Assembly: GCA_007693915.1 (NCBI GenBank)
Contig: RECS01000109.1
Coordinates: 1-64,000, forward strand
Direction of reading: 5' to 3'
Length of the DNA stretch: 64,000 nucleotides
Source of the DNA: Saprospirales bacterium
GTDB lineage: Bacteria; Bacteroidota; Bacteroidia; Chitinophagales; Saprospiraceae
The notes under the pieces were generated by a model, which searched no databases, was not told where the DNA came from, and saw only the letters and a list, made by a program, of their open reading frames with translations. Positions 1-64,000 of this stretch are shown piece after piece. How positions within the stretch are numbered: position 1 is the first letter of the stretch; the number at the start of each line of letters is the position of its first letter. The position numbers and the translations under genes are program-made.

Positions 1-109
1 TAGAAAGTAGGCCGGTCTCGTAAGAACACGGAATGCAATGGAGTGGGATGACGAGATAGAAAGCCTGTCTCGTAAGAGCACGGAATGCAATGAAGTGGAC
101 TGACGAGAT
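1..109. repeat. two REP-like palindromic repeats
   Basis: Two 43-bp units (15-57 and 67-109) differ at only a few positions. Each begins TCTCGTAAGA and ends TGACGAGAT, so the ends are inverted (TCTCGT/ACGAGA), and each is preceded by TAGAAAG. They look like REP-type or small non-autonomous repeats. The first unit starts near the window edge, so the array may be longer. A partial copy of the left end occurs at 4356-4370. Confidence 0.55.
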
Positions 110-499
110 CAATAACCAAGGCTTTTGCCAAAAGAGCATCTACCACCATCTATCGAAATCAGCATACATTACAGCAACTACCAAAATTTTAATAAAACTT
201 TAAATCCTCGAAAAAGATCGTAAATAGCATTTACCGACCAGGTATTTTAACAAAAAGACTAAAATTTCGAGAGCACTAATATTGCATTTTTTTAATTTAT
301 AAGTTACTGATTACAATTATTTTAATCAATTTTTTTTTTAGAATTAATTGATGGTAAATTTCTTGGTAAAGTTAGATATCTAAATTTCATCATAAGTTCA
401 ATGAAATCAAAATATAAACTAAAGGTTGATCTAACATAATAAAGCTAAACAGAAAATCTTTTAAAACTGTTAACTTAACAACATTTATTCAACTGTATT
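110..499. other. AT-rich intergenic region upstream of the OmpA gene
   Basis: No convincing gene, tRNA or terminator is seen here. The DNA is strongly AT-rich with T-runs around 285-345. It presumably carries the promoter of the following plus-strand OmpA-family gene, but no clean TAnnTTTG box was recognised. Confidence 0.4.
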
Positions 500-1561
500 T
501 TGAGGTTTATTCATATCATATTGTTTTTTATCTTAAGTCTTCCATTCTGCTTAGAATCGCAAAATGGATTCAGGATCGTGAATGACACCATATTTAAATA
601 TGAGTTCTCCTTTATGGTCCTTTTTGATACAGACTACGATGAAACAGACTCCTTGCCAATGGATGAGATCATCCGTCTAAGGAATGCACTCAATTTGTTT
701 CCTGATGGTTTTGTACAGTTAGAAGCGCGAACCGACAGCCGCGGAGGACTTGAATATAATTATGACCTAGCTACTCGAAGAATGGAGTTTGCAAAAAGTG
801 TATTCATAGATAAGGGAATTAATGAAAGTCGTTTTTTAGAGTTTATTTATGGTAAAACCAATCCCTTAGCGGACAATAAAAGTGCTGAAGGGCGACAAAA
901 AAACAGATCTGTTTTAGTCACTTTTGAACGATCGGTACCATTGATTCCATTTATCGGTAGAATTACTGATGAGGAAACCGGTAAAGGGTTAAGCGGCAGG
1001 ATTTTTATTGGAAATGAATTTTTTCAAGATTCTGTCGACACCAATGATGAAGGGGAATTCGTCTTAAAATTACCGGCCAGTGGCGCATTTTCATTTGAAT
1101 TCTTTTCACCGGATTACATAAAAGGTAGAACATACTACCAATATAATGAAGATGCAGAGGCTCTCAAAGACATCAAATTGGAGCCATTAAAAATCGGGAT
1201 GACTTTTAGTTTTGATGATATGCTTTTTTATCCTAATACCACTATTCTGATGGAGGAATACAAGCATACCCTTCCTCGCTTGTTCGACATGTTGGATATA
1301 GCAAAAAATTACCGTTTTGAAATTCAGGGTCATGTGCATTCACCCAGAAGATCACCACAAAGGGAAGGAACATATTTTTACGACCTGTCAGCACGAAGGG
1401 CAAGGATGGTCTATCAGTATTTAGTTGACCGCGGTATAGAGGCAGACCGTCTGGAGTGGAAAGCTTACAGTAATTACCATATGGTTTTTCCCGGTGCAAA
1501 GACTGAAATGCAAATGAGGAGAAACAGGCGAGTGGTGATTAAAGTTCTTGAGCCTTTATAG
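500..1561 (+). CDS. OmpA-family protein with two OmpA-like domains
   Basis: 353 aa with a short N-terminal signal peptide (MRFIHIILFFILSLPF). Residues about 32-145 and 232-353 each resemble an OmpA C-terminal (peptidoglycan-associating) domain: both have the pattern of a beta strand, 'LSARRARMVYQYL' or 'LATRRMEFAKSVF' helix and a terminal R-rich 'RRNRRVVIKV' or 'GRQKNRSVLVTF' strand. The stretch between (about 148-225) looks like a carboxypeptidase-regulatory-like beta sandwich ('GRITDEETGKGLSGRIFI'). Family knowledge suggests anchoring to peptidoglycan from the outer membrane or periplasm; the double-domain layout is less common than one domain. The start is TTG at 500; no in-frame ATG precedes the signal peptide. 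Confidence 0.75.
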   Translation: MRFIHIILFFILSLPFCLESQNGFRIVNDTIFKYEFSFMVLFDTDYDETDSLPMDEIIRLRNALNLFPDGFVQLEARTDSRGGLEYNYDLATRRMEFAKSVFIDKGINESRFLEFIYGKTNPLADNKSAEGRQKNRSVLVTFERSVPLIPFIGRITDEETGKGLSGRIFIGNEFFQDSVDTNDEGEFVLKLPASGAFSFEFFSPDYIKGRTYYQYNEDAEALKDIKLEPLKIGMTFSFDDMLFYPNTTILMEEYKHTLPRLFDMLDIAKNYRFEIQGHVHSPRRSPQREGTYFYDLSARRARMVYQYLVDRGIEADRLEWKAYSNYHMVFPGAKTEMQMRRNRRVVIKVLEPL

Positions 1562-2043
1562 TAACGCAGATCGAACTATTTTTATTCAGTTTCTGATTAA
1601 AAGTTATAAAAAAGTAATAATTGATTTAACCAAAATTAAGCAACTGCAAGTAAGCGAATAAAGTAGATCAATTTTGATAAGTTTTTTGATTCGTCCACTT
1701 TCTTTTAGTATTTGTTCTGAGGAGTTAACTACCTATCAAGCCTTCAAAATGCAAGCGAGTAAAACTCAAAAGCCGAAATCACAACAATAACGCGAATTAT
1801 TCACAAAGCTTTTACTGCAAAGCCAAACTGTCTGTTATAATAGAAAATGGTGGAATTTTGCTATCCTCAAAATTGGGCTATAATTTCTTCGGATAAAAAC
1901 TCCTAGGCTTCCCAATTCTATTGACATTTTTGCTTTTCGTAAAGAGATCTCATGTATAATCTGGGCTAAATTTTAAACAAAAATGTCTAAAAGTTTCTTT
2001 CTGTTTAGTGTTCAAAAGTATCTTTGCGAATTGATTTAACATA
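1562..2043. other. intergenic region before ubiE
   Basis: About 480 bp without a supportable gene; short ATG frames here (13 and 19 codons) are not credible. The only recognised signal is the TATCTTTG promoter box close to ubiE. Confidence 0.45.
2019..2026 (+). promoter_or_regulatory. Bacteroidetes-type -7 box (TATCTTTG) of ubiE
   Basis: TATCTTTG matches the TAnnTTTG -7 consensus of the Bacteroidetes primary sigma factor and lies 17 bp before the ubiE ATG, giving a very short leader. The -33 element is not clear. Confidence 0.6.
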
Positions 2044-2769
2044 ATGGCAGAAATAAAACCATACGAAGACGATGCAGAAAAAAAGGAACAGATCGCCAGA
2101 ATGTTCGACAATATTGCAGGAAAGTATGACTTTGTAAATCGTCTCTTGTCCCTTGGTGTAGATAGAATTTGGAGAAAAAAAGCAATACATTTACTGCAAA
2201 AAGATAATCCTTTAAAAGTCCTTGATGTTGCTACCGGTACTGCTCGAGTGGCTATTGAATTATCAGCCGAGCTTCCGCATGCAAAAATAATAGGGGTAGA
2301 TATTTCAAATAAAATGTTGGACATCGGCAGAAAGAAAATTGAAGAAAAAAACCTATCAAATAGCATTGAGCTTCTTTATGGTGACTCTGAGGACCTTCAA
2401 TTTAAAGACAATGAATTCGATGCCGTTACAGTAGCTTTTGGTGTAAGAAACTTTGAAAACCTTGCAAAAGGTCTTGAGGAAATGCATCGGGTATTGAAAC
2501 CCGGCGGCAAACTAGTAATTCTTGAGTTTTCAAAACCTATAGTTTTTCCACTCAAACAACTTTTTAAAATCTACTTTAAATACGTCCTGCCAACCATTGG
2601 AAAAGTGATGAGTAATGACCGACGAGCGTATAAATATTTATACGATTCCGTACAAGCTTTTCCTGACTATGATCGTTTCTTATCTGTCTTAAACGATTTA
2701 GGATATAAAAAATCGAAATATATAATAATGACAGGCGGAATCTGTTGTATTTATACTGCGGAAAAATAA
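2044..2769 (+). CDS. ubiE: demethylmenaquinone methyltransferase (UbiE/MenG)
   Basis: 241 aa, the usual length. SAM-dependent class I methyltransferase that makes menaquinone from demethylmenaquinone (and ubiquinol precursors in ubiquinone producers; Bacteroidota normally have only menaquinone). Diagnostic UbiE/COQ5 signatures are present: 'YDFVNRLLSLGVDRIWRK' near residue 30, motif I 'VLDVATGT' near 60, 'FGVRNFENL' near 135, and 'RVLKPGGKLVILEFSKP' near 150-166. The ATG at 2044 follows the promoter box closely. The porT-like gene starts 5 bp after its stop, so the two are probably co-transcribed, an arrangement known in other Bacteroidota. Confidence 0.95.
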   Translation: MAEIKPYEDDAEKKEQIARMFDNIAGKYDFVNRLLSLGVDRIWRKKAIHLLQKDNPLKVLDVATGTARVAIELSAELPHAKIIGVDISNKMLDIGRKKIEEKNLSNSIELLYGDSEDLQFKDNEFDAVTVAFGVRNFENLAKGLEEMHRVLKPGGKLVILEFSKPIVFPLKQLFKIYFKYVLPTIGKVMSNDRRAYKYLYDSVQAFPDYDRFLSVLNDLGYKKSKYIIMTGGICCIYTAEK

Positions 2770-2774
2770 TTTAC

Positions 2775-3479
2775 ATGAAAATTTTTATTTTAGCTTTTTT
2801 AAGCTTTTTCTGTTATCAGGAAATGCAGGCACAGCAGGTGCAGAGTTACAATTACAACTCCTTTAAACACAGACCTTATTATTTTGGCATTTCGCTGGGC
2901 TACAGCACATCTAACTTCAAAATTAGCCATTCTACTGATTTTATAAAAAACGAAAACTACAGTCTTACTGAAGCAATAAGTGGTCCGGGATTTCAGATTG
3001 GAGTAGTCGGCAATCTGAAATTTGGTGATTACTTCGACTTTAGAACTATCCCTACTTTCCTTTTTACCGAAAGAACCATACAGTACCGAAATGTGGGAAG
3101 TGGTGTTGGTGATCAAATGCATAGAGAGAGTTTGGAATCAGTTTTTTTTGAAATGCCCTTCATCTTGCGGTTTAAATCTCATCCTTACAAAGATCGTAGA
3201 ATATTTGTAACGGCTGGAATTAAGTATTCCTATGACCTGCAAAACAACTCCAGAACACGTCAAGCGGAAAACATTATTCAGATTTCACCACATGACTATA
3301 TGGCTGAAGTAGGTTTCGGAATGCAAATTTTCCTACCCTACTTTATATTATCGCCACAAATTACTTTTTCCCATGGATTAAGTAATATTTTAATAGCTAA
3401 TAAAAGCTTGGCAGAAGCATCTGTTTTAGAGAAAATCTTATCCAGGACAATTAGTTTCACTTTGTTGTTTGAGGGCTAG
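2775..3479 (+). CDS. porT: PorT-like outer-membrane beta-barrel protein (T9SS)
   Basis: 234 aa from the ATG at 2775, which begins a clear signal peptide (MKIFILAFLSFF...MQAQQ). An upstream in-frame ATG at 2745 lies inside ubiE and would spoil the signal peptide. The mature part has alternating hydrophobic strands ('YYFGISLGYSTSNFKI', 'FDFRTIPTFLF', 'FILSPQITFSHGLSNIL') typical of an eight-stranded PorT/OMP_b-brl_2 barrel. PorT (SprT) is required for type IX secretion. Position directly behind ubiE supports this assignment, because that gene pair recurs in Bacteroidota. The symbol rests on family pattern and context rather than alignment. Confidence 0.75.
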   Translation: MKIFILAFLSFFCYQEMQAQQVQSYNYNSFKHRPYYFGISLGYSTSNFKISHSTDFIKNENYSLTEAISGPGFQIGVVGNLKFGDYFDFRTIPTFLFTERTIQYRNVGSGVGDQMHRESLESVFFEMPFILRFKSHPYKDRRIFVTAGIKYSYDLQNNSRTRQAENIIQISPHDYMAEVGFGMQIFLPYFILSPQITFSHGLSNILIANKSLAEASVLEKILSRTISFTLLFEG

Positions 3480-3601
3480 GAAATAAAAAACAAAACTTAA
3501 TTTTAATTTAAAAATATTCTCTTATAGGTAATATCAGGGTGTATTTGCTGACATTTCAAATAAACACCTGTTGTTATCCTTGTCTATATTTAAATATTCT
3601 T

Positions 3602-4336
3602 GTGAAAAAGACTACAACCCCACCCATACTTTCGATCATCATTCCTGTCTTCAATGAAGAAAAAACCATACACCTCATACTCGAAAAGGTAGCTGAAGTG
3701 GAATTGATAGCCGGGATGAAAAAAGAAATCATTCTGATAAATGATTGTTCATCAGATAATAGTAGAAAAGCGATACAAGAATTTTCAGAAAAAAGACCGG
3801 AAATACTTATCCAATACTTCGAACACGAGGTAAATCAAGGAAAAGGAGCGGCACTGCATACCGGAATTCAAAAAGCAAGTGGTGAATATCTCATTATTCA
3901 GGATGCTGACCTAGAATACAATCCAGAGGAATACAATGAACTGCTCGTACCGGTGATAAAAGGCTTTGCAGATGTAGTTTATGGCTCGCGCTTCAGAGGA
4001 GGTAAGCCCCACCGAAATATGTTTTTTTTCCATACAAGAGGTAATAAGATACTCACCTTTTTATCCAATCTGGTGAACAATCAAAGCCTGACAGACATAG
4101 AAACCTGTTATAAGCTCTTCAGATCAGATGTCATAAAAAAAATCCCATTGCAAGAAAAGCGCTTTGGATTTGAACCCGAAGTAACTGCAAAGCTCGCTAG
4201 AGACAAAACCATACGGATTTATGAAGTTGGAATTTCCTACTACGGGAGAACCTTTCAGGAAGGAAAAAAAATTGGGTGGAAAGATGGATTTAGGGCTATC
4301 TATTGCATTTTGAAATATGGATTGTTCCGAAGGTAG
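3602..4336 (+). CDS. family 2 glycosyltransferase, dolichyl-phosphate mannose synthase type
   Basis: 244 aa from the GTG at 3602; the frame is open back to a GTG at 3539, but the first 21 residues there are Cys-rich and unlike the family. GT-A fold motifs are clear: 'LSIIIPVFNEEKTI' at the N-terminus, 'ILINDCSSDNS', 'GKGAALHTGIQKASGEYL', the metal-binding 'QDADLEYNP' and 'VYGSRFRGG'. Proteins of this type move mannose or glucose from a nucleotide sugar to a polyprenyl phosphate at the membrane. No C-terminal membrane segments are seen, as in soluble DPM1-like enzymes. It stands alone between porT and the two-component genes, so the acceptor is unknown. Confidence 0.85.
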   Translation: MKKTTTPPILSIIIPVFNEEKTIHLILEKVAEVELIAGMKKEIILINDCSSDNSRKAIQEFSEKRPEILIQYFEHEVNQGKGAALHTGIQKASGEYLIIQDADLEYNPEEYNELLVPVIKGFADVVYGSRFRGGKPHRNMFFFHTRGNKILTFLSNLVNNQSLTDIETCYKLFRSDVIKKIPLQEKRFGFEPEVTAKLARDKTIRIYEVGISYYGRTFQEGKKIGWKDGFRAIYCILKYGLFRR

Positions 4337-4355
4337 ATTGAGGTTGTTGACCTTT

Positions 4356-4370
4356 GATCTCGTAAGAACA
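4356..4370 (+). repeat. partial copy of the TCTCGTAAGAACA repeat
   Basis: GATCTCGTAAGAACA matches the left end of the palindromic units at 15-57 and 67-109. The sequence then diverges (TGACGCGACAAGTCG), so only half of the element is present. Confidence 0.35.
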
Positions 4371-4466
4371 TGACGCGACAAGTCGTAAAAAGCCAATCGT
4401 ATCTATTATTAAATTATCTCAACCTTTAACCCAAAATTAAGTTTCTTAATTAATTTAACTGCGTTT

Positions 4467-5465
4467 ATGAATAACAATAAGTTAAGGTTGCTTTCCTATG
4501 TCATTATTGTTTATATGTTGCTGGCATTTGCATGGTGGACTATTTTATTGAACAATAAAAATGAGGATGCATTTACGGCAAAAAAAGAGCTTTTGAGAAT
4601 AGTTTTAATTGCCGATAATCAATACGAAGATGAACGGTCTTTTCTCCAGCATCCATCATACCTAAACCTAAAACAACGGTATGAACGTAGACAACTAATG
4701 ATATTTGGTGAATCACTTGTATTTGTAATCAGCCTTTTCATTGGATTTTGGTTTATCAACAAAGGGTACAGGGATATCATTAAAAATTCAAAAACAAAGA
4801 CCAATTTTCTCCTCTCAATTAGTCATGAATTGAAGAGTCCAGTAGCAAGTGTAAAGCTTGCATTGGAGACCATAATAAAGCGAAAGCTAAGTAGCGAACA
4901 ACTACTAAAAGTCAGTTCCGGCGCCCTTGCTGAAAATACTCGGCTTGGCTCCTTGATTGAAAATCTTTTGTTAGCCACTAAATTAGAAGATCCCTATGAA
5001 ATAAAAATCGAAGAAATCAATCTTTGCGAATTGATTCAACCGATGATTAATAATGAGCTTCTTAAGTACCCTGAAGCTCAGATTGTATTTCAAATTGAGG
5101 AGGGTGCCAATATTGTGAAATCAGATCGATTTGCACTACAAACTATATTTAGTAACCTTCTGGAGAACGCTTTAAAGTATTCTCCGACGATTAAAGAGGT
5201 AAATATGAAAATTGAAACCTCCGGTTTGGATATCATTATTGCAGTGGCAGATAAAGGTATTGGCATACCGGATGAAGAAAAAACCAAAATTTTTGAAAAA
5301 TTCTACCGATTAGGTGCTGAAATTACCCGTGCGACAAAAGGGACGGGACTTGGCTTGTTCATCATTTCGAAAATGGTTACAGCCTTAGAAGGAAATATTC
5401 GTGTGGAAGACAACGATCCTGAGGGTTCTGTGTTTATAGTACATCTAAAAGATCATTTAAATTAA
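4467..5465 (+). CDS. membrane sensor histidine kinase
   Basis: 332 aa. Two membrane segments (about 8-28 and 77-97) enclose a small periplasmic loop of about 48 residues. A HisKA domain follows with 'SISHELKSP' (His120 the likely phosphoacceptor), then a HATPase_c domain with N box 'NLLENALKYSP' (230-240), G1 'DKGIGIPDE' (262-270) and G2 'GTGLGLFI' (292-299). There is no HAMP or PAS domain. The response regulator gene begins 6 bp after the stop, so they form one operon and a cognate pair. The signal sensed is unknown; the small loop suggests a membrane or periplasmic stimulus. Confidence 0.93.
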   Translation: MNNNKLRLLSYVIIVYMLLAFAWWTILLNNKNEDAFTAKKELLRIVLIADNQYEDERSFLQHPSYLNLKQRYERRQLMIFGESLVFVISLFIGFWFINKGYRDIIKNSKTKTNFLLSISHELKSPVASVKLALETIIKRKLSSEQLLKVSSGALAENTRLGSLIENLLLATKLEDPYEIKIEEINLCELIQPMINNELLKYPEAQIVFQIEEGANIVKSDRFALQTIFSNLLENALKYSPTIKEVNMKIETSGLDIIIAVADKGIGIPDEEKTKIFEKFYRLGAEITRATKGTGLGLFIISKMVTALEGNIRVEDNDPEGSVFIVHLKDHLN

Positions 5466-5471
5466 CCTGTG

Positions 5472-6164
5472 ATGGATAGAATATTATTAGTTGAAGATGA
5501 AGACCAGCTAAGGGAGTTGCTTCAGATGAATCTTGAAATGGAAAATTTCGAGGTGGTAACTGCTGCTAACGGCAAGAAAGCTTTCAAAATATTTAATGAG
5601 CAACATTTTGATCTCATTATATTGGATATAATGTTGCCGGATATGGATGGTTTGACAATTTGTGAACAAATCAGACTTAGAAATTCAGAAATACCAATTA
5701 TTTTTCTAACAGCTAAAGACGCAGCTGCTGAGCGCGTTGAAGGACTTAAAAAGGGTGGAGATGACTACATCACTAAACCATTTGATCTGGAAGAATTAAT
5801 CATACGGATCAAGAATCTGCTTAAAAGAAGAGGAAAGTCTACCAATGGTTCATCATTTGACAATTATACTATTGGTGATTACGAAATAAACTTCAAAACC
5901 TTTGAAGCAGAAACCAATAAAGGCAAAATAACCCTTACTCAAAAAGAGGCCTTGTTATTAAAACTCTTAATAGACAGGAAAAACGAAGTGGTCTCCAGGA
6001 ACCAAATACTTCAAGCAGTTTGGGGGTATGACGTATACCCATCTACCAGAACGATTGACAACTTTTTGTTGTCCTTCAGGAAGTATTTCGAGCCCAACCC
6101 ATCCAAACCAAAATTTTTCGTTTCAATAAGAGGGATTGGCTACAAATACACTGAGGAAAATTGA
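5472..6164 (+). CDS. OmpR-family response regulator
   Basis: 230 aa from the ATG at 5472; a GTG directly before it (5469) is an alternative. The receiver domain has the acidic pair 'LVEDED', the phosphoacceptor Asp52 in 'LIILDIMLPDMDG', Thr80 and Lys102 ('DDYITKPF'). The C-terminal winged-helix DNA-binding domain ends with 'SIRGIGYKY', the typical OmpR/PhoB finish. It lies in an operon with the histidine kinase upstream and converges on the next minus-strand gene. It most likely acts as a transcription factor for an unknown regulon. Confidence 0.95.
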   Translation: MDRILLVEDEDQLRELLQMNLEMENFEVVTAANGKKAFKIFNEQHFDLIILDIMLPDMDGLTICEQIRLRNSEIPIIFLTAKDAAAERVEGLKKGGDDYITKPFDLEELIIRIKNLLKRRGKSTNGSSFDNYTIGDYEINFKTFEAETNKGKITLTQKEALLLKLLIDRKNEVVSRNQILQAVWGYDVYPSTRTIDNFLLSFRKYFEPNPSKPKFFVSIRGIGYKYTEEN

Positions 6165-6187
6165 TGAACTCTTGAAATAGTCAACAA

Positions 6188-7600
6188 TTAGGATTCCTTC
6201 TTCACCCTAGGCTTCCTTTTTGTTTTAAACAATTCGACGATTTCTTTTTGATTCATTGTATTCCAATCCAGAAACAATGCAGTTGAAAAACGCTTGATAT
6301 CCTGATAGTCTCTTGATCGCTTATCCGTATAATGCTTAATCAGTTTCTTTAAATATTTTAGACAAATGGTACCTACTAATTGATTGAATTCCTGGTTATT
6401 GAAAACATTGATATATTGAGAGATGACTTTACTCAATTCCATATATCTCGGATATTCCTCAGCCGTTAGTTCATTAATTATTTTACTAAAATAAGCCAAT
6501 AGTGTCAATCTTACGCATTCATTTATCGTAGAAAGTCCCTCATTCATAAAGTAAAACTTCTGTACTTCAGCCAAAGTTACTTCAGAATCATATCCTTCCG
6601 CTCTAATAGTATCCATAAGATCGTAATAGGCATTGAATTGGTCACTGACTTTTGAGCGATCTATTAAACCAGACACCCGTTTATCGCAATCCGTTTTAAT
6701 ATTCAATCGCGAACTGGATAGCAACTCTCGTAAAAACTCAAAGTAATTGTCCACAAATCCATCTACATCTTTTCTGCAGCTATTTAATGTTTTAGCCATT
6801 TCTTGTGTAGTCTCATCATCCAAATCAAAATAATTGATAATCAGACCAAAAACATAAACGAACTCATGATAGCCCCGGAATTCTTTATTGACCATAAACT
6901 TCTTTAAGGTGGGAGCTAGGTTTTGATTGTCCAATTTGAGAATTATCCTTTGCAGAATAAATTCCTTTAGATCAGGATACATAGTGCGCAGTTCAACACC
7001 CTTCTCAGGAAACTGGCTGGTGTAAAAGTTTTCTCCTTCAAACTGTCTTCTCATGCTATGCAGCCCCACTACTCTTTGAGAGGCATCTCTATATTTCATT
7101 AACCTTTGGGAACTCAAATAGCTTTTTACTCTTTTATTGCCTATTTCATTAATGAGGTTAGTAACCCATATATCACTAGATAGTGCAAAAGCCAATTGTA
7201 AGCTTTGACCAATACGACGAGTCAACATCTCAAAATTGGAAGACCTTGCTAGTGTTAAAATAATAGTCCGAAGATGATCCTGAGGGCGTGTATATTTATA
7301 ATTGTTGGTTACTACACCTCTTAGAACACCATATGCTAAAATACGAGGCAAGTAAAGCCCCTCAAATTTATCATCCAATAACTGAGTTTCAAGATCAATG
7401 ATTTGCAATGGGTGGTTATCTGCAATATGCTGATATAATTCTTGTATCTGTGGTTCAAATATTTGTTGCAATTGAACGTAAAAATCCAGCTCATCTTGAT
7501 CATCTTCAGCATTCAGGTATGCCTCCAAATACTCAGAACTTTGCACTTCCCCGGCAAGCTCTTCTATAATCATTGCAAATTCAGCAGATAAATTTTCCAT
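6188..7600 (-). CDS. hypothetical helical protein, unrecognised family
   Basis: 470 aa, no signal peptide, no membrane segment and no known motif that I recognise. The composition is rich in E, L, K, N and Y, and predicted to be almost all helical, with a very acidic N-terminus ('AEDDQDELDF') and a basic C-terminal tail ('KTKRKPRVKKES'). It ends 23 bp from the convergent response regulator. It lies downstream of rpsP in the same direction but behind a hairpin terminator, so probably has its own promoter. Probably cytoplasmic. Length and even codon use argue for a real gene; no function is offered. Confidence 0.7.
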   Translation of the reverse strand: MENLSAEFAMIIEELAGEVQSSEYLEAYLNAEDDQDELDFYVQLQQIFEPQIQELYQHIADNHPLQIIDLETQLLDDKFEGLYLPRILAYGVLRGVVTNNYKYTRPQDHLRTIILTLARSSNFEMLTRRIGQSLQLAFALSSDIWVTNLINEIGNKRVKSYLSSQRLMKYRDASQRVVGLHSMRRQFEGENFYTSQFPEKGVELRTMYPDLKEFILQRIILKLDNQNLAPTLKKFMVNKEFRGYHEFVYVFGLIINYFDLDDETTQEMAKTLNSCRKDVDGFVDNYFEFLRELLSSSRLNIKTDCDKRVSGLIDRSKVSDQFNAYYDLMDTIRAEGYDSEVTLAEVQKFYFMNEGLSTINECVRLTLLAYFSKIINELTAEEYPRYMELSKVISQYINVFNNQEFNQLVGTICLKYLKKLIKHYTDKRSRDYQDIKRFSTALFLDWNTMNQKEIVELFKTKRKPRVKKES

Positions 7601-7640
7601 AATATAAAATTGTAATAAATGATGATAAATAATTGTGAAA

Positions 7641-7668
7641 GACCCGGTGAAAATTAATTCACCAGGTC
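7641..7668 (-). terminator. hairpin terminator downstream of rpsP
   Basis: GACCCGGTGAA (7641-7651) pairs with TTCACCAGGTC (7658-7668), 11 bp with one mismatch and a 6-nt loop. It lies 65 bp past the rpsP stop on the minus strand, followed there by a short U-run. The T-run at 7669-7676 would also serve a plus-strand transcript. Confidence 0.6.
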
Positions 7669-7732
7669 TTATTTTTCTACGAAATATTAAGCGAATAGTT
7701 TAAGCCTGTGGCTATGTCTACCCGACTTTCCA

Positions 7733-8203
7733 TTACTCTTCCTCTTCGGCAACAGCAGGTTTAGTAGCTGCAGCAACAGCAGACATAGTACTAATATCCA
7801 AGCCTGCTATTTTTAGATTTTCTTCCATTTGAGCCTTTCTTGTAGCCTCAAAACGATTCCTGATTCTTTCTTCCTTGGTAGAAATAAATTCCAGATACTT
7901 CGCCTCTGCATCTTCCTGACTAATTGCTCCCTTGGCTACACCTTTCATCAAATGCTTCTTGTACAATACGCCTTGCATTTTCAGCATTGCCTTAACCGTA
8001 TTTGTTGGCTTTGCGCCTTTATTAAGCCAATCCAAAGCTTTGTCTCTGTCCATTTCAATAGTCGCAGGTGAAGTCATCGGATTATAGGATCCAATTCTTT
8101 CGATGTAACGACCATCTCTCGGAGCTCTTGCATCAGCGACCACTATGTGGTAAAACGGGCTCTTTTTTCTTCCTTTCCTTTGCAGTCTAAGTTTTACTGC
8201 CAT
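7733..8203 (-). CDS. rpsP: 30S ribosomal protein S16
   Basis: 156 aa. The first 80 residues are a standard bS16 ('[20 protein letters not shown]', '[17 protein letters not shown]', '[16 protein letters not shown]'). A C-terminal extension of about 75 residues, charged and ending in an Ala/Val/Glu-rich tail ('AVAEEEE'), follows; such tails are usual in Bacteroidota, whereas E. coli S16 has about 82 residues. The protein is needed for 30S assembly. The usual neighbours rimM and trmD are not present here, and rplS lies 5 kb upstream as a separate unit. Confidence 0.97.
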
Positions 8204-8273
8204 TTTTTATTTGTTTTAAAAATTCAACAATACTCACGTCAGTCAATTAATGACAAGTGAGCTTTTCGGGGCG

Positions 8274-8281
8274 CAAAGTTA
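8274..8281 (-). promoter_or_regulatory. promoter -7 box (TAACTTTG) of rpsP with hairpin leader
   Basis: On the minus strand TAACTTTG (plus-strand CAAAGTTA) matches TAnnTTTG, 70 bp before the rpsP ATG. The leader contains an imperfect hairpin (CTCACTTGTCA ... TGACGTGAG, 8231-8259) that could be a structured 5' UTR; a regulatory role is inference only. Confidence 0.5.
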
Positions 8282-8380
8282 CGCATAACTTTATTTATCG
8301 CTACATTAATGCAGATATTTTTTTACAACTGAATAGAAAAAAGTATATGAATCTGGCAAAGTAGATATTCCAATGAGGAG

Positions 8381-9241
8381 TTAATTTGATTTGTTGACCA
8401 AATGAAATATCTGTAGGATTATTTTTCTTCTGATTTCACGTTCTAATTCATGATCCGGGGTATTCAGTATATATTGAAATTTGAATGAGATGAAATCCTT
8501 TTTTATCTCTACTATTCTGAGGTAAAAAGAATCCTTCTGAATCTTTTCTGCATAACCTCTCAGCGAACTTGCAAGCATACTTTCCAGTTCTTCAAAATCA
8601 GATACCTTACCAATAGGGATCTCAAAACTAATGCTTGTTTTCTTAATAGCCCGCTTGGTGTAATTTAGGATTTCAGTATTATACAATTTATTATTCGGAA
8701 AGTAGATCAAATCATCATCATCTGTCAAAATCGATGTTTTGGTTAATGACATATTTTGAATAATCCCTTTATTTTCACCTATTTTGACTTTATCACCTAT
8801 TTCAATTTCATTGCTGAAAGTCATTAACATACTGCCAATAATATCATTCAAATATTCTTTACTTATGATGGCGAGTGCAGCAGCAACAATACTTACTGAA
8901 AAAACAAAATTGGCAATTTGAATATTGGCAACCACAAGAACCAGAAGTAAAAGCCCTAGAGTATAAAGTAGAACAAAGACATTCTGAATGCCAAGAATAA
9001 AATTATCTCGAAAAGGAGCGGGTATTTTTTTGCTGGTCCTATAGAAAAAGAGAATTAGGTTTTTTATGAAGTCAATAGCAAATAAATAAATAACAACAGT
9101 ATAAATTCCTGATAATATTGGATGTAAGTCAAGATACTCGTTGATATCCCAAAAATTAAAAATCCTAGCTGCTACAATAAAACCAAGCACAAGAGCCCTA
9201 ATAATTATTTTACCCTTGCGAAAAAATACTTTTTTGGTCAT
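8381..9241 (-). CDS. MscS-family mechanosensitive ion channel
   Basis: 286 aa. Several hydrophobic segments in the first 130 residues (12-30, about 40-62, 80-105 and 108-128) precede a conserved MscS core: 'SIVAAALAIISKEYLNDIIGSMLMTFSNEIEIGDKVKIG' corresponds to the pore-lining TM3 and the start of the beta domain, then 'GIIQNMSLTKTSILTDDDDLIYFPNNKLYNTEI' the Sm-like domain (segments quoted in part, positions about 118-190). It would open under membrane tension and release osmolytes. It is the last gene of a four-gene minus-strand operon, 2 bp after the DUF6794 gene. Confidence 0.85.
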   Translation of the reverse strand: MTKKVFFRKGKIIIRALVLGFIVAARIFNFWDINEYLDLHPILSGIYTVVIYLFAIDFIKNLILFFYRTSKKIPAPFRDNFILGIQNVFVLLYTLGLLLLVLVVANIQIANFVFSVSIVAAALAIISKEYLNDIIGSMLMTFSNEIEIGDKVKIGENKGIIQNMSLTKTSILTDDDDLIYFPNNKLYNTEILNYTKRAIKKTSISFEIPIGKVSDFEELESMLASSLRGYAEKIQKDSFYLRIVEIKKDFISFKFQYILNTPDHELEREIRRKIILQIFHLVNKSN

Positions 9242-9243
9242 CT

Positions 9244-9771
9244 TTAATTTTTGTCTGGTCTAAGTGTATCAATTTGCAAGGTATCCACTTGGTATATATC
9301 CCTAACCCACAACCTTCTAGCATCTTTAAGTTTTTCAACTCTTTGCTCAACCTCAAGATCTTTTCCATTGAGATGACGATGAAAAGACTCAATCACAAAA
9401 ATAGTCATATCATCGGGATGAGTCAAACCTAGATTCCTCAGATAATGAGAAAAGCGAGATCCTTCATAAAATTGCCAATTGGTGGTTATCCATTTCCCTA
9501 ATCCAAAAAATAGTCTGCGCCCAATATCCTCTTCAGGGGCTGTTCGAAAACTATTCATTGCACTTTCACTGCTGATTTCCCCCAACTCAATCATAGCATC
9601 ATGAATATCCGAAGGGATATAAACATTATTGAGTTTCCGCTGCATTATCCTCCAATTGTAATCCTGTAAGCGCTCAATATCGGTACTATCAACTTGAGCA
9701 TCAAGTTGAGTCCAATGAGCATCAAAAATTAGGAAGCCACCTACAAATAAAATAGAAAACAAATACCGCAT
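9244..9771 (-). CDS. secreted DUF6794-like protein
   Basis: 175 aa with an N-terminal signal sequence (MRYLFSILFVGGFLIF). Residues about 52-140 match my memory of DUF6794: 'VYIPSDIHDAMIELGEISS', 'RRLFFGLGKWITTNWQ', 'GSRFSHYLRNLGLTHPDDM'. The function of that domain is unknown. It is the third gene of a tight operon: 10 bp after the GWxTD gene and 2 bp before the mscS-like gene. This suggests an envelope role. The family name is from pattern memory and should be confirmed by profile search. Confidence 0.6.
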   Translation of the reverse strand: MRYLFSILFVGGFLIFDAHWTQLDAQVDSTDIERLQDYNWRIMQRKLNNVYIPSDIHDAMIELGEISSESAMNSFRTAPEEDIGRRLFFGLGKWITTNWQFYEGSRFSHYLRNLGLTHPDDMTIFVIESFHRHLNGKDLEVEQRVEKLKDARRLWVRDIYQVDTLQIDTLRPDKN

Positions 9772-9781
9772 TTATAAACAA

Positions 9782-11257
9782 TTAGTTATCTCTGAAAAAA
9801 TCGGTTGCACGTCTATTGAATCCCGGTTGAATGTCACGCGCTTCTTGATGGTTGGGGCCGTCATATATATTGGGATTATTTCTGTACAAATCAAGCATCC
9901 ATCTGGGATTATTATTCTCCCCTCTTGCATTCGAGTGGAGTAACTCATACATATTGCCGGCAAGAGTGGGATTGTAAAAAACAAACTTTACTTCCGTCTG
10001 GCCCGTTCCGGGTAAACGATTGTAAGTCCATATTTCATAAGGGGGAGCATCATTTTCAGCCTGTACATTTACCATGTCGTCCGGGCGACCATACCTTAGA
10101 TAAATCCTGCCACGGTCAGTTTCAAAACCATGACCAAATCCGGAATAAAACATATAATCAATGGCTTGAGCAACCTCCATATATTGTTCAAAGGTTTCAT
10201 CAGGGGCAACAGGATCAATGTCCATCCAAAACTCAAATATGAAGGACCTCATCTCCAGGGGTTTACTGTGTCTGAGAATATTATTCAATCTGGAAACTTG
10301 GTGCTGTGGAACAACAGCAGCCATGGCTTTTAACGCATAAACCAATTGGTCACTGTCCAAATCTTGAACAAAACTGTTTTCAAAAGTTATTGGCTCATCT
10401 GCAGTTCTCTCCGCTAAAAGCAGGTCTGCAGCAGGATTATATCGAAAAAATCTTTTTTTCTGTTCTGCCAGTAATTCCTGTTCCCTATTGTACACGCCTA
10501 CTTTGAAAAAGTACTCACCTGAAACCAATCCTGAAATATCAAGACTCAATAATACAGCATCAGAGAAAGTAACATCTCTTCTCCTGAAAGATTGTATTTC
10601 CGGTTCCGAACTACCCCGTCTTTGAACAGAAAATCCCAAAGCATAAGCATCACCCAACTCAAAATGGTCAGTAAGTCCGTAAATCTCAAAATATACTCTA
10701 AGACGATCAATTGCTGAGGGGAAATATGCATGTGGTGCAATTTCCATCCTCAAACCTCTACGGGTAAACCTCGACTCTGCATCACCATCCGGCTCAGTTG
10801 ATAACAATAAGAGTATGGATGAAAAACTAATCTTTTCTTCTTCAAAATCAACCAAAAAGTTGCGCGTTCCATTAATCACACGATTGGCATCATGGTGGTC
10901 AGCGAATTGGTACTCTAAGGAATAACTTCCAACAGGTAGAGCAAAACGCTTTATTTCATAAAAATCCTCAAAAGTCTTATTTACCGGCCCCGTTAGCAAA
11001 AACCTATCTCCATAAACCAACTCAGCAGTTTTGTGGTCGGAAATCAATATGGTAACTTCTACAGCAGAATTGAAATACACCGAGTCAACTGGATTACCAA
11101 CAAGACTTTCACCATCAAAATGCAATACCAACTCTGTATATGGTCCGGACTCTGGTGAAACAAATGAATAAATTCCCATATAAGCTTCCTGACTCCCGGC
11201 ATTAAATACAAGGAAAAAAGAAATGAAGGCTATAAAAAAGAAGTCAGTTTTATTCAT
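9782..11257 (-). CDS. GWxTD domain-containing secreted protein
   Basis: 491 aa with a signal peptide (MNKTDFFFIAFISFFLVFNAG). The C-terminal part has the hallmark of the GWxTD domain in a variant form: 'GFETDRGRIYLRYGRPDDM' (Phe in place of Trp), followed by 'APPYEIWTYNRLPG' and 'VKFVFYN'. The N-terminal 300 residues are beta-rich and typical of this family. GWxTD proteins are widespread in Bacteroidota and have no settled function. It overlaps the upstream lipoprotein gene by 8 bp and so is translationally linked to it. Confidence 0.8.
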   Translation of the reverse strand: MNKTDFFFIAFISFFLVFNAGSQEAYMGIYSFVSPESGPYTELVLHFDGESLVGNPVDSVYFNSAVEVTILISDHKTAELVYGDRFLLTGPVNKTFEDFYEIKRFALPVGSYSLEYQFADHHDANRVINGTRNFLVDFEEEKISFSSILLLLSTEPDGDAESRFTRRGLRMEIAPHAYFPSAIDRLRVYFEIYGLTDHFELGDAYALGFSVQRRGSSEPEIQSFRRRDVTFSDAVLLSLDISGLVSGEYFFKVGVYNREQELLAEQKKRFFRYNPAADLLLAERTADEPITFENSFVQDLDSDQLVYALKAMAAVVPQHQVSRLNNILRHSKPLEMRSFIFEFWMDIDPVAPDETFEQYMEVAQAIDYMFYSGFGHGFETDRGRIYLRYGRPDDMVNVQAENDAPPYEIWTYNRLPGTGQTEVKFVFYNPTLAGNMYELLHSNARGENNNPRWMLDLYRNNPNIYDGPNHQEARDIQPGFNRRATDFFRDN

Positions 11258-11648
11258 TTTGATTAATTCTCTCTAACTCAAATTCAAAACTGTGTCCCTG
11301 AATTAACGTACTAATATTCAATCTATTATCTTCAACTCCATTGACAATAAAAAACGAAGGTCTCATAATGCCCGTATAAATGGAATCCGCTGACACTCTG
11401 TATTCTCCAATGTTATTTTCACCGAAAATAAAACCAGGTACATTTGAAGAAAAAATAGTGGGTGTAAATAAAAATTTCGCTCCATCTAAGGTACCTGTTT
11501 GCAAACCATTTCTATAAGCATTTTTTACCTCCCACTCTCCTTGAATATCCACCTTTTCAATTTTAACTCCCATTGGGGCTTCATTCCTGCATGCCATCAA
11601 TAATATAATTCCGATGATGGCGATTACCCTGGATAGATTTCCTAACAT
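11250..11648 (-). CDS. lipocalin-like lipoprotein
   Basis: 132 aa. Lipoprotein signal peptide with lipobox 'LLMAC' at about residues 16-20. The rest is a small beta-barrel-like domain: 'IQGEWEVKNAYRNGLQTGTL' resembles the 'GxW' start of lipocalin-like domains common in Bacteroidota, and 'FELERI' its last strand. Ligand unknown. It is the first gene of the operon with GWxTD, DUF6794 and MscS genes. A TAnnTTTG box stands 36 bp before its ATG. Confidence 0.65.
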   Translation of the reverse strand: MLGNLSRVIAIIGIILLMACRNEAPMGVKIEKVDIQGEWEVKNAYRNGLQTGTLDGAKFLFTPTIFSSNVPGFIFGENNIGEYRVSADSIYTGIMRPSFFIVNGVEDNRLNISTLIQGHSFEFELERINQNE

Positions 11649-11683
11649 TCGAACTTATTTAATTAAGTTTAATTCTGAAACGT

Positions 11684-11691
11684 CAAATTTA
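11684..11691 (-). promoter_or_regulatory. promoter -7 box (TAAATTTG) of the lipoprotein-GWxTD-DUF6794-mscS operon
   Basis: Minus-strand TAAATTTG (plus-strand CAAATTTA) fits TAnnTTTG and lies 36 bp upstream of the first ATG of the operon. No clear -33 TTG at ideal spacing. Confidence 0.45.
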
Positions 11692-11752
11692 GCAATTTTA
11701 TTCAATATACTACCGGAAAGGAAGCCATGTGTGAGATAAAATGACAACATCA

Positions 11753-13051
11753 TCAAACAAGGTCTTCTTTCTTATCTCTCAACTCAATAAAAGTAATTTC
11801 AGGTAAAATACCAACTCTTCCGGGGTAACCTAAAAAACCAAGTCCACGATTGACATACAAATATTGACTACCACTCTGATAAAGCCCAGCCCATTGATTG
11901 TAAACTAAACTACTAGGACTCCACCTCACAAAGCCCGGAATTTCAAACCCAAACTGAAATCCATGAGTGTGCCCTGAAAGAGTAATATGAATATCTTCGA
12001 AGTATTTTCTCACCTCGGCATCCCAATGCGTCGGATCATGAGATAGCAGTATTCTAACTTCTGCATTTTTAGTTCCTTCATATGCAAGAGACAAGTCCCC
12101 ATAATTAGGAAATTGCGGTAAAGCCGAGTAGTTTTCTACCCCAATCACAGCGAGTTCTGCTCCATTAATATTGATTATTTCATTTTCATTCCGAAGGAGT
12201 TTCCAACCCATCCTTTTATGAACATTTAACATCTCTTGAAAATTTCCTTTCTGGTCCTGCTTAGAATCCCATCGGTAATATTCACCATAATCATGATTTC
12301 CGAGTACAGAATAAACTCCATAGGTACTCTCAATTTGAGAAAAAAATTCAACAAATGGCTCCATTTCAGAAGCTTTGTAATTCACCAAATCACCGGTAAA
12401 AAAAACCAAATCAGGTTTCAACTCATTTATCTTTTTTATTGCCGTCTCAACTGGACTTTTAAAAACCCAGCTTCCGGAATGAATATCTGAAATTTGGACT
12501 ATCCTTAGCCCCTCAAGGCGCTCATCTAAATCCTTCAATCCAATAATATTTTCTCTAACTCTGTATCGATAGGGATTTCTAATCATTCCATAAGTAAGGG
12601 TTGGAAAAGGAAGAATGCCAACAAGCAAAGCCATCTTTTGAATAAATGATTTTCGTCCCGGATCATAATCGCCCAAATCTGAACTTTTTGTAATTTTGTT
12701 ATCAAGCCAACCAATTATGTCTGCTATTCCTGAGTAAAAGGCAAGGCTTAATCTCGTAATTGCAAAAATAAAGAAAAAGGCATTGACGTAAATCCATGGC
12801 TTAAATTCATAAGGTTCAATGATTCCCTGAAAATGCAAAAACATATTAATTGGAAGAGCAATAATTAGTGTCCAATAAATAATGGTAAAAGTAATCTTAC
12901 CTCCAGAATCAAAATATGAAGCAATTTTATTAGTAATATTTCTCTCCAGCCTTGGCTCGGTTCGAAAACAGAAACTAAAAAGTATCCTGAAGACATAAAG
13001 CTCCAGCAAAAAAACAATACTCACAAATAAAATCAAGAAAAAGAGTGTCAT
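11753..13051 (-). CDS. membrane-anchored metallophosphoesterase
   Basis: 432 aa from the ATG at 13051, which starts directly in a hydrophobic segment (MTLFFLILFVSIVFLLELYV); an earlier in-frame start at 13099 adds 16 unlikely residues. Four to five membrane segments fill residues 1-150. The catalytic domain has the calcineurin-like motifs in order: 'QISDIHSG', 'FTGDLVNY', 'VLGNHDYGEYY', 'LLSHDPTHWD', 'LSGHTHGFQFG'. This is the YkuE/YaeI-like arrangement of membrane-bound phosphoesterases, some of which hydrolyse lipid-linked substrates. The substrate here is unknown. It follows the rplS terminator and is on the same strand as rplS. Confidence 0.9.
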   Translation of the reverse strand: MTLFFLILFVSIVFLLELYVFRILFSFCFRTEPRLERNITNKIASYFDSGGKITFTIIYWTLIIALPINMFLHFQGIIEPYEFKPWIYVNAFFFIFAITRLSLAFYSGIADIIGWLDNKITKSSDLGDYDPGRKSFIQKMALLVGILPFPTLTYGMIRNPYRYRVRENIIGLKDLDERLEGLRIVQISDIHSGSWVFKSPVETAIKKINELKPDLVFFTGDLVNYKASEMEPFVEFFSQIESTYGVYSVLGNHDYGEYYRWDSKQDQKGNFQEMLNVHKRMGWKLLRNENEIININGAELAVIGVENYSALPQFPNYGDLSLAYEGTKNAEVRILLSHDPTHWDAEVRKYFEDIHITLSGHTHGFQFGFEIPGFVRWSPSSLVYNQWAGLYQSGSQYLYVNRGLGFLGYPGRVGILPEITFIELRDKKEDLV

Positions 13052-13097
13052 AATGTTATAATCAACAACACAGACTAAAAATAGATCGCATAATTGC

Positions 13098-13131
13098 AAA
13101 AAAATACCCCGAAAGCAAAAAACTTTCGGGG
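13098..13131 (-). terminator. rho-independent terminator of rplS
   Basis: On the minus strand CCCCGAAAG (13131-13123) and CTTTCGGGG (13115-13107) form a perfect 9-bp stem with a 7-nt loop, followed by TATTTTTTT. It lies 32 bp past the rplS stop. The strongest terminator in this part of the window. Confidence 0.9.
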
Positions 13132-13162
13132 CCTGATTTTGTCAAACATAACTTAAGGCTTA

Positions 13163-13519
13163 TTAATTTCTAAGCTGTGTCCTTTCTTTGATTTTCGCTT
13201 TTTTACCAACCAGTTCTCTCAGATAGAAAAGCTTCGCTCTTCTTACTTTACCTCTTTTCAAGACCTTGATTCCATCAATATGAACAGAGTTTAAAGGAAA
13301 AATACGCTCCACTCCGACACCACTTGACATTTTTCTTACTGTGAAGGTTCTATTGGCACCATGACCGGACATCTGTATAACATCTCCTCTAAAGTCCTGA
13401 ATACGCTGTTTGTCACCTTCTACAATTCTATAACTTACAACAACATTATCACCCGGTTTGAAATCTGACCATTGGCGTTTTTCTACAAGTTGTTCTCTTA
13501 CATAATCTATAGCATCCAT
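13163..13519 (-). CDS. rplS: 50S ribosomal protein L19
   Basis: 118 aa, the usual length of bL19. Family features: '[20 protein letters not shown]', '[10 protein letters not shown]', '[20 protein letters not shown]', '[20 protein letters not shown]'. The protein sits at the 30S-50S interface. It is a monocistronic unit here, with its own TACCTTTG promoter box 22 bp upstream and a strong terminator. It is not joined to trmD, unlike the classical operon. Confidence 0.98.
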
Positions 13520-13540
13520 AGCTTAAAAAATTTTAGGCTG

Positions 13541-13548
13541 CAAAGGTA
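13541..13548 (-). promoter_or_regulatory. promoter -7 box (TACCTTTG) of rplS
   Basis: Minus-strand TACCTTTG (plus-strand CAAAGGTA) fits TAnnTTTG and is 22 bp before the rplS ATG. Confidence 0.65.
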
Positions 13549-13624
13549 TGATATTTTTACTTTATACAAACAAGTATTGATAATATTTTTTAAAAACAAC
13601 CAAAAAAACATAGTAAGTAAAAAA

Positions 13625-15904
13625 TCACCTAATGAGTGTAGCAAATTCCCTCAGAACGATTGTTCCTCCTCTCGGCTCTGTGTAAGTTACCAGACAAACA
13701 TAAACACCTTGCGGCATATCTTCACCCTTATTGAATCGCTTTCCATTCCACCCCTTTTGAGGGTCATTTGTTTCAAAAACCAACTCTCCCCAGCGAGTAA
13801 AAATCTGCATGGAGAAATCATCAATAAAATCCAGAACTCCTTTTCCTTTATATATATCATTCAGTCCATCTCCATTGGGCACAAAAGCATTGGGCAAGAA
13901 AAAAGTGACGACCGGAGGTAAATCTAATTCAAGTATTGCAGTATCTGTGCATCCGTTTTCCCTAAATACAATTTGTTTGATAAAAACAAAACCACTGTCT
14001 GAAAAAGTATGAGAGGGTTCTCGGTCGAAATATCGAACCTCATTATTGAAATTGTACTGCCAACCAATGCCATCCATAGACTGATCTACAATTTGTACAA
14101 ATGGATCAAACGCATTTAATTCTTCCGGAAAAACAGAAAAGCCGGCAGTAGGACCTTCCAAGATTTCAATATAAGACGAAAAAAAACGGGACGCCTCACA
14201 GCCAAAGGGTGAAACAACTTCTATAAGTATGTCATATAAGCCGGGTGTATCATATTCATTTTCCGCATCAACTCCTTCAGCAGAAGAACCATCCCCAAAC
14301 GACCAGATAATTTCATAATCATCTGACAAATATTCAGACAAATTGGTAAATCTTATTACCTCAGGGCTACAACCAATAAATTTCTGAGGCTCAACTATAA
14401 TTATATCGGGAAGGGGAAAATAAGGAACTAATTCTTCCACGGTATTTTCACAGCCATTATCATCTTTAATCGTCAAACTAACGGGTTTTAAACCCGAAGT
14501 AGAAAATTCAAAATCAGGATTGGTCTGACTTGAAGTATTGCCTGGTTTAAACCTCCAGTCCCTTGAAACGATCTGACTTTCCGGCGCAAGAGAGTTATCT
14601 AAAAATGCAACGGGACCAGCAAAACAAGTATCATAGTCAAAGCTAAAACCCGCTTCGATTCCGGGAAAAAGATTTAATACTATTTGAGCGGTGTCTGAGC
14701 ACCCTGAGCGACCGGGGTTCAATATCAGTTGGCCTTCATAAGTTCCGGTTTCAGGAAAACTAAAACTGCCATTGAAAGCAGTGCTTGTCAAGGTATCATT
14801 TTCAAGGAAAAAGTTCCACTTCACCTCTTCTATTCGACCACCAGCAAGTGTCCGACTTTCATTTACTATAGTCACATCTAATTCACCGCAAAAATTGAGA
14901 ATATATGTATTGGGCGACCTGAAGTCATCTGATCTTACAATAGCTTCCAGTAGGCTTTCGCAATTACTCACATTAAACTGGAAGTCACGCCTAATGGTGC
15001 TAACCAATTGTCCATTCAAAAACTGTTGAACCTGAACACCTACAACGAACTGCCCGCTTACATTTGGTGTACCGGAAATCAAACCAGTAGAAGAATTAAT
15101 ATTTACCCTCGGATCACCTCCCAAAGGATTATTACTGACGTATGGAGGACGGAACAAAACTTCATCATATGGGGGAAAAGGCGCAGGTTGAGGCGCCACA
15201 CCATCAGGTGCAAAAGCTGAACCAGCAGGATCACCTGGTCTTGAACCTCCAAGCCCACCACCCAAAAAGGGATTGTAAAATGAATAAACCAGTTGTGTGT
15301 TCGCTGAATTATCTGAGGCTGAGTGGTCAAAACTAAATGGGAAATTATTGCATATCAGAATAGGTGGAAAATCTTCAAAAACCGGACTATCCAGACACAA
15401 CTGCTGAGCCAGTGGCGAAATTTCCACAAAATAAGTTGCTCCTGATGCCCCGGGATCAAAAATATTATTGATGGTATTGTTCCTGCAACATCTCTGATAC
15501 ACCAAAAAATAAGATTGATCAGACACAGGTAAACTCACCCTAAATCGGTAAGTCCCACTCTCTACACATAAATTAGAGGGTACTACCTGACATGGATTTT
15601 GAGGCTCAACATCAATTCTTCTAATCTGAGGTGCATCAAGCGTAATCATTCCATCTCTGGATGATCCCCCATCAGAAAATATGGTAATTCTGCCCGTCAC
15701 AGGTGAAGGGTTTTGAGAATCAAAAGGAGCCCCAATGCTGGCACAATCTCTATAGACGATCAGTGTGATTTCATATTCTCCGGGAGAAATACAGCGATAT
15801 GTCATATCCGCACCTACTATATGTGCACCATTTCCAATCTGATAAAACGAAGCAAATATCAGAATTGAAAAAATTAATTTTTTAAAAAGTATCTTTGTGC
15901 CCAT
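13625..15904 (-). CDS. large secreted PKD-repeat protein with T9SS type B sorting domain
   Basis: 759 aa. Signal peptide (MGTKILFKKLIFSILIFASFYQ), then a Cys-rich N-terminal region starting 'AHIVGADMTYRC' and 'EITLIVYRDC', shared in pattern with the large proteins at the end of the window. The middle has PKD-like beta domains ('WSFGDGSSAEG', 'YDTPGLYDILIEV', 'FPETGTYEGQL'). The C-terminus is a gliding-motility-associated (CHU_C, type B) sorting domain: 'FLPNAFVPNGDGLNDIY', 'IFTRWGELVFETND', 'GWNGK', 'MPQGVYVC'. It should be exported through the outer membrane by the T9SS, as an adhesin or surface protein. Monocistronic; its start codon region overlaps the tsaC promoter of the other strand. 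Confidence 0.88.
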   Translation of the reverse strand: MGTKILFKKLIFSILIFASFYQIGNGAHIVGADMTYRCISPGEYEITLIVYRDCASIGAPFDSQNPSPVTGRITIFSDGGSSRDGMITLDAPQIRRIDVEPQNPCQVVPSNLCVESGTYRFRVSLPVSDQSYFLVYQRCCRNNTINNIFDPGASGATYFVEISPLAQQLCLDSPVFEDFPPILICNNFPFSFDHSASDNSANTQLVYSFYNPFLGGGLGGSRPGDPAGSAFAPDGVAPQPAPFPPYDEVLFRPPYVSNNPLGGDPRVNINSSTGLISGTPNVSGQFVVGVQVQQFLNGQLVSTIRRDFQFNVSNCESLLEAIVRSDDFRSPNTYILNFCGELDVTIVNESRTLAGGRIEEVKWNFFLENDTLTSTAFNGSFSFPETGTYEGQLILNPGRSGCSDTAQIVLNLFPGIEAGFSFDYDTCFAGPVAFLDNSLAPESQIVSRDWRFKPGNTSSQTNPDFEFSTSGLKPVSLTIKDDNGCENTVEELVPYFPLPDIIIVEPQKFIGCSPEVIRFTNLSEYLSDDYEIIWSFGDGSSAEGVDAENEYDTPGLYDILIEVVSPFGCEASRFFSSYIEILEGPTAGFSVFPEELNAFDPFVQIVDQSMDGIGWQYNFNNEVRYFDREPSHTFSDSGFVFIKQIVFRENGCTDTAILELDLPPVVTFFLPNAFVPNGDGLNDIYKGKGVLDFIDDFSMQIFTRWGELVFETNDPQKGWNGKRFNKGEDMPQGVYVCLVTYTEPRGGTIVLREFATLIR
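15890..15897 (+). promoter_or_regulatory. promoter -7 box (TATCTTTG) of tsaC
   Basis: TATCTTTG on the plus strand fits TAnnTTTG and is 62 bp before the tsaC ATG. A TTG at 15865-15867 is a possible -33 element. The box lies inside the first codons of the divergent T9SS protein gene. Confidence 0.5.
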
Positions 15905-15959
15905 CTTAAAATGCGTTCTCTTTTTTGACTTTTTATTTTTTAACTACAAACCATTATCA

Positions 15960-16529
15960 ATGAGCAAAATCGAACAAGCGATTAATACCTTGAAAAATGG
16001 AGGAGTTATCCTACATCCAACAGATACTGTTTGGGGTCTTGCTTGCGACCCTTTTAACGAAAATGCCATAGCAAAAGTACAGCAAATTAAGGAACGGTCA
16101 CAAAATCAACCCTTTCTTTTGCTGGTTAGTTCAATTGAAATACTAAAAGAATATGTAGATCTAATTCATCCAAGAATTGAAACACTATTGAGTTTGCACA
16201 ACAGACCCCTGACTATCATTTATCCAAAAGCCAAACAACTCCAACCACCTCTTGTCAATGAAAAAGGAGGTGTAGCAATAAGAGTAGTGAAAGATGGTAT
16301 CTGTAAGGAACTCCTTGAAGCTTGGAACGGGCCCTTGCTCTCAACCTCAGCCAATGTTCATGGAGACCCCACCCCCAACCACTTTGGAGAAATCAGTTCA
16401 CAAATCATAAGGCAAAGTGACTTTACCTTTCCTATTGATAAGTCAGAAAAAGCTGGAAGGATTCAAACACCCTCTGCCATCGCAAAATATCACCCTAAAA
16501 CAGGGGAGTTGGATTTTATTCGGGAATAA
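15960..16529 (+). CDS. tsaC: L-threonylcarbamoyladenylate synthase (TsaC/Sua5/YrdC)
   Basis: 189 aa from the ATG at 15960; the frame is open upstream to 15897 but that stretch is hydrophobic and overlaps the promoter. YrdC fold motifs: 'GGVILHPTDTVWGLACDP' near the N-terminus, 'IKERSQNQPFLLLV' (the KxR...K/S/N nucleotide-binding pattern), 'PLTIIYP', 'GVAIRVV', 'GPLLSTSANVHGDP'. It makes threonylcarbamoyl-AMP from Thr, bicarbonate and ATP for the t6A modification of ANN-reading tRNAs. It has the short TsaC form, without the C-terminal Sua5 domain. Confidence 0.92.
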   Translation: MSKIEQAINTLKNGGVILHPTDTVWGLACDPFNENAIAKVQQIKERSQNQPFLLLVSSIEILKEYVDLIHPRIETLLSLHNRPLTIIYPKAKQLQPPLVNEKGGVAIRVVKDGICKELLEAWNGPLLSTSANVHGDPTPNHFGEISSQIIRQSDFTFPIDKSEKAGRIQTPSAIAKYHPKTGELDFIRE

Positions 16530-16718
16530 ATTAATCGAATTAGGCTATTAAACAATAATGTAAAAATTAGATGGCTATTGATTCAAACTAACTAAATGTT
16601 TAAGGATAATTACTTTTATTGGTTAGATAGGCAGCATTATAATCAATCGACCAGACTTGCCCCCGAGAAAATTGAAGACCTATTCCCTTCTTTCTACTTG
16701 TTAACTCCTATAATTTAT

Positions 16719-16726
16719 TAATTTTG
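16719..16726 (+). promoter_or_regulatory. promoter (-33 TTG, -7 TAATTTTG) of tyrS
   Basis: TAATTTTG fits TAnnTTTG, 16 bp before the tyrS ATG; ACTTG ending at 16700 is 18 bp upstream, close to the expected -33 position. The rest of the 16530-16742 spacer shows no gene and no T-box. Confidence 0.65.
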
Positions 16727-16742
16727 CGCAAATTTTTGATAG

Positions 16743-18020
16743 ATGGATTTTTTAAAGGAATTGCAGTGGAGGGGGATGCTGCACGATATGAGCCCCGGAT
16801 TGGATGAAGAACTCAAAAAACCGGCTTGTAAAGCCTATATTGGTTTTGACCCGACAGCACCTTCACTTACGATAGGGAATTACGTTCAAATCATGATGTT
16901 GAAGTTTTTTCAACAGGCAGGACATCAACCTATTGTATTGATGGGAGGTGCCACCGGAATGATTGGTGATCCCTCTTTTAAAGATAAGGAAAGAGAACTA
17001 AAAAATGAGGGCGAATTAGTAGCCAATCTGAACCATCAAAAAGAACAATTTGAAAAGTTGCTAGGTGATTTTGATCTGCCAGGAGGACCTATGATGATGA
17101 ACAATCACGACTTTTACAAGGATATGAATGCGCTAACATTCTTGAGAGATGTCGGAAAAAGTTTGACTGTCAATTACATGATGGCGAAAGACTCTGTTAG
17201 AAACAGATTGGATACCGGGCTTTCCTTTACGGAATTCAGCTATCAGCTTTTGCAAGCATATGACTTTTATCACTTGTATAAAAACTTTGGGTGCAAAATT
17301 CAAATGGGAGGTTCAGATCAATGGGGAAATATAACAAGTGGTACGGAATATATTCGTCGAAACATCAAAGATGGGAAGGCCTATGCAGTTACCACTCCCC
17401 TGCTTACAAAAGCAGATGGAACTAAATTTGGAAAATCTGAAAGTGGAAATATTTGGCTAGACCCCAACCTTACCTCCCCTTATCAATTTTTCCAATTTTG
17501 GTTAAATGCAGATGACCGGGATCTACCAAGATTTTTGAAGACATTTTCACTAAAGCCCAAAAAGGAAATTGTCGAATTGGTTGAAAATATACCAACTGAC
17601 CCCAATACGGTAAAAAGAGTCCTAGCTGAAGAGCTCTGCACCAGGATACACTCAGCAGAAGATACAGAATCTGTGGAAACAGTCTCCTCCCTTCTTTTTG
17701 ACAAAAAATTTACCGCAGAGAGACTAGAAGGACTAAAACCCGAAATCCTCAAAATGGTCGCCATGGAAATACCATCTATAAATATCAACATAGGTGTTTT
17801 AGGAGAAGGCTTAACCCCCACCGAATTACTCACCGAACACAGCAGTTTTTTCAAATCAAAAAGTGAACTGAGGCGGATAATTTCAGGAAATGCCCTTTCT
17901 ATAAATAAAAGGAAGGTTACTGATATAGAACACCAATTTGACAGACACGATTTGGTAGCCGAAAAATACATACTTATCGAATCCGGAAAGAAGAAAAAAT
18001 TTATGTTAATTGTGCAGTAG
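16743..18020 (+). CDS. tyrS: tyrosyl-tRNA synthetase
   Basis: 425 aa, the usual bacterial length. Class I synthetase motifs: 'YIGFDPTAPSLTIGNYV' carries the HIGH-like motif (TIGN, residues 43-46); 'YDFYHLY' and 'QMGGSDQWGNI' form the tyrosine pocket; 'KFGKS' (228-232) is the KMSKS loop. The C-terminal 80 residues form an S4-like RNA-binding domain ('SKSELRRIISGNALSINKRKV'). It charges tRNA-Tyr. It has its own promoter and ends 10 bp from the convergent iscA-like gene. Confidence 0.98.
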   Translation: MDFLKELQWRGMLHDMSPGLDEELKKPACKAYIGFDPTAPSLTIGNYVQIMMLKFFQQAGHQPIVLMGGATGMIGDPSFKDKERELKNEGELVANLNHQKEQFEKLLGDFDLPGGPMMMNNHDFYKDMNALTFLRDVGKSLTVNYMMAKDSVRNRLDTGLSFTEFSYQLLQAYDFYHLYKNFGCKIQMGGSDQWGNITSGTEYIRRNIKDGKAYAVTTPLLTKADGTKFGKSESGNIWLDPNLTSPYQFFQFWLNADDRDLPRFLKTFSLKPKKEIVELVENIPTDPNTVKRVLAEELCTRIHSAEDTESVETVSSLLFDKKFTAERLEGLKPEILKMVAMEIPSININIGVLGEGLTPTELLTEHSSFFKSKSELRRIISGNALSINKRKVTDIEHQFDRHDLVAEKYILIESGKKKKFMLIVQ

Positions 18021-18030
18021 TGAACTGTGT

Positions 18031-18357
18031 CTACAAGGAAAAACTTTCACCACAGGCGCAAGTTCTTGCGGCATTGGGATTATTGAAATAAAAACCCTGC
18101 CCATCAAGACCACCCGAAAACTCAAGGGTAGTATTACATAGGTATAAAAAGCTTTTTAAATCGGTAACAAGTTTCACGCCATTGTGCTCAAAAACCTGAT
18201 CGTTTTCTCGCGCTTTATTATCAAATACCATATTATAGCTCAAGCCTGAACAGCCACCACTCGTCACTTCAACCCGGACAAAATAATCTGACCCGTAACG
18301 CTCCTTTTCTCTAATCTGGAGAATTTTTTCCTTAGCACTTTCAGCAACAAATAACAT
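18031..18357 (-). CDS. A-type iron-sulfur carrier (IscA/SufA/HesB family)
   Basis: 108 aa. The three ligand cysteines of the family are present: Cys36 in 'SGGCSGLSY' and Cys100/Cys102 in 'RTCACGESF'. 'GGLDGQGFYFNNPNA' is also conserved. These proteins accept [2Fe-2S] or [4Fe-4S] clusters and pass them to apo-enzymes. No other isc or suf genes are nearby, so the subtype (IscA, SufA, ErpA) cannot be decided. It is the last gene of the minus-strand series, 73 bp after the T9SS type A gene. Confidence 0.93.
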   Translation of the reverse strand: MLFVAESAKEKILQIREKERYGSDYFVRVEVTSGGCSGLSYNMVFDNKARENDQVFEHNGVKLVTDLKSFLYLCNTTLEFSGGLDGQGFYFNNPNAARTCACGESFSL

Positions 18358-18430
18358 TTTTTCTTAATTGTTTTTATGGTGATATTTAACATTCAGTTAT
18401 TGAATATAGTTTTAGCTATTGCCTTTTTTT

Positions 18431-19567
18431 TTACGGGCGAAGTATCACAAGCCTACGGGTTGAAATAATATTGTTATGGGCATCTACCAAAGAATAAAGA
18501 TAGGTACCGGCTTCCAAATGAGAGATGTTAACCATCTCTCTTTTATTACCATCTATTCTGTAATTTGCCTCCCACTTTGTAACGCCCAATATATTTAAAA
18601 TGCGCACCTTATATCTACCTGGATTGAGGTTGATAAAGCTAAGCGCAATAAACCCATAGGATGGGTTAGGACTTACATACAGTCCACTCTCATCAGGGAA
18701 TCCGGCAAAAACATCAGCTGATGTTACCTCATTAAAAATATAGTCAGCTCTCGAAATATTCTCCTCTTCATCCAAACTAAGGGTCAGGATGGGCTCCTTG
18801 GAAAACTCATCGTAATAAAAATAGCTCACAGAACGCTGTTCACCAAGCTCATCAATTCCCATTAAATCTGATATATCTACCCAAGGGAAAAAACCAGTTT
18901 TTACATCAATTCTGGAAACTGAATTTTCTATGCGTTTCAGGCGAATCACTTCAAACATGGCTTCACGAATGAGCAACAGTCCCCAGGCGTCCACTATTTC
19001 TTCACGGCTGATCTGGACCCTTAACCTTATGCTATCAGGAGTAAAAGGAAAGTCTGCAAAAAGGGTATCCGGAAGCTGACCTACTGAAATCGGAAATACA
19101 AGGGAGCTGTTTTCTCTGAAACTATCTCCATAAGTAATCTCTGCTCTTTTACCTTCAATAGGAGGCATGTAGTTGCCTATCAGATTCAGGTCTAAATTCA
19201 AAGGGTCTCCACCGGAAACACCTACCTCTTTCATTTCACTTTCCCCCAATTGAAAATAACTTTCGATACCACCTGATAAAAATAATACCGCATTGGCATC
19301 TGGAAATTTAACATTATACCTGCCGTGATTTCTGGGGTGAAAAATAGTCTCTAAAACATACATTCCTTGCAACGTGGAATAATCCCATACCTGATCTGGT
19401 CCGCCATTCCCAATAGTGGCACCTACAGGCAAATTGTCAACCATTTGTCTAAGTGTATCACCAACCTGTGGAAGAGAATGCGGAGATACAGTTATCTGTC
19501 CCTGCGCAATAAAAGGCAGAATAACCATCGAAAAGAGGACCAACAAGAAAGAAAATTCCTTCATCAT
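18431..19567 (-). CDS. secreted protein with T9SS type A sorting domain
   Basis: 378 aa. Signal peptide (MMKEFSFLLVLFSMVILPFIAQGQ). The middle 270 residues are beta-rich without a recognised catalytic domain ('NGGPDQVWDYSTLQG' is a motif often seen in such Bacteroidota proteins). The C-terminus is a type A (Por secretion) domain: 'GLYVSPNPSYGFIALSF', 'VRILNILGVTKW', 'LEAGTYLYSLV', 'TRRLVILRP'. Likely exported to the cell surface. The ATG overlaps the stop of the ABC exporter gene (ATGA), so the two are translationally coupled, an odd pairing of cargo and transporter. Confidence 0.85.
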   Translation of the reverse strand: MMKEFSFLLVLFSMVILPFIAQGQITVSPHSLPQVGDTLRQMVDNLPVGATIGNGGPDQVWDYSTLQGMYVLETIFHPRNHGRYNVKFPDANAVLFLSGGIESYFQLGESEMKEVGVSGGDPLNLDLNLIGNYMPPIEGKRAEITYGDSFRENSSLVFPISVGQLPDTLFADFPFTPDSIRLRVQISREEIVDAWGLLLIREAMFEVIRLKRIENSVSRIDVKTGFFPWVDISDLMGIDELGEQRSVSYFYYDEFSKEPILTLSLDEEENISRADYIFNEVTSADVFAGFPDESGLYVSPNPSYGFIALSFINLNPGRYKVRILNILGVTKWEANYRIDGNKREMVNISHLEAGTYLYSLVDAHNNIISTRRLVILRP

Positions 19568-21399
19568 AGACTGTCAGAATCACTTAGAGATTGCAAGTTA
19601 ATGAATTTGTAGTATTCTCCCTTATTTTCCATCAATTCTTTATGCGTTCCAGTTTCGACTACCCTACCTTCATCTAGTACAACAATCTGATCTGCATTCA
19701 TAATAGTAGATAGTCGATGCGCCACCACTATAGATGTTCTTCCTTTCATTACTTTTTCCAGAGCTTTTTGAACCAGCTTCTCTGAAGCTGAGTCGAGAGC
19801 AGAAGTAGCCTCATCCAAAACAAGTAAAGGAGGATCCCTTAAAATTGCCCTTGCCAATGCTATTCTCTGTTTTTGCCCACCGGACAATAAGTTTCCTCTA
19901 TCACCAACTCCACTTTCATACCCATTAGGTGTTTCCATGATAAAATCGTGGGCATTGGCTTTTTTAGCAGCATCAATTACCTGCTCCTTTGTGCAAGCTT
20001 CAAGACCAAAAACAATATTGTTATAAATGGTATCATTAAACAATACTGGCTCTTGGGAAACAACTGCCATGATTTTTCGCAAATCATCTATTTTCAAATT
20101 CCTAACATCTATATCATCGTACCTTATCTCCCCTTTTTGAAGGTCATAATAGCGTGCGATCAAATCAGTAAGTGTACTTTTCCCTGACCCGGATCTTCCA
20201 ACCAGGGCGGTAGTGGTCCCAGCTGGTATAAAAAAACTAACATCGTCTATGGCTGCTTTATCGGCTCCATTGTATTCAAAAAATGCATTCTTTACTTCTA
20301 TTCCTTTATCTATGGTGTTGATTGACACAGGATTGGCTGACTCTAACATTTCAACATCAGAAAGGACTATATCTTCAACCCGTTGCAAAGCTGCTAGCCC
20401 TTTTTGTATGCTGTAAAATGCATTGGCAAAACTCTTAGAGGGGTTAATGATATAAAAAAAAGCAAGCAAAAAGGCGAGAAAGGCCTCCGAAGAAATCTCA
20501 CCACTATAAACGGCCTGTGCTCCATAATAAAACAAGACGCAAACAACAGTTATTCCGAGAAATTCACTTAACGGAGAAGACAAATCCCTTCTCCATAAAA
20601 CTCGGTTCAAGACATACTTATAATGGGAGTTCACAGTTGAAAATCGGTCTGTTAAAAAGTTCTCCGCTCTAAAGGCTTTTACAACCTTAATTCCGCTAAC
20701 TGTTTCATCAACAAAACTCAACAGTTTGCCCAATGTCTCTTGAACTATTTTAGACTTTTTCTTTAATTGCTGTGAGATGCCGCCAATGATAACAGCAGTG
20801 ATGAAAATCAGGACAAAAACAAAAAGCGTTAAACGGGGACTTAGGTAAAGCATAAAGCCAAGGCTACCCAAAACTAAAAGTGGCTCGCGCACTGCCTTCT
20901 CAAGTGACTTCAACACACTGCTTTCCACCTCCATTACATCCATACTAAAACGGGATAACAAATCACCTTTATTTTTATCATCATAATAGCTAACAGGCAT
21001 ATTCAAAATCTTAGCAAAAAGCATGGCACGCAGGTCGTGAACTATGCCATTTCGAATAGGTGCCAAAAAAAACATGGCCAGATAATGAAATAAATTTTTT
21101 AAGAAAAATAACAATACTATCACTCCACACATAACCAACATGGCGCGGTTTCTATCCATATCACTTAAAAAAGAAAGAAAATAGTATTTTATCCATTCAT
21201 CTGCATTACTCAATGCCATTGCTTCATCAGGCATTACCGCCTGACTGAGTTCCTGGTTGAGAAAAAGTTGAAAAAAGGGAATGATGGCCGGCAGACTAAA
21301 AATAGTAAAAATAGCCATTAGCAGGTTACAAAATACATGCAGTGCAAGTGGCAGCTTGTAGTTTCTCAGTAAGCCAACAAGTCGGAGAAAACTTCTCAT
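19564..21399 (-). CDS. MsbA-like ABC exporter (fused permease and ATPase)
   Basis: 611 aa. ABC_membrane domain (about 15-330, six membrane helices; 'KNKGDLLSRFSMDVMEVE' and 'FVDETVSGIKVVKAF' are typical coupling and TM regions) followed by the ATPase: Walker A 'GRSGSGKST', Q-loop 'VVSQEPVLFND', signature 'LSGGQKQRIALARA', Walker B 'LLVLDEATSALD', H-loop 'VAHRLSTI'. Works as a homodimer or heterodimer. Lipid A-core flipping (MsbA) is the best guess; a drug or peptide exporter is possible. It lies 46 bp after accC, in the fatty-acid gene series. Confidence 0.9.
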   Translation of the reverse strand: MRSFLRLVGLLRNYKLPLALHVFCNLLMAIFTIFSLPAIIPFFQLFLNQELSQAVMPDEAMALSNADEWIKYYFLSFLSDMDRNRAMLVMCGVIVLLFFLKNLFHYLAMFFLAPIRNGIVHDLRAMLFAKILNMPVSYYDDKNKGDLLSRFSMDVMEVESSVLKSLEKAVREPLLVLGSLGFMLYLSPRLTLFVFVLIFITAVIIGGISQQLKKKSKIVQETLGKLLSFVDETVSGIKVVKAFRAENFLTDRFSTVNSHYKYVLNRVLWRRDLSSPLSEFLGITVVCVLFYYGAQAVYSGEISSEAFLAFLLAFFYIINPSKSFANAFYSIQKGLAALQRVEDIVLSDVEMLESANPVSINTIDKGIEVKNAFFEYNGADKAAIDDVSFFIPAGTTTALVGRSGSGKSTLTDLIARYYDLQKGEIRYDDIDVRNLKIDDLRKIMAVVSQEPVLFNDTIYNNIVFGLEACTKEQVIDAAKKANAHDFIMETPNGYESGVGDRGNLLSGGQKQRIALARAILRDPPLLVLDEATSALDSASEKLVQKALEKVMKGRTSIVVAHRLSTIMNADQIVVLDEGRVVETGTHKELMENKGEYYKFINLQSLSDSDSL

Positions 21400-21445
21400 T
21401 TTTTAGTTCATCAGAAATGGGAGATAACGCTAAAACTTCCTCTTA

Positions 21446-22792
21446 TCAGGATGGTTTTTCGAGTTTAAAAGTATTCATAAAGCCAGTATCGTAATTTCCT
21501 TTTCTGAAATTTTCATCCCGCATCAAAAGACGATGAAATTCAACAGTAGTGTCCACCCCCTCTATGACAAACTCATCAAGCGCACGCTGCATCTTCAAAA
21601 TGCATTCATCTCTTGTTTGAGCTCTGCAAATCACCTTGGCTATCAATGAATCATAGTAGGGTGAAACGGTATATCCGGCATAAGCATGTGTATCCACTCT
21701 AATACCATGACCCTTAGGCGAATGAAATGAAGTAATAACACCCGGTGATGGGCGAAAATCAGCAAATGGATTTTCGGCATTTATTCTGCACTCAATAGCA
21801 TGCAGTTTGGGAGCATAAGATTTACCACTTATTTCAATTCCTGCTGCTACTTTAATTTGCTCTTTTATCAAATCATGATCTATGACCTCCTCAGTCACGG
21901 GATGTTCAACCTGAATTCTGGTATTCATTTCCATGAAATAGAAATTGCGATCAGCATCTACCAGAAACTCAACTGTTCCAACTCCTTCATAATTGATAAA
22001 AGTACCTGCTTTTACTGCAGCTACACCCATTTTTTCTCTAAGTGATTTAGTCATAAAAGGGGAAGGAGACTCTTCAACCAGTTTTTGGTGACGTCTCTGG
22101 ATGGAACAATCTCTTTCAGAAAGGTGAGCCACATTTCCATGTTGATCACCTATTATCTGGAATTCGATATGTCTAGGTTCAACTATAAACTTCTCTATAT
22201 AGATACCGTCATTTCCAAAAGCATTTTTTGCTTCCTGACGAGCCATATTCCAGTTCTTTTCAAGTTCATCCGGTTTGGTCACGATTCGCATACCTTTACC
22301 ACCACCTCCAGCCGTAGCTTTCAAGATAACGGGATAGCCAATTTCTTCGGCGACCCTTCCGGCATCATCTAGATCTACAATCAAACCTTCAGATCCCGGC
22401 ACAACGGGAACCCCTGCTTTTATCATAGTTTCTTTGGCGGTAACTTTATCACCCATTTTCCTAATCATATCAGGTGAAGGACCAATAAATTTAATGCCAT
22501 ATTCCGCGCATATTTCCGCAAAATCGGCATTTTCAGCTAGAAACCCATAGCCCGGATGTACCGCATCTGCATTCGTTATCTCCACAGCAGCCATAATCCT
22601 AGGCACACTGAGATAGGAATGCAAAGAAGAAGGTGGTCCAATACAAACAGCTTCATCAGCAAATCGCACATGGAGACTCTCTCGATCAGCAGTGGAATAA
22701 ACAGCAACTGTTTTAATTCCCATTTCTTTGCATGTTCTGATCACCCTAAGTGCTATTTCACCTCTATTGGCAATTAATATTTTTTTAAACAT
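21446..22792 (-). CDS. accC: acetyl-CoA carboxylase, biotin carboxylase subunit
   Basis: 448 aa, the normal length. Carbamoyl-phosphate-synthase-type ATP-grasp enzyme: '[20 protein letters not shown]' start, '[17 protein letters not shown]', the glycine loop '[13 protein letters not shown]', '[19 protein letters not shown]', '[18 protein letters not shown]' and 'RINAEDP'-like '[11 protein letters not shown]'. It carboxylates biotin on AccB in the first half-reaction of malonyl-CoA synthesis. 43 bp behind accB, in the usual order. The carboxyltransferase genes accA/accD are not in this window. Confidence 0.98.
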
Positions 22793-22835
22793 GGATTGTC
22801 TGGTTAGTTATATAAAATGATACCTGACTATAAAG

Positions 22836-23369
22836 TTAAACCGGTTCGACTAAAAACAAAACCTGGTCATACTCGACAGGGCTGGCATCATCTACCACTA
22901 CTTTTACAATCTTACCGCTAACCTCTGATTCAATTTCGTTAAATAGTTTCATTGCCTCTACAATACAAATGACTGAACCAACTTCAATCTGATCTCCAAC
23001 TTTAACATAAGGAGCTTTATCAGGCGAAGGAGCACGATAAAAAGTACCTACTATTGGTGACTTTACTTCTATCAGTCCCTGAGCAGCTGCAGATTCATCA
23101 GGTGCATTTTTCGAAGATGCATCTGACTGGCTTTTTGAAGTTAAATCATCATGGGCTGCTGTACTTTGAACCTCTGGTGTAGGGGCTACAGGTTGCGCAG
23201 TGGGAGGCGCCTGAACAACTTGTGGAGGAGATGAAACAACAGTAGTTCCTGATTTCACATATTTATCCGTTCTGATAACGAGTTCAAAGTCCCCTTGCTT
23301 CATCTTGAATTCGGTAAGTTCAGACTTATTTATGCTTTTAATCAAATTGAGTATATCCTTATATTCCAT
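22836..23369 (-). CDS. accB: acetyl-CoA carboxylase, biotin carboxyl carrier protein
   Basis: 177 aa. N-terminal helix (1-30), a Pro/Ala/Ser-rich mobile linker (about 45-98), then the biotinyl domain with 'VEAMKLFNEIESEVSG', Lys141 being the biotinylated residue, and the thumb region 'YRAPSPDKAPYVKVGD'. It carries carboxybiotin between AccC and the carboxyltransferase. It sits between efp (29 bp) and accC (43 bp), a common Bacteroidota order. Confidence 0.97.
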   Translation of the reverse strand: MEYKDILNLIKSINKSELTEFKMKQGDFELVIRTDKYVKSGTTVVSSPPQVVQAPPTAQPVAPTPEVQSTAAHDDLTSKSQSDASSKNAPDESAAAQGLIEVKSPIVGTFYRAPSPDKAPYVKVGDQIEVGSVICIVEAMKLFNEIESEVSGKIVKVVVDDASPVEYDQVLFLVEPV

Positions 23370-23398
23370 AACTATGGTTTTGTTTTTAAAAAAAATAA

Positions 23399-23962
23399 TT
23401 ATTTGGCACGCTCGACATAGGAGGCGTTTTTTGTATCAACTTTAATCTTGTCTCCTGTATTGATAAAAAGAGGAACCCTTACCTCAGCTCCGGTTTCAAT
23501 GGTTGCCGGCTTAAGGGTATTGGTTGCCGTATCCCCTCTTACTCCCGGTTCAGTGTACGTCACCTCAAATACCATATATTGAGGAAGGTCAACACTGAGC
23601 GGAATATCTTTTTCAGCATGAAATAAAACCTCAATTTGTGATCCCTCCTTCAACATACCCGGATTGTCAATCATTTTTTCTTGTATGGCCACCTGATCGT
23701 AGGTTTCATTATCCATAAAATGGAATCCCATGTCGTCCTTATAAAGAAATTGAAACTTTCTTCGCTCTACCCGAACCACATTGATTTTATGACCTGCAGA
23801 AAAAGTATGATCAAGTACTTTTCCGGTTGTTAGGCTTTTGATTTTTGTTCTAACAAAAGCATTTCCCTTGCCCGGCTTAACATGCTGAAATTCTACAACA
23901 CTGAATATATCGTTGTTAAAGTCCAGACATAGGCCGTTTCTGATATCTGATGTATTCGCCAT
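23399..23962 (-). CDS. efp: elongation factor P
   Basis: 187 aa, three beta-barrel domains. The tip of domain I is 'KPGKGNAFVRTK', with a Lys at the position modified in many EF-Ps; 'GKVLDHTF' follows. Domain III ends 'VPLFINTGDKIKVDTKNASYVERAK', typical of EF-P (quoted positions about 163-187). It relieves ribosome stalling at polyproline. No epmA/epmB/earP genes are visible here. It has its own TATATTTG promoter and probably leads into accB-accC. Confidence 0.97.
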   Translation of the reverse strand: MANTSDIRNGLCLDFNNDIFSVVEFQHVKPGKGNAFVRTKIKSLTTGKVLDHTFSAGHKINVVRVERRKFQFLYKDDMGFHFMDNETYDQVAIQEKMIDNPGMLKEGSQIEVLFHAEKDIPLSVDLPQYMVFEVTYTEPGVRGDTATNTLKPATIETGAEVRVPLFINTGDKIKVDTKNASYVERAK

Positions 23963-23978
23963 TTGTTTAAATTTTTCG

Positions 23979-23986
23979 CAAATATA
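23979..23986 (-). promoter_or_regulatory. promoter -7 box (TATATTTG) of efp-accB-accC
   Basis: Minus-strand TATATTTG (plus-strand CAAATATA) fits TAnnTTTG, 16 bp before the efp ATG, in the 101-bp gap after fabH. Confidence 0.65.
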
Positions 23987-24063
23987 CTCACTACCATCCT
24001 AATCAGGGTAACTGCAAGGCAACTATATTGAATTAGCAAATTACAGCCCTTGTAATTCTGAGA

Positions 24064-25068
24064 TCAAGATGAAAAATCACTGCCATCATAAGACCATTTG
24101 ATATGGGTAGCACCCCAAGTAAAACCACCACCAAACGCGGTTAAAATCAGGTTATCTCCCTTTTTTAACTGTGACTCATAATCCCATAGACATAAAGGCA
24201 GAGTACCTGATGTAGTATTGCCATATTTATGAATATTAATCATCACCTGTTCTAATGGCACTCCTGCTGAAGATGCAACAGAATTGATTATTCGCAAATT
24301 CGCCTGATGTGGCACCACCCAATTGATATCCTCTGCATTTAAACCACTTCGCTTCATTACCGTGTTTATGGAGTTCGCCATTCCTTTTACTGCGTACTTA
24401 AACACTGACCTGCCCTCCTGATATACAAAATGTTCCCTGTTCATAACTGTTTCCACAGTCGCCGGCTTTTTAGAGCCCCCTGCTTTCATGTGAAGAAAAG
24501 CACTTCCGGCCCCATCACCTCCAAATTGAGAATTGATTATTCCAGTATCATCCGTTGAAGCTTCAAGTAAAATTGCACCTGCTCCATCACCAAAAAGAAC
24601 ACAAGTGGTTCTGTCTGTGTAATCTATAATTGACGACATCATATCCGTGCCAACAACAATCACTTTATTACACATTCCGGATTCAATGAATTTAGCTCCT
24701 GTAGTAAGTGAATACAAAAAACCAGAGCAGGCTGCATTGATATCAAAACCGAAAGCATTATTTATTCCAGACTTATTACATATGGTATTGGCATTATCTG
24801 GAAAAACCATATCAGCAGTAACCGTAGCACAGATCAGTAAATCAATTTCATCAGGACTAGTGTTGGTTTTCTTCAAAAGCCCTTTAACTGCTTCAGCACC
24901 CATGTCCGAAGAGGCCCAACCCTCTTTCTTTAAAATCCTTCGCTCGCTGATTCCTGTACGCGTTTTAATCCACTCATCAGTAGTATCAACTAATTTTTCC
25001 AAATCCGTATTAGTGAGTTTGTCTTCGGGCAGATATCCCATAACTCCTTTAATTGCAGCTCGTTTCAA
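24064..25068 (-). CDS. fabH: beta-ketoacyl-ACP synthase III (FabH)
   Basis: 334 aa. Catalytic triad visible: Cys114 in 'DINAACSGFLYSL', His254 in 'VPHQANLRI' and Asn284 in 'YGNTTSGTLPL'. Also 'DEWIKTRTGISERR' and 'FGDGAGAILLEAS'. It condenses acetyl-CoA (or branched acyl-CoA) with malonyl-ACP to start fatty acid synthesis. In many Bacteroidota it is preceded by rpmF and plsX; here the upstream DNA holds neither, only a spacer and the Kelch gene. It heads the fabH-efp-accB-accC series. Confidence 0.96.
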   Translation of the reverse strand: MKRAAIKGVMGYLPEDKLTNTDLEKLVDTTDEWIKTRTGISERRILKKEGWASSDMGAEAVKGLLKKTNTSPDEIDLLICATVTADMVFPDNANTICNKSGINNAFGFDINAACSGFLYSLTTGAKFIESGMCNKVIVVGTDMMSSIIDYTDRTTCVLFGDGAGAILLEASTDDTGIINSQFGGDGAGSAFLHMKAGGSKKPATVETVMNREHFVYQEGRSVFKYAVKGMANSINTVMKRSGLNAEDINWVVPHQANLRIINSVASSAGVPLEQVMINIHKYGNTTSGTLPLCLWDYESQLKKGDNLILTAFGGGFTWGATHIKWSYDGSDFSS

Positions 25069-25363
25069 TCCTTAAATTTTAAACTTTTTCAACTAATTAT
25101 TACTGCAAACTTAATACCAATTAGCAAAAAAAAGACAATTGAAAGCAACTTAAAATAAATTCAGGCTTTTACTCAACCTCAATAATCATCGGCGATGAAA
25201 ACGAAAAAGAAAAAAGGATTTAATTGTCAAGTCTTTTTGCATTAAAAATAATTTTAAACTGACAATTGCAAAAGGCTTTTTTCTATTACACGGATAAACA
25301 TGGGTTTGCAAAGGTTGATTTTCCTCAAAAGATCCTGTTTTTATTAAATAAAGATTGCTTATT
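25069..25363. other. intergenic spacer between fabH and the Kelch gene
   Basis: About 295 bp with no gene. It holds the fabH promoter box; TTGTC around 25134-25138 on the minus strand may be its -33 element. Confidence 0.4.
25106..25113 (-). promoter_or_regulatory. promoter -7 box (TAAGTTTG) of fabH
   Basis: Minus-strand TAAGTTTG (plus-strand CAAACTTA) fits TAnnTTTG, 37 bp before the fabH ATG, with a TTG about 22 bp further upstream. Confidence 0.55.
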
Positions 25364-26596
25364 CTATTGGACTACATTGAATGGAATGGTTTGAAGCAGG
25401 TGTTCAGAAAAACTGACTTTTAGAAAGTATTTTCCAGAACTTAGAAAGCTCGCATCTATCTGACTACGAAATCCACTCTCCTTGTAAACTTGTTTGCCGG
25501 AAACATCATAAATACTAAGTTCCATGGAAGATTGATTCATCAATTCATTATCCATAACTAAATTAATGATGCCTGCGGTAGGATTAGGGAATATCTCAAT
25601 GTCTGTAATTAATTCGATCTCTGCCGTATTACTTGCAAAATCGCTCAGATCAAACCGCCAAACCTCGCTATATAAAAATCCACCTCCACGATTAACCCCT
25701 CCAAAAAAATAGACGTGGTCATTAAGAACAAATGAACCCGGGGCCCATCGCCCCACTCTACCATCCGGTGGACTTCCCGGGTGATTGGGAAGTCTTTCCC
25801 ATTCGTCTGTTTCATGTAAATATCTGTAAAATTCACCTTCAGTTAAATTAAAATGATCCTGTCCATCTCCACTTATTACAAAACCATAGCCACCATATTG
25901 AAACTCTTGTCCTGCTACCCTTGGGCCACTGGGATGATCATTCATGCGCGTCCACTCTTGCTCATTGGGATCAAATCTGTACCAATCATCATAATAATTT
26001 GGACCTGCATGACCAAATCCGGCATACACATAGCCCCCAGCAGCAAAATGAAAAGGATGATGCCTTGGTGGACCGGGAACATCAGGCATTTTCTCCCACC
26101 CATTCTCTTCAATATCGTACACCCACCAATCATTCAGGTTAAAATTATTATTCCCAAATCCCATGTAAATTTTTCCATCCAAAGCTACAAAAGCTGGGTG
26201 ACTTCTGGCATTGCAAGGACAAGATGCTAACTGTGTCCAGTTCTCCGTCTCAGGATCAAACTCCCACAAATCATTTAAGTATTGCTGCTGACTACCGAAG
26301 CCAAAATAAGCTTTACCATCATAAGTTACAGCATAAGCAAAGCTTCTAGCTGAGCCGGGAAAATCAGCCAACCTTATCCATGTATCACTTTCCTCATCGT
26401 ATCTATAAAAATCCTTAGTCCCCAAAGGTGAGCTCTGACTGGTAGTTCCTGAAATTAGATAGGCTGTATTATCCAAAGTAAAGGTAACAGGATGGTGTCT
26501 TGCAGTAATTGGTGAATCATTCATCCGTTCCCATTGACTAAACAAGTCATTTGACAGAAATAAAAAAGTAATAAAAAGTAAAATTATAAATTTCAT
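25364..26596 (-). CDS. Kelch-repeat secreted protein with T9SS type A sorting domain
   Basis: 410 aa from the ATG at 26596, which begins the signal peptide (MKFIILLFITFLFLSNDLFSQ); the frame extends 23 codons upstream without a signal-like start. Six or so Kelch repeats fill residues 22-320 ('YDEESDTWIRLADFPGSARS', 'FDPETENWTQLASCPCNARS', 'FDPNEQEWTRMNDHPSGPR'), giving a beta-propeller. The type A sorting domain is at the end ('IEIFPNPTAGIINLVM', 'LSIYDVSGKQVY', 'LSSGKYFLKVSF'). A surface-exposed binding protein is likely; the ligand is unknown. Monocistronic. Confidence 0.87.
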   Translation of the reverse strand: MKFIILLFITFLFLSNDLFSQWERMNDSPITARHHPVTFTLDNTAYLISGTTSQSSPLGTKDFYRYDEESDTWIRLADFPGSARSFAYAVTYDGKAYFGFGSQQQYLNDLWEFDPETENWTQLASCPCNARSHPAFVALDGKIYMGFGNNNFNLNDWWVYDIEENGWEKMPDVPGPPRHHPFHFAAGGYVYAGFGHAGPNYYDDWYRFDPNEQEWTRMNDHPSGPRVAGQEFQYGGYGFVISGDGQDHFNLTEGEFYRYLHETDEWERLPNHPGSPPDGRVGRWAPGSFVLNDHVYFFGGVNRGGGFLYSEVWRFDLSDFASNTAEIELITDIEIFPNPTAGIINLVMDNELMNQSSMELSIYDVSGKQVYKESGFRSQIDASFLSSGKYFLKVSFSEHLLQTIPFNVVQ

Positions 26597-26821
26597 AAGG
26601 TTGATATTGTTTTTGAGGAATACATCACAAAGTAAAAGTATGGACAAATGTTCAATTGGGACCAAAACAAAGAGTTTCTTAACATTTCTCTAAGACAACT
26701 ACAATATTACCTGTTTCTATACCTGCAGACTTAAATAGAAGAAAACAGGAGGAAGCAGCAATCCTGATAAGCTTTTTTTTAATAATTCCCCATTGCTCTT
26801 TTCCAAATTAAAAAATCTCCT

Positions 26822-26829
26822 TAGCTTTG
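26822..26829 (+). promoter_or_regulatory. promoter -7 box (TAGCTTTG) of sucC
   Basis: TAGCTTTG fits TAnnTTTG, 25 bp before the sucC ATG. The -33 element is not well placed (nearest TTG 26793-26795). Confidence 0.5.
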
Positions 26830-26854
26830 AGCCTTATTTCAAAAACGTCAATAA

Positions 26855-28057
26855 ATGAATTTACACGAATATCAGGGGAAACAGATTTTAAAGTCATTCG
26901 GAGTACCTATCCAAGAGGGAAAAGTTGTTAACGAGAAATCGGAAATACTCAAAGCTTATGATGAACTAAAGGCTGAAACAGGCACTGAGTTCGCAGTGAT
27001 TAAAGCTCAAATACATGCCGGAGGTAGAGGAAAAGGGGGCGGAGTAAAACTCGCCAAGAAAAGAGAAGAAGTAGAAACGATTGGTGATGAGATTCTTGGA
27101 ATGATGCTAAAAACTCCGCAAACTCCAGGGGGTCTTGATGGTGAAGGAAAGTTAGTGAGAAAAATTTTGATAGCAGAGGATGTTTACGCACCTGATTTCG
27201 ATGCTTGTGACGAAATCTATATTTCTATCTTGACTGACAGGGAAACGAAATCAAATGTGATCATTTACTCTACTGAAGGTGGGATGGACATAGAAGCCGT
27301 TGCAGAAGAGACTCCACACCTTGTACACAAGGAAATTGTAGATCCAGCATTGGGTTTGCAAGGGTTTCAAGCTAGAAAAATTGCTTTTAATCTGGGGCTT
27401 AGTGGACAAGCATTCAAAAATATGACAAAGTTTATCTCAAAACTTTACAATGCTTTTACCGGAGCAGATGCCAGTTTAATTGAGATTAACCCCTGCCTAA
27501 AAACGGGAGACGACAAAATACTGGCTGTCGATTGCAAAATGACCGTAGATGAAAGTGCTTTATTCAGGCATCCGGATATTAAGGAAATGCGAGATATTCA
27601 TGAAGAAGATCCTACAGAAGTGGAAGCTAAAAAATTCAATCTCAATTACGTCAAATTAGATGGAAATGTAGGCTGTATGGTGAACGGTGCCGGATTGGCA
27701 ATGGCTACTATGGATATGATCAAATTATCAGGAGGAGAACCTGCCAACTTCCTTGATGTTGGTGGAACAGCAGATGCTGCCAGGGTTGAACAAGGCTTTA
27801 GGATCATCCTTAGTGACCCTAATGTAAAAGCTATTCTGATTAATATTTTCGGTGGTATTGTACGATGCGACAGAGTAGCTCAAGGAGTAGTTGATGCTTG
27901 TAAAAACATAGAAAACCTGAATGTACCTATCATTGTAAGATTGCAGGGAACCAATGCTGAAATAGCAAAAGAAATTATAGACAATTCAGGTCTAAAAGTT
28001 AGATCAGCAGTTCTTCTTGAAGAAGCAGCTCAGGCTGTGAAAGAGGTACTTTCGTAA
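26855..28057 (+). CDS. sucC: succinyl-CoA synthetase, beta subunit
   Basis: 400 aa. ATP-grasp protein with '[18 protein letters not shown]' start, '[18 protein letters not shown]' nucleotide loop, '[10 protein letters not shown]', '[13 protein letters not shown]', '[15 protein letters not shown]', '[11 protein letters not shown]' and '[19 protein letters not shown]', all standard for SucC. It joins SucD to convert succinyl-CoA and ADP (or GDP) to succinate and ATP in the TCA cycle. sucD is not adjacent, so the two subunit genes are split in this genome. Confidence 0.98.
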
Positions 28058-28168
28058 TTTATGTAAAGGTACTCACAGCTGCTTGTTTTGAGACTTGGTT
28101 AATTTTTCTTCCGACCTAGGTTTAAGTTGGTTGGATTATACTTTTTTCTGTGAAAAAGAAGATTTCTC

Positions 28169-29449
28169 GTGGCTGACTTTACTGAATTGAATCCAGACAA
28201 AACCAATCCTGAGGGAATTAGCCTTCAAGAGCTTACCAACAGAATCAAAAGAGTTGTTGCGCTTAATTTTGCATCTCCTATATGGGTTAGGGCTGAGATT
28301 GCATCCCTTAAAACATCAAGGGGGCATAGATATCTGGATTTGGTTCAAAAAGAAGTGGAAACAGATAGTGTACTGGCAAGAGTGCAAGCCAATCTGTGGT
28401 CCGGCACCTACATTCAACTCAGTAAGCGAATGAAGGAGGACATTGACTTAATTATTAAAGAAGGTCAGGAGGTCTTGCTTGAAGTTAAAGTTAATTTTCA
28501 CTCACAATATGGATTGAGTATTCAGGTCGTTGATATTGATCCCGATTTTACCATAGGAAAATACTTTACTAAAAAGCAGCAATTATTCGCCCGAATTTTA
28601 AAGGAAAAACTCAATGAACCGCAGAAGAGTTTGCAAATTCCGTTGGTGGTACAGAGAATTGCTATTATCTCATCACCAACTGCTGCGGGCTATATAGATT
28701 TTATTACACAAATAGAGCATGTCTCAGATCGAATGCACATCCAACTCGATCTGTACAAAAATTCCATGCAGGGTTCTACCGTGGAAAATGACTTAATTCA
28801 GAATCTGGAAAAAATTGAAACCGGATCGGAGCCATATGATCTTATAGTGATCATAAGAGGCGGTGGGGCAAAGCTCGATTTGATGGATTTTGATAATTAT
28901 ATATTAGCTAAAAAAATAGCCCACTACCCCATTCCTGTCCTGACCGGTATTGGGCACGAGATTGATATTTCGGCATTGGATGTAGTGGCTGCCATCAGTC
29001 AAAAAACTCCAACGGCAGCGGCTCAATACATCATCAACAAAAATGATGAGTTTATCAGCAGAATTGAAATTGCAAAATTAAAAATTGCAGAAGCTGCAGT
29101 TAATCAATTACAGGAACACAAAAGGCAACTTGAACGGACTCGAACGGAGCTCACGCACTCAGCCCTAAATTTTATCCGTGAAAAGAAACACCAATTGGCG
29201 ATAGTTAAGGGTGAACTTCTAATACAAAGTCGTTTTCAGCTACAAAAAACAGCAGAAACTTTAAGGCAATTGACCAGAGAGTTTCAAATCAGCAATCCCG
29301 AAAATGTATTGAAAAGGGGGTTTGCCATTTTTTCAAAAGACGGTAAAATTGTAAGCGATTCAAATGATATTAGGGAGGGGGACAAAGTGGAGGTCAGATT
29401 ATTCAAAGGAAGGGCAGAAAGCACCGTCACAAAAACATACCAATCATGA
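28169..29449 (+). CDS. xseA: exodeoxyribonuclease VII, large subunit
   Basis: 426 aa; the start is a GTG at 28169. N-terminal OB-fold (residues about 18-115: 'VRAEIASLKTSRGHRYLDLV'), then the catalytic domain with 'RIAIISSPTAAGYIDFI', 'DLIVIIRGGGAKLDLMDFDN', 'PVLTGIGHEIDISALDVVA' and 'KTPTAAAQYI'. A long coiled-coil (about 295-375) and the C-terminal 'LKRGFAIFSKDGKIV' complete the family pattern. The XseA-XseB enzyme degrades single-stranded DNA in repair. The stop overlaps the xseB ATG by 4 bp. Confidence 0.97.
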   Translation: MADFTELNPDKTNPEGISLQELTNRIKRVVALNFASPIWVRAEIASLKTSRGHRYLDLVQKEVETDSVLARVQANLWSGTYIQLSKRMKEDIDLIIKEGQEVLLEVKVNFHSQYGLSIQVVDIDPDFTIGKYFTKKQQLFARILKEKLNEPQKSLQIPLVVQRIAIISSPTAAGYIDFITQIEHVSDRMHIQLDLYKNSMQGSTVENDLIQNLEKIETGSEPYDLIVIIRGGGAKLDLMDFDNYILAKKIAHYPIPVLTGIGHEIDISALDVVAAISQKTPTAAAQYIINKNDEFISRIEIAKLKIAEAAVNQLQEHKRQLERTRTELTHSALNFIREKKHQLAIVKGELLIQSRFQLQKTAETLRQLTREFQISNPENVLKRGFAIFSKDGKIVSDSNDIREGDKVEVRLFKGRAESTVTKTYQS

Positions 29450-29652
29450 CAGATGAGAAAGATTTAAGTTATCAGGAAGCCATTGAGGAATTGAGAGGCA
29501 TATTACAAAAACTTCAAGGCGATTTAAGTGATATTGACCAATTGGAGGTACTCATGAAAAGAGCTGAAGTACTCATTCGGTTTTGTTCTACCAAAATAAA
29601 AAATATGGAGACCCGGCTCGCGGATATAATCAAAGAGATTGAAACCGATTAA
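29446..29652 (+). CDS. xseB: exodeoxyribonuclease VII, small subunit
   Basis: 68 aa, small and helical, with 'SYQEAIEELRGILQKLQ', matching the XseB start 'FEEALKELEEIV', and a Leu-rich second helix. It starts inside the xseA stop (ATGA overlap) and stabilises the large subunit. Its TAA overlaps the stop of the convergent permease gene: both use a shared TTAA at 29649-29652. Confidence 0.93.
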   Translation: MTDEKDLSYQEAIEELRGILQKLQGDLSDIDQLEVLMKRAEVLIRFCSTKIKNMETRLADIIKEIETD

Positions 29653-31172
29653 GCTTTTTTTCTAAATTTTACAAACCAACCACTTACGTCTAATATCTTT
29701 TTATCCCTCATCGCCTGAATGGTAAGAAACAGACCTATAGGAAACAGAATGATTTCTCCCAACCATGCTGAAAGCGCCGAATTAATGGTACCTGCGTCGT
29801 TCATTTCTTTAAATACTGTAAACAGAACAATATACAAGGTAAAAAACAGGATAGCCACCAAAAGTGGATAACCAAATCCACCTTTTCTGATGATTGCACC
29901 CATAGGAGCTCCAATAAAAAGAAAAATAATCACCACCGCAGCAAAGGCAAACTTCCTGTGCTTTTCATAAATGTGCCTTCTCATTTCTCTGGAAGTAGAG
30001 GATACCGACTGTGTAGCGGCGTTTAGCTGCAGATTATGCGTTTGAATAAAGCCCACTGCCTGAGTGTACATCCTTTTTCTCTGCTCAATAGGAAAACGCT
30101 CAGCAAAGGTGTTGACCGAATCCACAGGTTTGAGTTCCATCGTCCTGTATCGCTGGGCAATATTCCGCCCCTCAATATTCCTTCGTGCACCTTCAGTGGT
30201 GGTATCTAGGATTCTCATTTCCTGATTGATCTGCGGTTCGATTTGGTTTTCGTCTTCCTCATCCTCATCTTTTGCGGATTCCGGTATTTTTGATCTGGGT
30301 AAAAAAGGATGAAGCACCTTTGCCTTAGCACCGGTCATCACCACTTGCATAGAGTCAATAGTCTCATTGAGCTGGCCTACCGTTAGCATCCTCCTGTGTG
30401 TTTTGAATCGCTCCTCATCCGTTCTCTGAAATTCAAAAGCAGAAAGATCAAAAGCTATCTGATACTCGCTAAAACTTGTAGTGAGGAAGGGCTTAAATGA
30501 CCTACCATCAGCGGGGAGATCCTGATATTGTGTTCCATTATACAGTTTCATAATCAGGCTCAAACCATCGCCTGATAAAAACATCTCGCCGGAATCAGCC
30601 CGCATCATTTTCAAAATACCCGATCTGATTTCTGAATTATCGTAAATCAAAACATCCTTTATCCCTCTACCATCCGGCATAACTTCACTCACCCTTAGTG
30701 TATAACCAGTAAATTCATGATTAAAAACACCGGGCTCAAGAGCATTGGATGGCTGATGCTGCCTTATATCATAAAGACGTGAGAAGAACTTGAGATTAGC
30801 AACCGGAATCAAATTATTAGAACAATAAAAAGAAAAACCCGCAAGACCGATTCCAAAAAATATCAGTGGAAGCATTATGCGCATTAGCGAGACACCACTT
30901 GACTTTATAGTTGCCAATTCATAACGCTCTCCGAGGTTTCCAAACAACATTACTGAGGAAAGTAAGATAGCAATGGGTAAGGCCATTGGAATAATGGTAA
31001 TGGAGAGGTACATAACCATTTCAATGATCATAAAAAAACCAACCCCTTTGCCCATGATATCGTCGATATACAGCCAAAAAAACTGCATAACCAACACCAC
31101 CAAAGCAATGAAAAAGGCTGCCAGGAAAGGTGCTATAAACTGGCTGACTATGTATTTATCTAAAATTTTCAC
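29649..31172 (-). CDS. LptF/LptG-family lipopolysaccharide export permease
   Basis: 507 aa. YjgP/YjgQ permease: three N-terminal membrane helices ('LDKYIVSQFIAPFLAAFFIA', 'MVMYLSITIIPMALPIAILL', 'SSGVSLMRIMLPLIFFGIGL'), a large periplasmic part (about 130-395), and three C-terminal helices ('AFAAVVIIFLFIGAPMGAII' and after). The E. coli members are about 360 aa; the extra 140 residues are in the periplasmic part, including an acidic stretch ('KDEDEEDENQ'), as often in Bacteroidota. It would carry LPS from LptB2FG to LptC. LptF or LptG cannot be told apart here. Confidence 0.9.
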   Translation of the reverse strand: MKILDKYIVSQFIAPFLAAFFIALVVLVMQFFWLYIDDIMGKGVGFFMIIEMVMYLSITIIPMALPIAILLSSVMLFGNLGERYELATIKSSGVSLMRIMLPLIFFGIGLAGFSFYCSNNLIPVANLKFFSRLYDIRQHQPSNALEPGVFNHEFTGYTLRVSEVMPDGRGIKDVLIYDNSEIRSGILKMMRADSGEMFLSGDGLSLIMKLYNGTQYQDLPADGRSFKPFLTTSFSEYQIAFDLSAFEFQRTDEERFKTHRRMLTVGQLNETIDSMQVVMTGAKAKVLHPFLPRSKIPESAKDEDEEDENQIEPQINQEMRILDTTTEGARRNIEGRNIAQRYRTMELKPVDSVNTFAERFPIEQRKRMYTQAVGFIQTHNLQLNAATQSVSSTSREMRRHIYEKHRKFAFAAVVIIFLFIGAPMGAIIRKGGFGYPLLVAILFFTLYIVLFTVFKEMNDAGTINSALSAWLGEIILFPIGLFLTIQAMRDKKILDVSGWFVKFRKKA

Positions 31173-31193
31173 TAAATATAGCTAAAGTTCTTG

Positions 31194-31201
31194 CAAAGAT
31201 A
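31194..31201 (-). promoter_or_regulatory. promoter -7 box (TATCTTTG) of the LptF/G gene
   Basis: Minus-strand TATCTTTG (plus-strand CAAAGATA) fits TAnnTTTG, 21 bp before the permease ATG, within the 60-bp gap after the TlpA-like gene. Confidence 0.55.
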
Positions 31202-31232
31202 AGCAGCCAAAATATATCAGCTAGGAAAAAGC

Positions 31233-32669
31233 TTACTCACCGGTTTCAGCTTGCTCCATATTCACAGGCCCCTCTTTATTATCCATAAACAGCGGTAAGA
31301 CTTCAGAGAGTTGCTGAGCAGAAAGACGCTTTGAAAGAATTTTTTTATCCTCATCTAAAACAAAAATCAGCGGTGTAGTTCTAACATTATACAACACACT
31401 GAATCTCGATCTGTGAAAAGGGTCAACCAAATTTAACATTAAGTCTGTCCCCTCCGTTTTATCCATATACTCCCAGCATGTATCCACCTCGTCGGTGAAT
31501 TTAGTACAAATAGTCACCACTCCAACCCCTTTGTCAGACCATTCTCTGATAAAATCAATTATCTGCGGCGTATATCGTCTGCAATGCCCACAATCAGGTC
31601 TCCAAAAGTACAAGACCGTATACTCATAATCAAGATCATGCAATCTAACCCTTTGACCATCACGCTTTTGAACGGTAATATCAGGTGCTGTTTTACCAAT
31701 CAGTGTAGGACGTATTGCATCTGCATTCTCTATAATGCGCTGTAGCTGCTCTTCACCTACCCACCAAGCTCTGCCTTCCCGATAGTATTCATCGACCAGG
31801 TGAACATAGACCGCATCCATTCCAATTATTTTACTCCTGGCATATTCATTCAGATAATGAGCTAAATAAAATCTAAAAACAGCTGGACTTTCTTCCATTT
31901 GACCCAGAATATAATCCAGACTAACTTTAATTGAGTCCGGATGTCTTGATGTTAACTGTTCAATATATTGATTGACCTTTGAGAACATCACTGGAGACCT
32001 GAAAAGTCGCTCATCAGTTAGGTCAACGTTGTCAAAAAAATGCTTTTTGTAATACTTAAACCGCTCTCTTCTAACCTCTTCCTCAGTACCCTCGAATTCA
32101 GGAACAAATGGTTCTTTATTTCCCTTCAAAATAGCTCCTACCAAACCACCATCAAAAGTTTCGATAATTTCCGATTGCTTCGCCAATACCTCACTATTGA
32201 TATCCTCAAGCTCTTTTTCTATTCGTCTTACTCTTCTCTCTGAAGCTGACTCCCGTTCCTCATTGAGCTCCGCTGTTTTTTTCCTTTGTTGATCCAAAAA
32301 AGACAAGTATTCGTAAAAGGCACTGTTTTGAGGAGAGCCTGAAAATCGAACAGTATTTACAAAATCCTCTTCATTAGCTTTTGCAGAAAAGTGCATTTCA
32401 TCATTATCGACCAGCAATTGAAAAAAGGTTCTCTCAGGACTCCTCACCCCTATATACATGCCCGGGTCTAATGCCTCATCACCCTCAAAAATAAAATTCC
32501 CTGTAGTTGACACAGCAGTATCTGCCATAAATTGCCTGTTTCCATGATAGTATGCCAAAAACAAAGTATCCCCCTCATAATTCTCGAGCTGAAATTCAAT
32601 CTTGTAGCCCTCTTGTGCAAAAAGAAAGGGACCCAAAAGAAAACACAATAATGTTATTATTAGCCTCAT
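31233..32669 (-). CDS. TlpA-like thioredoxin-fold protein with N-terminal DUF4369/DUF5106-like region
   Basis: 478 aa. Signal peptide (MRLIITLLCFLLGPFLFAQ). Residues about 22-125 resemble the DUF4369 beta domain ('ENYEGDTLFLAYYHGNRQFM'); a coiled, charged helix (128-165) and helical region follow, like DUF5106. The C-terminal domain (about 330-465) is thioredoxin-like: 'IGKTAPDITVQKRDGQRVRL', then 'WRPDCGHCRRYTP' with a CGHC active site, and 'RTTPLIFVLDEDKKI' with the cis-Pro. It should act as a periplasmic thiol-disulfide reductase. It is upstream of the LptF/G gene on the same strand. Confidence 0.85.
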   Translation of the reverse strand: MRLIITLLCFLLGPFLFAQEGYKIEFQLENYEGDTLFLAYYHGNRQFMADTAVSTTGNFIFEGDEALDPGMYIGVRSPERTFFQLLVDNDEMHFSAKANEEDFVNTVRFSGSPQNSAFYEYLSFLDQQRKKTAELNEERESASERRVRRIEKELEDINSEVLAKQSEIIETFDGGLVGAILKGNKEPFVPEFEGTEEEVRRERFKYYKKHFFDNVDLTDERLFRSPVMFSKVNQYIEQLTSRHPDSIKVSLDYILGQMEESPAVFRFYLAHYLNEYARSKIIGMDAVYVHLVDEYYREGRAWWVGEEQLQRIIENADAIRPTLIGKTAPDITVQKRDGQRVRLHDLDYEYTVLYFWRPDCGHCRRYTPQIIDFIREWSDKGVGVVTICTKFTDEVDTCWEYMDKTEGTDLMLNLVDPFHRSRFSVLYNVRTTPLIFVLDEDKKILSKRLSAQQLSEVLPLFMDNKEGPVNMEQAETGE

Positions 32670-32782
32670 ATATATATTGTTGGTTTAAACAAATACTCAA
32701 ACAGAATCATAAACGATGAAATCCCGGCTATGTTTTTATTAAACAGCACAATCATTTAAAATTACAGGAAGTATTCCACTTC

Positions 32783-32864
32783 TTGGTTGAAGGTTGAATA
32801 TGGTTGAATGTGGTTGAAGGTTGATCCTTCGACGCCGCTCAGGACAACGTCCTTCGACGCCGCT
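32783..32864. repeat. TTGAAGGTTGAA and CCTTCGACGCCGCT direct repeats
   Basis: GGTTGAA recurs at about 7-13 bp intervals in 32785-32823. CCTTCGACGCCGCT occurs at 32826-32839 and 32851-32864, separated by CAGGACAACGT. A third and fourth copy are at 33186-33237. Confidence 0.6.
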
Positions 32865-32980
32865 ATTAGATTTGCTCAACAACCTACAAGGTGCTTGGAG
32901 ACCTTATAGGTATTTAGTGTTGTGTAAGTGTTAAAATTTCCTTGGTTAAATTAGTATTAGATGGCCAAGTGGGCATGCTT

Positions 32981-33011
32981 AACCTGTAGGGTTTTGAAAA
33001 CCCTGCAGGTT
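32981..33011. repeat. 31-bp inverted repeat (hairpin)
   Basis: AACCTGTAGGGTTTT and AAAACCCTGCAGGTT pair over 15 bp with one G-T wobble around a single central G. There is no T-run after it on either strand, so it is more like a REP or small transposable palindrome than a terminator. Confidence 0.6.
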
Positions 33012-33185
33012 TGCCGGGCTGGCAAAGACCAGAATCTTGATCAAACCCCACAAGTTATGAGTTTTTGGTGATAGAAACCTTTTTCGACCGTTAATATGAA
33101 AAAAATTTGTGTGTAAACACACTGGGAAGTACTTGCTAAAATTTTTTAAAAAATGTGGTTATTTTACTTGGTTTTATCTTAGAAT

Positions 33186-33237
33186 GCTCAGGACAACGTC
33201 CTTCGATGCCGCTAGGGGATCGCCCTTCGGCGCCGCT
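33186..33237. repeat. further copies of the CTTCGRYGCCGCT repeat
   Basis: GCTCAGGACAACGT followed by CCTTCGATGCCGCT (33186-33213) repeats 32838-32864 almost exactly; CCCTTCGGCGCCGCT (33223-33237) is a more diverged copy. Confidence 0.6.
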
Positions 33238-33518
33238 CACATCGGCTGCGCTCTGCACGGAGCAGGGCAAGTAGTTGAAGGTTGAAGAGTTGAAAGTTGA
33301 AAAATGTGTTAATGGTTCATATTATTCCTCCCTCGGCTTGGTAGCAAAACCTCCCTCCAGATCGAAATTACCCGAAGAACAACATAAAAAATTAATGTTA
33401 CAAAACGGTAAACCCTATTAAGGGATGTACATACAGATTTACTACACATCCACTTTCAACTTTCTCAGTTAAAAAGATACCAGTCTTTTACGGACATCTT
33501 TATAACTCATTGATTTTC

Positions 33519-33541
33519 TATATATATATATATATATATAT
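33519..33541. repeat. TA dinucleotide microsatellite
   Basis: Eleven TA units in a row, followed by TCACATATATATG. It lies in non-coding DNA about 350 bp upstream of the first lipoprotein gene. Confidence 0.9.
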
Positions 33542-33866
33542 CACATATATATGCAAAAAATACCCTTCTAAAACTTGTCTCGGAATTTAAAAACACAGTA
33601 ATATTGTAAGGATTTAAAAACTCGAATTTATTTTTAATTATTATCCCTAATTCATAAAATGATTTCCAAATCGCCATACAAAAACAAAACAGAAACTTTC
33701 TACGGCACAGAACAGCCCAATATCTTCTGTCCCTTTCTTTTGTATGGACGAGCTGGGTTTTATGAACGGTATTAGTTGAAAGTGAAAGTATTAGCTTCTA
33801 TTTGTTTTAGGTATTATTTAAAATCCCTTATTCAGAAGCACCCTCGTCATTTTTTTTGACTACTCT

Positions 33867-34344
33867 ATAATCATTTTTAAAAACTTATACCAATGAAAAC
33901 AATTAATAAATTTTTCTATAGTGCCCTAATCCTATCAATTTTTTCCCTTTTATTTGTATCTTGTGAAAAAGAATCTATTCATATGAATACCCAAATTGAC
34001 GAAATGCAGTTGCAAATCTCAGAAATCAGGTCATCATCTGCAGTTGATTCTTTGTTCAGGTTTCATTTAAACCATCTTGCTGATATGTTCAATAATGCAA
34101 ATGATGCCTCAAATGGTGATTTAGAATTGTTGCTAGAATCTCTTGATACCCTTTCCAGTTCAGCCGCATTTACTGTATTGGATAACTCGGGTTTGATAAA
34201 TGTTACCCAATTGGAAAATGCAATCAATCATACTGCCTACTATGAAGATTTGCTATTGCTTTCCTACTCCCAGGAGGATATAGAAAACATTGTCAATATA
34301 GAGGCAGGTGATTTGCAGGAATTATTTGGACGACCATTCTGGGG
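33867..34344 (+). repeat. 478-bp block identical to 35686-36163 (copy 1)
   Basis: Read base by base, this block has no mismatch to 35686-36163 (offset 1819). It covers 26 bp of 5' flank and the first 452 bp of the lipoprotein gene. Identity stops abruptly at 34345. The flanks and downstream genes of the two cassettes are clearly diverged. Confidence 0.95.
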
Positions 34345-34489
34345 AGAAGATTGTGATTATGTATCAGAAGAACCTGTTGGCATGCCGGATGATAAGTGTT
34401 ATATTCTACATGTTGGTTGTCGAAAATATCGTTTTTGGATTGGATTTGGCTCTACCTATCAATATGTAACTGAGGTTGACTGTCCCTAA
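33893..34489 (+). CDS. lipoprotein with Cys-containing C-terminal tail (cassette 1)
   Basis: 198 aa. Lipoprotein signal peptide with lipobox 'LFVSC', followed by EKES, a charged +2 region like the surface-export signals of Bacteroidota lipoproteins (inference). Residues 30-150 are predicted helical without known domain. The tail after residue 150 holds four Cys ('EDCDYV', 'KCYILHVGCRKYRFWIGFG', 'VDCP'). The first 150 residues are identical to the paralog at 35712; the tail is only partly alike. 29 bp upstream of a CarboxypepD_reg-like gene, probably one operon. No function is known to me. Confidence 0.75.
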   Translation: MKTINKFFYSALILSIFSLLFVSCEKESIHMNTQIDEMQLQISEIRSSSAVDSLFRFHLNHLADMFNNANDASNGDLELLLESLDTLSSSAAFTVLDNSGLINVTQLENAINHTAYYEDLLLLSYSQEDIENIVNIEAGDLQELFGRPFWGEDCDYVSEEPVGMPDDKCYILHVGCRKYRFWIGFGSTYQYVTEVDCP

Positions 34490-34518
34490 GGAAACTGAAT
34501 AAATAAAGAACCTATTAA

Positions 34519-35436
34519 ATGGCGGTGAAGATTTGCATTTTATTAATTTTCGGATTCTACATACTGGATTTACCTTCCCAAAACACTCTAATCCAGGGTA
34601 AAGTGGTTGACCATGACGGCCAACCACTTTACCTTGTTTTGGTTTATAATGCTGATTTAGGAATAGGGGCATACACAGAGGAAAACGGTCATTTTAAAAT
34701 CAATACAGACAAACAACCTTCGGAACTGGAAGTATTCGCATTAGGGTTTCTTCGCAAAAATGTAGTGATTGAAAGTCAAAACAGCTTTTTAAAAATAGAA
34801 TTGGCTAAACTAGCGTACGAGTTGGAAGAAATAAGGGTCTTTCCTTGTCCAAAAGTTGAATTCACCATGGGTATAGATCCAAGAAATGAGAAAATTGTAG
34901 AATTTGGTGGACCCTTCAATATTAGTTATCAAGCCGGTACGTCATTTCCTACACACTATGGACAAGAAATTACCGCTGTGGAGGTACTAGTGATAAACCC
35001 CAAACTTCAAAGAGCTAAATTCCGATTGAGAATTTATTCAATTGACAGCCTCGGTAAACCCAATACAGATTTGTTGTTGCAGAACGTAATTGTAAGCGTT
35101 CCGGGATGGAGGCAAAAACGTGCAACACGAATCGACCTAAATGATTATAATTTGCGTAGTCCTGATACCGGAATTTTAGTAGCTATGGAGTGGTTGCCCA
35201 GTGAAAACAATGCTCAGAGAACTACTGGGCGTAATGCTATTGGACAGAAAGTTGAAAGTCATTGGGCCATTCCACGTTTGGGATTAATAAGAACGAGGAA
35301 AAATCCAGATTTCAAAATGTGGAGTAAAATAGATGAAAGGGAGTGGGGTGAATCCAGCCCTCCCATTATGAATTCAAAGGATTCGGATGAAGTATATTTA
35401 CCAGTCATCAGGGTGCACCTTTTGGATTGTGAGTAA
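34519..35436 (+). CDS. secreted CarboxypepD_reg-like protein (cassette 1)
   Basis: 305 aa with a signal peptide (MAVKICILLIFGFYILDLPSQ). Residues about 24-100 match a carboxypeptidase-regulatory-like (CarboxypepD_reg) beta sandwich: 'IQGKVVDHDGQPLYLVLVYN', 'GAYTEENGHFKI'. The rest contains 'FRLRIYSIDSLGKPNTDLLL' and 'GILVAMEWLP', a beta domain seen in other Bacteroidota surface proteins. It ends 'VHLLDCE', as does its paralog at 36332. No T9SS domain. Probably works with the lipoprotein encoded just upstream; function unknown. Confidence 0.72.
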   Translation: MAVKICILLIFGFYILDLPSQNTLIQGKVVDHDGQPLYLVLVYNADLGIGAYTEENGHFKINTDKQPSELEVFALGFLRKNVVIESQNSFLKIELAKLAYELEEIRVFPCPKVEFTMGIDPRNEKIVEFGGPFNISYQAGTSFPTHYGQEITAVEVLVINPKLQRAKFRLRIYSIDSLGKPNTDLLLQNVIVSVPGWRQKRATRIDLNDYNLRSPDTGILVAMEWLPSENNAQRTTGRNAIGQKVESHWAIPRLGLIRTRKNPDFKMWSKIDEREWGESSPPIMNSKDSDEVYLPVIRVHLLDCE

Positions 35437-35685
35437 GCAGGTTGCAGAGATTTTCTACAACTAATATTTTACATAGTAGAACAATTTTTGGTGAATGTGT
35501 GAAATATTGTTTCTCGAAACAGGACCCATGCAATTCTACTCTCCATTCTGATTGTATGCATAAGGTTTGATTTAGGAAAATGCTTATTTGGTAATGAAAA
35601 TTTTTGCTTCAATTTGTGTAAAGTACAATTTTAAATTCTTAATTCAAACTTACCAGAAACACCCTATTATTTTTTAGACTATTCA

Positions 35686-36163
35686 ATAATCATTTTTAAA
35701 AACTTATACCAATGAAAACAATTAATAAATTTTTCTATAGTGCCCTAATCCTATCAATTTTTTCCCTTTTATTTGTATCTTGTGAAAAAGAATCTATTCA
35801 TATGAATACCCAAATTGACGAAATGCAGTTGCAAATCTCAGAAATCAGGTCATCATCTGCAGTTGATTCTTTGTTCAGGTTTCATTTAAACCATCTTGCT
35901 GATATGTTCAATAATGCAAATGATGCCTCAAATGGTGATTTAGAATTGTTGCTAGAATCTCTTGATACCCTTTCCAGTTCAGCCGCATTTACTGTATTGG
36001 ATAACTCGGGTTTGATAAATGTTACCCAATTGGAAAATGCAATCAATCATACTGCCTACTATGAAGATTTGCTATTGCTTTCCTACTCCCAGGAGGATAT
36101 AGAAAACATTGTCAATATAGAGGCAGGTGATTTGCAGGAATTATTTGGACGACCATTCTGGGG
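35686..36163 (+). repeat. 478-bp block identical to 33867-34344 (copy 2)
   Basis: Second copy of the perfectly identical block; see the entry at 33867. The first difference after it is at 36164. Confidence 0.95.
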
Positions 36164-36302
36164 TGTAGATTGTGATTATGTATCTGATCCTGTAGGTACT
36201 GATGGTAATTGTTATATTTTATTTGAAGGTTGTCGAAAATATCGTTTTTGGATCGGATTTGGTCCGACGTTTCAAATAATGGCTGCGGTCGAATGTCCTT
36301 AA
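35712..36302 (+). CDS. lipoprotein with Cys-containing C-terminal tail (cassette 2)
   Basis: 196 aa, paralog of the gene at 33893. Signal peptide, lipobox 'LFVSC' and the helical part to residue 150 are identical in protein and DNA. The tail differs ('VDCDYVSDPVGTDGNCYILF', 'GCRKYRFWIGFGPTFQIM', 'VECP') but keeps all four Cys and 'GCRKYRFWIGFG'. The gene is followed after 29 bp by the second CarboxypepD_reg-like gene. The pattern suggests a conserved anchor and a variable exposed part. Confidence 0.75.
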   Translation: MKTINKFFYSALILSIFSLLFVSCEKESIHMNTQIDEMQLQISEIRSSSAVDSLFRFHLNHLADMFNNANDASNGDLELLLESLDTLSSSAAFTVLDNSGLINVTQLENAINHTAYYEDLLLLSYSQEDIENIVNIEAGDLQELFGRPFWGVDCDYVSDPVGTDGNCYILFEGCRKYRFWIGFGPTFQIMAAVECP

Positions 36303-36331
36303 GAAAACTGAACAAAGTAAAAACCTATTAA

Positions 36332-37288
36332 ATGGCGGTGAAAATTTGGTTGTTAATTATTTTCGGATTCTTCGTACTGGATTTAACTGCACAGACCACA
36401 CTAATTCAGGGTAAAGTGGCCGACCAGAATGGTCAACCACTTTACCTTACTTTGGTTTATAATGCTGATTTAGGAATAGGCGCTTACACAGATGAAAGGG
36501 GTTTCTTCTTTATCGAATCAGACAAAGTCATACCCGAACTGGAAGTATTTGCATTAGGTTATATGCGAGAAAGAGTAAATACAAAAGTTGATTCCAGTTT
36601 TATTACTATAAAACTAAAAAAACTGATCTATGATCTAAAGGAAATAGAAATCCATCCCTGTCCTAAATCAGAAATTACCATGGGTTTGGATTTGGAATCA
36701 ATTGAGCATAATTTAATGCGCTTAAGTCCGACACATGGATTTAATTATCAGGTAGGAATGTCATTCCCTACACGCTATGGACAGGAAATAACAGCTGTAG
36801 AGGTACATGCCATAAATCCCGGAATTCGAAGAACTACTTTTCGATTGAGGATTTTTGAATTGGACAGTAGCGGAATGCCCGGTAATGATTTATTGCTTGA
36901 AAACCTGATTGTAAGCGTTCCGGGCCTGAGGAATAAACGTCCAACACTGATCGATCTAAAGGATTATAATTTGAGAAGTCCGGATTCCGGGATTTTTGTT
37001 GCAGTGGAATGGTTACCTATGGAAAATAATACCTACAGGACTACCGGTCGTCATCCTTCAGGAAGCAGAGGTAAAAGGCACACGACTCTTCCAATTTTAA
37101 GATTAATTCGGACTGAGAAAAATCCGGATTTTAAAATGTGGCGAAAAAGAGATGAAGGAGAATGGTATCAAACTCATCCACAAATAAAAAAAAAGTGGTT
37201 AGAACTCAACCCTCACCTGGCAAGTAAGGAGGACCAGGAGCTAACAAATTTTCCGGCAATCAAAGTGCATCTGTTGGATTGTGAGTAA
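36332..37288 (+). CDS. secreted CarboxypepD_reg-like protein (cassette 2)
   Basis: 318 aa, paralog of the gene at 34519. Signal peptide (MAVKIWLLIIFGFFVLDLTAQ), CarboxypepD_reg-like part ('IQGKVADQNGQPLYLTLVYN', 'GAYTDERGFFFI'), then 'TFRLRIFELDSSGMPGNDLL' and 'GIFVAVEWLP'; the end is again 'VHLLDCE'. By eye the two proteins agree at roughly half to two thirds of positions, so they diverged well before the lipoprotein genes were made identical. The paralog has a shorter stretch near the C-terminus. Confidence 0.72.
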   Translation: MAVKIWLLIIFGFFVLDLTAQTTLIQGKVADQNGQPLYLTLVYNADLGIGAYTDERGFFFIESDKVIPELEVFALGYMRERVNTKVDSSFITIKLKKLIYDLKEIEIHPCPKSEITMGLDLESIEHNLMRLSPTHGFNYQVGMSFPTRYGQEITAVEVHAINPGIRRTTFRLRIFELDSSGMPGNDLLLENLIVSVPGLRNKRPTLIDLKDYNLRSPDSGIFVAVEWLPMENNTYRTTGRHPSGSRGKRHTTLPILRLIRTEKNPDFKMWRKRDEGEWYQTHPQIKKKWLELNPHLASKEDQELTNFPAIKVHLLDCE

Positions 37289-37653
37289 GCAGGTTGCAGA
37301 GATTTTCTACAGCTTATATTTTACTTAGAAGAACAATTTTTGGTGAATGTGTGAAATATTGTTTCTTGAAAAAGGGTCCATGCAATTCTATTCTCCATTC
37401 TGGTTGTATGCATAAGGTGGGTTTTATGAAAAGGCTTATTTGGAAATGAAACTTTGTTAGCTGCAATTGAATAGGATGTTGATTATAAGTGTTTTTCTAA
37501 TCCGATTATGGCAAGTGCAAAATATATTCCTATAGTATGTACAAGATATCAACAAACTACCTTTAACTAATTATCCAAGCTGCTTGTGAGGTTTATTATT
37601 TCTTTAAAGCGTCTATCAAATAAGGGTCCATGTAAAAGGCAATCCCAATAAAA
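37289..37653. other. spacer homologous to the flank of cassette 1
   Basis: No gene. The first about 160 bp (GCAGGTTGCAGAGATTTTCT onward to about 37460) match 35437-35610 after cassette 1 with few differences, so the duplicated unit includes this 3' flank. The remaining 190 bp show nothing recognisable. Confidence 0.6.
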
Positions 37654-38432
37654 CTAATCCCCTCCCTCCAATGATTGAACATTCAATCTGTTTTGGAAGT
37701 GGTCCGTATTATACCCTAAAGAAAGGATACTTGTCAGCTCACTGGGACTTTCTATCTCTTGCCGTCTAATCAAATCCTGAAAGATATTCAATACTGAGAT
37801 GGCATTCAATTCAGACAGCGAAAAAACCATTTCGGTCAAAGGTCTTTGATCCATTCTATTGGGCCATAAAAAACAAACAGAATAAGGATTCGCTGCGTTG
37901 ACATCCATCAACGCTACAAAAACCATTTCACCGGGTGGGTAATTAGCTACTGAATCTGTGCAGCTGAGCAAACCTGAAACTACATGTACATCACCGTATT
38001 CCAAATGCCAGTTGTAAATTTGATTATAAGCCTCTTCCATCACTCTAAAAGCACCTATATGCATATCATTAAACTGATGAATAGCATCCTCTTCCCCCCA
38101 AAACTCCGTCAATCCAATAGGCATTTTAAACGGTTTACCCTCTCCGTATGGAGGTCTATGACCAAAATTGGTAATGGCGGCACTGCCATGAGCCATCCAC
38201 ACTACTCCACTGCCATCCTTAGTCGGTGCAAGAATCAAATCATCTATCATTTTCAAATCACTTTTTCGGCAAAACCTAACATCTCAGTTTTCTTGGAAAC
38301 ACCCAACAACAACTCAAGAAGAGAATCTAAATCCACCGAAAGTAACCAAATAAATACAACAAGCAAGGCTTCTAATATTGCTATTGAAGGCAGGGTTCGG
38401 GTAAATACTAAGAGATCTTCTGAACCATTAGA
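37654..38432 (-). pseudogene. frameshifted, start-less copy of the membrane-anchored protein at 42403-43209
   Basis: The 200-residue C-terminal frame (37654-38256) is a close paralog of the intact protein at 42403; 'VVWMAHGSAAITNFGHRPP' is identical. Its only start is a TTG at 38256. Upstream, in another frame, the minus strand encodes 'VVFIWLLSVDLDSLLELLLG', matching the membrane anchor 'LLFVWLLTVNMEPWLAVLLG' of the paralog, up to 'KTEMLGFAEKVI' and then a stop just before 'KMIDDL'. That frame reaches a stop at 38433 without an ATG. So the copy has a frameshift near 38257-38270 and lacks a start; a sequencing error could explain the shift but not the missing start. Confidence 0.8.
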
Positions 38433-38564
38433 TTAAGGGATTTCTGTTTTGTTATTAAGATTTTTGTCAAGCATACAGACTCTTAAAGATATGTTAAATT
38501 CACAGTTTTTTCCCAGGTCAAACAATTTATGTATTAACATTGTCCAAATTAAAATAAAAACTAT

Positions 38565-38597
38565 GCAATCTACAAGCAATCTACAAGCAATCTACAA
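38565..38597 (+). repeat. three 11-bp tandem repeats (GCAATCTACAA) at a gene start
   Basis: Three exact copies of GCAATCTACAA directly after an ATG at 38563. Because 11 is not a multiple of 3, copy number decides whether that ATG is in frame with the following lipoprotein signal peptide. With three copies it stops after 12 codons (TAA at 38599); one or four copies would be in frame. Confidence 0.9.
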
Positions 38598-38651
38598 GTA
38601 AATGGTTAAAACTAACATTTCTTACTTTGATTCTTTTTTCAATTAATTCTT

Positions 38652-40166
38652 GTGAAAAAAAAGTTTGAATATTCCGAACTAAAAACAGACCTTTCAGAGT
38701 TCTCCAGTGACAGATCAGGTATGATTTCTATAACAAATGGAATTTTAAATTTTCCAAATCTAGAAAGTCTAGAGTATAGTTATAACTCCATCAAAAATAA
38801 TGAAATCAACTATGATGATTTTATTAACTATCATTTCGAAAATGGTTTTAAACCTAAAATTCTAACCGATGAAATTATTAATAATAACCCATCGGTTTTA
38901 ACACTAGACTCCTCTTTTGTAACGAACCCTTATGAAGGAGAAGGAGAAGGAGGTGAAGATGTCATTGACCTTGAAGATGATAGACTTATTGCTGATTTAT
39001 CATTTGCATCATTATTAAACTTTAGACACGAGGTTATAGTAGAAAATCGCCTATACAAGTATACCTATAATGGTCTATTTCATGGAGAAGTATCTGATTC
39101 TACTACTATCCGATTTGAATCAAGTAATAACCACTATAGCACACATCAACCAGGATCAGATGGTGAAACACAATTAATTTCTAATGGACTTGTAAGTTGG
39201 TTCATACCAAACCATGATGATCCTCCAGTTGCTGAATTATGTGCGCCTTATCCATGTCCTCCACCAATAGTAATTGATCCACCACAAGTCTTTGCTAATT
39301 GCGGAGACAATAAGGATTATCCAGAAGCTCTTCCAAATTGCATTTCATACGGAAACTTCGGCAAAATTTTTGGACCTAATTTAGTTTGTTTCCAGTATTG
39401 GTCTACTAGGAATAGAAGGATTAAAAACAAAGCATGGGCAATGGATTTTAAACTAATTAGTTCTGTAGGCTATAAAGTAAAAACTCAAAGTAAAAAAAAT
39501 TTCTTAGGTATTACTTGGTGGTCAAAAAACAATGCTGAAGTAAGTCAGCTCTACAAAGGGATTGAAGTTGGTCAGATTGTTTTCAGTCATCCTAATTTTC
39601 CTTCACCAAATAACTTTGAATTTAAACATCAACTTAGATATGATGGAATAACATATAATCTCCAAACTGGTGATGTCGTTCATGTCAACGATCCCTTGAT
39701 GAGAGATCTTTTTAAGGATTGGCCAGTACCTAATATTTCGCCAACTATCGAGATTTATTTGCCTGATCGATTTTTTGCGGATGATCTTCTCTATGAGGAT
39801 TTTGTATCTAGTGATCAGTTAAATTCAGCAATTAAATTAATTGCGAAACAAGCATTTAATTTTTTAAAAAATAAATTAAACAAGGAATTTGGGTCAGAAG
39901 ATGTATCTATTTTTTTACCAAACTCCAATAAAGACGATATTATATTTTATTATGTGCAAAATGAAAAAACCAAACAAAATGCAAATAGATTAAGAAGTAG
40001 TTTTCATTTCTCAACAGCTGTAATTAGTTGGAAGGACAAATATATTCCATCTGGCTTTAAACCAGCAATACACCCTAAAAAAGTAGATATGCTCTTTTAT
40101 GGTTACGGTCGTCACGCGTGTAATGATTATCAAGGATCTAGAATACATTTACTAATGGAAAATTAA
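38652..40166 (+). CDS. unknown lipoprotein body, out of frame with its own signal peptide
   Basis: The open frame of 504 codons (GTG at 38652) has no signal peptide of its own. In the neighbouring frame directly upstream (38603-38654), the DNA encodes 'WLKLTFLTLILFSINSC', a typical lipoprotein leader ending in a lipobox Cys, then 'EKKV' and stop. The switch is in an A8 run; with seven A the leader would read on as 'SCEKKFEYSELK'. The body has acidic 'EGEGEGGEDVIDLEDD' and Pro-rich 'PYPCPPPIVIDPP' parts and no domain I know. The 1.5-kb frame is intact, so decay, if any, is recent. It overlaps the next gene by 1 bp (TAATG). Confidence 0.65.
   Translation: MKKKFEYSELKTDLSEFSSDRSGMISITNGILNFPNLESLEYSYNSIKNNEINYDDFINYHFENGFKPKILTDEIINNNPSVLTLDSSFVTNPYEGEGEGGEDVIDLEDDRLIADLSFASLLNFRHEVIVENRLYKYTYNGLFHGEVSDSTTIRFESSNNHYSTHQPGSDGETQLISNGLVSWFIPNHDDPPVAELCAPYPCPPPIVIDPPQVFANCGDNKDYPEALPNCISYGNFGKIFGPNLVCFQYWSTRNRRIKNKAWAMDFKLISSVGYKVKTQSKKNFLGITWWSKNNAEVSQLYKGIEVGQIVFSHPNFPSPNNFEFKHQLRYDGITYNLQTGDVVHVNDPLMRDLFKDWPVPNISPTIEIYLPDRFFADDLLYEDFVSSDQLNSAIKLIAKQAFNFLKNKLNKEFGSEDVSIFLPNSNKDDIIFYYVQNEKTKQNANRLRSSFHFSTAVISWKDKYIPSGFKPAIHPKKVDMLFYGYGRHACNDYQGSRIHLLMEN
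38655..38662 (+). repeat. A8 homopolymer at the signal peptide-body junction
   Basis: TGTGAAAAAAAAG: eight A directly after the lipobox Cys codon. Loss of one A joins the lipoprotein signal peptide to the 504-codon body. Confidence 0.85.
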
Positions 40167-41239
40167 TGCTTTTAATGAATGTATATTTGTTTCAATTAAG
40201 AACGATCGTGATTACTTTTATTTTATCACATTTCCTAACTATGCATTATAGTTTTTACAATGCTCAGGTCACTTTCCCATACACAATCGAATCGGAGAAA
40301 AATGTGAAATATCAACCATTGGACAACGGCACAGTAGTCAGCCAACCTGGGTGGAACTGGACAAATTTTTTTATTGAAATAGACTTTCCATTTTCTATCC
40401 CTCAATTTGAATCCGGACCGGTAATGCTTGCAGTTTTTTCCATCCCGGACATTGGAATTCAGCTATTATTCCTCAATTCTGAAGGTGACATCGGTGATGT
40501 GCTAATTCCTTATAATATGCTACTTAAAGATATTAAAAATTATGATTCAAATAAAGAGTCCATTGTCAGATACGATATTCAGGGAGAAATAGGTCAAAGG
40601 GTTTTTATTTTAGAGTTTTTTAAAGTGGGTTTTGAGAATCTTGTTGGAACAATAGGTGCAACTGTAAACACAAGTTTTCAAATTAGTATTTTTGAGGATA
40701 CAGGAGAGCTAAAGATTCACTTCGGCGAGCAAAACAACAGAGAGTTGTTTGACCTAATTTTTGATCGAATCGGTTCGGGACCCCGAATATCGTTAAGCTT
40801 AGGCTTAGGATCATCAGGGAGTGGTAATATACCTGTGGTTTCAGGTTTACTTTCAGGTAATGTTGAAGCCCCCTTTATAGTAGAATACTACCAATCATAT
40901 ATCCCCCCGGAAAACCTGGATGGTTTATTAGATGATCCTGTGGAGGGTACTCTTTATCGTTTTATACCGACTCCAACAAACACAAACAACCACACCATCA
41001 ACAATCATTTTTCCATATCGCCTAATCCTGCTTCTGATTACTTGAATGTTTTTTGGAAAGACAGTAGTTTAGGACAGGTAAAATACTCAATTTTTTCAGT
41101 AGATGGGAGGAATATAATTTCAGGAACCTTAGATGAACCACACCATAGAATTGAAACCAGTTCATTAAACACTGGGATCTATATCATTGAAGTCAGTTCA
41201 GAAAGTACAACTCAAGTTCATAATTTCTTAAAGAAATAA
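40166..41239 (+). CDS. secreted protein with T9SS type A sorting domain
   Basis: 357 aa. N-terminal hydrophobic segment ('TIVITFILSHFLTMHYSFYN') as signal peptide; there are three ATGs close together, so the exact start is uncertain. The middle (about 45-270) is beta-rich with no known domain. The C-terminus is a type A sorting domain: 'FSISPNPASDYLNVFW', 'YSIFSVDGRNIISGTL', 'LNTGIYIIEVSS', 'VHNFLKK'. It overlaps the preceding stop (TAATG), so it is coupled to the lipoprotein body gene and may be a partner of it. Confidence 0.8.
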   Translation: MLLMNVYLFQLRTIVITFILSHFLTMHYSFYNAQVTFPYTIESEKNVKYQPLDNGTVVSQPGWNWTNFFIEIDFPFSIPQFESGPVMLAVFSIPDIGIQLLFLNSEGDIGDVLIPYNMLLKDIKNYDSNKESIVRYDIQGEIGQRVFILEFFKVGFENLVGTIGATVNTSFQISIFEDTGELKIHFGEQNNRELFDLIFDRIGSGPRISLSLGLGSSGSGNIPVVSGLLSGNVEAPFIVEYYQSYIPPENLDGLLDDPVEGTLYRFIPTPTNTNNHTINNHFSISPNPASDYLNVFWKDSSLGQVKYSIFSVDGRNIISGTLDEPHHRIETSSLNTGIYIIEVSSESTTQVHNFLKK

Positions 41240-41298
41240 GTATTATCGAAAATGACTTATCTTTATCCTGCGAACAAAACCTGTAATTTGCTTTTTTG

Positions 41299-41868
41299 AT
41301 GAAAAACCTACAACAAATAATTTTCGCAATCATTCTCACTGCAGCAACTTTATTTTCAGGTTCTTGTATAAGTCAAAACTCCAAAGATTCTATCCTTCCT
41401 CCCCTTGAAAACTCTTTCCGTCTCAACATAGTTAACCCAAGCGCAGAATGGCACTTTGTACGGAATGAAAATGCCCTTTATGTACTAAAAGTGGGTCTTA
41501 ATTATTACGGTGAAATAATACTTGGGTATCCATCGTCAATTGAATGGCAATTTAAGCCAATGGCATCAATAAGCCACAGATGGTATTATAATAGACTGAA
41601 GAGATTAAATAATGGACGGATAGTTAAGAAAAACAGTGGGAACTATGTCTCATTGAAATTTATGGCACTTGGACCCGATATAATTTCAACAGACTCTAAG
41701 AATAGTGACTTTATTGCATCATTAGGTCCGCAATGGGGCATGCAAAGAAAATATGGCAAGTCACTTTCCTTCAAACTGGAAATAGGGCCTGTTGTTTATT
41801 GGAATAGTGATAATAAAGTAGGGGTAGAGTTAAGTGGAGGTATAGGACTGGGGTTTATAATAAAATAA
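41299..41868 (+). CDS. hypothetical envelope protein, possible small beta-barrel
   Basis: 189 aa from the ATG at 41299 (a TTG directly before it is less likely). Signal peptide 'MKNLQQIIFAIILTAATLFSGSC'-like (positions 1-23); the Cys may make it a lipoprotein, but the lipobox is weak. The rest has alternating strands ('YVLKVGLNYYGEIILGY', 'WQFKPMASISHRWYYN', 'GVELSGGIGLGFIIK') and an aromatic-hydrophobic end, which suggests an outer-membrane barrel. 59 bp after the T9SS protein gene, same strand. Function unknown. Confidence 0.6.
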   Translation: MKNLQQIIFAIILTAATLFSGSCISQNSKDSILPPLENSFRLNIVNPSAEWHFVRNENALYVLKVGLNYYGEIILGYPSSIEWQFKPMASISHRWYYNRLKRLNNGRIVKKNSGNYVSLKFMALGPDIISTDSKNSDFIASLGPQWGMQRKYGKSLSFKLEIGPVVYWNSDNKVGVELSGGIGLGFIIK

Positions 41869-42054
41869 TAGTTTAATCATTGAATTATTAATCTCAACTT
41901 AGCAATTGACTCAAAGTCTAATTACATACAGAACAAAATAGAAAAAAGGCAGCTACAATTAAGTATTACAAACTGTAAATTAAGCACTTAATTTAAAAAA
42001 GGATTGACTTGAATCTGCCCACTGAATTCCTTTAAATTATTCTACAGAACTTAT

Positions 42055-42062
42055 TAATTTTG
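42055..42062 (+). promoter_or_regulatory. possible promoter -7 box (TAATTTTG) in the spacer
   Basis: TAATTTTG followed by CAAAA fits TAnnTTTG. It points to the small ORF 78 bp downstream or to a non-coding transcript. No clear -33 element. Confidence 0.35.
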
Positions 42063-42139
42063 CAAAAAACAGATAAACTCTAAAGAATTAACATGCCTCA
42101 TCTCAGTATTTCATACAATTTATAATTACAACTTAAAAA

Positions 42140-42241
42140 TTGAGGAAAAAACTAGGTTCACGTCAAGGTGCACAAGGCGTGAGGGTATCACCAAGTCAAT
42201 TGCGCAGATTGAGGGCTTTAGAAAAAAAAGGAAGGTTTTAA
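42140..42241 (+). CDS. possible 33-codon basic small protein
   Basis: TTG-started frame encoding a protein that begins 'RKKLGSRQGAQGVRV' after the start and ends 'QLRRLRALEKKGRF'. It is strongly basic, and a stop codon lies two codons upstream, so the frame cannot be longer. It may be a real small protein, or the last remnant of a longer gene (the end looks like a helical C-terminus). It is supported only by the promoter-like box upstream and protein-like composition. Confidence 0.3.
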   Translation: MRKKLGSRQGAQGVRVSPSQLRRLRALEKKGRF

Positions 42242-42272
42242 TTTTCAAAACAATTTTAACTAATAACCATTT

Positions 42273-42306
42273 CTTTGCGAATCCTTTGCGCCCTTGCGAC
42301 TTTGCG
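42273..42306. repeat. cluster of four CTTTGCG-like units
   Basis: CTTTGCG at 42273-42279 and 42284-42290, CCTTGCG at 42292-42298 and CTTTGCG at 42300-42306, spaced 8-11 bp. Runs of this kind recur between genes in Bacteroidota genomes (from memory); the role is unknown. Confidence 0.6.
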
Positions 42307-42402
42307 AGAAAAAAACTTTAAGACTTTTCTAATTTTTGTCAATTACACAGAAATCTTAAATAAGCACATTTATATTCGATCTGAAAATATTTTGAAAGTA
42401 AA

Positions 42403-43209
42403 TCAATCCCCCATCTCCAACCTTTGAAAATTCACTCTAGTCTCAAAGTAAGTGGTGTTATATCCAAGCGAGAGTATGCCGGGCAATTCACGCGGTTTCT
42501 CTACTCCTTTTCGGGTGATCAAATCCTCAAAAATATTCAAGCCTGAAATGGAATTCAGCTCAGCCAAAGAAAACACCAATTCATTCAACGGCCTTTGATC
42601 TCCATCATTTGCCCACAAAAAAGTAAGTGAATATGGGCTTTCAGAATCCAAATTCATTATGGCAACAAAAATATTTTCACCGGGTGGATAATCCCTTATC
42701 GAATCAATGCAGCTGATCATGCCCGAAACGACATGCATATCCCCGTACTCCTCATGCCAGACAAATATTTGATTATAGACCTCCTCGAATATCCTGAATG
42801 CCGATACATCCATATTGCTGAATTGAAGCACCATATCATCATCCGACCAAAACTCCGTTAAGCCAAGAGGCATCCTAAATGGATTCCCATTTTCAAACGG
42901 AGGTCTATGACCAAAATTGGTAATGGCTGCACTGCCATGAGCCATCCACACTACTCCACTGCCATCCTTAGCAGGGGCAAGAATCAAATCATCTATCATT
43001 TTCAGCTCTCCAGTCTCAGCACTGCAGATTATTTCACTTTTTTCGGGTGACCCCAAAAGCACCGCCAGCCAAGGCTCCATATTGACTGTGAGTAACCAGA
43101 CAAATAGCAGCAGCAAGGCAATCAAAATCACTACATATCGCAAACTGGAAGATTTTCGACCGGAATCACCCCTTTTGTGACTTCCGTGATTCATCCTGAA
43201 TTTTACCAT
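42403..43209 (-). CDS. membrane-anchored protein of unknown function, intact paralog of 37654-38432
   Basis: 268 aa from the ATG at 43209; this start is chosen because a TATATTTG box stands 14 bp upstream, which would lie inside a longer reading. A basic cytoplasmic N-terminus ('NHGSHKRGDSGRKSSS') is followed by one membrane helix ('YVVILIALLLLFVWLLTV') and an outside domain of about 200 residues with 'VVWMAHGSAAITNFGHRPP', 'GLTEFWSDDD', 'YPPGENIFVAIMN' and 'LSLGYNT'. The family is unknown to me. It is divergent from the paa genes. A frameshifted second copy lies 4 kb away. Confidence 0.72.
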   Translation of the reverse strand: MVKFRMNHGSHKRGDSGRKSSSLRYVVILIALLLLFVWLLTVNMEPWLAVLLGSPEKSEIICSAETGELKMIDDLILAPAKDGSGVVWMAHGSAAITNFGHRPPFENGNPFRMPLGLTEFWSDDDMVLQFSNMDVSAFRIFEEVYNQIFVWHEEYGDMHVVSGMISCIDSIRDYPPGENIFVAIMNLDSESPYSLTFLWANDGDQRPLNELVFSLAELNSISGLNIFEDLITRKGVEKPRELPGILSLGYNTTYFETRVNFQRLEMGD

Positions 43210-43223
43210 TTTTCTTTTTTTTA

Positions 43224-43231
43224 CAAATATA
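43224..43231 (-). promoter_or_regulatory. promoter -7 box (TATATTTG) of the 42403 gene
   Basis: Minus-strand TATATTTG (plus-strand CAAATATA) fits TAnnTTTG, 14 bp upstream of the ATG at 43209, and decides the start of this gene. Confidence 0.6.
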
Positions 43232-43366
43232 CAGAAAACAAGGTAGTGCTTAGCAACACAATACAATCAAGATCAAAGGTCTCAACAATAAAACTGCAAA
43301 ACTCTATCCCGAATTATGAAAGTGATATGATAGTCCTTAATTTTACGCTCTTAAAGAAAAAAACAT

Positions 43367-44146
43367 ATGAAATACATTTCTGTCGAAACAAATGGGAATT
43401 ACTGCATCCTGAAATTAAACAGGCCGGAAAAGTTCAATAGTTTTATACGCCCAATGGCATTGGAATTGCAAAAGGCTTTGGATGAATGCGAAAGTAATCC
43501 TGAAGTCAGGGCTATCCTTCTAACTGCTGAGGGCAAAGCCTTCTGTGCCGGTCAGGACCTCAATGAAGCCGTTGATCCTGCACTAAAGGTGGAGCTTGAT
43601 AAAATCATCACTGAACATTACAATCCGCTCATCACCCGATTAACCAAAATAGAAAAGCCGATAGTTTGTGCTGTTAATGGTGTAGCTGCCGGAGCTGGGG
43701 CGAATGTAGCCCTCGCCTGCGATATCGTCATTGCGACTGAAAGTGCATCGTTTATTCAGGCCTTCAGTATGATAGGGCTAATACCCGATTCAGGGGGCAC
43801 ATGGATTCTACCCAGATTAGTTGGTTATGCACGGGCAAAAGCGCTGATGATGACAGCTGAAAAAGTGAGTGCGATTGATGCGGAAAAAATGGGAATGATC
43901 TACAAAGCAGTACCGGATGAAAACTTTATTGCCGAAGCCAAAAAGCTAACAGCAAAGCTGGCCAATATGCCTACAAGAGGACTGGGTCTTACCAAAAGAG
44001 CCCTAAATCTAGGCATGAACAATAGTCTTCAAGAACAACTGGTTCACGAGTGGAGACTACAATCAGAGGCGGGCAGTACAGACGACTTCAAAGAAGGTGT
44101 AGCCGCTTTTTTAGAAAAAAGAAAACCTGAATTTACAGGAAAATAA
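43367..44146 (+). CDS. paaG: enoyl-CoA hydratase/isomerase, PaaG type
   Basis: 259 aa, crotonase fold. 'LNRPEKFNSF' near the N-terminus, the oxyanion-hole motif 'AFCAGQDLNE', 'AVNGVAAGAGANVALACD', and 'MIGLIPDSGGTWILPRLVG', which fits PaaG rather than general enoyl-CoA hydratases (Asp in place of the second catalytic Glu). PaaG isomerises 1,2-epoxyphenylacetyl-CoA to oxepin-CoA in aerobic phenylacetate breakdown. Neighbours PaaH and PaaI types support this. The ring epoxidase genes (paaABCDE), paaZ and paaK are not in this window. Confidence 0.85.
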   Translation: MKYISVETNGNYCILKLNRPEKFNSFIRPMALELQKALDECESNPEVRAILLTAEGKAFCAGQDLNEAVDPALKVELDKIITEHYNPLITRLTKIEKPIVCAVNGVAAGAGANVALACDIVIATESASFIQAFSMIGLIPDSGGTWILPRLVGYARAKALMMTAEKVSAIDAEKMGMIYKAVPDENFIAEAKKLTAKLANMPTRGLGLTKRALNLGMNNSLQEQLVHEWRLQSEAGSTDDFKEGVAAFLEKRKPEFTGK

Positions 44147-44156
44147 AACACAACTT

Positions 44157-45314
44157 ATGAAAATAGGAATAATAGGAGCAGGAGCAATGGGTACAGGAAT
44201 AGCGCAATTAGCAGCTTTTTCCAATCACAAAGTACTGCTCTATGATGCCAATCAGGATGCACTGAACCGCTCAAGGGACAGTCTGCTGAAAATCCTGAAC
44301 CGTATGGCTGAAAAAGGCAAAATTTCAGATGCAGATGCGAAAGGGATTTTTGGAAACATTCTGTTTATTGAAAAAATGAGTACTTTTGCCAATGCAGAAA
44401 TAATTGTTGAAGCTATAGTTGAAAATCTGGAAGTCAAACAATCTGTTTTTCGAGAACTGGAAAGCATAGTAAGTGCGGATTGTATTTTGGCGACCAACAC
44501 CTCCTCACTAAGTGTTTCAGCTATTGCTGCAGCTTGTAAAAAACCGGAACGCATTGTTGGCATACATTTTTTTAATCCGGTTTTTTTAATGAAATTGGTA
44601 GAAATTATCCCGACCCTACAAACTGAGGAGTCCGTTTCGAAAAAAGCAGTAAAATGGATAAGCGACATGGGGCACCTGCCCGTAATGGCAAAGGACACCC
44701 CCGGATTTATAGTGAATCGAATAGCTCGCCCTTTTTACAGTGAAGCGCTGCGCATTCTGGACGAAGGCATTGCTGATGCTGCTACCATAGATCATGCTAT
44801 GACCACAGTTGGTGGTTTTAGAATGGGACCCTTCACCCTCATGGATTTTATCGGAAACGATGTCAACTATACCGTTACGGAGACGGTGTTCAAGGCATTT
44901 TTCTACGATCCCAGATACAAACCGTCTTTTACCCAACAGCGATTGGCTATGGCAGGCTATCTGGGCAGAAAAACCGGAAAAGGATATTACAATTATAATG
45001 AAGGAGCAGTCAAACCCGAGCCCAATACCGATCTGGAGTTGTTGAAATACATATTTGAGCGGGTTTTATTTATGCTCATCAATGAGGCAGCCGATGCACT
45101 CATGTACGGGGTGGCCTCCAGGGACGATATAGATACGGCCATGAAATACGGGGTTAACTATCCCAAGGGCTTATTGAAATGGGCGGACGAAATGGGAATT
45201 GATGACTGTGTAAATGCATTGGATGATTTGTATGATTTGTATCGCGAAGATAGATACAGATGTTCCGCTTTATTGAGAAAAATGTCTTACGACAATACCA
45301 CCTTTTATGACTAA
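44157..45314 (+). CDS. paaH: 3-hydroxyacyl-CoA dehydrogenase, PaaH type
   Basis: 385 aa. NAD-binding Rossmann motif 'GIIGAGAMGTGIAQLA' at the N-terminus, 'ATNTSSLSVSAIA', 'RIVGIHFFNPVFLMKLVEII', then the C-terminal dimer domains ('PGFIVNRIARPFYSEALRIL', 'GPFTLMDFIGNDVN', 'GRKTGKGYYNY', and a second copy near the end). It should oxidise 3-hydroxyadipyl-CoA to 3-oxoadipyl-CoA. It is shorter than the E. coli PaaH (about 475 aa). It lies 10 bp after paaG and overlaps paaI by 8 bp. Confidence 0.85.
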   Translation: MKIGIIGAGAMGTGIAQLAAFSNHKVLLYDANQDALNRSRDSLLKILNRMAEKGKISDADAKGIFGNILFIEKMSTFANAEIIVEAIVENLEVKQSVFRELESIVSADCILATNTSSLSVSAIAAACKKPERIVGIHFFNPVFLMKLVEIIPTLQTEESVSKKAVKWISDMGHLPVMAKDTPGFIVNRIARPFYSEALRILDEGIADAATIDHAMTTVGGFRMGPFTLMDFIGNDVNYTVTETVFKAFFYDPRYKPSFTQQRLAMAGYLGRKTGKGYYNYNEGAVKPEPNTDLELLKYIFERVLFMLINEAADALMYGVASRDDIDTAMKYGVNYPKGLLKWADEMGIDDCVNALDDLYDLYREDRYRCSALLRKMSYDNTTFYD

Positions 45315-45744
45315 GGAAGAAAAAATTGTCAGGAAAATGATGATGGATCGCGATGCCTTCAGTCAATGGATGGGCATTGAAATACTTTCCATTAAAAAAG
45401 GTTCGGTTGAGTTGCAAATGACTATAACTGAAGTAATGACCAATGGGTTTAAAATTGCCCATGGCGGCATAGCTTATTCTTTGGCGGATTCGGCATTGGC
45501 TTTTTCTTCGAACACATACGGCATACAATCCGTTACAATAGAAAGTACCATGAGCCACATCAAACCTTTAAAGGAAGGTGAGACCATCAAAGCCGTTGCA
45601 AAAGAGCTTCAGCTTTCCGGTAAATTTGGCAGGTATTTGATTGAGATTATAAATGAAAAAAATGAGGTTGCAGCCGTTTTTTACGGGACAGTATTTCGAA
45701 CGGGAAAGGAATGGATAATTGATAATGGTCAACCTACTCAATAA
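45307..45744 (+). CDS. paaI: PaaI-type hotdog thioesterase
   Basis: 145 aa, single hotdog domain. 'NGFKIAHGGIAYSLADSALAF' contains the HGG motif and the catalytic Asp typical of PaaI; 'TIESTMSHIKPLKEGETI' follows. It hydrolyses dead-end aryl-CoA thioesters formed in phenylacetate breakdown. The start overlaps the paaH stop by 8 bp, so the three genes form an operon. Confidence 0.87.
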   Translation: MTKEEKIVRKMMMDRDAFSQWMGIEILSIKKGSVELQMTITEVMTNGFKIAHGGIAYSLADSALAFSSNTYGIQSVTIESTMSHIKPLKEGETIKAVAKELQLSGKFGRYLIEIINEKNEVAAVFYGTVFRTGKEWIIDNGQPTQ

Positions 45745-45768
45745 AGTGGACATGAAGGTATTAAAGGT

Positions 45769-45819
45769 GATTAAATTAAAATGAGAATCTTGGTATTCAA
45801 TCCTCATCTTAATTAAATC
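45769..45819 (+). terminator. long AT-rich inverted repeat after paaI
   Basis: GATTAAATTAAAATGAG (45769-45785) pairs with CTCATCTTAATTAAATC (45803-45819) with two mismatches and a 17-nt loop. No U-run follows, so termination is only a possibility. Confidence 0.35.
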
Positions 45820-45882
45820 TCAACCAAGTCGATTTTTTAATCCCCTAAAGGATTATTTACCTTTACAGCATAGATAAAGCAA

Positions 45883-47406
45883 ATGATCAAAATCCGGAAT
45901 CTTATTATCAGGTCTGAGGGGAGCGACAGTACTCCCCTACTTGATATTTCCGACTTGAGTATCGAAAAAGGAAAGATCTTATTTTTGATTGGGAAAAGCG
46001 GTTCGGGTAAATCTTTGACACTATCCGCTTTGGCTGGTTGGCAGAAACAAGGCTTAGCCTATAGTGGTGGGGTCAACATTTCGTTAAAACATAATGGTGC
46101 TGCCGATAACTACTCAATGCTTGATTTAGCTGAAAGCGCATTATCAAATTTCAGAAAACAGCACCTGGGATACATCATGCAACAACCCTATGCAGCACTG
46201 AATCCTACTATGAAACTGGGCAAACAGCTTTTAGAAAAGCGAGTATCGGTTGGCAAATTAAGTTTAAATACAACACAAGTTCAAGAGGAAGTAATGCAGT
46301 TAATGCAAAATCTTCAATTGGAGGAACCTGATCGAATGATGCAATCCTATCCCTTTCAGCTTTCAGGAGGCCAACTGCAAAGGATGGCAATTGCAATGGC
46401 ACTTCAAAATCAACCTGAATTAATACTCGCCGATGAACCCACATCAGCTTTGGATGCTTCTACAAGAAAAAAAGTTTTGGAACTGCTAATTGAAAGTTGC
46501 AGATCGAGAAACATCACTTTAATCATCAGTTCACACGAACTCGACTCAGTTAGGAAATTTGCAGACGAACTCATTTGTCTTAAGGACGGAAAAATAGTTT
46601 ACCGCGGATCAGCTGAAACATCTGCCATCAATGACAATTATACGCAATCTTTTTTCAGCGCTTTTGACCATTATTCCAAAGTGTCGAAAAAAACTGAACG
46701 AAGCAAAAAATCTCCTGATGAAGAAGGGAGTGAGATAAAAATCAACGATTTAGGCTACAGCTATAAAAGTCAGAATTTACTTAGGGGGGAACCCGAAAAT
46801 ACGATTTTCAATAGATTAAACATTTCTTTCCGAAAGAATTGTCGCGTAGGGATTTTGGGGAAATCAGGCAGTGGGAAGACCACACTTGCAAGGCTACTTA
46901 GTGGATTGGTTTCACCTAAAAACGGGAGTCTCTTTTTTAATGATAAAGAATTCAAAAAAGGAATCCGGGAAAAAGATTACCCCAAAATACAGATGATTTT
47001 TCAGGATCCTTACAGCTCCTTCAACCCTATCCGAACAATTTCTGTTCAATTGCAAGAGGTGGCAAGTATCAAATACAAAAAGCCCGGACAAATTACTGAA
47101 CTAATCAGGCAATTCGGATTGGAGGAAAGCATGACAAGGCGGAAGCCAAATCAATTGAGTGGTGGGCAGTTGCAACGATTTGCTATTATCAGAGTTTTAA
47201 TTTCCGAACCCGATGGTTTAATAATGGATGAGTTTGTGACCGGACTGGATATCCATTGGAAAATTAAGATTATCGAAGAAGTAAAAAAATACCTTTTAAG
47301 CAGATCTCTAAATATATGGGTGATTTCGCATGAAGAGCAATTACTTCGACATCTGTGCGATGAACTATTTCAATTGAAAAACGGGCAATTGGAATTAATT
47401 ATTTAG
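45883..47406 (+). CDS. ABC transporter protein with two fused ATPase domains (DppDF/NikDE-like)
   Basis: 507 aa with two complete ABC domains. First: Walker A 'GKSGSGKSLT', 'MQQPYAALNPTMKLGKQL', signature 'LSGGQLQRMAIAMAL', Walker B 'LILADEPTSALD', H-loop 'SSHE'. Second: 'GKSGSGKTTLARLLSG', 'IFQDPYSSFNPIRTI', 'LSGGQLQRFAIIRVL', 'GLIMDEFVTGLD' (Glu present), 'SHE'. 'SSFNP' and the order match the DppD-DppF pair of oligopeptide or nickel importers, here fused as in YejF. No permease or binding protein gene is adjacent, so the substrate is unknown. Confidence 0.88.
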   Translation: MIKIRNLIIRSEGSDSTPLLDISDLSIEKGKILFLIGKSGSGKSLTLSALAGWQKQGLAYSGGVNISLKHNGAADNYSMLDLAESALSNFRKQHLGYIMQQPYAALNPTMKLGKQLLEKRVSVGKLSLNTTQVQEEVMQLMQNLQLEEPDRMMQSYPFQLSGGQLQRMAIAMALQNQPELILADEPTSALDASTRKKVLELLIESCRSRNITLIISSHELDSVRKFADELICLKDGKIVYRGSAETSAINDNYTQSFFSAFDHYSKVSKKTERSKKSPDEEGSEIKINDLGYSYKSQNLLRGEPENTIFNRLNISFRKNCRVGILGKSGSGKTTLARLLSGLVSPKNGSLFFNDKEFKKGIREKDYPKIQMIFQDPYSSFNPIRTISVQLQEVASIKYKKPGQITELIRQFGLEESMTRRKPNQLSGGQLQRFAIIRVLISEPDGLIMDEFVTGLDIHWKIKIIEEVKKYLLSRSLNIWVISHEEQLLRHLCDELFQLKNGQLELII

Positions 47407-47450
47407 CAATTTGCGTTTTCTTTTTATTTCATTTTATACACAATGGCGAT

Positions 47451-49073
47451 ATGACTAAAATTTTTCTCCCCTTATTACTTGCATTTTGTTTTACAATTCA
47501 GGCACAGGAAAATTTCAATGTGGAACTCATTGGTAGTCTTGACTATGACGTTTTATTAAGTGATGTATGGGGATATGTGGCTGAGGATGGAACAGAATAC
47601 GCCATCATTGGACTTTTTACCGGAACAGCTGTAATTTCGCTGGAGGACCCTGCCAACCCCACAGAAGTCCTTTTTGTCCCCGGGGCTGAGAGTATCTGGC
47701 GCGACATGAAGATCTGGGACAACTATGTCTATGTTGTGGCCGATCGGGGAACAGATGGATTTTTGATCATCGATATGAGTATGGCTCCAGACAGTTTTAA
47801 TTATCATTTCCACAGACCTGAAATTACCATTAATAACGCACTACAAGATCCATTAGGAAGGTGTCATAACATTTGGATAGATGAAAAAGGCTACGCCTAT
47901 CTTTCAGGTTGCAGACCTCAAAACAATGGGGGTGTTCTTATTTTTGACCTCAATGAAGATCCTGAATTCCCTTCGTTTGTTGGTGCAGCTGCCCCGATTT
48001 ACTCCCATGACAATTTCGTGAGAAACGATATGATGTATTCTGCTGATATAATAGACGGTTTTTTTTCTATTCATGATGTATCAGACAGAACTTCACCTGT
48101 TTTACTTGCTACTCAAAATACAACTTCAACCTTCACCCACAATTGTTGGCTTTCTGATGACGGCAAATATCTTTTCACGACGGATGAGCGCCCGGAATCA
48201 TATGTAGATGCTTATGACGTAAGTGATCCTTCAGACATAAAGTACATTAGTTCATTTCGCCCAATAACCAATAAGGGACAGGGTGTCATCCCACATAATG
48301 TCCATTATCATGAGGGATTTCTATATGTTTCCTGGTACACGGATGGAGTAATCATAGTTGACGCTCACAAACCGGACAATATGGTAAAGGTTGGTCAATA
48401 TGATACTTTCCTTGGACCGCATGGAGACTTTAATGGACATTGGGGAGCATACCCCTTTTTACCAAGTGGTTTGTTGCTCTCTACTGATCGGCAGAATGGA
48501 TTCTTTGTCTTTTATCCGCAACATACAAGAGCGTCCTATCTTGAGGGGAGGATATCATCATTAGAGACCGGTTTAGCTGTTCACAATGCAAAAATTTTTA
48601 TTGAGGCAGACGTTCTCAATGAAGCTTTCAGCACACCCGATGGTATATATAAAACAGGGACAGCGTTTGCAGGAACCTATGAAATCAGAGTTACCCACCC
48701 GGATTATGAAGACTACCTGAGTCAAGCTGATTTGCTCACCGGGATAACCACTGTTTACGACATTCAGCTCAGGCCATTAGGCACCAACATTGCAGAGGCT
48801 CCTCCCCTTGAATTAGATCAGGAGTTTGTTATTTTTCCAAATCCTACATCAGGACATTTGACCATTAGCTTTCCACAACATATAGCCAATAATCTTGGGC
48901 CTTTCCGATTTGCTCTATTTGATTTGTCCGGAAAAGAAATAATACAATCATCACTGTTTACCACTTATCTGGAAATCGACCTCAGTTACTTGCCTTTTGG
49001 ATTATATGTAGGAGAATTGGTTAACTCAAACTCATCCATCAATCTCAAAGAAAAAATTTATATCCAAAACTAA
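47451..49073 (+). CDS. choice-of-anchor B family protein with T9SS type A sorting domain
   Basis: 540 aa. Signal peptide (MTKIFLPLLLAFCFTIQAQ). Residues about 25-360 form a beta-propeller with LVIVD-like repeats: 'DVWGYVAEDGTEYAIIGL', 'SIWRDMKIWDNYVYVVAD', 'HNIWIDEKGYAYLSGC', 'THNCWLSDDGKYLFTTDE', 'YDVSDPSDIKYISSF', the pattern of the choice-of-anchor B family. A CarboxypepD_reg-like part (about 365-440) and a type A sorting domain ('EFVIFPNPTSGHLTISF', 'FALFDLSGKEIIQ', 'LPFGLYVGELV') follow. Secreted by the T9SS. 6 bp before mgsA. Confidence 0.86.
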   Translation: MTKIFLPLLLAFCFTIQAQENFNVELIGSLDYDVLLSDVWGYVAEDGTEYAIIGLFTGTAVISLEDPANPTEVLFVPGAESIWRDMKIWDNYVYVVADRGTDGFLIIDMSMAPDSFNYHFHRPEITINNALQDPLGRCHNIWIDEKGYAYLSGCRPQNNGGVLIFDLNEDPEFPSFVGAAAPIYSHDNFVRNDMMYSADIIDGFFSIHDVSDRTSPVLLATQNTTSTFTHNCWLSDDGKYLFTTDERPESYVDAYDVSDPSDIKYISSFRPITNKGQGVIPHNVHYHEGFLYVSWYTDGVIIVDAHKPDNMVKVGQYDTFLGPHGDFNGHWGAYPFLPSGLLLSTDRQNGFFVFYPQHTRASYLEGRISSLETGLAVHNAKIFIEADVLNEAFSTPDGIYKTGTAFAGTYEIRVTHPDYEDYLSQADLLTGITTVYDIQLRPLGTNIAEAPPLELDQEFVIFPNPTSGHLTISFPQHIANNLGPFRFALFDLSGKEIIQSSLFTTYLEIDLSYLPFGLYVGELVNSNSSINLKEKIYIQN

Positions 49074-49079
49074 AAGAAA

Positions 49080-49457
49080 ATGACAATAGCCATAATAGCA
49101 CATGACGGCAAAAAAGCAGACATGGTTTCTTTCCTTTTAAATTACAAGGAGATTCTAGATAAAATTGAATTAGTAGCTACGAGAACTACAGGCGGGTTGG
49201 TAGAAAAAGCTGGATTGGAGGTAATCAAACTACTGTCAGGGCCAATTGGTGGTGATGCGCAGATTGCAGCAATGGCAGCAGAAAAAAAAATAGATCTGAT
49301 TATTTTTTTTAGGGATCCTCTTGACAAACATCCACACGAACCTGATGTCCAAATGTTGATGAGAATTTGTGATGTCCACAACATCCCTTTGGCCACCAAT
49401 CCGGCATCTGCTGAACTTATGTTTACAGAATTGGTTCGCAGAAATTCAAAAAACTAA
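49080..49457 (+). CDS. mgsA: methylglyoxal synthase
   Basis: 125 aa, one MGS domain. 'IAIIAHDGKKADMVSFL', 'SGPIGGDAQIAAM' with the catalytic Asp, 'IIFFRDPLDKHPHEPDV' with the active His, and 'NIPLATNPASAELM' match the family. It turns dihydroxyacetone phosphate into methylglyoxal. The phosphate-binding loop reads 'VATRTTGG' where well known enzymes have 'ATGTTG', so an Arg replaces a Gly. It is 6 bp after the T9SS protein gene, possibly one transcript. Confidence 0.9.
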   Translation: MTIAIIAHDGKKADMVSFLLNYKEILDKIELVATRTTGGLVEKAGLEVIKLLSGPIGGDAQIAAMAAEKKIDLIIFFRDPLDKHPHEPDVQMLMRICDVHNIPLATNPASAELMFTELVRRNSKN

Positions 49458-49513
49458 TTTCGGTCTGATTTTTGCAGTATCCATTTTCACCTGTTAATTT
49501 AATCCGACGGGAG

Positions 49514-50008
49514 ATGTGTAAATCAAACTTTTTTAAAAATAGAAAAATCAACTATAAGCACTACCCCTCTATCAAAAATCTCGGTATAGGTGACCAGAAA
49601 TTAATTACAACTGCTTTTCAATATACTCAAATGGCTTATGCGCCCTATTCATCATTTCATGTAGGAGCTGTTTTGCGTTTGAAAAATGGTCAATTAATCA
49701 AAGGGGTAAATCAGGAAAATGCATCTTATCCTGCCGGGCTTTGTGCTGAACGCGTAGCTCTTTTTTCTTCAGGAGCTCAATATCCCGATAGTCCGATTGA
49801 AGTGCTTGCCGTCTGTGCTAATAATCCCAATAAAAAATTAATTCAACCTGTGTTTCCATGTGGATTTTGCATTCAGGTTATGCTTGAATTTGAACACCGG
49901 CAAAAAAGTCCAATTAGATTATTGATCGGCAATCCGGATACTTCAATATTTGAATTCGAAAGCGCATCTCTCCTAATGCCCTTCTCTTTTGACCCTGAAC
50001 AACTTTAA
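49514..50008 (+). CDS. cdd: cytidine deaminase
   Basis: 164 aa from the ATG at 49514; a TTG at 49472 is in frame, but a promoter-like 'GATTTTTG' falls on it. Zinc-dependent deaminase motifs: 'YAPYSSFHVGAVLRL', 'NQENASYPAGLCAERVALF' (Cys-Ala-Glu with zinc Cys and catalytic Glu) and 'FPCGFCIQVM' (the second Cys pair). It converts cytidine and deoxycytidine to uridine forms for pyrimidine salvage. It converges with kdsB 3 bp away. Confidence 0.92.
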   Translation: MCKSNFFKNRKINYKHYPSIKNLGIGDQKLITTAFQYTQMAYAPYSSFHVGAVLRLKNGQLIKGVNQENASYPAGLCAERVALFSSGAQYPDSPIEVLAVCANNPNKKLIQPVFPCGFCIQVMLEFEHRQKSPIRLLIGNPDTSIFEFESASLLMPFSFDPEQL

Positions 50009-50011
50009 TTT

Positions 50012-50770
50012 TTAATCTAAAAAGAGGCTTCTTGCCGTCAATAGATCACTTTCTGTATCAATCCCAACACTTTCCCAAAGGGCACTTTCAACTATTCCAA
50101 TATCATATCCATACTCCATCCATCTGAGTTGCTCAAGATTTTCTGATTTTTCAAGGCAACCGCGGTCAAGTGAAGAAATATCCTGCAACACTGAATTACT
50201 ATAGGCATAAACTCCAATATGCCGGTAAAATGCCGCTTGATTGATCCAATCTTCTTGAGGTATATCACGAACAAAAGGAATTACAGACCTGCTGAAATAA
50301 AGGGCTTTACCTAATCTGTCAAAAACAACTTTTACAGCATTAGGAGAAAACAACTCCTCCCTATTAACTATAGGACTTGCAAGGGTTCCCACCTCAAAAA
50401 AACCTTCCTGCATCATATTAATTAACTCCTCCATCCCCTCCCAGTTAGTAATGATTTCATCTCCCTGCACATTTACCAGCAATTCACTTCCTTCTAACTG
50501 CCTTGCTACCTCTGCACAACGATCTGTACCGCTAACATGATCAGGGGAAGTCATAAAAACTTCTGCCCCCAGCGACTCAGCCAAAATATGAATAGATCTA
50601 TGATCCGTAGCAATAATCACCCGATCAAAAAAGTTACTGTTTCGGACGTTTTCATAAACCCGTTGCAAAAGACATTTAGTGCCAATATTAATTAAGGGCT
50701 TACCGGGCAACCTCATAGATTCGTAGCGGGCAGGGATTATGGCAACGACAGGATAATTTTTTTTCCACAT
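50012..50770 (-). CDS. kdsB: 3-deoxy-manno-octulosonate cytidylyltransferase
   Basis: 252 aa, normal length. 'VVAIIPARYESMRLPGKPLI' nucleotide-binding start, 'RVIIATDHRSI', 'TSPDHVSGTDRCAEVA', 'LLVNVQGDEI', and 'YFSRSVIPFVRD', 'RHIGVYAYSNSVL', 'NLEQLRWMEYGYDI', all KdsB signatures. It activates KDO as CMP-KDO for the inner core of LPS. It diverges from the LysM gene. Confidence 0.97.
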   Translation of the reverse strand: MWKKNYPVVAIIPARYESMRLPGKPLINIGTKCLLQRVYENVRNSNFFDRVIIATDHRSIHILAESLGAEVFMTSPDHVSGTDRCAEVARQLEGSELLVNVQGDEIITNWEGMEELINMMQEGFFEVGTLASPIVNREELFSPNAVKVVFDRLGKALYFSRSVIPFVRDIPQEDWINQAAFYRHIGVYAYSNSVLQDISSLDRGCLEKSENLEQLRWMEYGYDIGIVESALWESVGIDTESDLLTARSLFLD

Positions 50771-50796
50771 AAACTATATATTACGATTATATTTAA

Positions 50797-50804
50797 TATA
50801 TTTG
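50797..50804 (+). promoter_or_regulatory. promoter -7 box (TATATTTG) of the LysM gene
   Basis: TATATTTG fits TAnnTTTG, 23 bp before the LysM ATG, in the 57-bp gap shared with the divergent kdsB gene. Confidence 0.6.
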
Positions 50805-50827
50805 CACTCAAATCATCTTGCAAAGAA

Positions 50828-51709
50828 ATGACGAAGTTAATACGAATCTTTTATTTGGTGTTTATTCTTACCCCTTTCTCTTTGTTAGCGCAAAAAGAAA
50901 TTCAGGTTTCCCTGGAAATTGACGGGAACATCCTTTACCATCATGGTGTCCAGCAAGGGGAAACCTTCTTCGGTATCTCAAGGACTTATGGAGTTAATGT
51001 AGATCAATTAATTAGCACCAATCAAGCAACAGTCAGAGCTGGCTTATCACCGGGAGATCAAATAATTATTAAATTTGATCCAGAGCGTATTTCATCGAAT
51101 GCCGATGAGAACAGTCATATTTTACTCTATGAGGTAGAGCCAGGCACAACCCTATTTGCAATAAGAAGGGCTAGTGGTTTATCTATCTCGGACTTGAAAA
51201 AAATAAATAATCTGAGTTCTGCTGACCTCAGCCCCGGGCAAATATTGGTAGTAGGATACTTTGACACAACTCCTTCTTTGCCAATTTCAAGAGAATCAGA
51301 TTCTCGAGACACCCAACCATCAAGCCAAAATAACCTGACTCAAGCAGAACCATCTACTCAAGTTCCCGGAACTATTACTCATGAGGAAGTTAACCTCAAG
51401 AATCCACCGAAGACAGCCACTATAATTGAAATGAACTATGAGGAGCAAAGAGGGGTAGCAGTGTGGAATCAGGATTGGAAATCAACTACCGGGTTTTATG
51501 TTCTTCACAGGGATGCCCCTATCAACAGCATCATAGAAATTGAGAACCCCATGTTTGGGAGAAAAGCCTATGGAAAAGTTTCGGGCAGAATTCCAGTAAG
51601 TCTATATAGTTCTGACGTTATTTTGATAGTTTCTGATGCACTTGCACGACATTTAGGTGTTATTGATCAAAGATTTTTTGTAAAAGTTAGATATTTGCAA
51701 GCTGATTAG
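50828..51709 (+). CDS. secreted protein with two LysM domains and a DPBB (RlpA-like) domain
   Basis: 293 aa. Signal peptide (MTKLIRIFYLVFILTPFSLLAQ). LysM 1 at about 36-80 ('VQQGETFFGISRTYGVNVDQ', 'LSPGDQIII') and LysM 2 at about 98-142 ('VEPGTTLFAIRRASGLSISD', 'LSPGQILVV'), for peptidoglycan binding. A Ser/Gln/Thr-rich linker (145-190) leads to a C-terminal domain (about 205-290) like the double-psi beta barrel of RlpA ('GFYVLHRDAPINSIIEIENP', 'VYG'-like 'KAYGKVSGRIP'). It probably acts in cell-wall binding or remodelling. 12 bp before the CBS-like gene. Confidence 0.82.
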   Translation: MTKLIRIFYLVFILTPFSLLAQKEIQVSLEIDGNILYHHGVQQGETFFGISRTYGVNVDQLISTNQATVRAGLSPGDQIIIKFDPERISSNADENSHILLYEVEPGTTLFAIRRASGLSISDLKKINNLSSADLSPGQILVVGYFDTTPSLPISRESDSRDTQPSSQNNLTQAEPSTQVPGTITHEEVNLKNPPKTATIIEMNYEEQRGVAVWNQDWKSTTGFYVLHRDAPINSIIEIENPMFGRKAYGKVSGRIPVSLYSSDVILIVSDALARHLGVIDQRFFVKVRYLQAD

Positions 51710-51721
51710 AAAAAAGAATAA

Positions 51722-52702
51722 ATGGAATACTTCAAAAGCATATTAGAAACTATTGGCAACACTCCACTGGTGAAATTAAACAGCCTTGTAAGTGATATAC
51801 CGGCTTTGGTAATGGCTAAGGTTGAAAGCTTTAACCCCGGTCACTCAATAAAAGACAGAATGGCATTAAAAATGTTAGAGGATGCTGAAAAAGACGGGCG
51901 TATAAAACCAGGTGGAACCATTATTGAATGCACCTCCGGCAACACTGGTATGGGGCTTGCTATAGCAGCCACTGTTAAAGGTTATAAGTGTATCTTCACT
52001 ACTTCTGACAAACAGTCTCAGGAAAAAATTGACTTGCTAAGGGCTTTTGGTGCCGAGGTAATTGTATGCCCGACCAATGTTGAAGCCGATGACCCGCAAT
52101 CTTACTACTCTGTAGCGAGAAAAATAAGCGAAGAAACGCCCAATAGCTATTGGTTCAATCAATACGACAACCTATCCAACAGACAAGCGCATTATGAAAC
52201 TACAGGACCTGAAATTTGGAGACAGACTGATGGGAGGATCACTCACCTAGTAGTAGGAGTGGGGACAGGAGGCACCATTTCAGGAACAGGAAGATACCTC
52301 AAGGAACAAAATCCCAATATTAAAATATGGGGAATTGACACCTACGGTTCGGCATTGAAAAAATACCATGAAACCCGCGAAATTGACCCTGAGGAAATTT
52401 ACTCATACATAACTGAAGGTATAGGTGAAGACATCATTCCCGCCAATGTAGACTTTGAAATTATTGATCATTTTGAAAAAGTAACAGATAAAGATGGTGC
52501 AGTAATGACCAGAAGACTAGCTAGTGAAGAAGGAATTTTTGGCGGCTATTCCTGCGGTTCTGCTGTAGCAGGATTGGTGCAATTAAAAGATCAACTCAAA
52601 AAAGACGACGTAGTTGTCATCATATTACATGATCATGGGACGCGGTATGTAAAAAAGGTTTTCAATGATCAATGGATGAGAGAAAACAACTTTTTAGATT
52701 AA
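51722..52702 (+). CDS. PLP-dependent cystathionine beta-synthase/cysteine synthase
   Basis: 326 aa. Fold II PLP enzyme: 'ETIGNTPLVKLN', the PLP Lys in 'GHSIKDRMAL', 'ECTSGNTGMGLAIAA', 'VVGVGTGGTISGTGRYL' phosphate loop. 'GYKCIFTTSDKQSQEKIDLL', 'RAFGAEVIVCPTNVEADDP' and 'WFNQYDNLSNRQAHYETTGP' are closer to cystathionine beta-synthase than to CysK/CysM, though the C-terminal CBS regulatory pair is missing. It makes cystathionine from homocysteine and serine, or cysteine from O-acetylserine. It is 12 bp behind the LysM gene. Confidence 0.85.
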   Translation: MEYFKSILETIGNTPLVKLNSLVSDIPALVMAKVESFNPGHSIKDRMALKMLEDAEKDGRIKPGGTIIECTSGNTGMGLAIAATVKGYKCIFTTSDKQSQEKIDLLRAFGAEVIVCPTNVEADDPQSYYSVARKISEETPNSYWFNQYDNLSNRQAHYETTGPEIWRQTDGRITHLVVGVGTGGTISGTGRYLKEQNPNIKIWGIDTYGSALKKYHETREIDPEEIYSYITEGIGEDIIPANVDFEIIDHFEKVTDKDGAVMTRRLASEEGIFGGYSCGSAVAGLVQLKDQLKKDDVVVIILHDHGTRYVKKVFNDQWMRENNFLD

Positions 52703-52798
52703 CACCTACATTATAGACAGAGAATTTACGTTAATATCTGGAAATCAAATTTTAGATTCGCATAAGAATAAGTTAACTATCTAAAACTCATCGGCAGA

Positions 52799-53872
52799 TT
52801 GAATCTTCTAAAAAAACTTGTAGTTACAATTATTATTTTTTCGCTTTTTGCTAGTTCCGAAAAAGCGCTGTCGGCTCAGGATGTTCTGTACACACAGGCA
52901 TATTCTTCACCCTCATTATTTAATCCGTCGCTTGCAGGTTCATACGACGCATTGTATCGCATATCCCTTCAGCACAGAAACCAATGGAATACAGTATTGG
53001 ATAATCCGTTCCGGACCTATACCCTTTCGGGAGATGCGAGATTGGAGGTCGGTAGAGACAGAAACAACAGGGATGCTTTCTCTCTGGGAGCCAATTTTAT
53101 GAGCGACAAAGTCAATACCTTTGATTTTAGTAAAACCATGATTTCACTTGTTGGTGCTTTTCACAAAAACTTGAGTGGTGAAAACAAACAGTTTCTATCA
53201 GCCGGATTTTCTATTGGAATGAACCAACAGAATATTAATTATGAAAATATCCGTTTTCAGGATCAATTTAACGGCACCAATGCCTTTGATTTTAATACTG
53301 CCGAATACCTTCCTCAAAATAACTTTTCCTACGCAGATATTTCTGTGGGTGCAAGTTACAGCCTGAACAATCGGAGAGGGTTCAGATTTAATGCAGGCGG
53401 AGCTATTTTACATTTACTAAGTCCAAATATTTCATTTTATAAGGATTCATCTGAACCGGATTATTTTGGGGATACCGAAAATCGAATTCACCGGAATTTC
53501 ATAGGTCATCTCAGTGTAGAAACACCTGTTTCTGATTACGTTTGGTTATCTCCGCGATTACTTACTTCAATTCAAGGTCCCCATCAGCAATTCTTTTTTG
53601 GGACGGGAAGTAGGTTCTTACTAAACGACTCTTACAATAGCTTTTTACATTTTGGTGTATTCGGAAGGGTAAATAACAATCTAGACGCATATAAATTTAG
53701 GGATTTGTCATTTTTAATTGGATTTGAGATTGAGGGAATAAGTATAGGACTAAGTTATGATCTATCGCTTGATGATCTTCAAAATTATAATAAACGACAA
53801 GGAATTTTTGAAATCAGCCTTTCTATCATGGGAGAATACACCAATGAATTGGATATGTGCCCTCGCTTTTAG
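52799..53872 (+). CDS. PorP/SprF family T9SS membrane protein
   Basis: 357 aa. The start is a TTG at 52799, and the signal peptide runs to 'ALSAQD'. The PorP/SprF pattern is clear: 'DVLYTQAYSSPSLFNPSLAG', 'YRISLQHRNQWNTVLDNPFR', 'FSLGANFMSDKVNTFDFSKT', 'LSAGFSIGMNQQNINY', 'LSPRLLTSIQGPHQQFFFG', and the end 'GIFEISLSIMGEYTNELDMC PRF'-like (quoted with a break; C-terminal Cys-Pro-Arg-Phe). These 14-strand outer-membrane barrels attach PorE and assist secretion or SprB-type adhesins. Large type B proteins in this window may be its partners. Single gene. Confidence 0.88.
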   Translation: MNLLKKLVVTIIIFSLFASSEKALSAQDVLYTQAYSSPSLFNPSLAGSYDALYRISLQHRNQWNTVLDNPFRTYTLSGDARLEVGRDRNNRDAFSLGANFMSDKVNTFDFSKTMISLVGAFHKNLSGENKQFLSAGFSIGMNQQNINYENIRFQDQFNGTNAFDFNTAEYLPQNNFSYADISVGASYSLNNRRGFRFNAGGAILHLLSPNISFYKDSSEPDYFGDTENRIHRNFIGHLSVETPVSDYVWLSPRLLTSIQGPHQQFFFGTGSRFLLNDSYNSFLHFGVFGRVNNNLDAYKFRDLSFLIGFEIEGISIGLSYDLSLDDLQNYNKRQGIFEISLSIMGEYTNELDMCPRF

Positions 53873-54162
53873 TTAAAAAAAGATTTAAAATCAACTTAGT
53901 CTTTGACATTACAGGTTTTTTTCATTTTTTTGCAATAATAATCATAAAATAGAAGGCAATGCACATGATTCAAAACAACTTCATTTTCAGACTGTTTTAT
54001 GTTATGTCATTATGGCAGATAAAAATTCGAAAAAATCGCTAAAAACAGATAAGATCGATAACATGATTAAAAGCATTTAATCAAACTGCCATTTTAACAC
54101 TAATTTATCGTTTGGAATGATTTTATCACTGAATATCATACAAAAGCACTAGAATTAAAGAA
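53873..54162. other. intergenic region before clpC
   Basis: 290 bp without a supported gene. A 22-codon ATG frame near 54011 (protein starting MADKNSKKSLK) is too short to call. The clpC promoter must lie here, but no TAnnTTTG box or CIRCE element was seen. Confidence 0.4.
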
Positions 54163-56700
54163 ATGAACAGAAAGTTTTCAAATAAAGTAAAAAAGATCAT
54201 CAGTCAAAGTCGGGAGGAAGCGCTCAGACTGGGCTCTCCATATATTGGCACAGAACACCTTTTATTGGGTTTGATCAGGGATGACCAAAATCTTGCAGTT
54301 ACAGTTCTTAAATCTATGAACATCGATTTTGATGAACTCAAAGAAAAAATTGAACAACTTGCGGGCACCCCAAATGAAGAACAAACCCGCGTTAACGTTG
54401 GTAATTTGCCTTTAAACAAACATGCTGAACGGGTTTTAAAAGTAACCTTTCTTGAAGCTAAAGAATTTGGTCACGAAGAAATCAGCCCCGAACACCTGTT
54501 GTTGTCTGTATTGAAACACAGAGATAATCCTGCATCTAGAGCGCTTGAGGATTTTGAAATTGATTACGAAAGTTTCAGGTCCGAATTGGAATATGCTTCT
54601 CACGAACAAAAATTTCTGGACTCGGGCTTGTATTCTCAAAGTTCAACCGGTCCAGATATGCCAATGGAGGAGCAAGGCGGTACCGGCAGATATACCAGAA
54701 AACCCCAGTCCAAATCCCGAACACCTGTTTTAGACAATTTCGGTAGAGATATGTCTAAGTTGGCTGAAGAAGGTAGCCTTGACCCCATAACAGGAAGGGA
54801 AAAGGAAATTGAGCGCGTCTCTCAAATTTTATCAAGGAGAAAAAAGAACAATCCGATCTTGATTGGGGAGCCTGGAGTTGGTAAAACAGCAATTGCTGAA
54901 GGATTGGCTTTGGCCATCAAGGACAAAAAGGTTTCGAGGACACTTTTTAATAAAAGAATTGTCATGCTAGACCTTCCGGCTCTTGTAGCAGGCACCAAAT
55001 ATCGAGGTCAATTTGAAGAGCGCATGAAAGCCATCATGAATGAACTGGAAAAATCTCGTGATGTCATTTTATTCATTGATGAAATACATACCATAGTTGG
55101 AGCAGGTGGCGCCACAGGTTCACTTGATGCCTCAAATATTTTTAAGCCTGCTTTGGCACGCGGTGAGCTACAGTGTATTGGTGCATCTACTTTGGATGAA
55201 TACAGGCAGTACATTGAAAAGGATGGGGCATTGGACAGAAGGTTCCAGAAAGTTCTGATCAATCCACCATCTCCGGACGAAGCCATCACAATATTAAAGA
55301 ATCTCAAACCCAAATACGAGGAATTTCATAATGTAATTTACTCTGATGAAGCTATCCAAGCCTGCGTAAAACTGAGCGAAAGATACATAACTGACAGGTT
55401 TTTACCTGATAAGGCAATAGACGTAATGGACGAGGTCGGTGCAAGGGTGCATTTAAAAAATATACATGTGCCTAAACACATTGAGGAGCTGGAACAAAAA
55501 ATAGAAGAAGTCCGCGAGCTTAAAAACAAAGCTGTAAAAGGACAGCAATATGAGAAAGCAGCTGATTTAAGGGATCAGGAAACTAAATTATTGCGCCAAT
55601 TGGATATTGCTAAAGATGAGTGGGAGGAAGAATCTAAATCTCACCGATATCCTGTTAATGAAGACCATATTGCCGAAATCGTTGCTATGATTACCGGAAT
55701 TCCGGTGAAGAGAGTAGCCCAAAGTGAAAGCAAAAAACTGGTCGGCATGAAAAAAGACCTACAAAAGGTTATCATCGGTCAGGATGAAGCCATCACCAAA
55801 GTGACTAAAGCCATTCAAAGAAATCGCGTTGGTTTAAAAGACCCTAAGAAGCCCATTGGGACATTTATATTTTTAGGTCCAACAGGAGTTGGAAAAACTG
55901 AGCTTGCGAAAGCTTTAGCAAAATATATATTTGATTCAGAAGATGCGCTCATCCGTTTGGACATGAGTGAGTATATGGAGAAATTCTCTATTAGCCGATT
56001 GATAGGTGCACCTCCAGGATATGTGGGTTATGAAGAAGGAGGTCAATTGACAGAAAAAGTGAGACGTAAGCCCTATTCAGTAATACTACTAGATGAGATT
56101 GAAAAGGCTCATCCGGATATCTACAATATCTTGTTGCAGGTTTTGGATGATGGCGTTCTAACCGATGGTCTTGGAAGGAAAGTAGATTTTAAAAACACAC
56201 TCATTTTAATGACTTCCAACATCGGGGTGCGAGATTTAAAAGATTTTGGTCAAGGTGTCGGCTTCGCGACAAAAGCACGCATCGAAGGGTCAGAAGACCA
56301 CAGTAAGTCGGTAATTACTAATGCACTAAAGAAAACCTTCTCACCTGAGTTCCTGAACAGAATTGATGATGTGGTAATCTTTAACAGTTTGGGACAGGAA
56401 GAAATAATTGAAATCATTGATATTACTTTACAAGACTTATTTAAGAGATTGAATACCCTCGATTACAAATTATCTCTTTCTGAAGATGCAAAAGAGTTTA
56501 TTGCTAAAAAAGGTTTTGATCCGCAATACGGCGCAAGACCACTGCACAGGGCTATTCAGAAGTACATTGAAGACCCGCTTGCTGAGTTTATTCTGAATAA
56601 CAATCCTAAGGATGGTACCTCTTTCATAGTTAATTTGGATAAAAAGAGTCAACTAACCACCATTGCAATTAATGAAAAAGTCAGCTCAGATATAGAATAA
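54163..56700 (+). CDS. clpC: ATP-dependent Clp protease ATP-binding subunit ClpC
   Basis: 845 aa. N-terminal double Clp_N repeat (1-150: '[20 protein letters not shown]', '[20 protein letters not shown]'). First AAA+ with Walker A '[10 protein letters not shown]' and '[15 protein letters not shown]'; a UVR-like middle helix ('[13 protein letters not shown]'), which marks ClpC rather than ClpB; second AAA+ with '[15 protein letters not shown]', '[13 protein letters not shown]' and sensor '[10 protein letters not shown]'. It unfolds proteins for ClpP. No clpP is adjacent. It stands alone, followed by infC after 58 bp. Confidence 0.96.
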
Positions 56701-56758
56701 ATCATCAGATTTTATTATCTCAGAAAAAAGATATACATTTGTTAATAAAATTAAAAAT

Positions 56759-57334
56759 TTGGCTAGAAGAAGATTTACCCCAAGAAGAAAAAAAGAAGAC
56801 GACGCTCCTATTAATCATCGGATAAGGGTACCCGAAATAAGATTAGTAGGAGATAATTTGGAAGATATCAGTGAAGTTATCGGAACCACAATTTTAGCAG
56901 GAGTTTATCCCACCAAAGCCGCCAGACAATGGGCAGAAGAGATGGGGTTAGACTTAGTTATGATTTCTGAAAAAGCAAGTCCGCCAGTTTGCAAAATCAC
57001 TGACTATAAGAAACACCTTTACCTTCAGAAAAAGAAACAAAAAGAGATAAAGTCAAAGTCAGCCAAAACAGTTATTAAAGAAATTCGTTTCGGCCCCAAT
57101 ACAGACGATCACGATTTTAATTTCAAGCTAAAACACGCTAAAGGATTTCTAGAAGACGGAGCTAAAGTAAAGGTCTTTGTTCATTTCAAAGGAAGAACTA
57201 TAGTCTTTAAGGATAGAGGAGAACTTCTTCTACTTCGTTTTATTAAGGATTTAGACGAATATGGTACTGCTGAAAGTTTACCGAAAATGGAAGGAAAGAG
57301 AATGATCGTCATTATCGCTCCTAAGAAAAATTAA
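56759..57334 (+). CDS. infC: translation initiation factor IF-3
   Basis: 191 aa from the TTG at 56759. IF-3 N domain with '[16 protein letters not shown]', linker '[12 protein letters not shown]', C domain with '[20 protein letters not shown]', '[20 protein letters not shown]'. There is no ATG in frame back to the clpC stop: the choices are TTG at 56759 or ATT at 56750. IF-3 genes are known for rare start codons that the factor itself rejects (AUU in E. coli), so autoregulation is likely. The rpmI and rplT genes follow in the usual order. Confidence 0.96.
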
Positions 57335-57375
57335 TTTATTTTTTTTTAATTTATCCTCATATCCATTTATTTATT

Positions 57376-57383
57376 TATCTTTG
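57376..57383 (+). promoter_or_regulatory. internal promoter -7 box (TATCTTTG) of rpmI-rplT
   Basis: TATCTTTG followed by CAGCC fits TAnnTTTG, 27 bp before rpmI, in the 76-bp gap after infC. It would let L35 and L20 be made apart from IF-3. Confidence 0.6.
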
Positions 57384-57410
57384 CAGCCGCATTGAAAAAA
57401 TACAATTATT

Positions 57411-57611
57411 ATGCCTAAGTTAAAAACGCATTCATCTGCTAAGAAAAGGTTTAAAGTTACTGGTTCAGGAAAGGTAAAAAGATTCCAAGCCAATACCGGT
57501 CACCTTGGAAGAAAAAAGACAAAAAAGCGTAAATTAAGACTACGCGATAGTGTTCTTGTACACAAATCGGAGCTAAAAAGAGTAAAAAGACTTTTAGCCA
57601 TAGGAGGATAA
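57411..57611 (+). CDS. rpmI: 50S ribosomal protein L35
   Basis: 66 aa, the normal bL35 length. 'MPKLKTHSSAKKRFKVTGSG', 'KVKRFQANTGHLGRKKTKKR', 'LLAIGG'. Very basic. 28 bp before rplT. Confidence 0.98.
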   Translation: MPKLKTHSSAKKRFKVTGSGKVKRFQANTGHLGRKKTKKRKLRLRDSVLVHKSELKRVKRLLAIGG

Positions 57612-57639
57612 AAATTAACTAACCATAAAATAATAAACC

Positions 57640-57984
57640 ATGCCACGGTCAGTAAACTCTGTTGCATCCAGAAGGAGAAGAAAAAAAATATTAAAACAGG
57701 CCAAAGGTTACTTTGGTGCTCGTAAAAACGTATATACTGTAGCCAAAAATGCTGTTGAAAAAGCTTTACAATACGCTTACAGAGATAGGAAAAACAAAAA
57801 GCGTACATTTAGAAACCTATGGATAGCAAGGATAAATGCTGCAGTTAGACAAGAGGGAATGAATTACAGTTCTTTTATTCACGGATTGAAAGAAAAAGAC
57901 GTTCAATTAAATAGAAAAGTTTTAGCTGATTTGGCGATGAATCATCCCGAAGATTTTAGCAAGCTTGTAGCTCAAGTAAAATAA
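57640..57984 (+). CDS. rplT: 50S ribosomal protein L20
   Basis: 114 aa, the normal bL20 length. '[20 protein letters not shown]', '[20 protein letters not shown]', '[20 protein letters not shown]', '[19 protein letters not shown]'. In other bacteria L20 represses its own operon by binding leader RNA. It ends in a strong hairpin terminator. Confidence 0.98.
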
Positions 57985-58020
57985 ATACTTGGTATAAAGA
58001 TAAAATGAACTATCTGAAAT

Positions 58021-58060
58021 AAAAAAAAGGCATTGAGCATTCGTTCAATGCCTTTTTTTT
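58021..58060. terminator. bidirectional rho-independent terminator
   Basis: A8-GGCATTGA ... TCAATGCC-T8: a stem of 8 bp or more, flanked by A-run and T-run, so it works for rplT on the plus strand and for the large T9SS gene on the minus strand, whose stop codon is at 58059-58061. Confidence 0.92.
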
Positions 58061-61000
58061 ATCTTACTAAGTTGACATTTCCTCTCAGCTCATTTTCTTT
58101 TCCATCAGTACACTCCACAACTAAATGGTAGCTGTAAACGCCGGGTGGCATATCCTCACCCCGAAAATCACCTTTCCATCCCCTACTCTGATCATCGCTG
58201 TAAAAAATTTGTTGACCATAGCGATTGTAAATTCTCAATTCGATATTGACTATTTCCTCTCCCCTAACATACAAAACATCATTCATCCCATCACCATTCG
58301 GAGAAAAAGCATTGGGTAGAAATACAAATGGTGGAGCACAGGGTCTTTTTTCTACAATAACCGTAACAGTAGAACTGTCTGTGCAACCCGAACTGTCAGA
58401 AACTACTACTGTAAAAGTCACAGTCTCTTCAATAAATCCAATAGGATTACTAACAAAAGGATTATCTAACAGCTCCTTAGGACGCCAAGTAATATCAATG
58501 TAATCACCCAGAATCGAAGAGTTCAATAATATTTCCCCAGGTTCGAATAACTCCATTGGATCAGCCCAAATGGATTCAATATTCGGACCTGCGAATACTT
58601 CAACAAATACCATTTGTTCAGCACTACAATTTTTTGATTGGATATCTGCTATATATTGAATACTTTGATCAGGACTTACTAAAGGATTCGAATCAGTTAG
58701 TGGACTTAAAAAACCATAAGCCGGAGTCCATACATAATCCCAAACACCTGAAATATTAGTAAGAAGTTGAATACTGTCACCACGACAGATTTGAAAGCTA
58801 TCAATTGCACCTGATAAGTCAATAAGTTCAAAATTAAAATCCAGTGCTTGATAGAATACACATTCCTCGCTACTTCTCGCTTTAAGAAAGACGCTAAACT
58901 CTTTTATTCCTTCTGACCGCAATCGCAATGTATCATCGGAGAAAAATATACTGTCGTTTGACGTAATTACCGTCCAATTCAATTCAAACAAATCTTCTGG
59001 AAAACCAGCTAGTGCAAAAGATCGCTCCAAAGTAAGGAATACTTTATCTTCCACACACTCCTCCTCTTTAACAAAAATTTCAAGTTCAACAGTTGAGGTG
59101 TCTAAAAAGTGAATCACTCCTCTACCTACAGTACCACACTGCCCTTCAATATCAGAAAACAACTCTAAAGAATAGGTACTCAATTCAGGGAAAACAACAA
59201 CATTTTGATTCTCCTTACCACTTTTAAATAACTCACCTTCACTATCATATATGTTCCACTGTGTAATATTCGAACCCAAAATTTCTTTAAAATCTAATTC
59301 CTGGACAAACAAATTATCACAAATCCATAAACTACTTAGATCTACCTCATTAGAATAGTTTACCTCAACTTCAAAGGTATAAGAATAATCACATCCATTA
59401 AAAGATGTCGATATTTCATACAAGTAACTACTATCAGGCATCACCAAAGCCGGGAGTTCATTAGCTCCACTTAAAAACCCAAAGGTATCGATCCAGTTAA
59501 ATTCTAATCCATCTAAAGGCGGATATTCTAGCACCAATGTATCTCCAAAACAAATAGAAAATGATTCCGATCCGGTTAAATTCGGATTGTAAGGCGTCTC
59601 CAGATTAAAACTTTCTTCAATAAAACATCCCTTATCAGTTTTGACAATTAAAGTAAATTCGATTCGGTCAGATAAACCTATAGTAAACTCGAATTCCGCG
59701 TTTTGGCTTACAATAGTGTCTTGACCTTCTTTAATGAAAATATACTCCTCTTCTCCTAAAACGCCCCCTGTTTGGTTGCCCGAGATAACGATGGTTAAGC
59801 TATCTATACAATTTAATGTAATCAAATCAATCTCCCACTCTACAGAAGGTTCAAACAAAAATATTTCCTGTCTGATCGTATCCGGGCAGTTTATTCCATC
59901 TAACTGAAAGGGGATTAATTCTACTATTGCATCTCCATAAGAAGGAAAAACCATTTCTGGAAATTCTGCTATACGAGACCCAACAAGAATATCATCTTGC
60001 AGAAATCTCCAAGTGTATCCATTGGCAAAGCCGGAAAATGGATTTTCCTCAATCTGAATTTTTCTTCCGCAAAAAGTATCCTGTAAAAACTTATCCCCCT
60101 CTTTGTAAACACCTACATTATAATAGAAATGACCTATACAATCCTCCAAAGTAAGAGTTCCTACATAGAGAGTGCTTGTATCAGGTGCCACTACTGGAAT
60201 AATACAATCGAAAGGAAAATCCTGTTCAATAATATCTAATGGTGCCGGATACCACACCAAGTCAATTAATTCATTCCGCAGATCGCAATGTTCATCCAAA
60301 GTGACTTCTCCATCACATATAAAATAATCCTTGGTAAATCCATCATTAAAAATAAATCCAGTAGGCTGTAATTCAAAATATTGTGCAGCACAAATATCCG
60401 GATTAACCACACTTAAAAGAATTGTGAAAAGTGGAAAACCTGAAATTGAAAATTCATGGACCGTAGAAGAAGTCGTTTCAGAAGTATTTCCCCTTCTTAC
60501 AATCAATTCAATATCCAAATCATCCAATGGGAGGAAGGTACTTTTGGCAGTAACTATTACATCTAGCGTATCGGAATCGCAATTACCTCTTTCTACTTCC
60601 ACAAACAAACCAACCTCTTCATCTTTGATAAGAATAGTTTGAGTCACCGTATCATTACACGCATCAAAGGGCCCGTAAGCAATTCGAGTTACATCAAATT
60701 CTCCAAATTCGGGATAGGTAAACCTTCCATTATCAGCAGTTGTACTACCAATAGGATTATCAAAATCTCCGAATATCCACTCACTTGTAATGAAATTTTC
60801 ATTAAAATTTGAAAACATTACCCTTTTATTGATGCAGTAAAAGTCTTTGATCTCAAAATCAGCATTTGCGCCCCCACAATCCCCGGTAAAAAAGAAAATT
60901 TCTCTATAAGTAGTTCCAATTAACTGGTTATTAGAATACTCCCTCACTGCTACACCAATTAAATAAGTACCCGCCTGCGAGGGGGCACCGGAGATAATGC

Positions 61001-61757
61001 CGGAATGCTTATCAATTCTCAATCGATCATTGTTATTGCCCAATAAATTATTAAGTCCGTAACCATTTTCAAATCTTAAAGTATTAAAGGGGGGATCCGG
61101 CCAAGTGTTAATAAATGGTTGATAAAATTCATAAATAAGAGAATCGGCATCTGTACTAATAACAGAATGATCATAACTAATTTCTTCATCCAGACAAAAG
61201 TAAAGCTGATACCAGTCCCGAAATTTACTACCACTATGGCACTGAGTTAAAGCATTTTGAGATATCCTGGAAGTGAATATGGGACCATTTGGTGTGGTCT
61301 GACGCATATTAGTTACCATTACTTTCCTTTGTGGCCACTCAGCTGCAAGATAATAACCACCAAAACGAAAGGGAAGATTAACAGTACCGGTATATACAAT
61401 CGCATTGACACAAACCGTTTTTGGAATAAAGCCACACTCCCGATCTTGATGGGTGGTATCACTCAATGGGTATTCCTCTACTTTTTCCAAAACAATTTCA
61501 CCATTATCTCCAATATTTGAAGCGGGAAGATTACTCGAAGTAAAAAAGCGAACCGTACGAGAGGAAGGAGTGGTAAATGGGCAGGGATTACCCGTATCAT
61601 AGCAATCTGTATAAACAATTAATTCTATTTCAAAATTATTATTGCCCAAACAACTATATCTCAATTCACCCCCTAAAGCACAATAAGAATACATCCAGGA
61701 AGGAAAGATTAGAAGAGCTACTAAAACCAACAACCTGAAGAAACTAGAATTATCCAT
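58059..61757 (-). CDS. very large secreted protein with T9SS type B (gliding-motility-associated) C-terminal domain
   Basis: 1232 aa. Signal peptide (MDNSSFFRLLVLVALLIFPS), then a Cys-rich N-terminal region ('CALGGELRYSCLGNNNFEIE', 'LIVYTDCYDTGNPCPF') like that of the protein at 13625. A long series of PKD/Ig-like beta domains follows, with repeated 'FPEFGEFDVT'-type and 'CFGDTLVLEYP'/'ICRGDSIQLLT' motifs. The end is the type B sorting domain: 'FVFLPNAFSPNGDGMNDVLY', 'RIYNRYGQQIFYSDD', 'GWKGDFRGEDMPPGVYSY'. Probably a surface adhesin exported by T9SS with PorP/SprF help. The next gene upstream is a paralog 37 bp away, so both may be co-transcribed. Confidence 0.88.
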   Translation of the reverse strand: MDNSSFFRLLVLVALLIFPSWMYSYCALGGELRYSCLGNNNFEIELIVYTDCYDTGNPCPFTTPSSRTVRFFTSSNLPASNIGDNGEIVLEKVEEYPLSDTTHQDRECGFIPKTVCVNAIVYTGTVNLPFRFGGYYLAAEWPQRKVMVTNMRQTTPNGPIFTSRISQNALTQCHSGSKFRDWYQLYFCLDEEISYDHSVISTDADSLIYEFYQPFINTWPDPPFNTLRFENGYGLNNLLGNNNDRLRIDKHSGIISGAPSQAGTYLIGVAVREYSNNQLIGTTYREIFFFTGDCGGANADFEIKDFYCINKRVMFSNFNENFITSEWIFGDFDNPIGSTTADNGRFTYPEFGEFDVTRIAYGPFDACNDTVTQTILIKDEEVGLFVEVERGNCDSDTLDVIVTAKSTFLPLDDLDIELIVRRGNTSETTSSTVHEFSISGFPLFTILLSVVNPDICAAQYFELQPTGFIFNDGFTKDYFICDGEVTLDEHCDLRNELIDLVWYPAPLDIIEQDFPFDCIIPVVAPDTSTLYVGTLTLEDCIGHFYYNVGVYKEGDKFLQDTFCGRKIQIEENPFSGFANGYTWRFLQDDILVGSRIAEFPEMVFPSYGDAIVELIPFQLDGINCPDTIRQEIFLFEPSVEWEIDLITLNCIDSLTIVISGNQTGGVLGEEEYIFIKEGQDTIVSQNAEFEFTIGLSDRIEFTLIVKTDKGCFIEESFNLETPYNPNLTGSESFSICFGDTLVLEYPPLDGLEFNWIDTFGFLSGANELPALVMPDSSYLYEISTSFNGCDYSYTFEVEVNYSNEVDLSSLWICDNLFVQELDFKEILGSNITQWNIYDSEGELFKSGKENQNVVVFPELSTYSLELFSDIEGQCGTVGRGVIHFLDTSTVELEIFVKEEECVEDKVFLTLERSFALAGFPEDLFELNWTVITSNDSIFFSDDTLRLRSEGIKEFSVFLKARSSEECVFYQALDFNFELIDLSGAIDSFQICRGDSIQLLTNISGVWDYVWTPAYGFLSPLTDSNPLVSPDQSIQYIADIQSKNCSAEQMVFVEVFAGPNIESIWADPMELFEPGEILLNSSILGDYIDITWRPKELLDNPFVSNPIGFIEETVTFTVVVSDSSGCTDSSTVTVIVEKRPCAPPFVFLPNAFSPNGDGMNDVLYVRGEEIVNIELRIYNRYGQQIFYSDDQSRGWKGDFRGEDMPPGVYSYHLVVECTDGKENELRGNVNLVR

Positions 61758-61794
61758 AAAAAAATTAATTTATACTACTTCAAACACAGCTAAA

Positions 61795-64000
61795 TTATCG
61801 CAATAAATTGATATTTCCTTTCAATTCATTAATCATTCCATCCCTGCATTCTACCTTTAAAAAATAGGCATATACTCCTGCTGGCATATCCTCACCCCCA
61901 AATACACCATCCCATCCCCTACTTTTATCATTGCTGTAAAATACTTCTTGACCATAGCGATTGTAAATTCTTAATTCCATATTGATTATATCCTCTCCTC
62001 TAACATACAAAACATCATTCATCCCATCACCATTCGGAGAAAAGGCATTGGGTAGAAATACAAATGGTGGAGCACATGGTCTTTTTTCAACAAAAACAGT
62101 AATCTCAATACTGTCTATACAGCCAAAGGCATCAGATACTAATACTGAAAAAGTGGTTGTCTCTTCGATAAACCCAACCGGATTACTAACAAATGAATTA
62201 TCTAATAATTCACCGGGCCTCCATTCTATATTGGTATAATCGCCAACAATATCAATATTCAAAAAACTTTCACCGGGTTCAAAAAGTATTTCCGGATCAG
62301 CGGATATTGACATAATTTCAGGACCTGTCAGTATTTCTACAAATACATTGTGTTCAGCACTGCAGTTATCAGAATTGATATTTGCAGTATATTGGATACT
62401 CTGTTCTGGACTTATCAATGGATTGGGCTCAGTCAACTGACTTATAAAGCCAAATGCCGGACTCCAGCTGTAAGTAAATTCTGTATTAGCACCAGAAAGC
62501 AAGTAGATAGTATCACCCAAACACATTGTAAGGCTATCTAATAAAAAATCAGTATTGATAAATTCGAAATTAAAGGTCTCAAAATCTACCTGACTACAAC
62601 CGAACTCATCTTTAACAAAAAGCTCAACATGAACAGCGTCCAATCCTATAAATGACAATTCAAACTGTTCTGTATCAAAATCAAAGGTGTCTGTTTCATT
62701 TAGAACCCAATAAACCTCGGTATCAACATCATCCAATACTTGCCCTTCAACTTCTCCATTCAAAACTATTTCAACCTCATTACCCACACAATTGGTTTCG
62801 AGTATTTCAATAAAAACAGTCCAACTGGAGACATCAGACAAATTAATTACACCTTCATACAATCGACCGCAATTTGAACTATCTGAAACAATAATGCTCA
62901 ACTCTTTACTCCCAAAATCTTCAAACTCTATAAGAGGATTCTCACTGTGACTAATATACTCAGGATCTGATAAGTCCCCTATTACCCATCTTATCGTTTC
63001 AAAGTCTTCAATTTCAGGTAAATTCAGTCGATGGGTTAAAACAGAATCACAAATCACAAAATCGGGGAGTTCATAGGTTTCAGGCTCTTCTACCTCAACC
63101 TTAAAGCTATAAAGGTATTCACAATTATCATGAAGGATAAACAATTCATAAACCGTACTAGTGTCGGGCACGACCCAAGGGTTGGGATCGTTTTCGTCAC
63201 TGATAAAAAAATCGGAATTCCCCCAGTAGAAATCAAAGTCAGTTTCTAAAGGATTAATTAATTGCAGGGTATCGAATCGACAAATTTTAAAAGATTCACT
63301 TCCCGTCAGATCAGGGAAAAATTCAACCTCTATTATAAAATCTTCCTCCACCTGACATCCATGATCTGAAATGACAATCAGCTTTGCATCAAAACTTTCT
63401 TCCCATTCCAACCAAACTGAAAATTCAGACTGATTACTAAAGACACTATCTACATTATTAATTACAAGAACGTAAGTTAATCCACCTCCAAGGAAACCAT
63501 CAATTTCAGCCGAAATAATTACTTCAACACTATCACTACAAACCCCTTTTTCATAATTGACATTCAAGTCCACCATAGGTTCGTATAAATAAATAGTTTG
63601 TCGGAAAGTATCAGCACAATCGGGAAAAATAGGCCTAAATGGAATTAGCTCAATTTCAGCTTCACCATAAGCAGGAAATGTAAAAGTAGGATTGTCGCCT
63701 ATTCTGGAACCGACCAAAGTATTTTGCATATAAAACCTCCAGGAAAAATTCTGAGCAAAGTCTGTTAACGGATTATAGCTTAACTCTATAGTCCTTGTAC
63801 CGCAAATAGTATCAGGTAAAAATGGAATCTCAGGAGGAATTAAAGTGACATTATAAGAAATCGTACCCTCACAAAATTCATTTTTTACCTGTGCTGTATA
63901 TGTTGTTGGTTCCAAGGGTCTAACCCTCGGGTTTGGTGTTGTAATTGAGTCAAGCATACCATCAGGTGGATCCCAGACATATTCATTAAAGGGTGAATAA
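61795..64000 (-). CDS. large T9SS type B protein, 5' part outside the window
   Basis: At least 734 codons; the frame is open to the window end (reading 'YSPFNEYVWDPPDG' before the Met at 63957), so the gene is partial. Paralog of the 58059 protein: both have 'SWRFYMQNTLVGSRI'/'TWRFLQDDILVGSRI' and the end 'KRPCAPPFVFLPNAFSPNGD'. PKD/Ig-like domains lead to the type B sorting domain ('RIYNRYGQEVFYSNDKSRGW', 'GEDMPAGVYAYF'). Same likely role as its neighbour: a T9SS-secreted surface protein. The Met at 63957 should not be taken as the start. Confidence 0.88.
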   Translation of the reverse strand, partial: YSPFNEYVWDPPDGMLDSITTPNPRVRPLEPTTYTAQVKNEFCEGTISYNVTLIPPEIPFLPDTICGTRTIELSYNPLTDFAQNFSWRFYMQNTLVGSRIGDNPTFTFPAYGEAEIELIPFRPIFPDCADTFRQTIYLYEPMVDLNVNYEKGVCSDSVEVIISAEIDGFLGGGLTYVLVINNVDSVFSNQSEFSVWLEWEESFDAKLIVISDHGCQVEEDFIIEVEFFPDLTGSESFKICRFDTLQLINPLETDFDFYWGNSDFFISDENDPNPWVVPDTSTVYELFILHDNCEYLYSFKVEVEEPETYELPDFVICDSVLTHRLNLPEIEDFETIRWVIGDLSDPEYISHSENPLIEFEDFGSKELSIIVSDSSNCGRLYEGVINLSDVSSWTVFIEILETNCVGNEVEIVLNGEVEGQVLDDVDTEVYWVLNETDTFDFDTEQFELSFIGLDAVHVELFVKDEFGCSQVDFETFNFEFINTDFLLDSLTMCLGDTIYLLSGANTEFTYSWSPAFGFISQLTEPNPLISPEQSIQYTANINSDNCSAEHNVFVEILTGPEIMSISADPEILFEPGESFLNIDIVGDYTNIEWRPGELLDNSFVSNPVGFIEETTTFSVLVSDAFGCIDSIEITVFVEKRPCAPPFVFLPNAFSPNGDGMNDVLYVRGEDIINMELRIYNRYGQEVFYSNDKSRGWDGVFGGEDMPAGVYAYFLKVECRDGMINELKGNINLLR

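What the first reader, a model, noticed from the sequence alone, without database searches (positions are those of the whole stretch)
33867..36302. Two lipoprotein genes identical over 478 bp but with different Cys-containing tails
Seen: 33867-34344 and 35686-36163 show no mismatch on base-by-base reading, then similarity falls abruptly with substitutions and indels in the last 45 codons, while four Cys and GCRKYRFWIGFG are kept. The adjacent CarboxypepD_reg genes of the same cassettes are much more diverged. So the cassette duplication is old, but the lipoprotein 5' part has been homogenised recently. Inference: gene conversion keeps a fixed anchor and signal while the tail, perhaps paired with its own partner protein, stays variable. 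This is the layout expected for specificity-bearing surface or immunity-type proteins.
Basis: partly seen in the sequence, partly recalled or inferred. Interest (0 to 1): 0.68.

Follow-up and report, generated by a model that had tools for sequence, protein, structure and literature searches.

The report
Recombining lipoprotein with swapped tail-partner modules
Two neighbouring genes in an uncultured Saprospirales bacterium share an identical front half but have different back ends, each linked to its own partner gene, and a related species shows the same mix-and-match pattern plus leftover partner genes, which looks like the way bacteria build diverse weapon-and-antidote or recognition pairs, although the function is unproven.

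Summary
33867-34344 and 35686-36163 are a maximal 478-bp perfect repeat. It ends at codon 151, where the predicted helical domain gives way to a 4-Cys beta tail. Tails (dS 0.63) and downstream CarbopepD_reg partners (60% aa, dS 0.94) are old; the block has no substitution (synonymous sites 0/92 versus 106/198, p=6e-24). Only these two copies exist in the genome.

A congeneric MAG (Saprospirales PLM2.Bin40) shows the pattern independently. Its two paralogues on different contigs are 70% identical in the N-part, 33% in the tail and 26% in the partner. Behind one cassette lies an orphan partner, 86% identical in DNA to the other locus's partner, preceded by a decayed lipoprotein whose remnant tail matches that locus's tail. 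Relatives carry orphan or fragmentary partners without the lipoprotein. The window cassettes sit in a ~9.7-kb island absent from the nearest relative.

So the locus is a recombining module: constant lipoprotein 5' block, exchangeable tail-plus-partner unit, displaced partners left behind. This matches the logic of polymorphic effector-immunity loci (Rhs, T6SS, SitA). It belongs to none of the tested families (SitA, fulvocin C-related). The antagonism/immunity function is inferred, about 45%. The exact 478-bp identity comes from a fragmented, probably short-read, assembly.

The parts
33867..34344 (+). identical 5' block, copy 1 (26 bp leader + codons 1-151 of lipoprotein A)
   Evidence: maximal exact 478-bp match
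35686..36163 (+). identical 5' block, copy 2 (26 bp leader + codons 1-151 of lipoprotein B)
   Evidence: maximal exact 478-bp match
33893..34489 (+). lipoprotein A, 198 aa: lipobox LFVSC24, disordered linker 25-49, helical domain 50-141, beta tail with 4 Cys
   Evidence: ORF, AF2 model mean pLDDT 78
35712..36302 (+). lipoprotein B, 196 aa, same architecture, diverged tail
34346..34486 (+). variable 4-Cys tail of A (residues 152-198)
   Evidence: 73% aa identity to B tail (counted from RPFW), dS 0.63
36165..36299 (+). variable 4-Cys tail of B
34519..35436 (+). partner A: signal peptide + CarbopepD_reg_2/NTE-like domain + lectin-like jelly-roll domain
   Evidence: PF13715 45.1 bits; AF2; VIA-align Z 13-14
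36332..37288 (+). partner B, 60% identical to partner A
   Evidence: PF13715 28.0 bits, below cut-off
35437..35616 (.). non-coding segment after partner A / upstream of lipoprotein B, 88% identical to the segment after partner B
37289..37468 (.). matching segment after partner B: looks like the start of a lost third unit
33772..33892 (.). upstream region of lipoprotein A, 73% identical to 35584-35711 upstream of B (last 26 bp lie in the identical block)
32682..42416 (.). accessory island carrying both cassettes; absent from the orthologous site of the nearest relative (G004:C439)
   Evidence: window 30589-32681 and 42417-44941 are joined with only 238 bp between in L118

Best explanation
This is a modular, recombining two-gene locus. 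A constant lipoprotein front half (signal peptide, anchor, linker, helical carrier) acts as a recombination anchor, and the exchangeable unit is the lipoprotein's 4-Cys beta tail together with the partner gene just downstream. SHOWN: recent homogenisation of the 5' block in the window genome; uneven divergence in an independent genome; co-inheritance of tail type and partner type in the one informative case; displaced or orphan partner genes; location on an accessory island. INFERRED: the lipoprotein is a surface or outer-membrane effector (bacteriocin-like or contact-acting) whose tail carries specificity, and the exported CarbopepD_reg/lectin-like protein is its cognate immunity or neutralising partner. 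Relatives keep partners after losing the lipoprotein, as in effector-immunity arrays. Confidence in the modular recombination account is about 0.85; the figure given here is for the effector-immunity function.
For: 0 synonymous changes in the block versus dS 0.63 in the tail and 0.94 in the partner. G005 paralogues: N-part 70%, tail 33%, partner 26%; about 900 bp of upstream plus 5' gene at 74% identity ending before the tail. The orphan partner in G005 C89 is 86% identical in DNA to the C52 partner and preceded by a co-linear lipoprotein remnant whose tail end SDPVLCP resembles C52's SDPFPCP. Partner tree: clades A (100/100) and B (97/98) each span several genomes. Orphan or fragmentary partners in G002, G003, G004 and G005 C52. 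All six intact lipoproteins have a partner 13-90 bp downstream. Empty site in G004. The block ends at the helix/beta boundary. The same arrangement (new effector-immunity module in front, shifted-back effector 3' ends, orphan immunity genes) is described for V. cholerae T6SS (PMC5361080).
Against: No toxin domain or immunity family is recognised (Pfam, NCBIfam, PADLOC). All tails are homologous and keep a common motif, unlike classic polymorphic toxins, which swap unrelated toxin domains. More distant members of the partner family occur widely without any lipoprotein (57 of 398 family genomes), so partners may have another primary role. Only six cassettes are known. The remnant match is weak by itself (24 bits; best of 200 shuffles 25.4) and gains its weight from position, frame and co-linearity. 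Orphan partners in incomplete MAGs could be lone because of assembly breaks.
Confidence: 0.45

Rival explanations
1. The two proteins form an outer-surface binding complex (adhesion, glycan or peptide capture) in which lipoprotein tail and partner lectin-like domain vary together, for example to escape phages or follow ligands. Recombination shuffles the variable unit, and no antagonism is involved.
For: The partner's C-terminal domain models as a lectin/CBM-like jelly roll (Cwp84 lectin-like, Z 14) and its N-terminal domain as an NTE/CarbopepD_reg domain (Z 13); distant partner relatives live alone in many genomes.
Against: Orphan and decaying partner arrays and displaced modules are less expected for a stable surface complex; no SusC/D or other surface operon genes lie beside the cassettes.
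Confidence: 0.3
2. Ordinary gene conversion or unequal crossing-over between tandem paralogues of a dispensable lipoprotein cassette; the tail/partner divergence is simply what conversion has not reached, with no functional meaning.
For: The copies are 1.8 kb apart in direct orientation, ideal for conversion; the cassettes are rare (4 of 398 family genomes with a protein query) and decay often.
Against: The same 5'/3' split occurs in G005 between copies on different contigs, with the break before the tail and partners from two ancient clades; the window break coincides with a predicted domain boundary.
Confidence: 0.18
3. Assembly artefact: two moderately similar copies were given one consensus in a short-read MAG, or strains were mixed.
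For: The window genome is a 197-contig draft; its congener is a metaSPAdes-type MAG (NODE names); a 478-bp repeat exceeds short-read length.
Against: Flanks differ on both sides and all four ORFs are intact. With a single repeat edge the unit order is forced. Collapse to one consensus still requires near-identity, which flanking divergence of 20-40% would not give. The independent G005 case has no exact repeat.
Confidence: 0.06

Closest known systems
Myxobacterial SitA/SitI lipoprotein toxins (PMC8546572, PMC5562445)
   Same: Lipoprotein with family-constant N-terminal domain and polymorphic C-terminal part, encoded with a downstream partner gene on accessory DNA, several alleles per genome.
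   Different: The constant part is about 150 aa, not about 375; the tail is about 50 aa with 4 Cys and one common fold, not a nuclease; the partner is an exported CarbopepD_reg/lectin-like protein; order Saprospirales; TraAB dependence not tested.
T6SS effector displacement and orphan immunity arrays in Vibrio cholerae; Rhs and CDI orphan tips (PMC5361080)
   Same: Homologous 5' block, exchanged 3' end plus adjacent gene, older module pushed downstream with effector remnant and retained partner gene.
   Different: No secretion-system genes beside the cassette; partner not shown to be immunity.
Bacteriocin fulvocin C-related proteins (NF033852)
   Same: Lipoprotein-like N-terminus (40% over 40 aa around the lipobox and RSSS linker) and Cys-containing C-terminus; present in the same genomes.
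   Different: Different body and Cys pattern (8 or more Cys), different neighbours (membrane proteins), no hit to the family model.
CarbopepD_reg_2 (PF13715) proteins of Bacteroidota
   Same: Partner N-terminal domain belongs to this fold/family.
   Different: Extra C-terminal lectin-like domain and linkage to the Cys-tail lipoprotein.

Membership tests
SitA lipoprotein toxins | lipoprotein signal with constant N-terminal domain and variable C-terminal domain | tested here: met
   lipobox LFVSC24 by sequence; N-part 100%/70% within genomes against tail 73%/33%
SitA lipoprotein toxins | about 375-aa escort domain defining one of six families | tested here: not met
   constant part is about 150 aa including the signal peptide
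SitA lipoprotein toxins | C-terminal nuclease or other known toxin domain | tested here: inconclusive
   no Pfam or NCBIfam domain in the tail; no PDB fold match
SitA lipoprotein toxins | cognate immunity gene downstream | not testable with these tools
   a partner gene is always downstream; immunity needs an assay
SitA lipoprotein toxins | TraAB-dependent delivery | not tested
   TraA/TraB were not searched for
Bacteriocin fulvocin C-related (NF033852) | match to the family model above 35 bits | tested here: not met
   no hit for P0001/P0002 at E<=10, while G005:C84 scores 84 bits
CarbopepD_reg_2 PF13715 (partner) | score above gathering cut-off 32.2 | tested here: met
   partner A 45.1 bits, G005 C89 partner 41.1; partner B 28.0 and some others fall just below
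Displaced effector-immunity arrays (T6SS/Rhs type) | effector 3' remnant followed by a retained partner gene behind a newer complete module | tested here: met
   G005 C89: lipoprotein + partner A, then remnant (L020:3422-3601) + partner B
Displaced effector-immunity arrays (T6SS/Rhs type) | effector is toxic and partner is protective | not testable with these tools
   needs an experiment
Known anti-phage defence proteins (PADLOC) | model match | tested here: not met
   no hit at E<=0.01

The most novel reading that the evidence does not exclude
A previously undescribed Saprospirales family of lipid-anchored, Cys-tailed effectors with exported NTE/lectin-like immunity partners, diversified by recombination at a constant lipoprotein 5' block: a Bacteroidota counterpart of SitA/Rhs-type polymorphic systems in which both effector and antidote act in the envelope.
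Probability: 0.35. Interest if true: 0.75.

Novelty: new variant of a known kind. Interest (0 to 1): 0.5.

Why it matters
It gives a concrete candidate for a small, modular antagonism or recognition system in uncultured environmental Bacteroidota, found from recombination pattern alone. If the function is confirmed, it would add an envelope-acting lipoprotein effector family with an unusual partner fold. It would also show that effector displacement with orphan partner arrays extends beyond secretion-system toxins.

Tried and rejected
Extra copies of the 5' block or a different tail elsewhere in the own genome: none (the C112 hit is 45 bp of 5' leader/signal of an unrelated lipoprotein). Phage or plasmid association: no match. 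First genome-contig scan with P0001 found nothing; a profile of the four close members found only G005's records. Six-member profile over the order: extra hits cover only the signal/linker of unrelated lipoproteins. Fulvocin C relationship: similarity confined to 40 N-terminal residues, neighbours differ. PADLOC: none. Rooted tree of the N-part to prove concerted evolution: unresolved because outgroups are too distant (AU p 0.49 and 0.61), so that argument rests on the divergence contrast, not on topology. Lipoprotein Foldseek against PDB: no significant match, which does not show a new fold.

Full report
OBSERVATION. The repeat is real and exact: 33867-34344 equals 35686-36163 over 478 bp. 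Outside it the alignment falls to about 60-73% upstream, 75-80% with indels in the lipoprotein tail and about 60-75% nt (60% aa) in the partner gene. Permutation of differences and a synonymous-site comparison (0/92 against 106/198 in the partner, p=6e-24; against 12/28 in the tail, p=3e-9) exclude even divergence. Constraint on the nucleotide sequence itself is not the cause, because the same stretch is near saturation at synonymous sites against congener G005. The genome has no third copy.

ANATOMY. Each unit is: upstream region, lipoprotein, about 29 bp, partner. The lipoprotein has a lipobox (LFVSC24), a disordered linker, a confident helical domain (50-141) and a beta tail (142-198) with four Cys. 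The identical block stops in codon 151, at the start of the tail. The partner has a signal peptide, an NTE/CarbopepD_reg-like domain and a lectin-like jelly roll. A 180-bp segment after partner A recurs after partner B at 88%, which suggests a lost third unit.

COMPARISON. The family is rare: 4 of 398 family genomes with the protein query. Every intact lipoprotein (six) is followed by a partner of one clade. In G005 (Saprospirales bacterium PLM2.Bin40) two copies lie on different contigs with N-part 70%, tail 33% and partner 26% identity. Their DNA is 74% identical from about 520 bp upstream to shortly before the tail, then stops; the C52 partner instead matches (86%) an orphan partner that follows the C89 cassette. 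Just before that orphan lies a decayed lipoprotein, in frame and co-linear, ending SDPVLCP like the C52 tail SDPFPCP. So tail type B goes with partner type B at both loci, while the front half does not track partner type. Partner clades A and B are well supported. G002, G003 and G004 carry partners with no lipoprotein, and G004 and G005 C52 carry partner fragments.

LOCATION. In the nearest relative at this locus (G004:C439) the flanks at 32681 and 42417 are joined with 238 bp between, so both cassettes lie on a presence/absence island of about 9.7 kb. Polarity (gain or loss) is not resolved.

MECHANISM. Shown: recombination has recently acted on the lipoprotein 5' block in the window genome, and 5' and 3' parts have different histories in two genomes. 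Two routes fit. One is gene conversion between tandem copies. The other is integration of a tail-partner module by homology at a shared 5' block. The second also produces displaced modules with retained partners, as described for T6SS effectors in V. cholerae (PMC5361080). Inferred: the lipoprotein is an envelope-acting effector with a specificity tail and the partner its neutraliser; the retained orphan partners are the main argument. A surface-binding pair (rival 1) is the main alternative and is favoured by the lectin-like fold.

PLACE AMONG KNOWN SYSTEMS. It works like SitA or Rhs/T6SS diversifying loci but is not a member of SitA (constant-domain length not met, toxin domain not found) or of the fulvocin C-related family (no model hit; similarity limited to 40 N-terminal residues). 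PADLOC gives nothing.

CAVEATS. The genome is a 197-contig draft, so a few SNPs inside the repeat could have been collapsed. Sample size is six cassettes. The remnant is weak by score alone. A rooted tree of the N-part was uninformative. Absence of lipoproteins in incomplete MAGs may be missing data.

Noticed in passing
window 37654-38256 (-) and about 42400-43230: Two diverged copies (about 66%) of one unknown gene lie inside and at the right edge of the island; G004 has a single copy, closer to the 42.4-kb one (80% against 75%).
   Followed up: partly
window 38652-41239: Island genes of unknown function; the 40166-41239 product carries a Por_Secre_tail (T9SS) sorting domain.
   Followed up: partly
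L033:304-1008 (G005:C84), L127 (G000:C33), L135 (G000:C3), L134, L130: Fulvocin C-related bacteriocin-like genes occur in the same genus, often beside multi-pass membrane proteins; in G005:C84 the neighbour is a membrane protein with a thioredoxin-like end.
   Followed up: partly
window 32789-33270: Intergenic stretch with repeated 'CTTCGACGCCGCT..' and 'GGTTGAAGGTTGAA' motifs between the TlpA-like gene and cassette A, and an (AT)n tract near 33520.
   Followed up: no
L072:148-1017 (G015:C161): A second, lone partner gene in G015, related to its cassette partner, with no lipoprotein found upstream (contig start).
   Followed up: no
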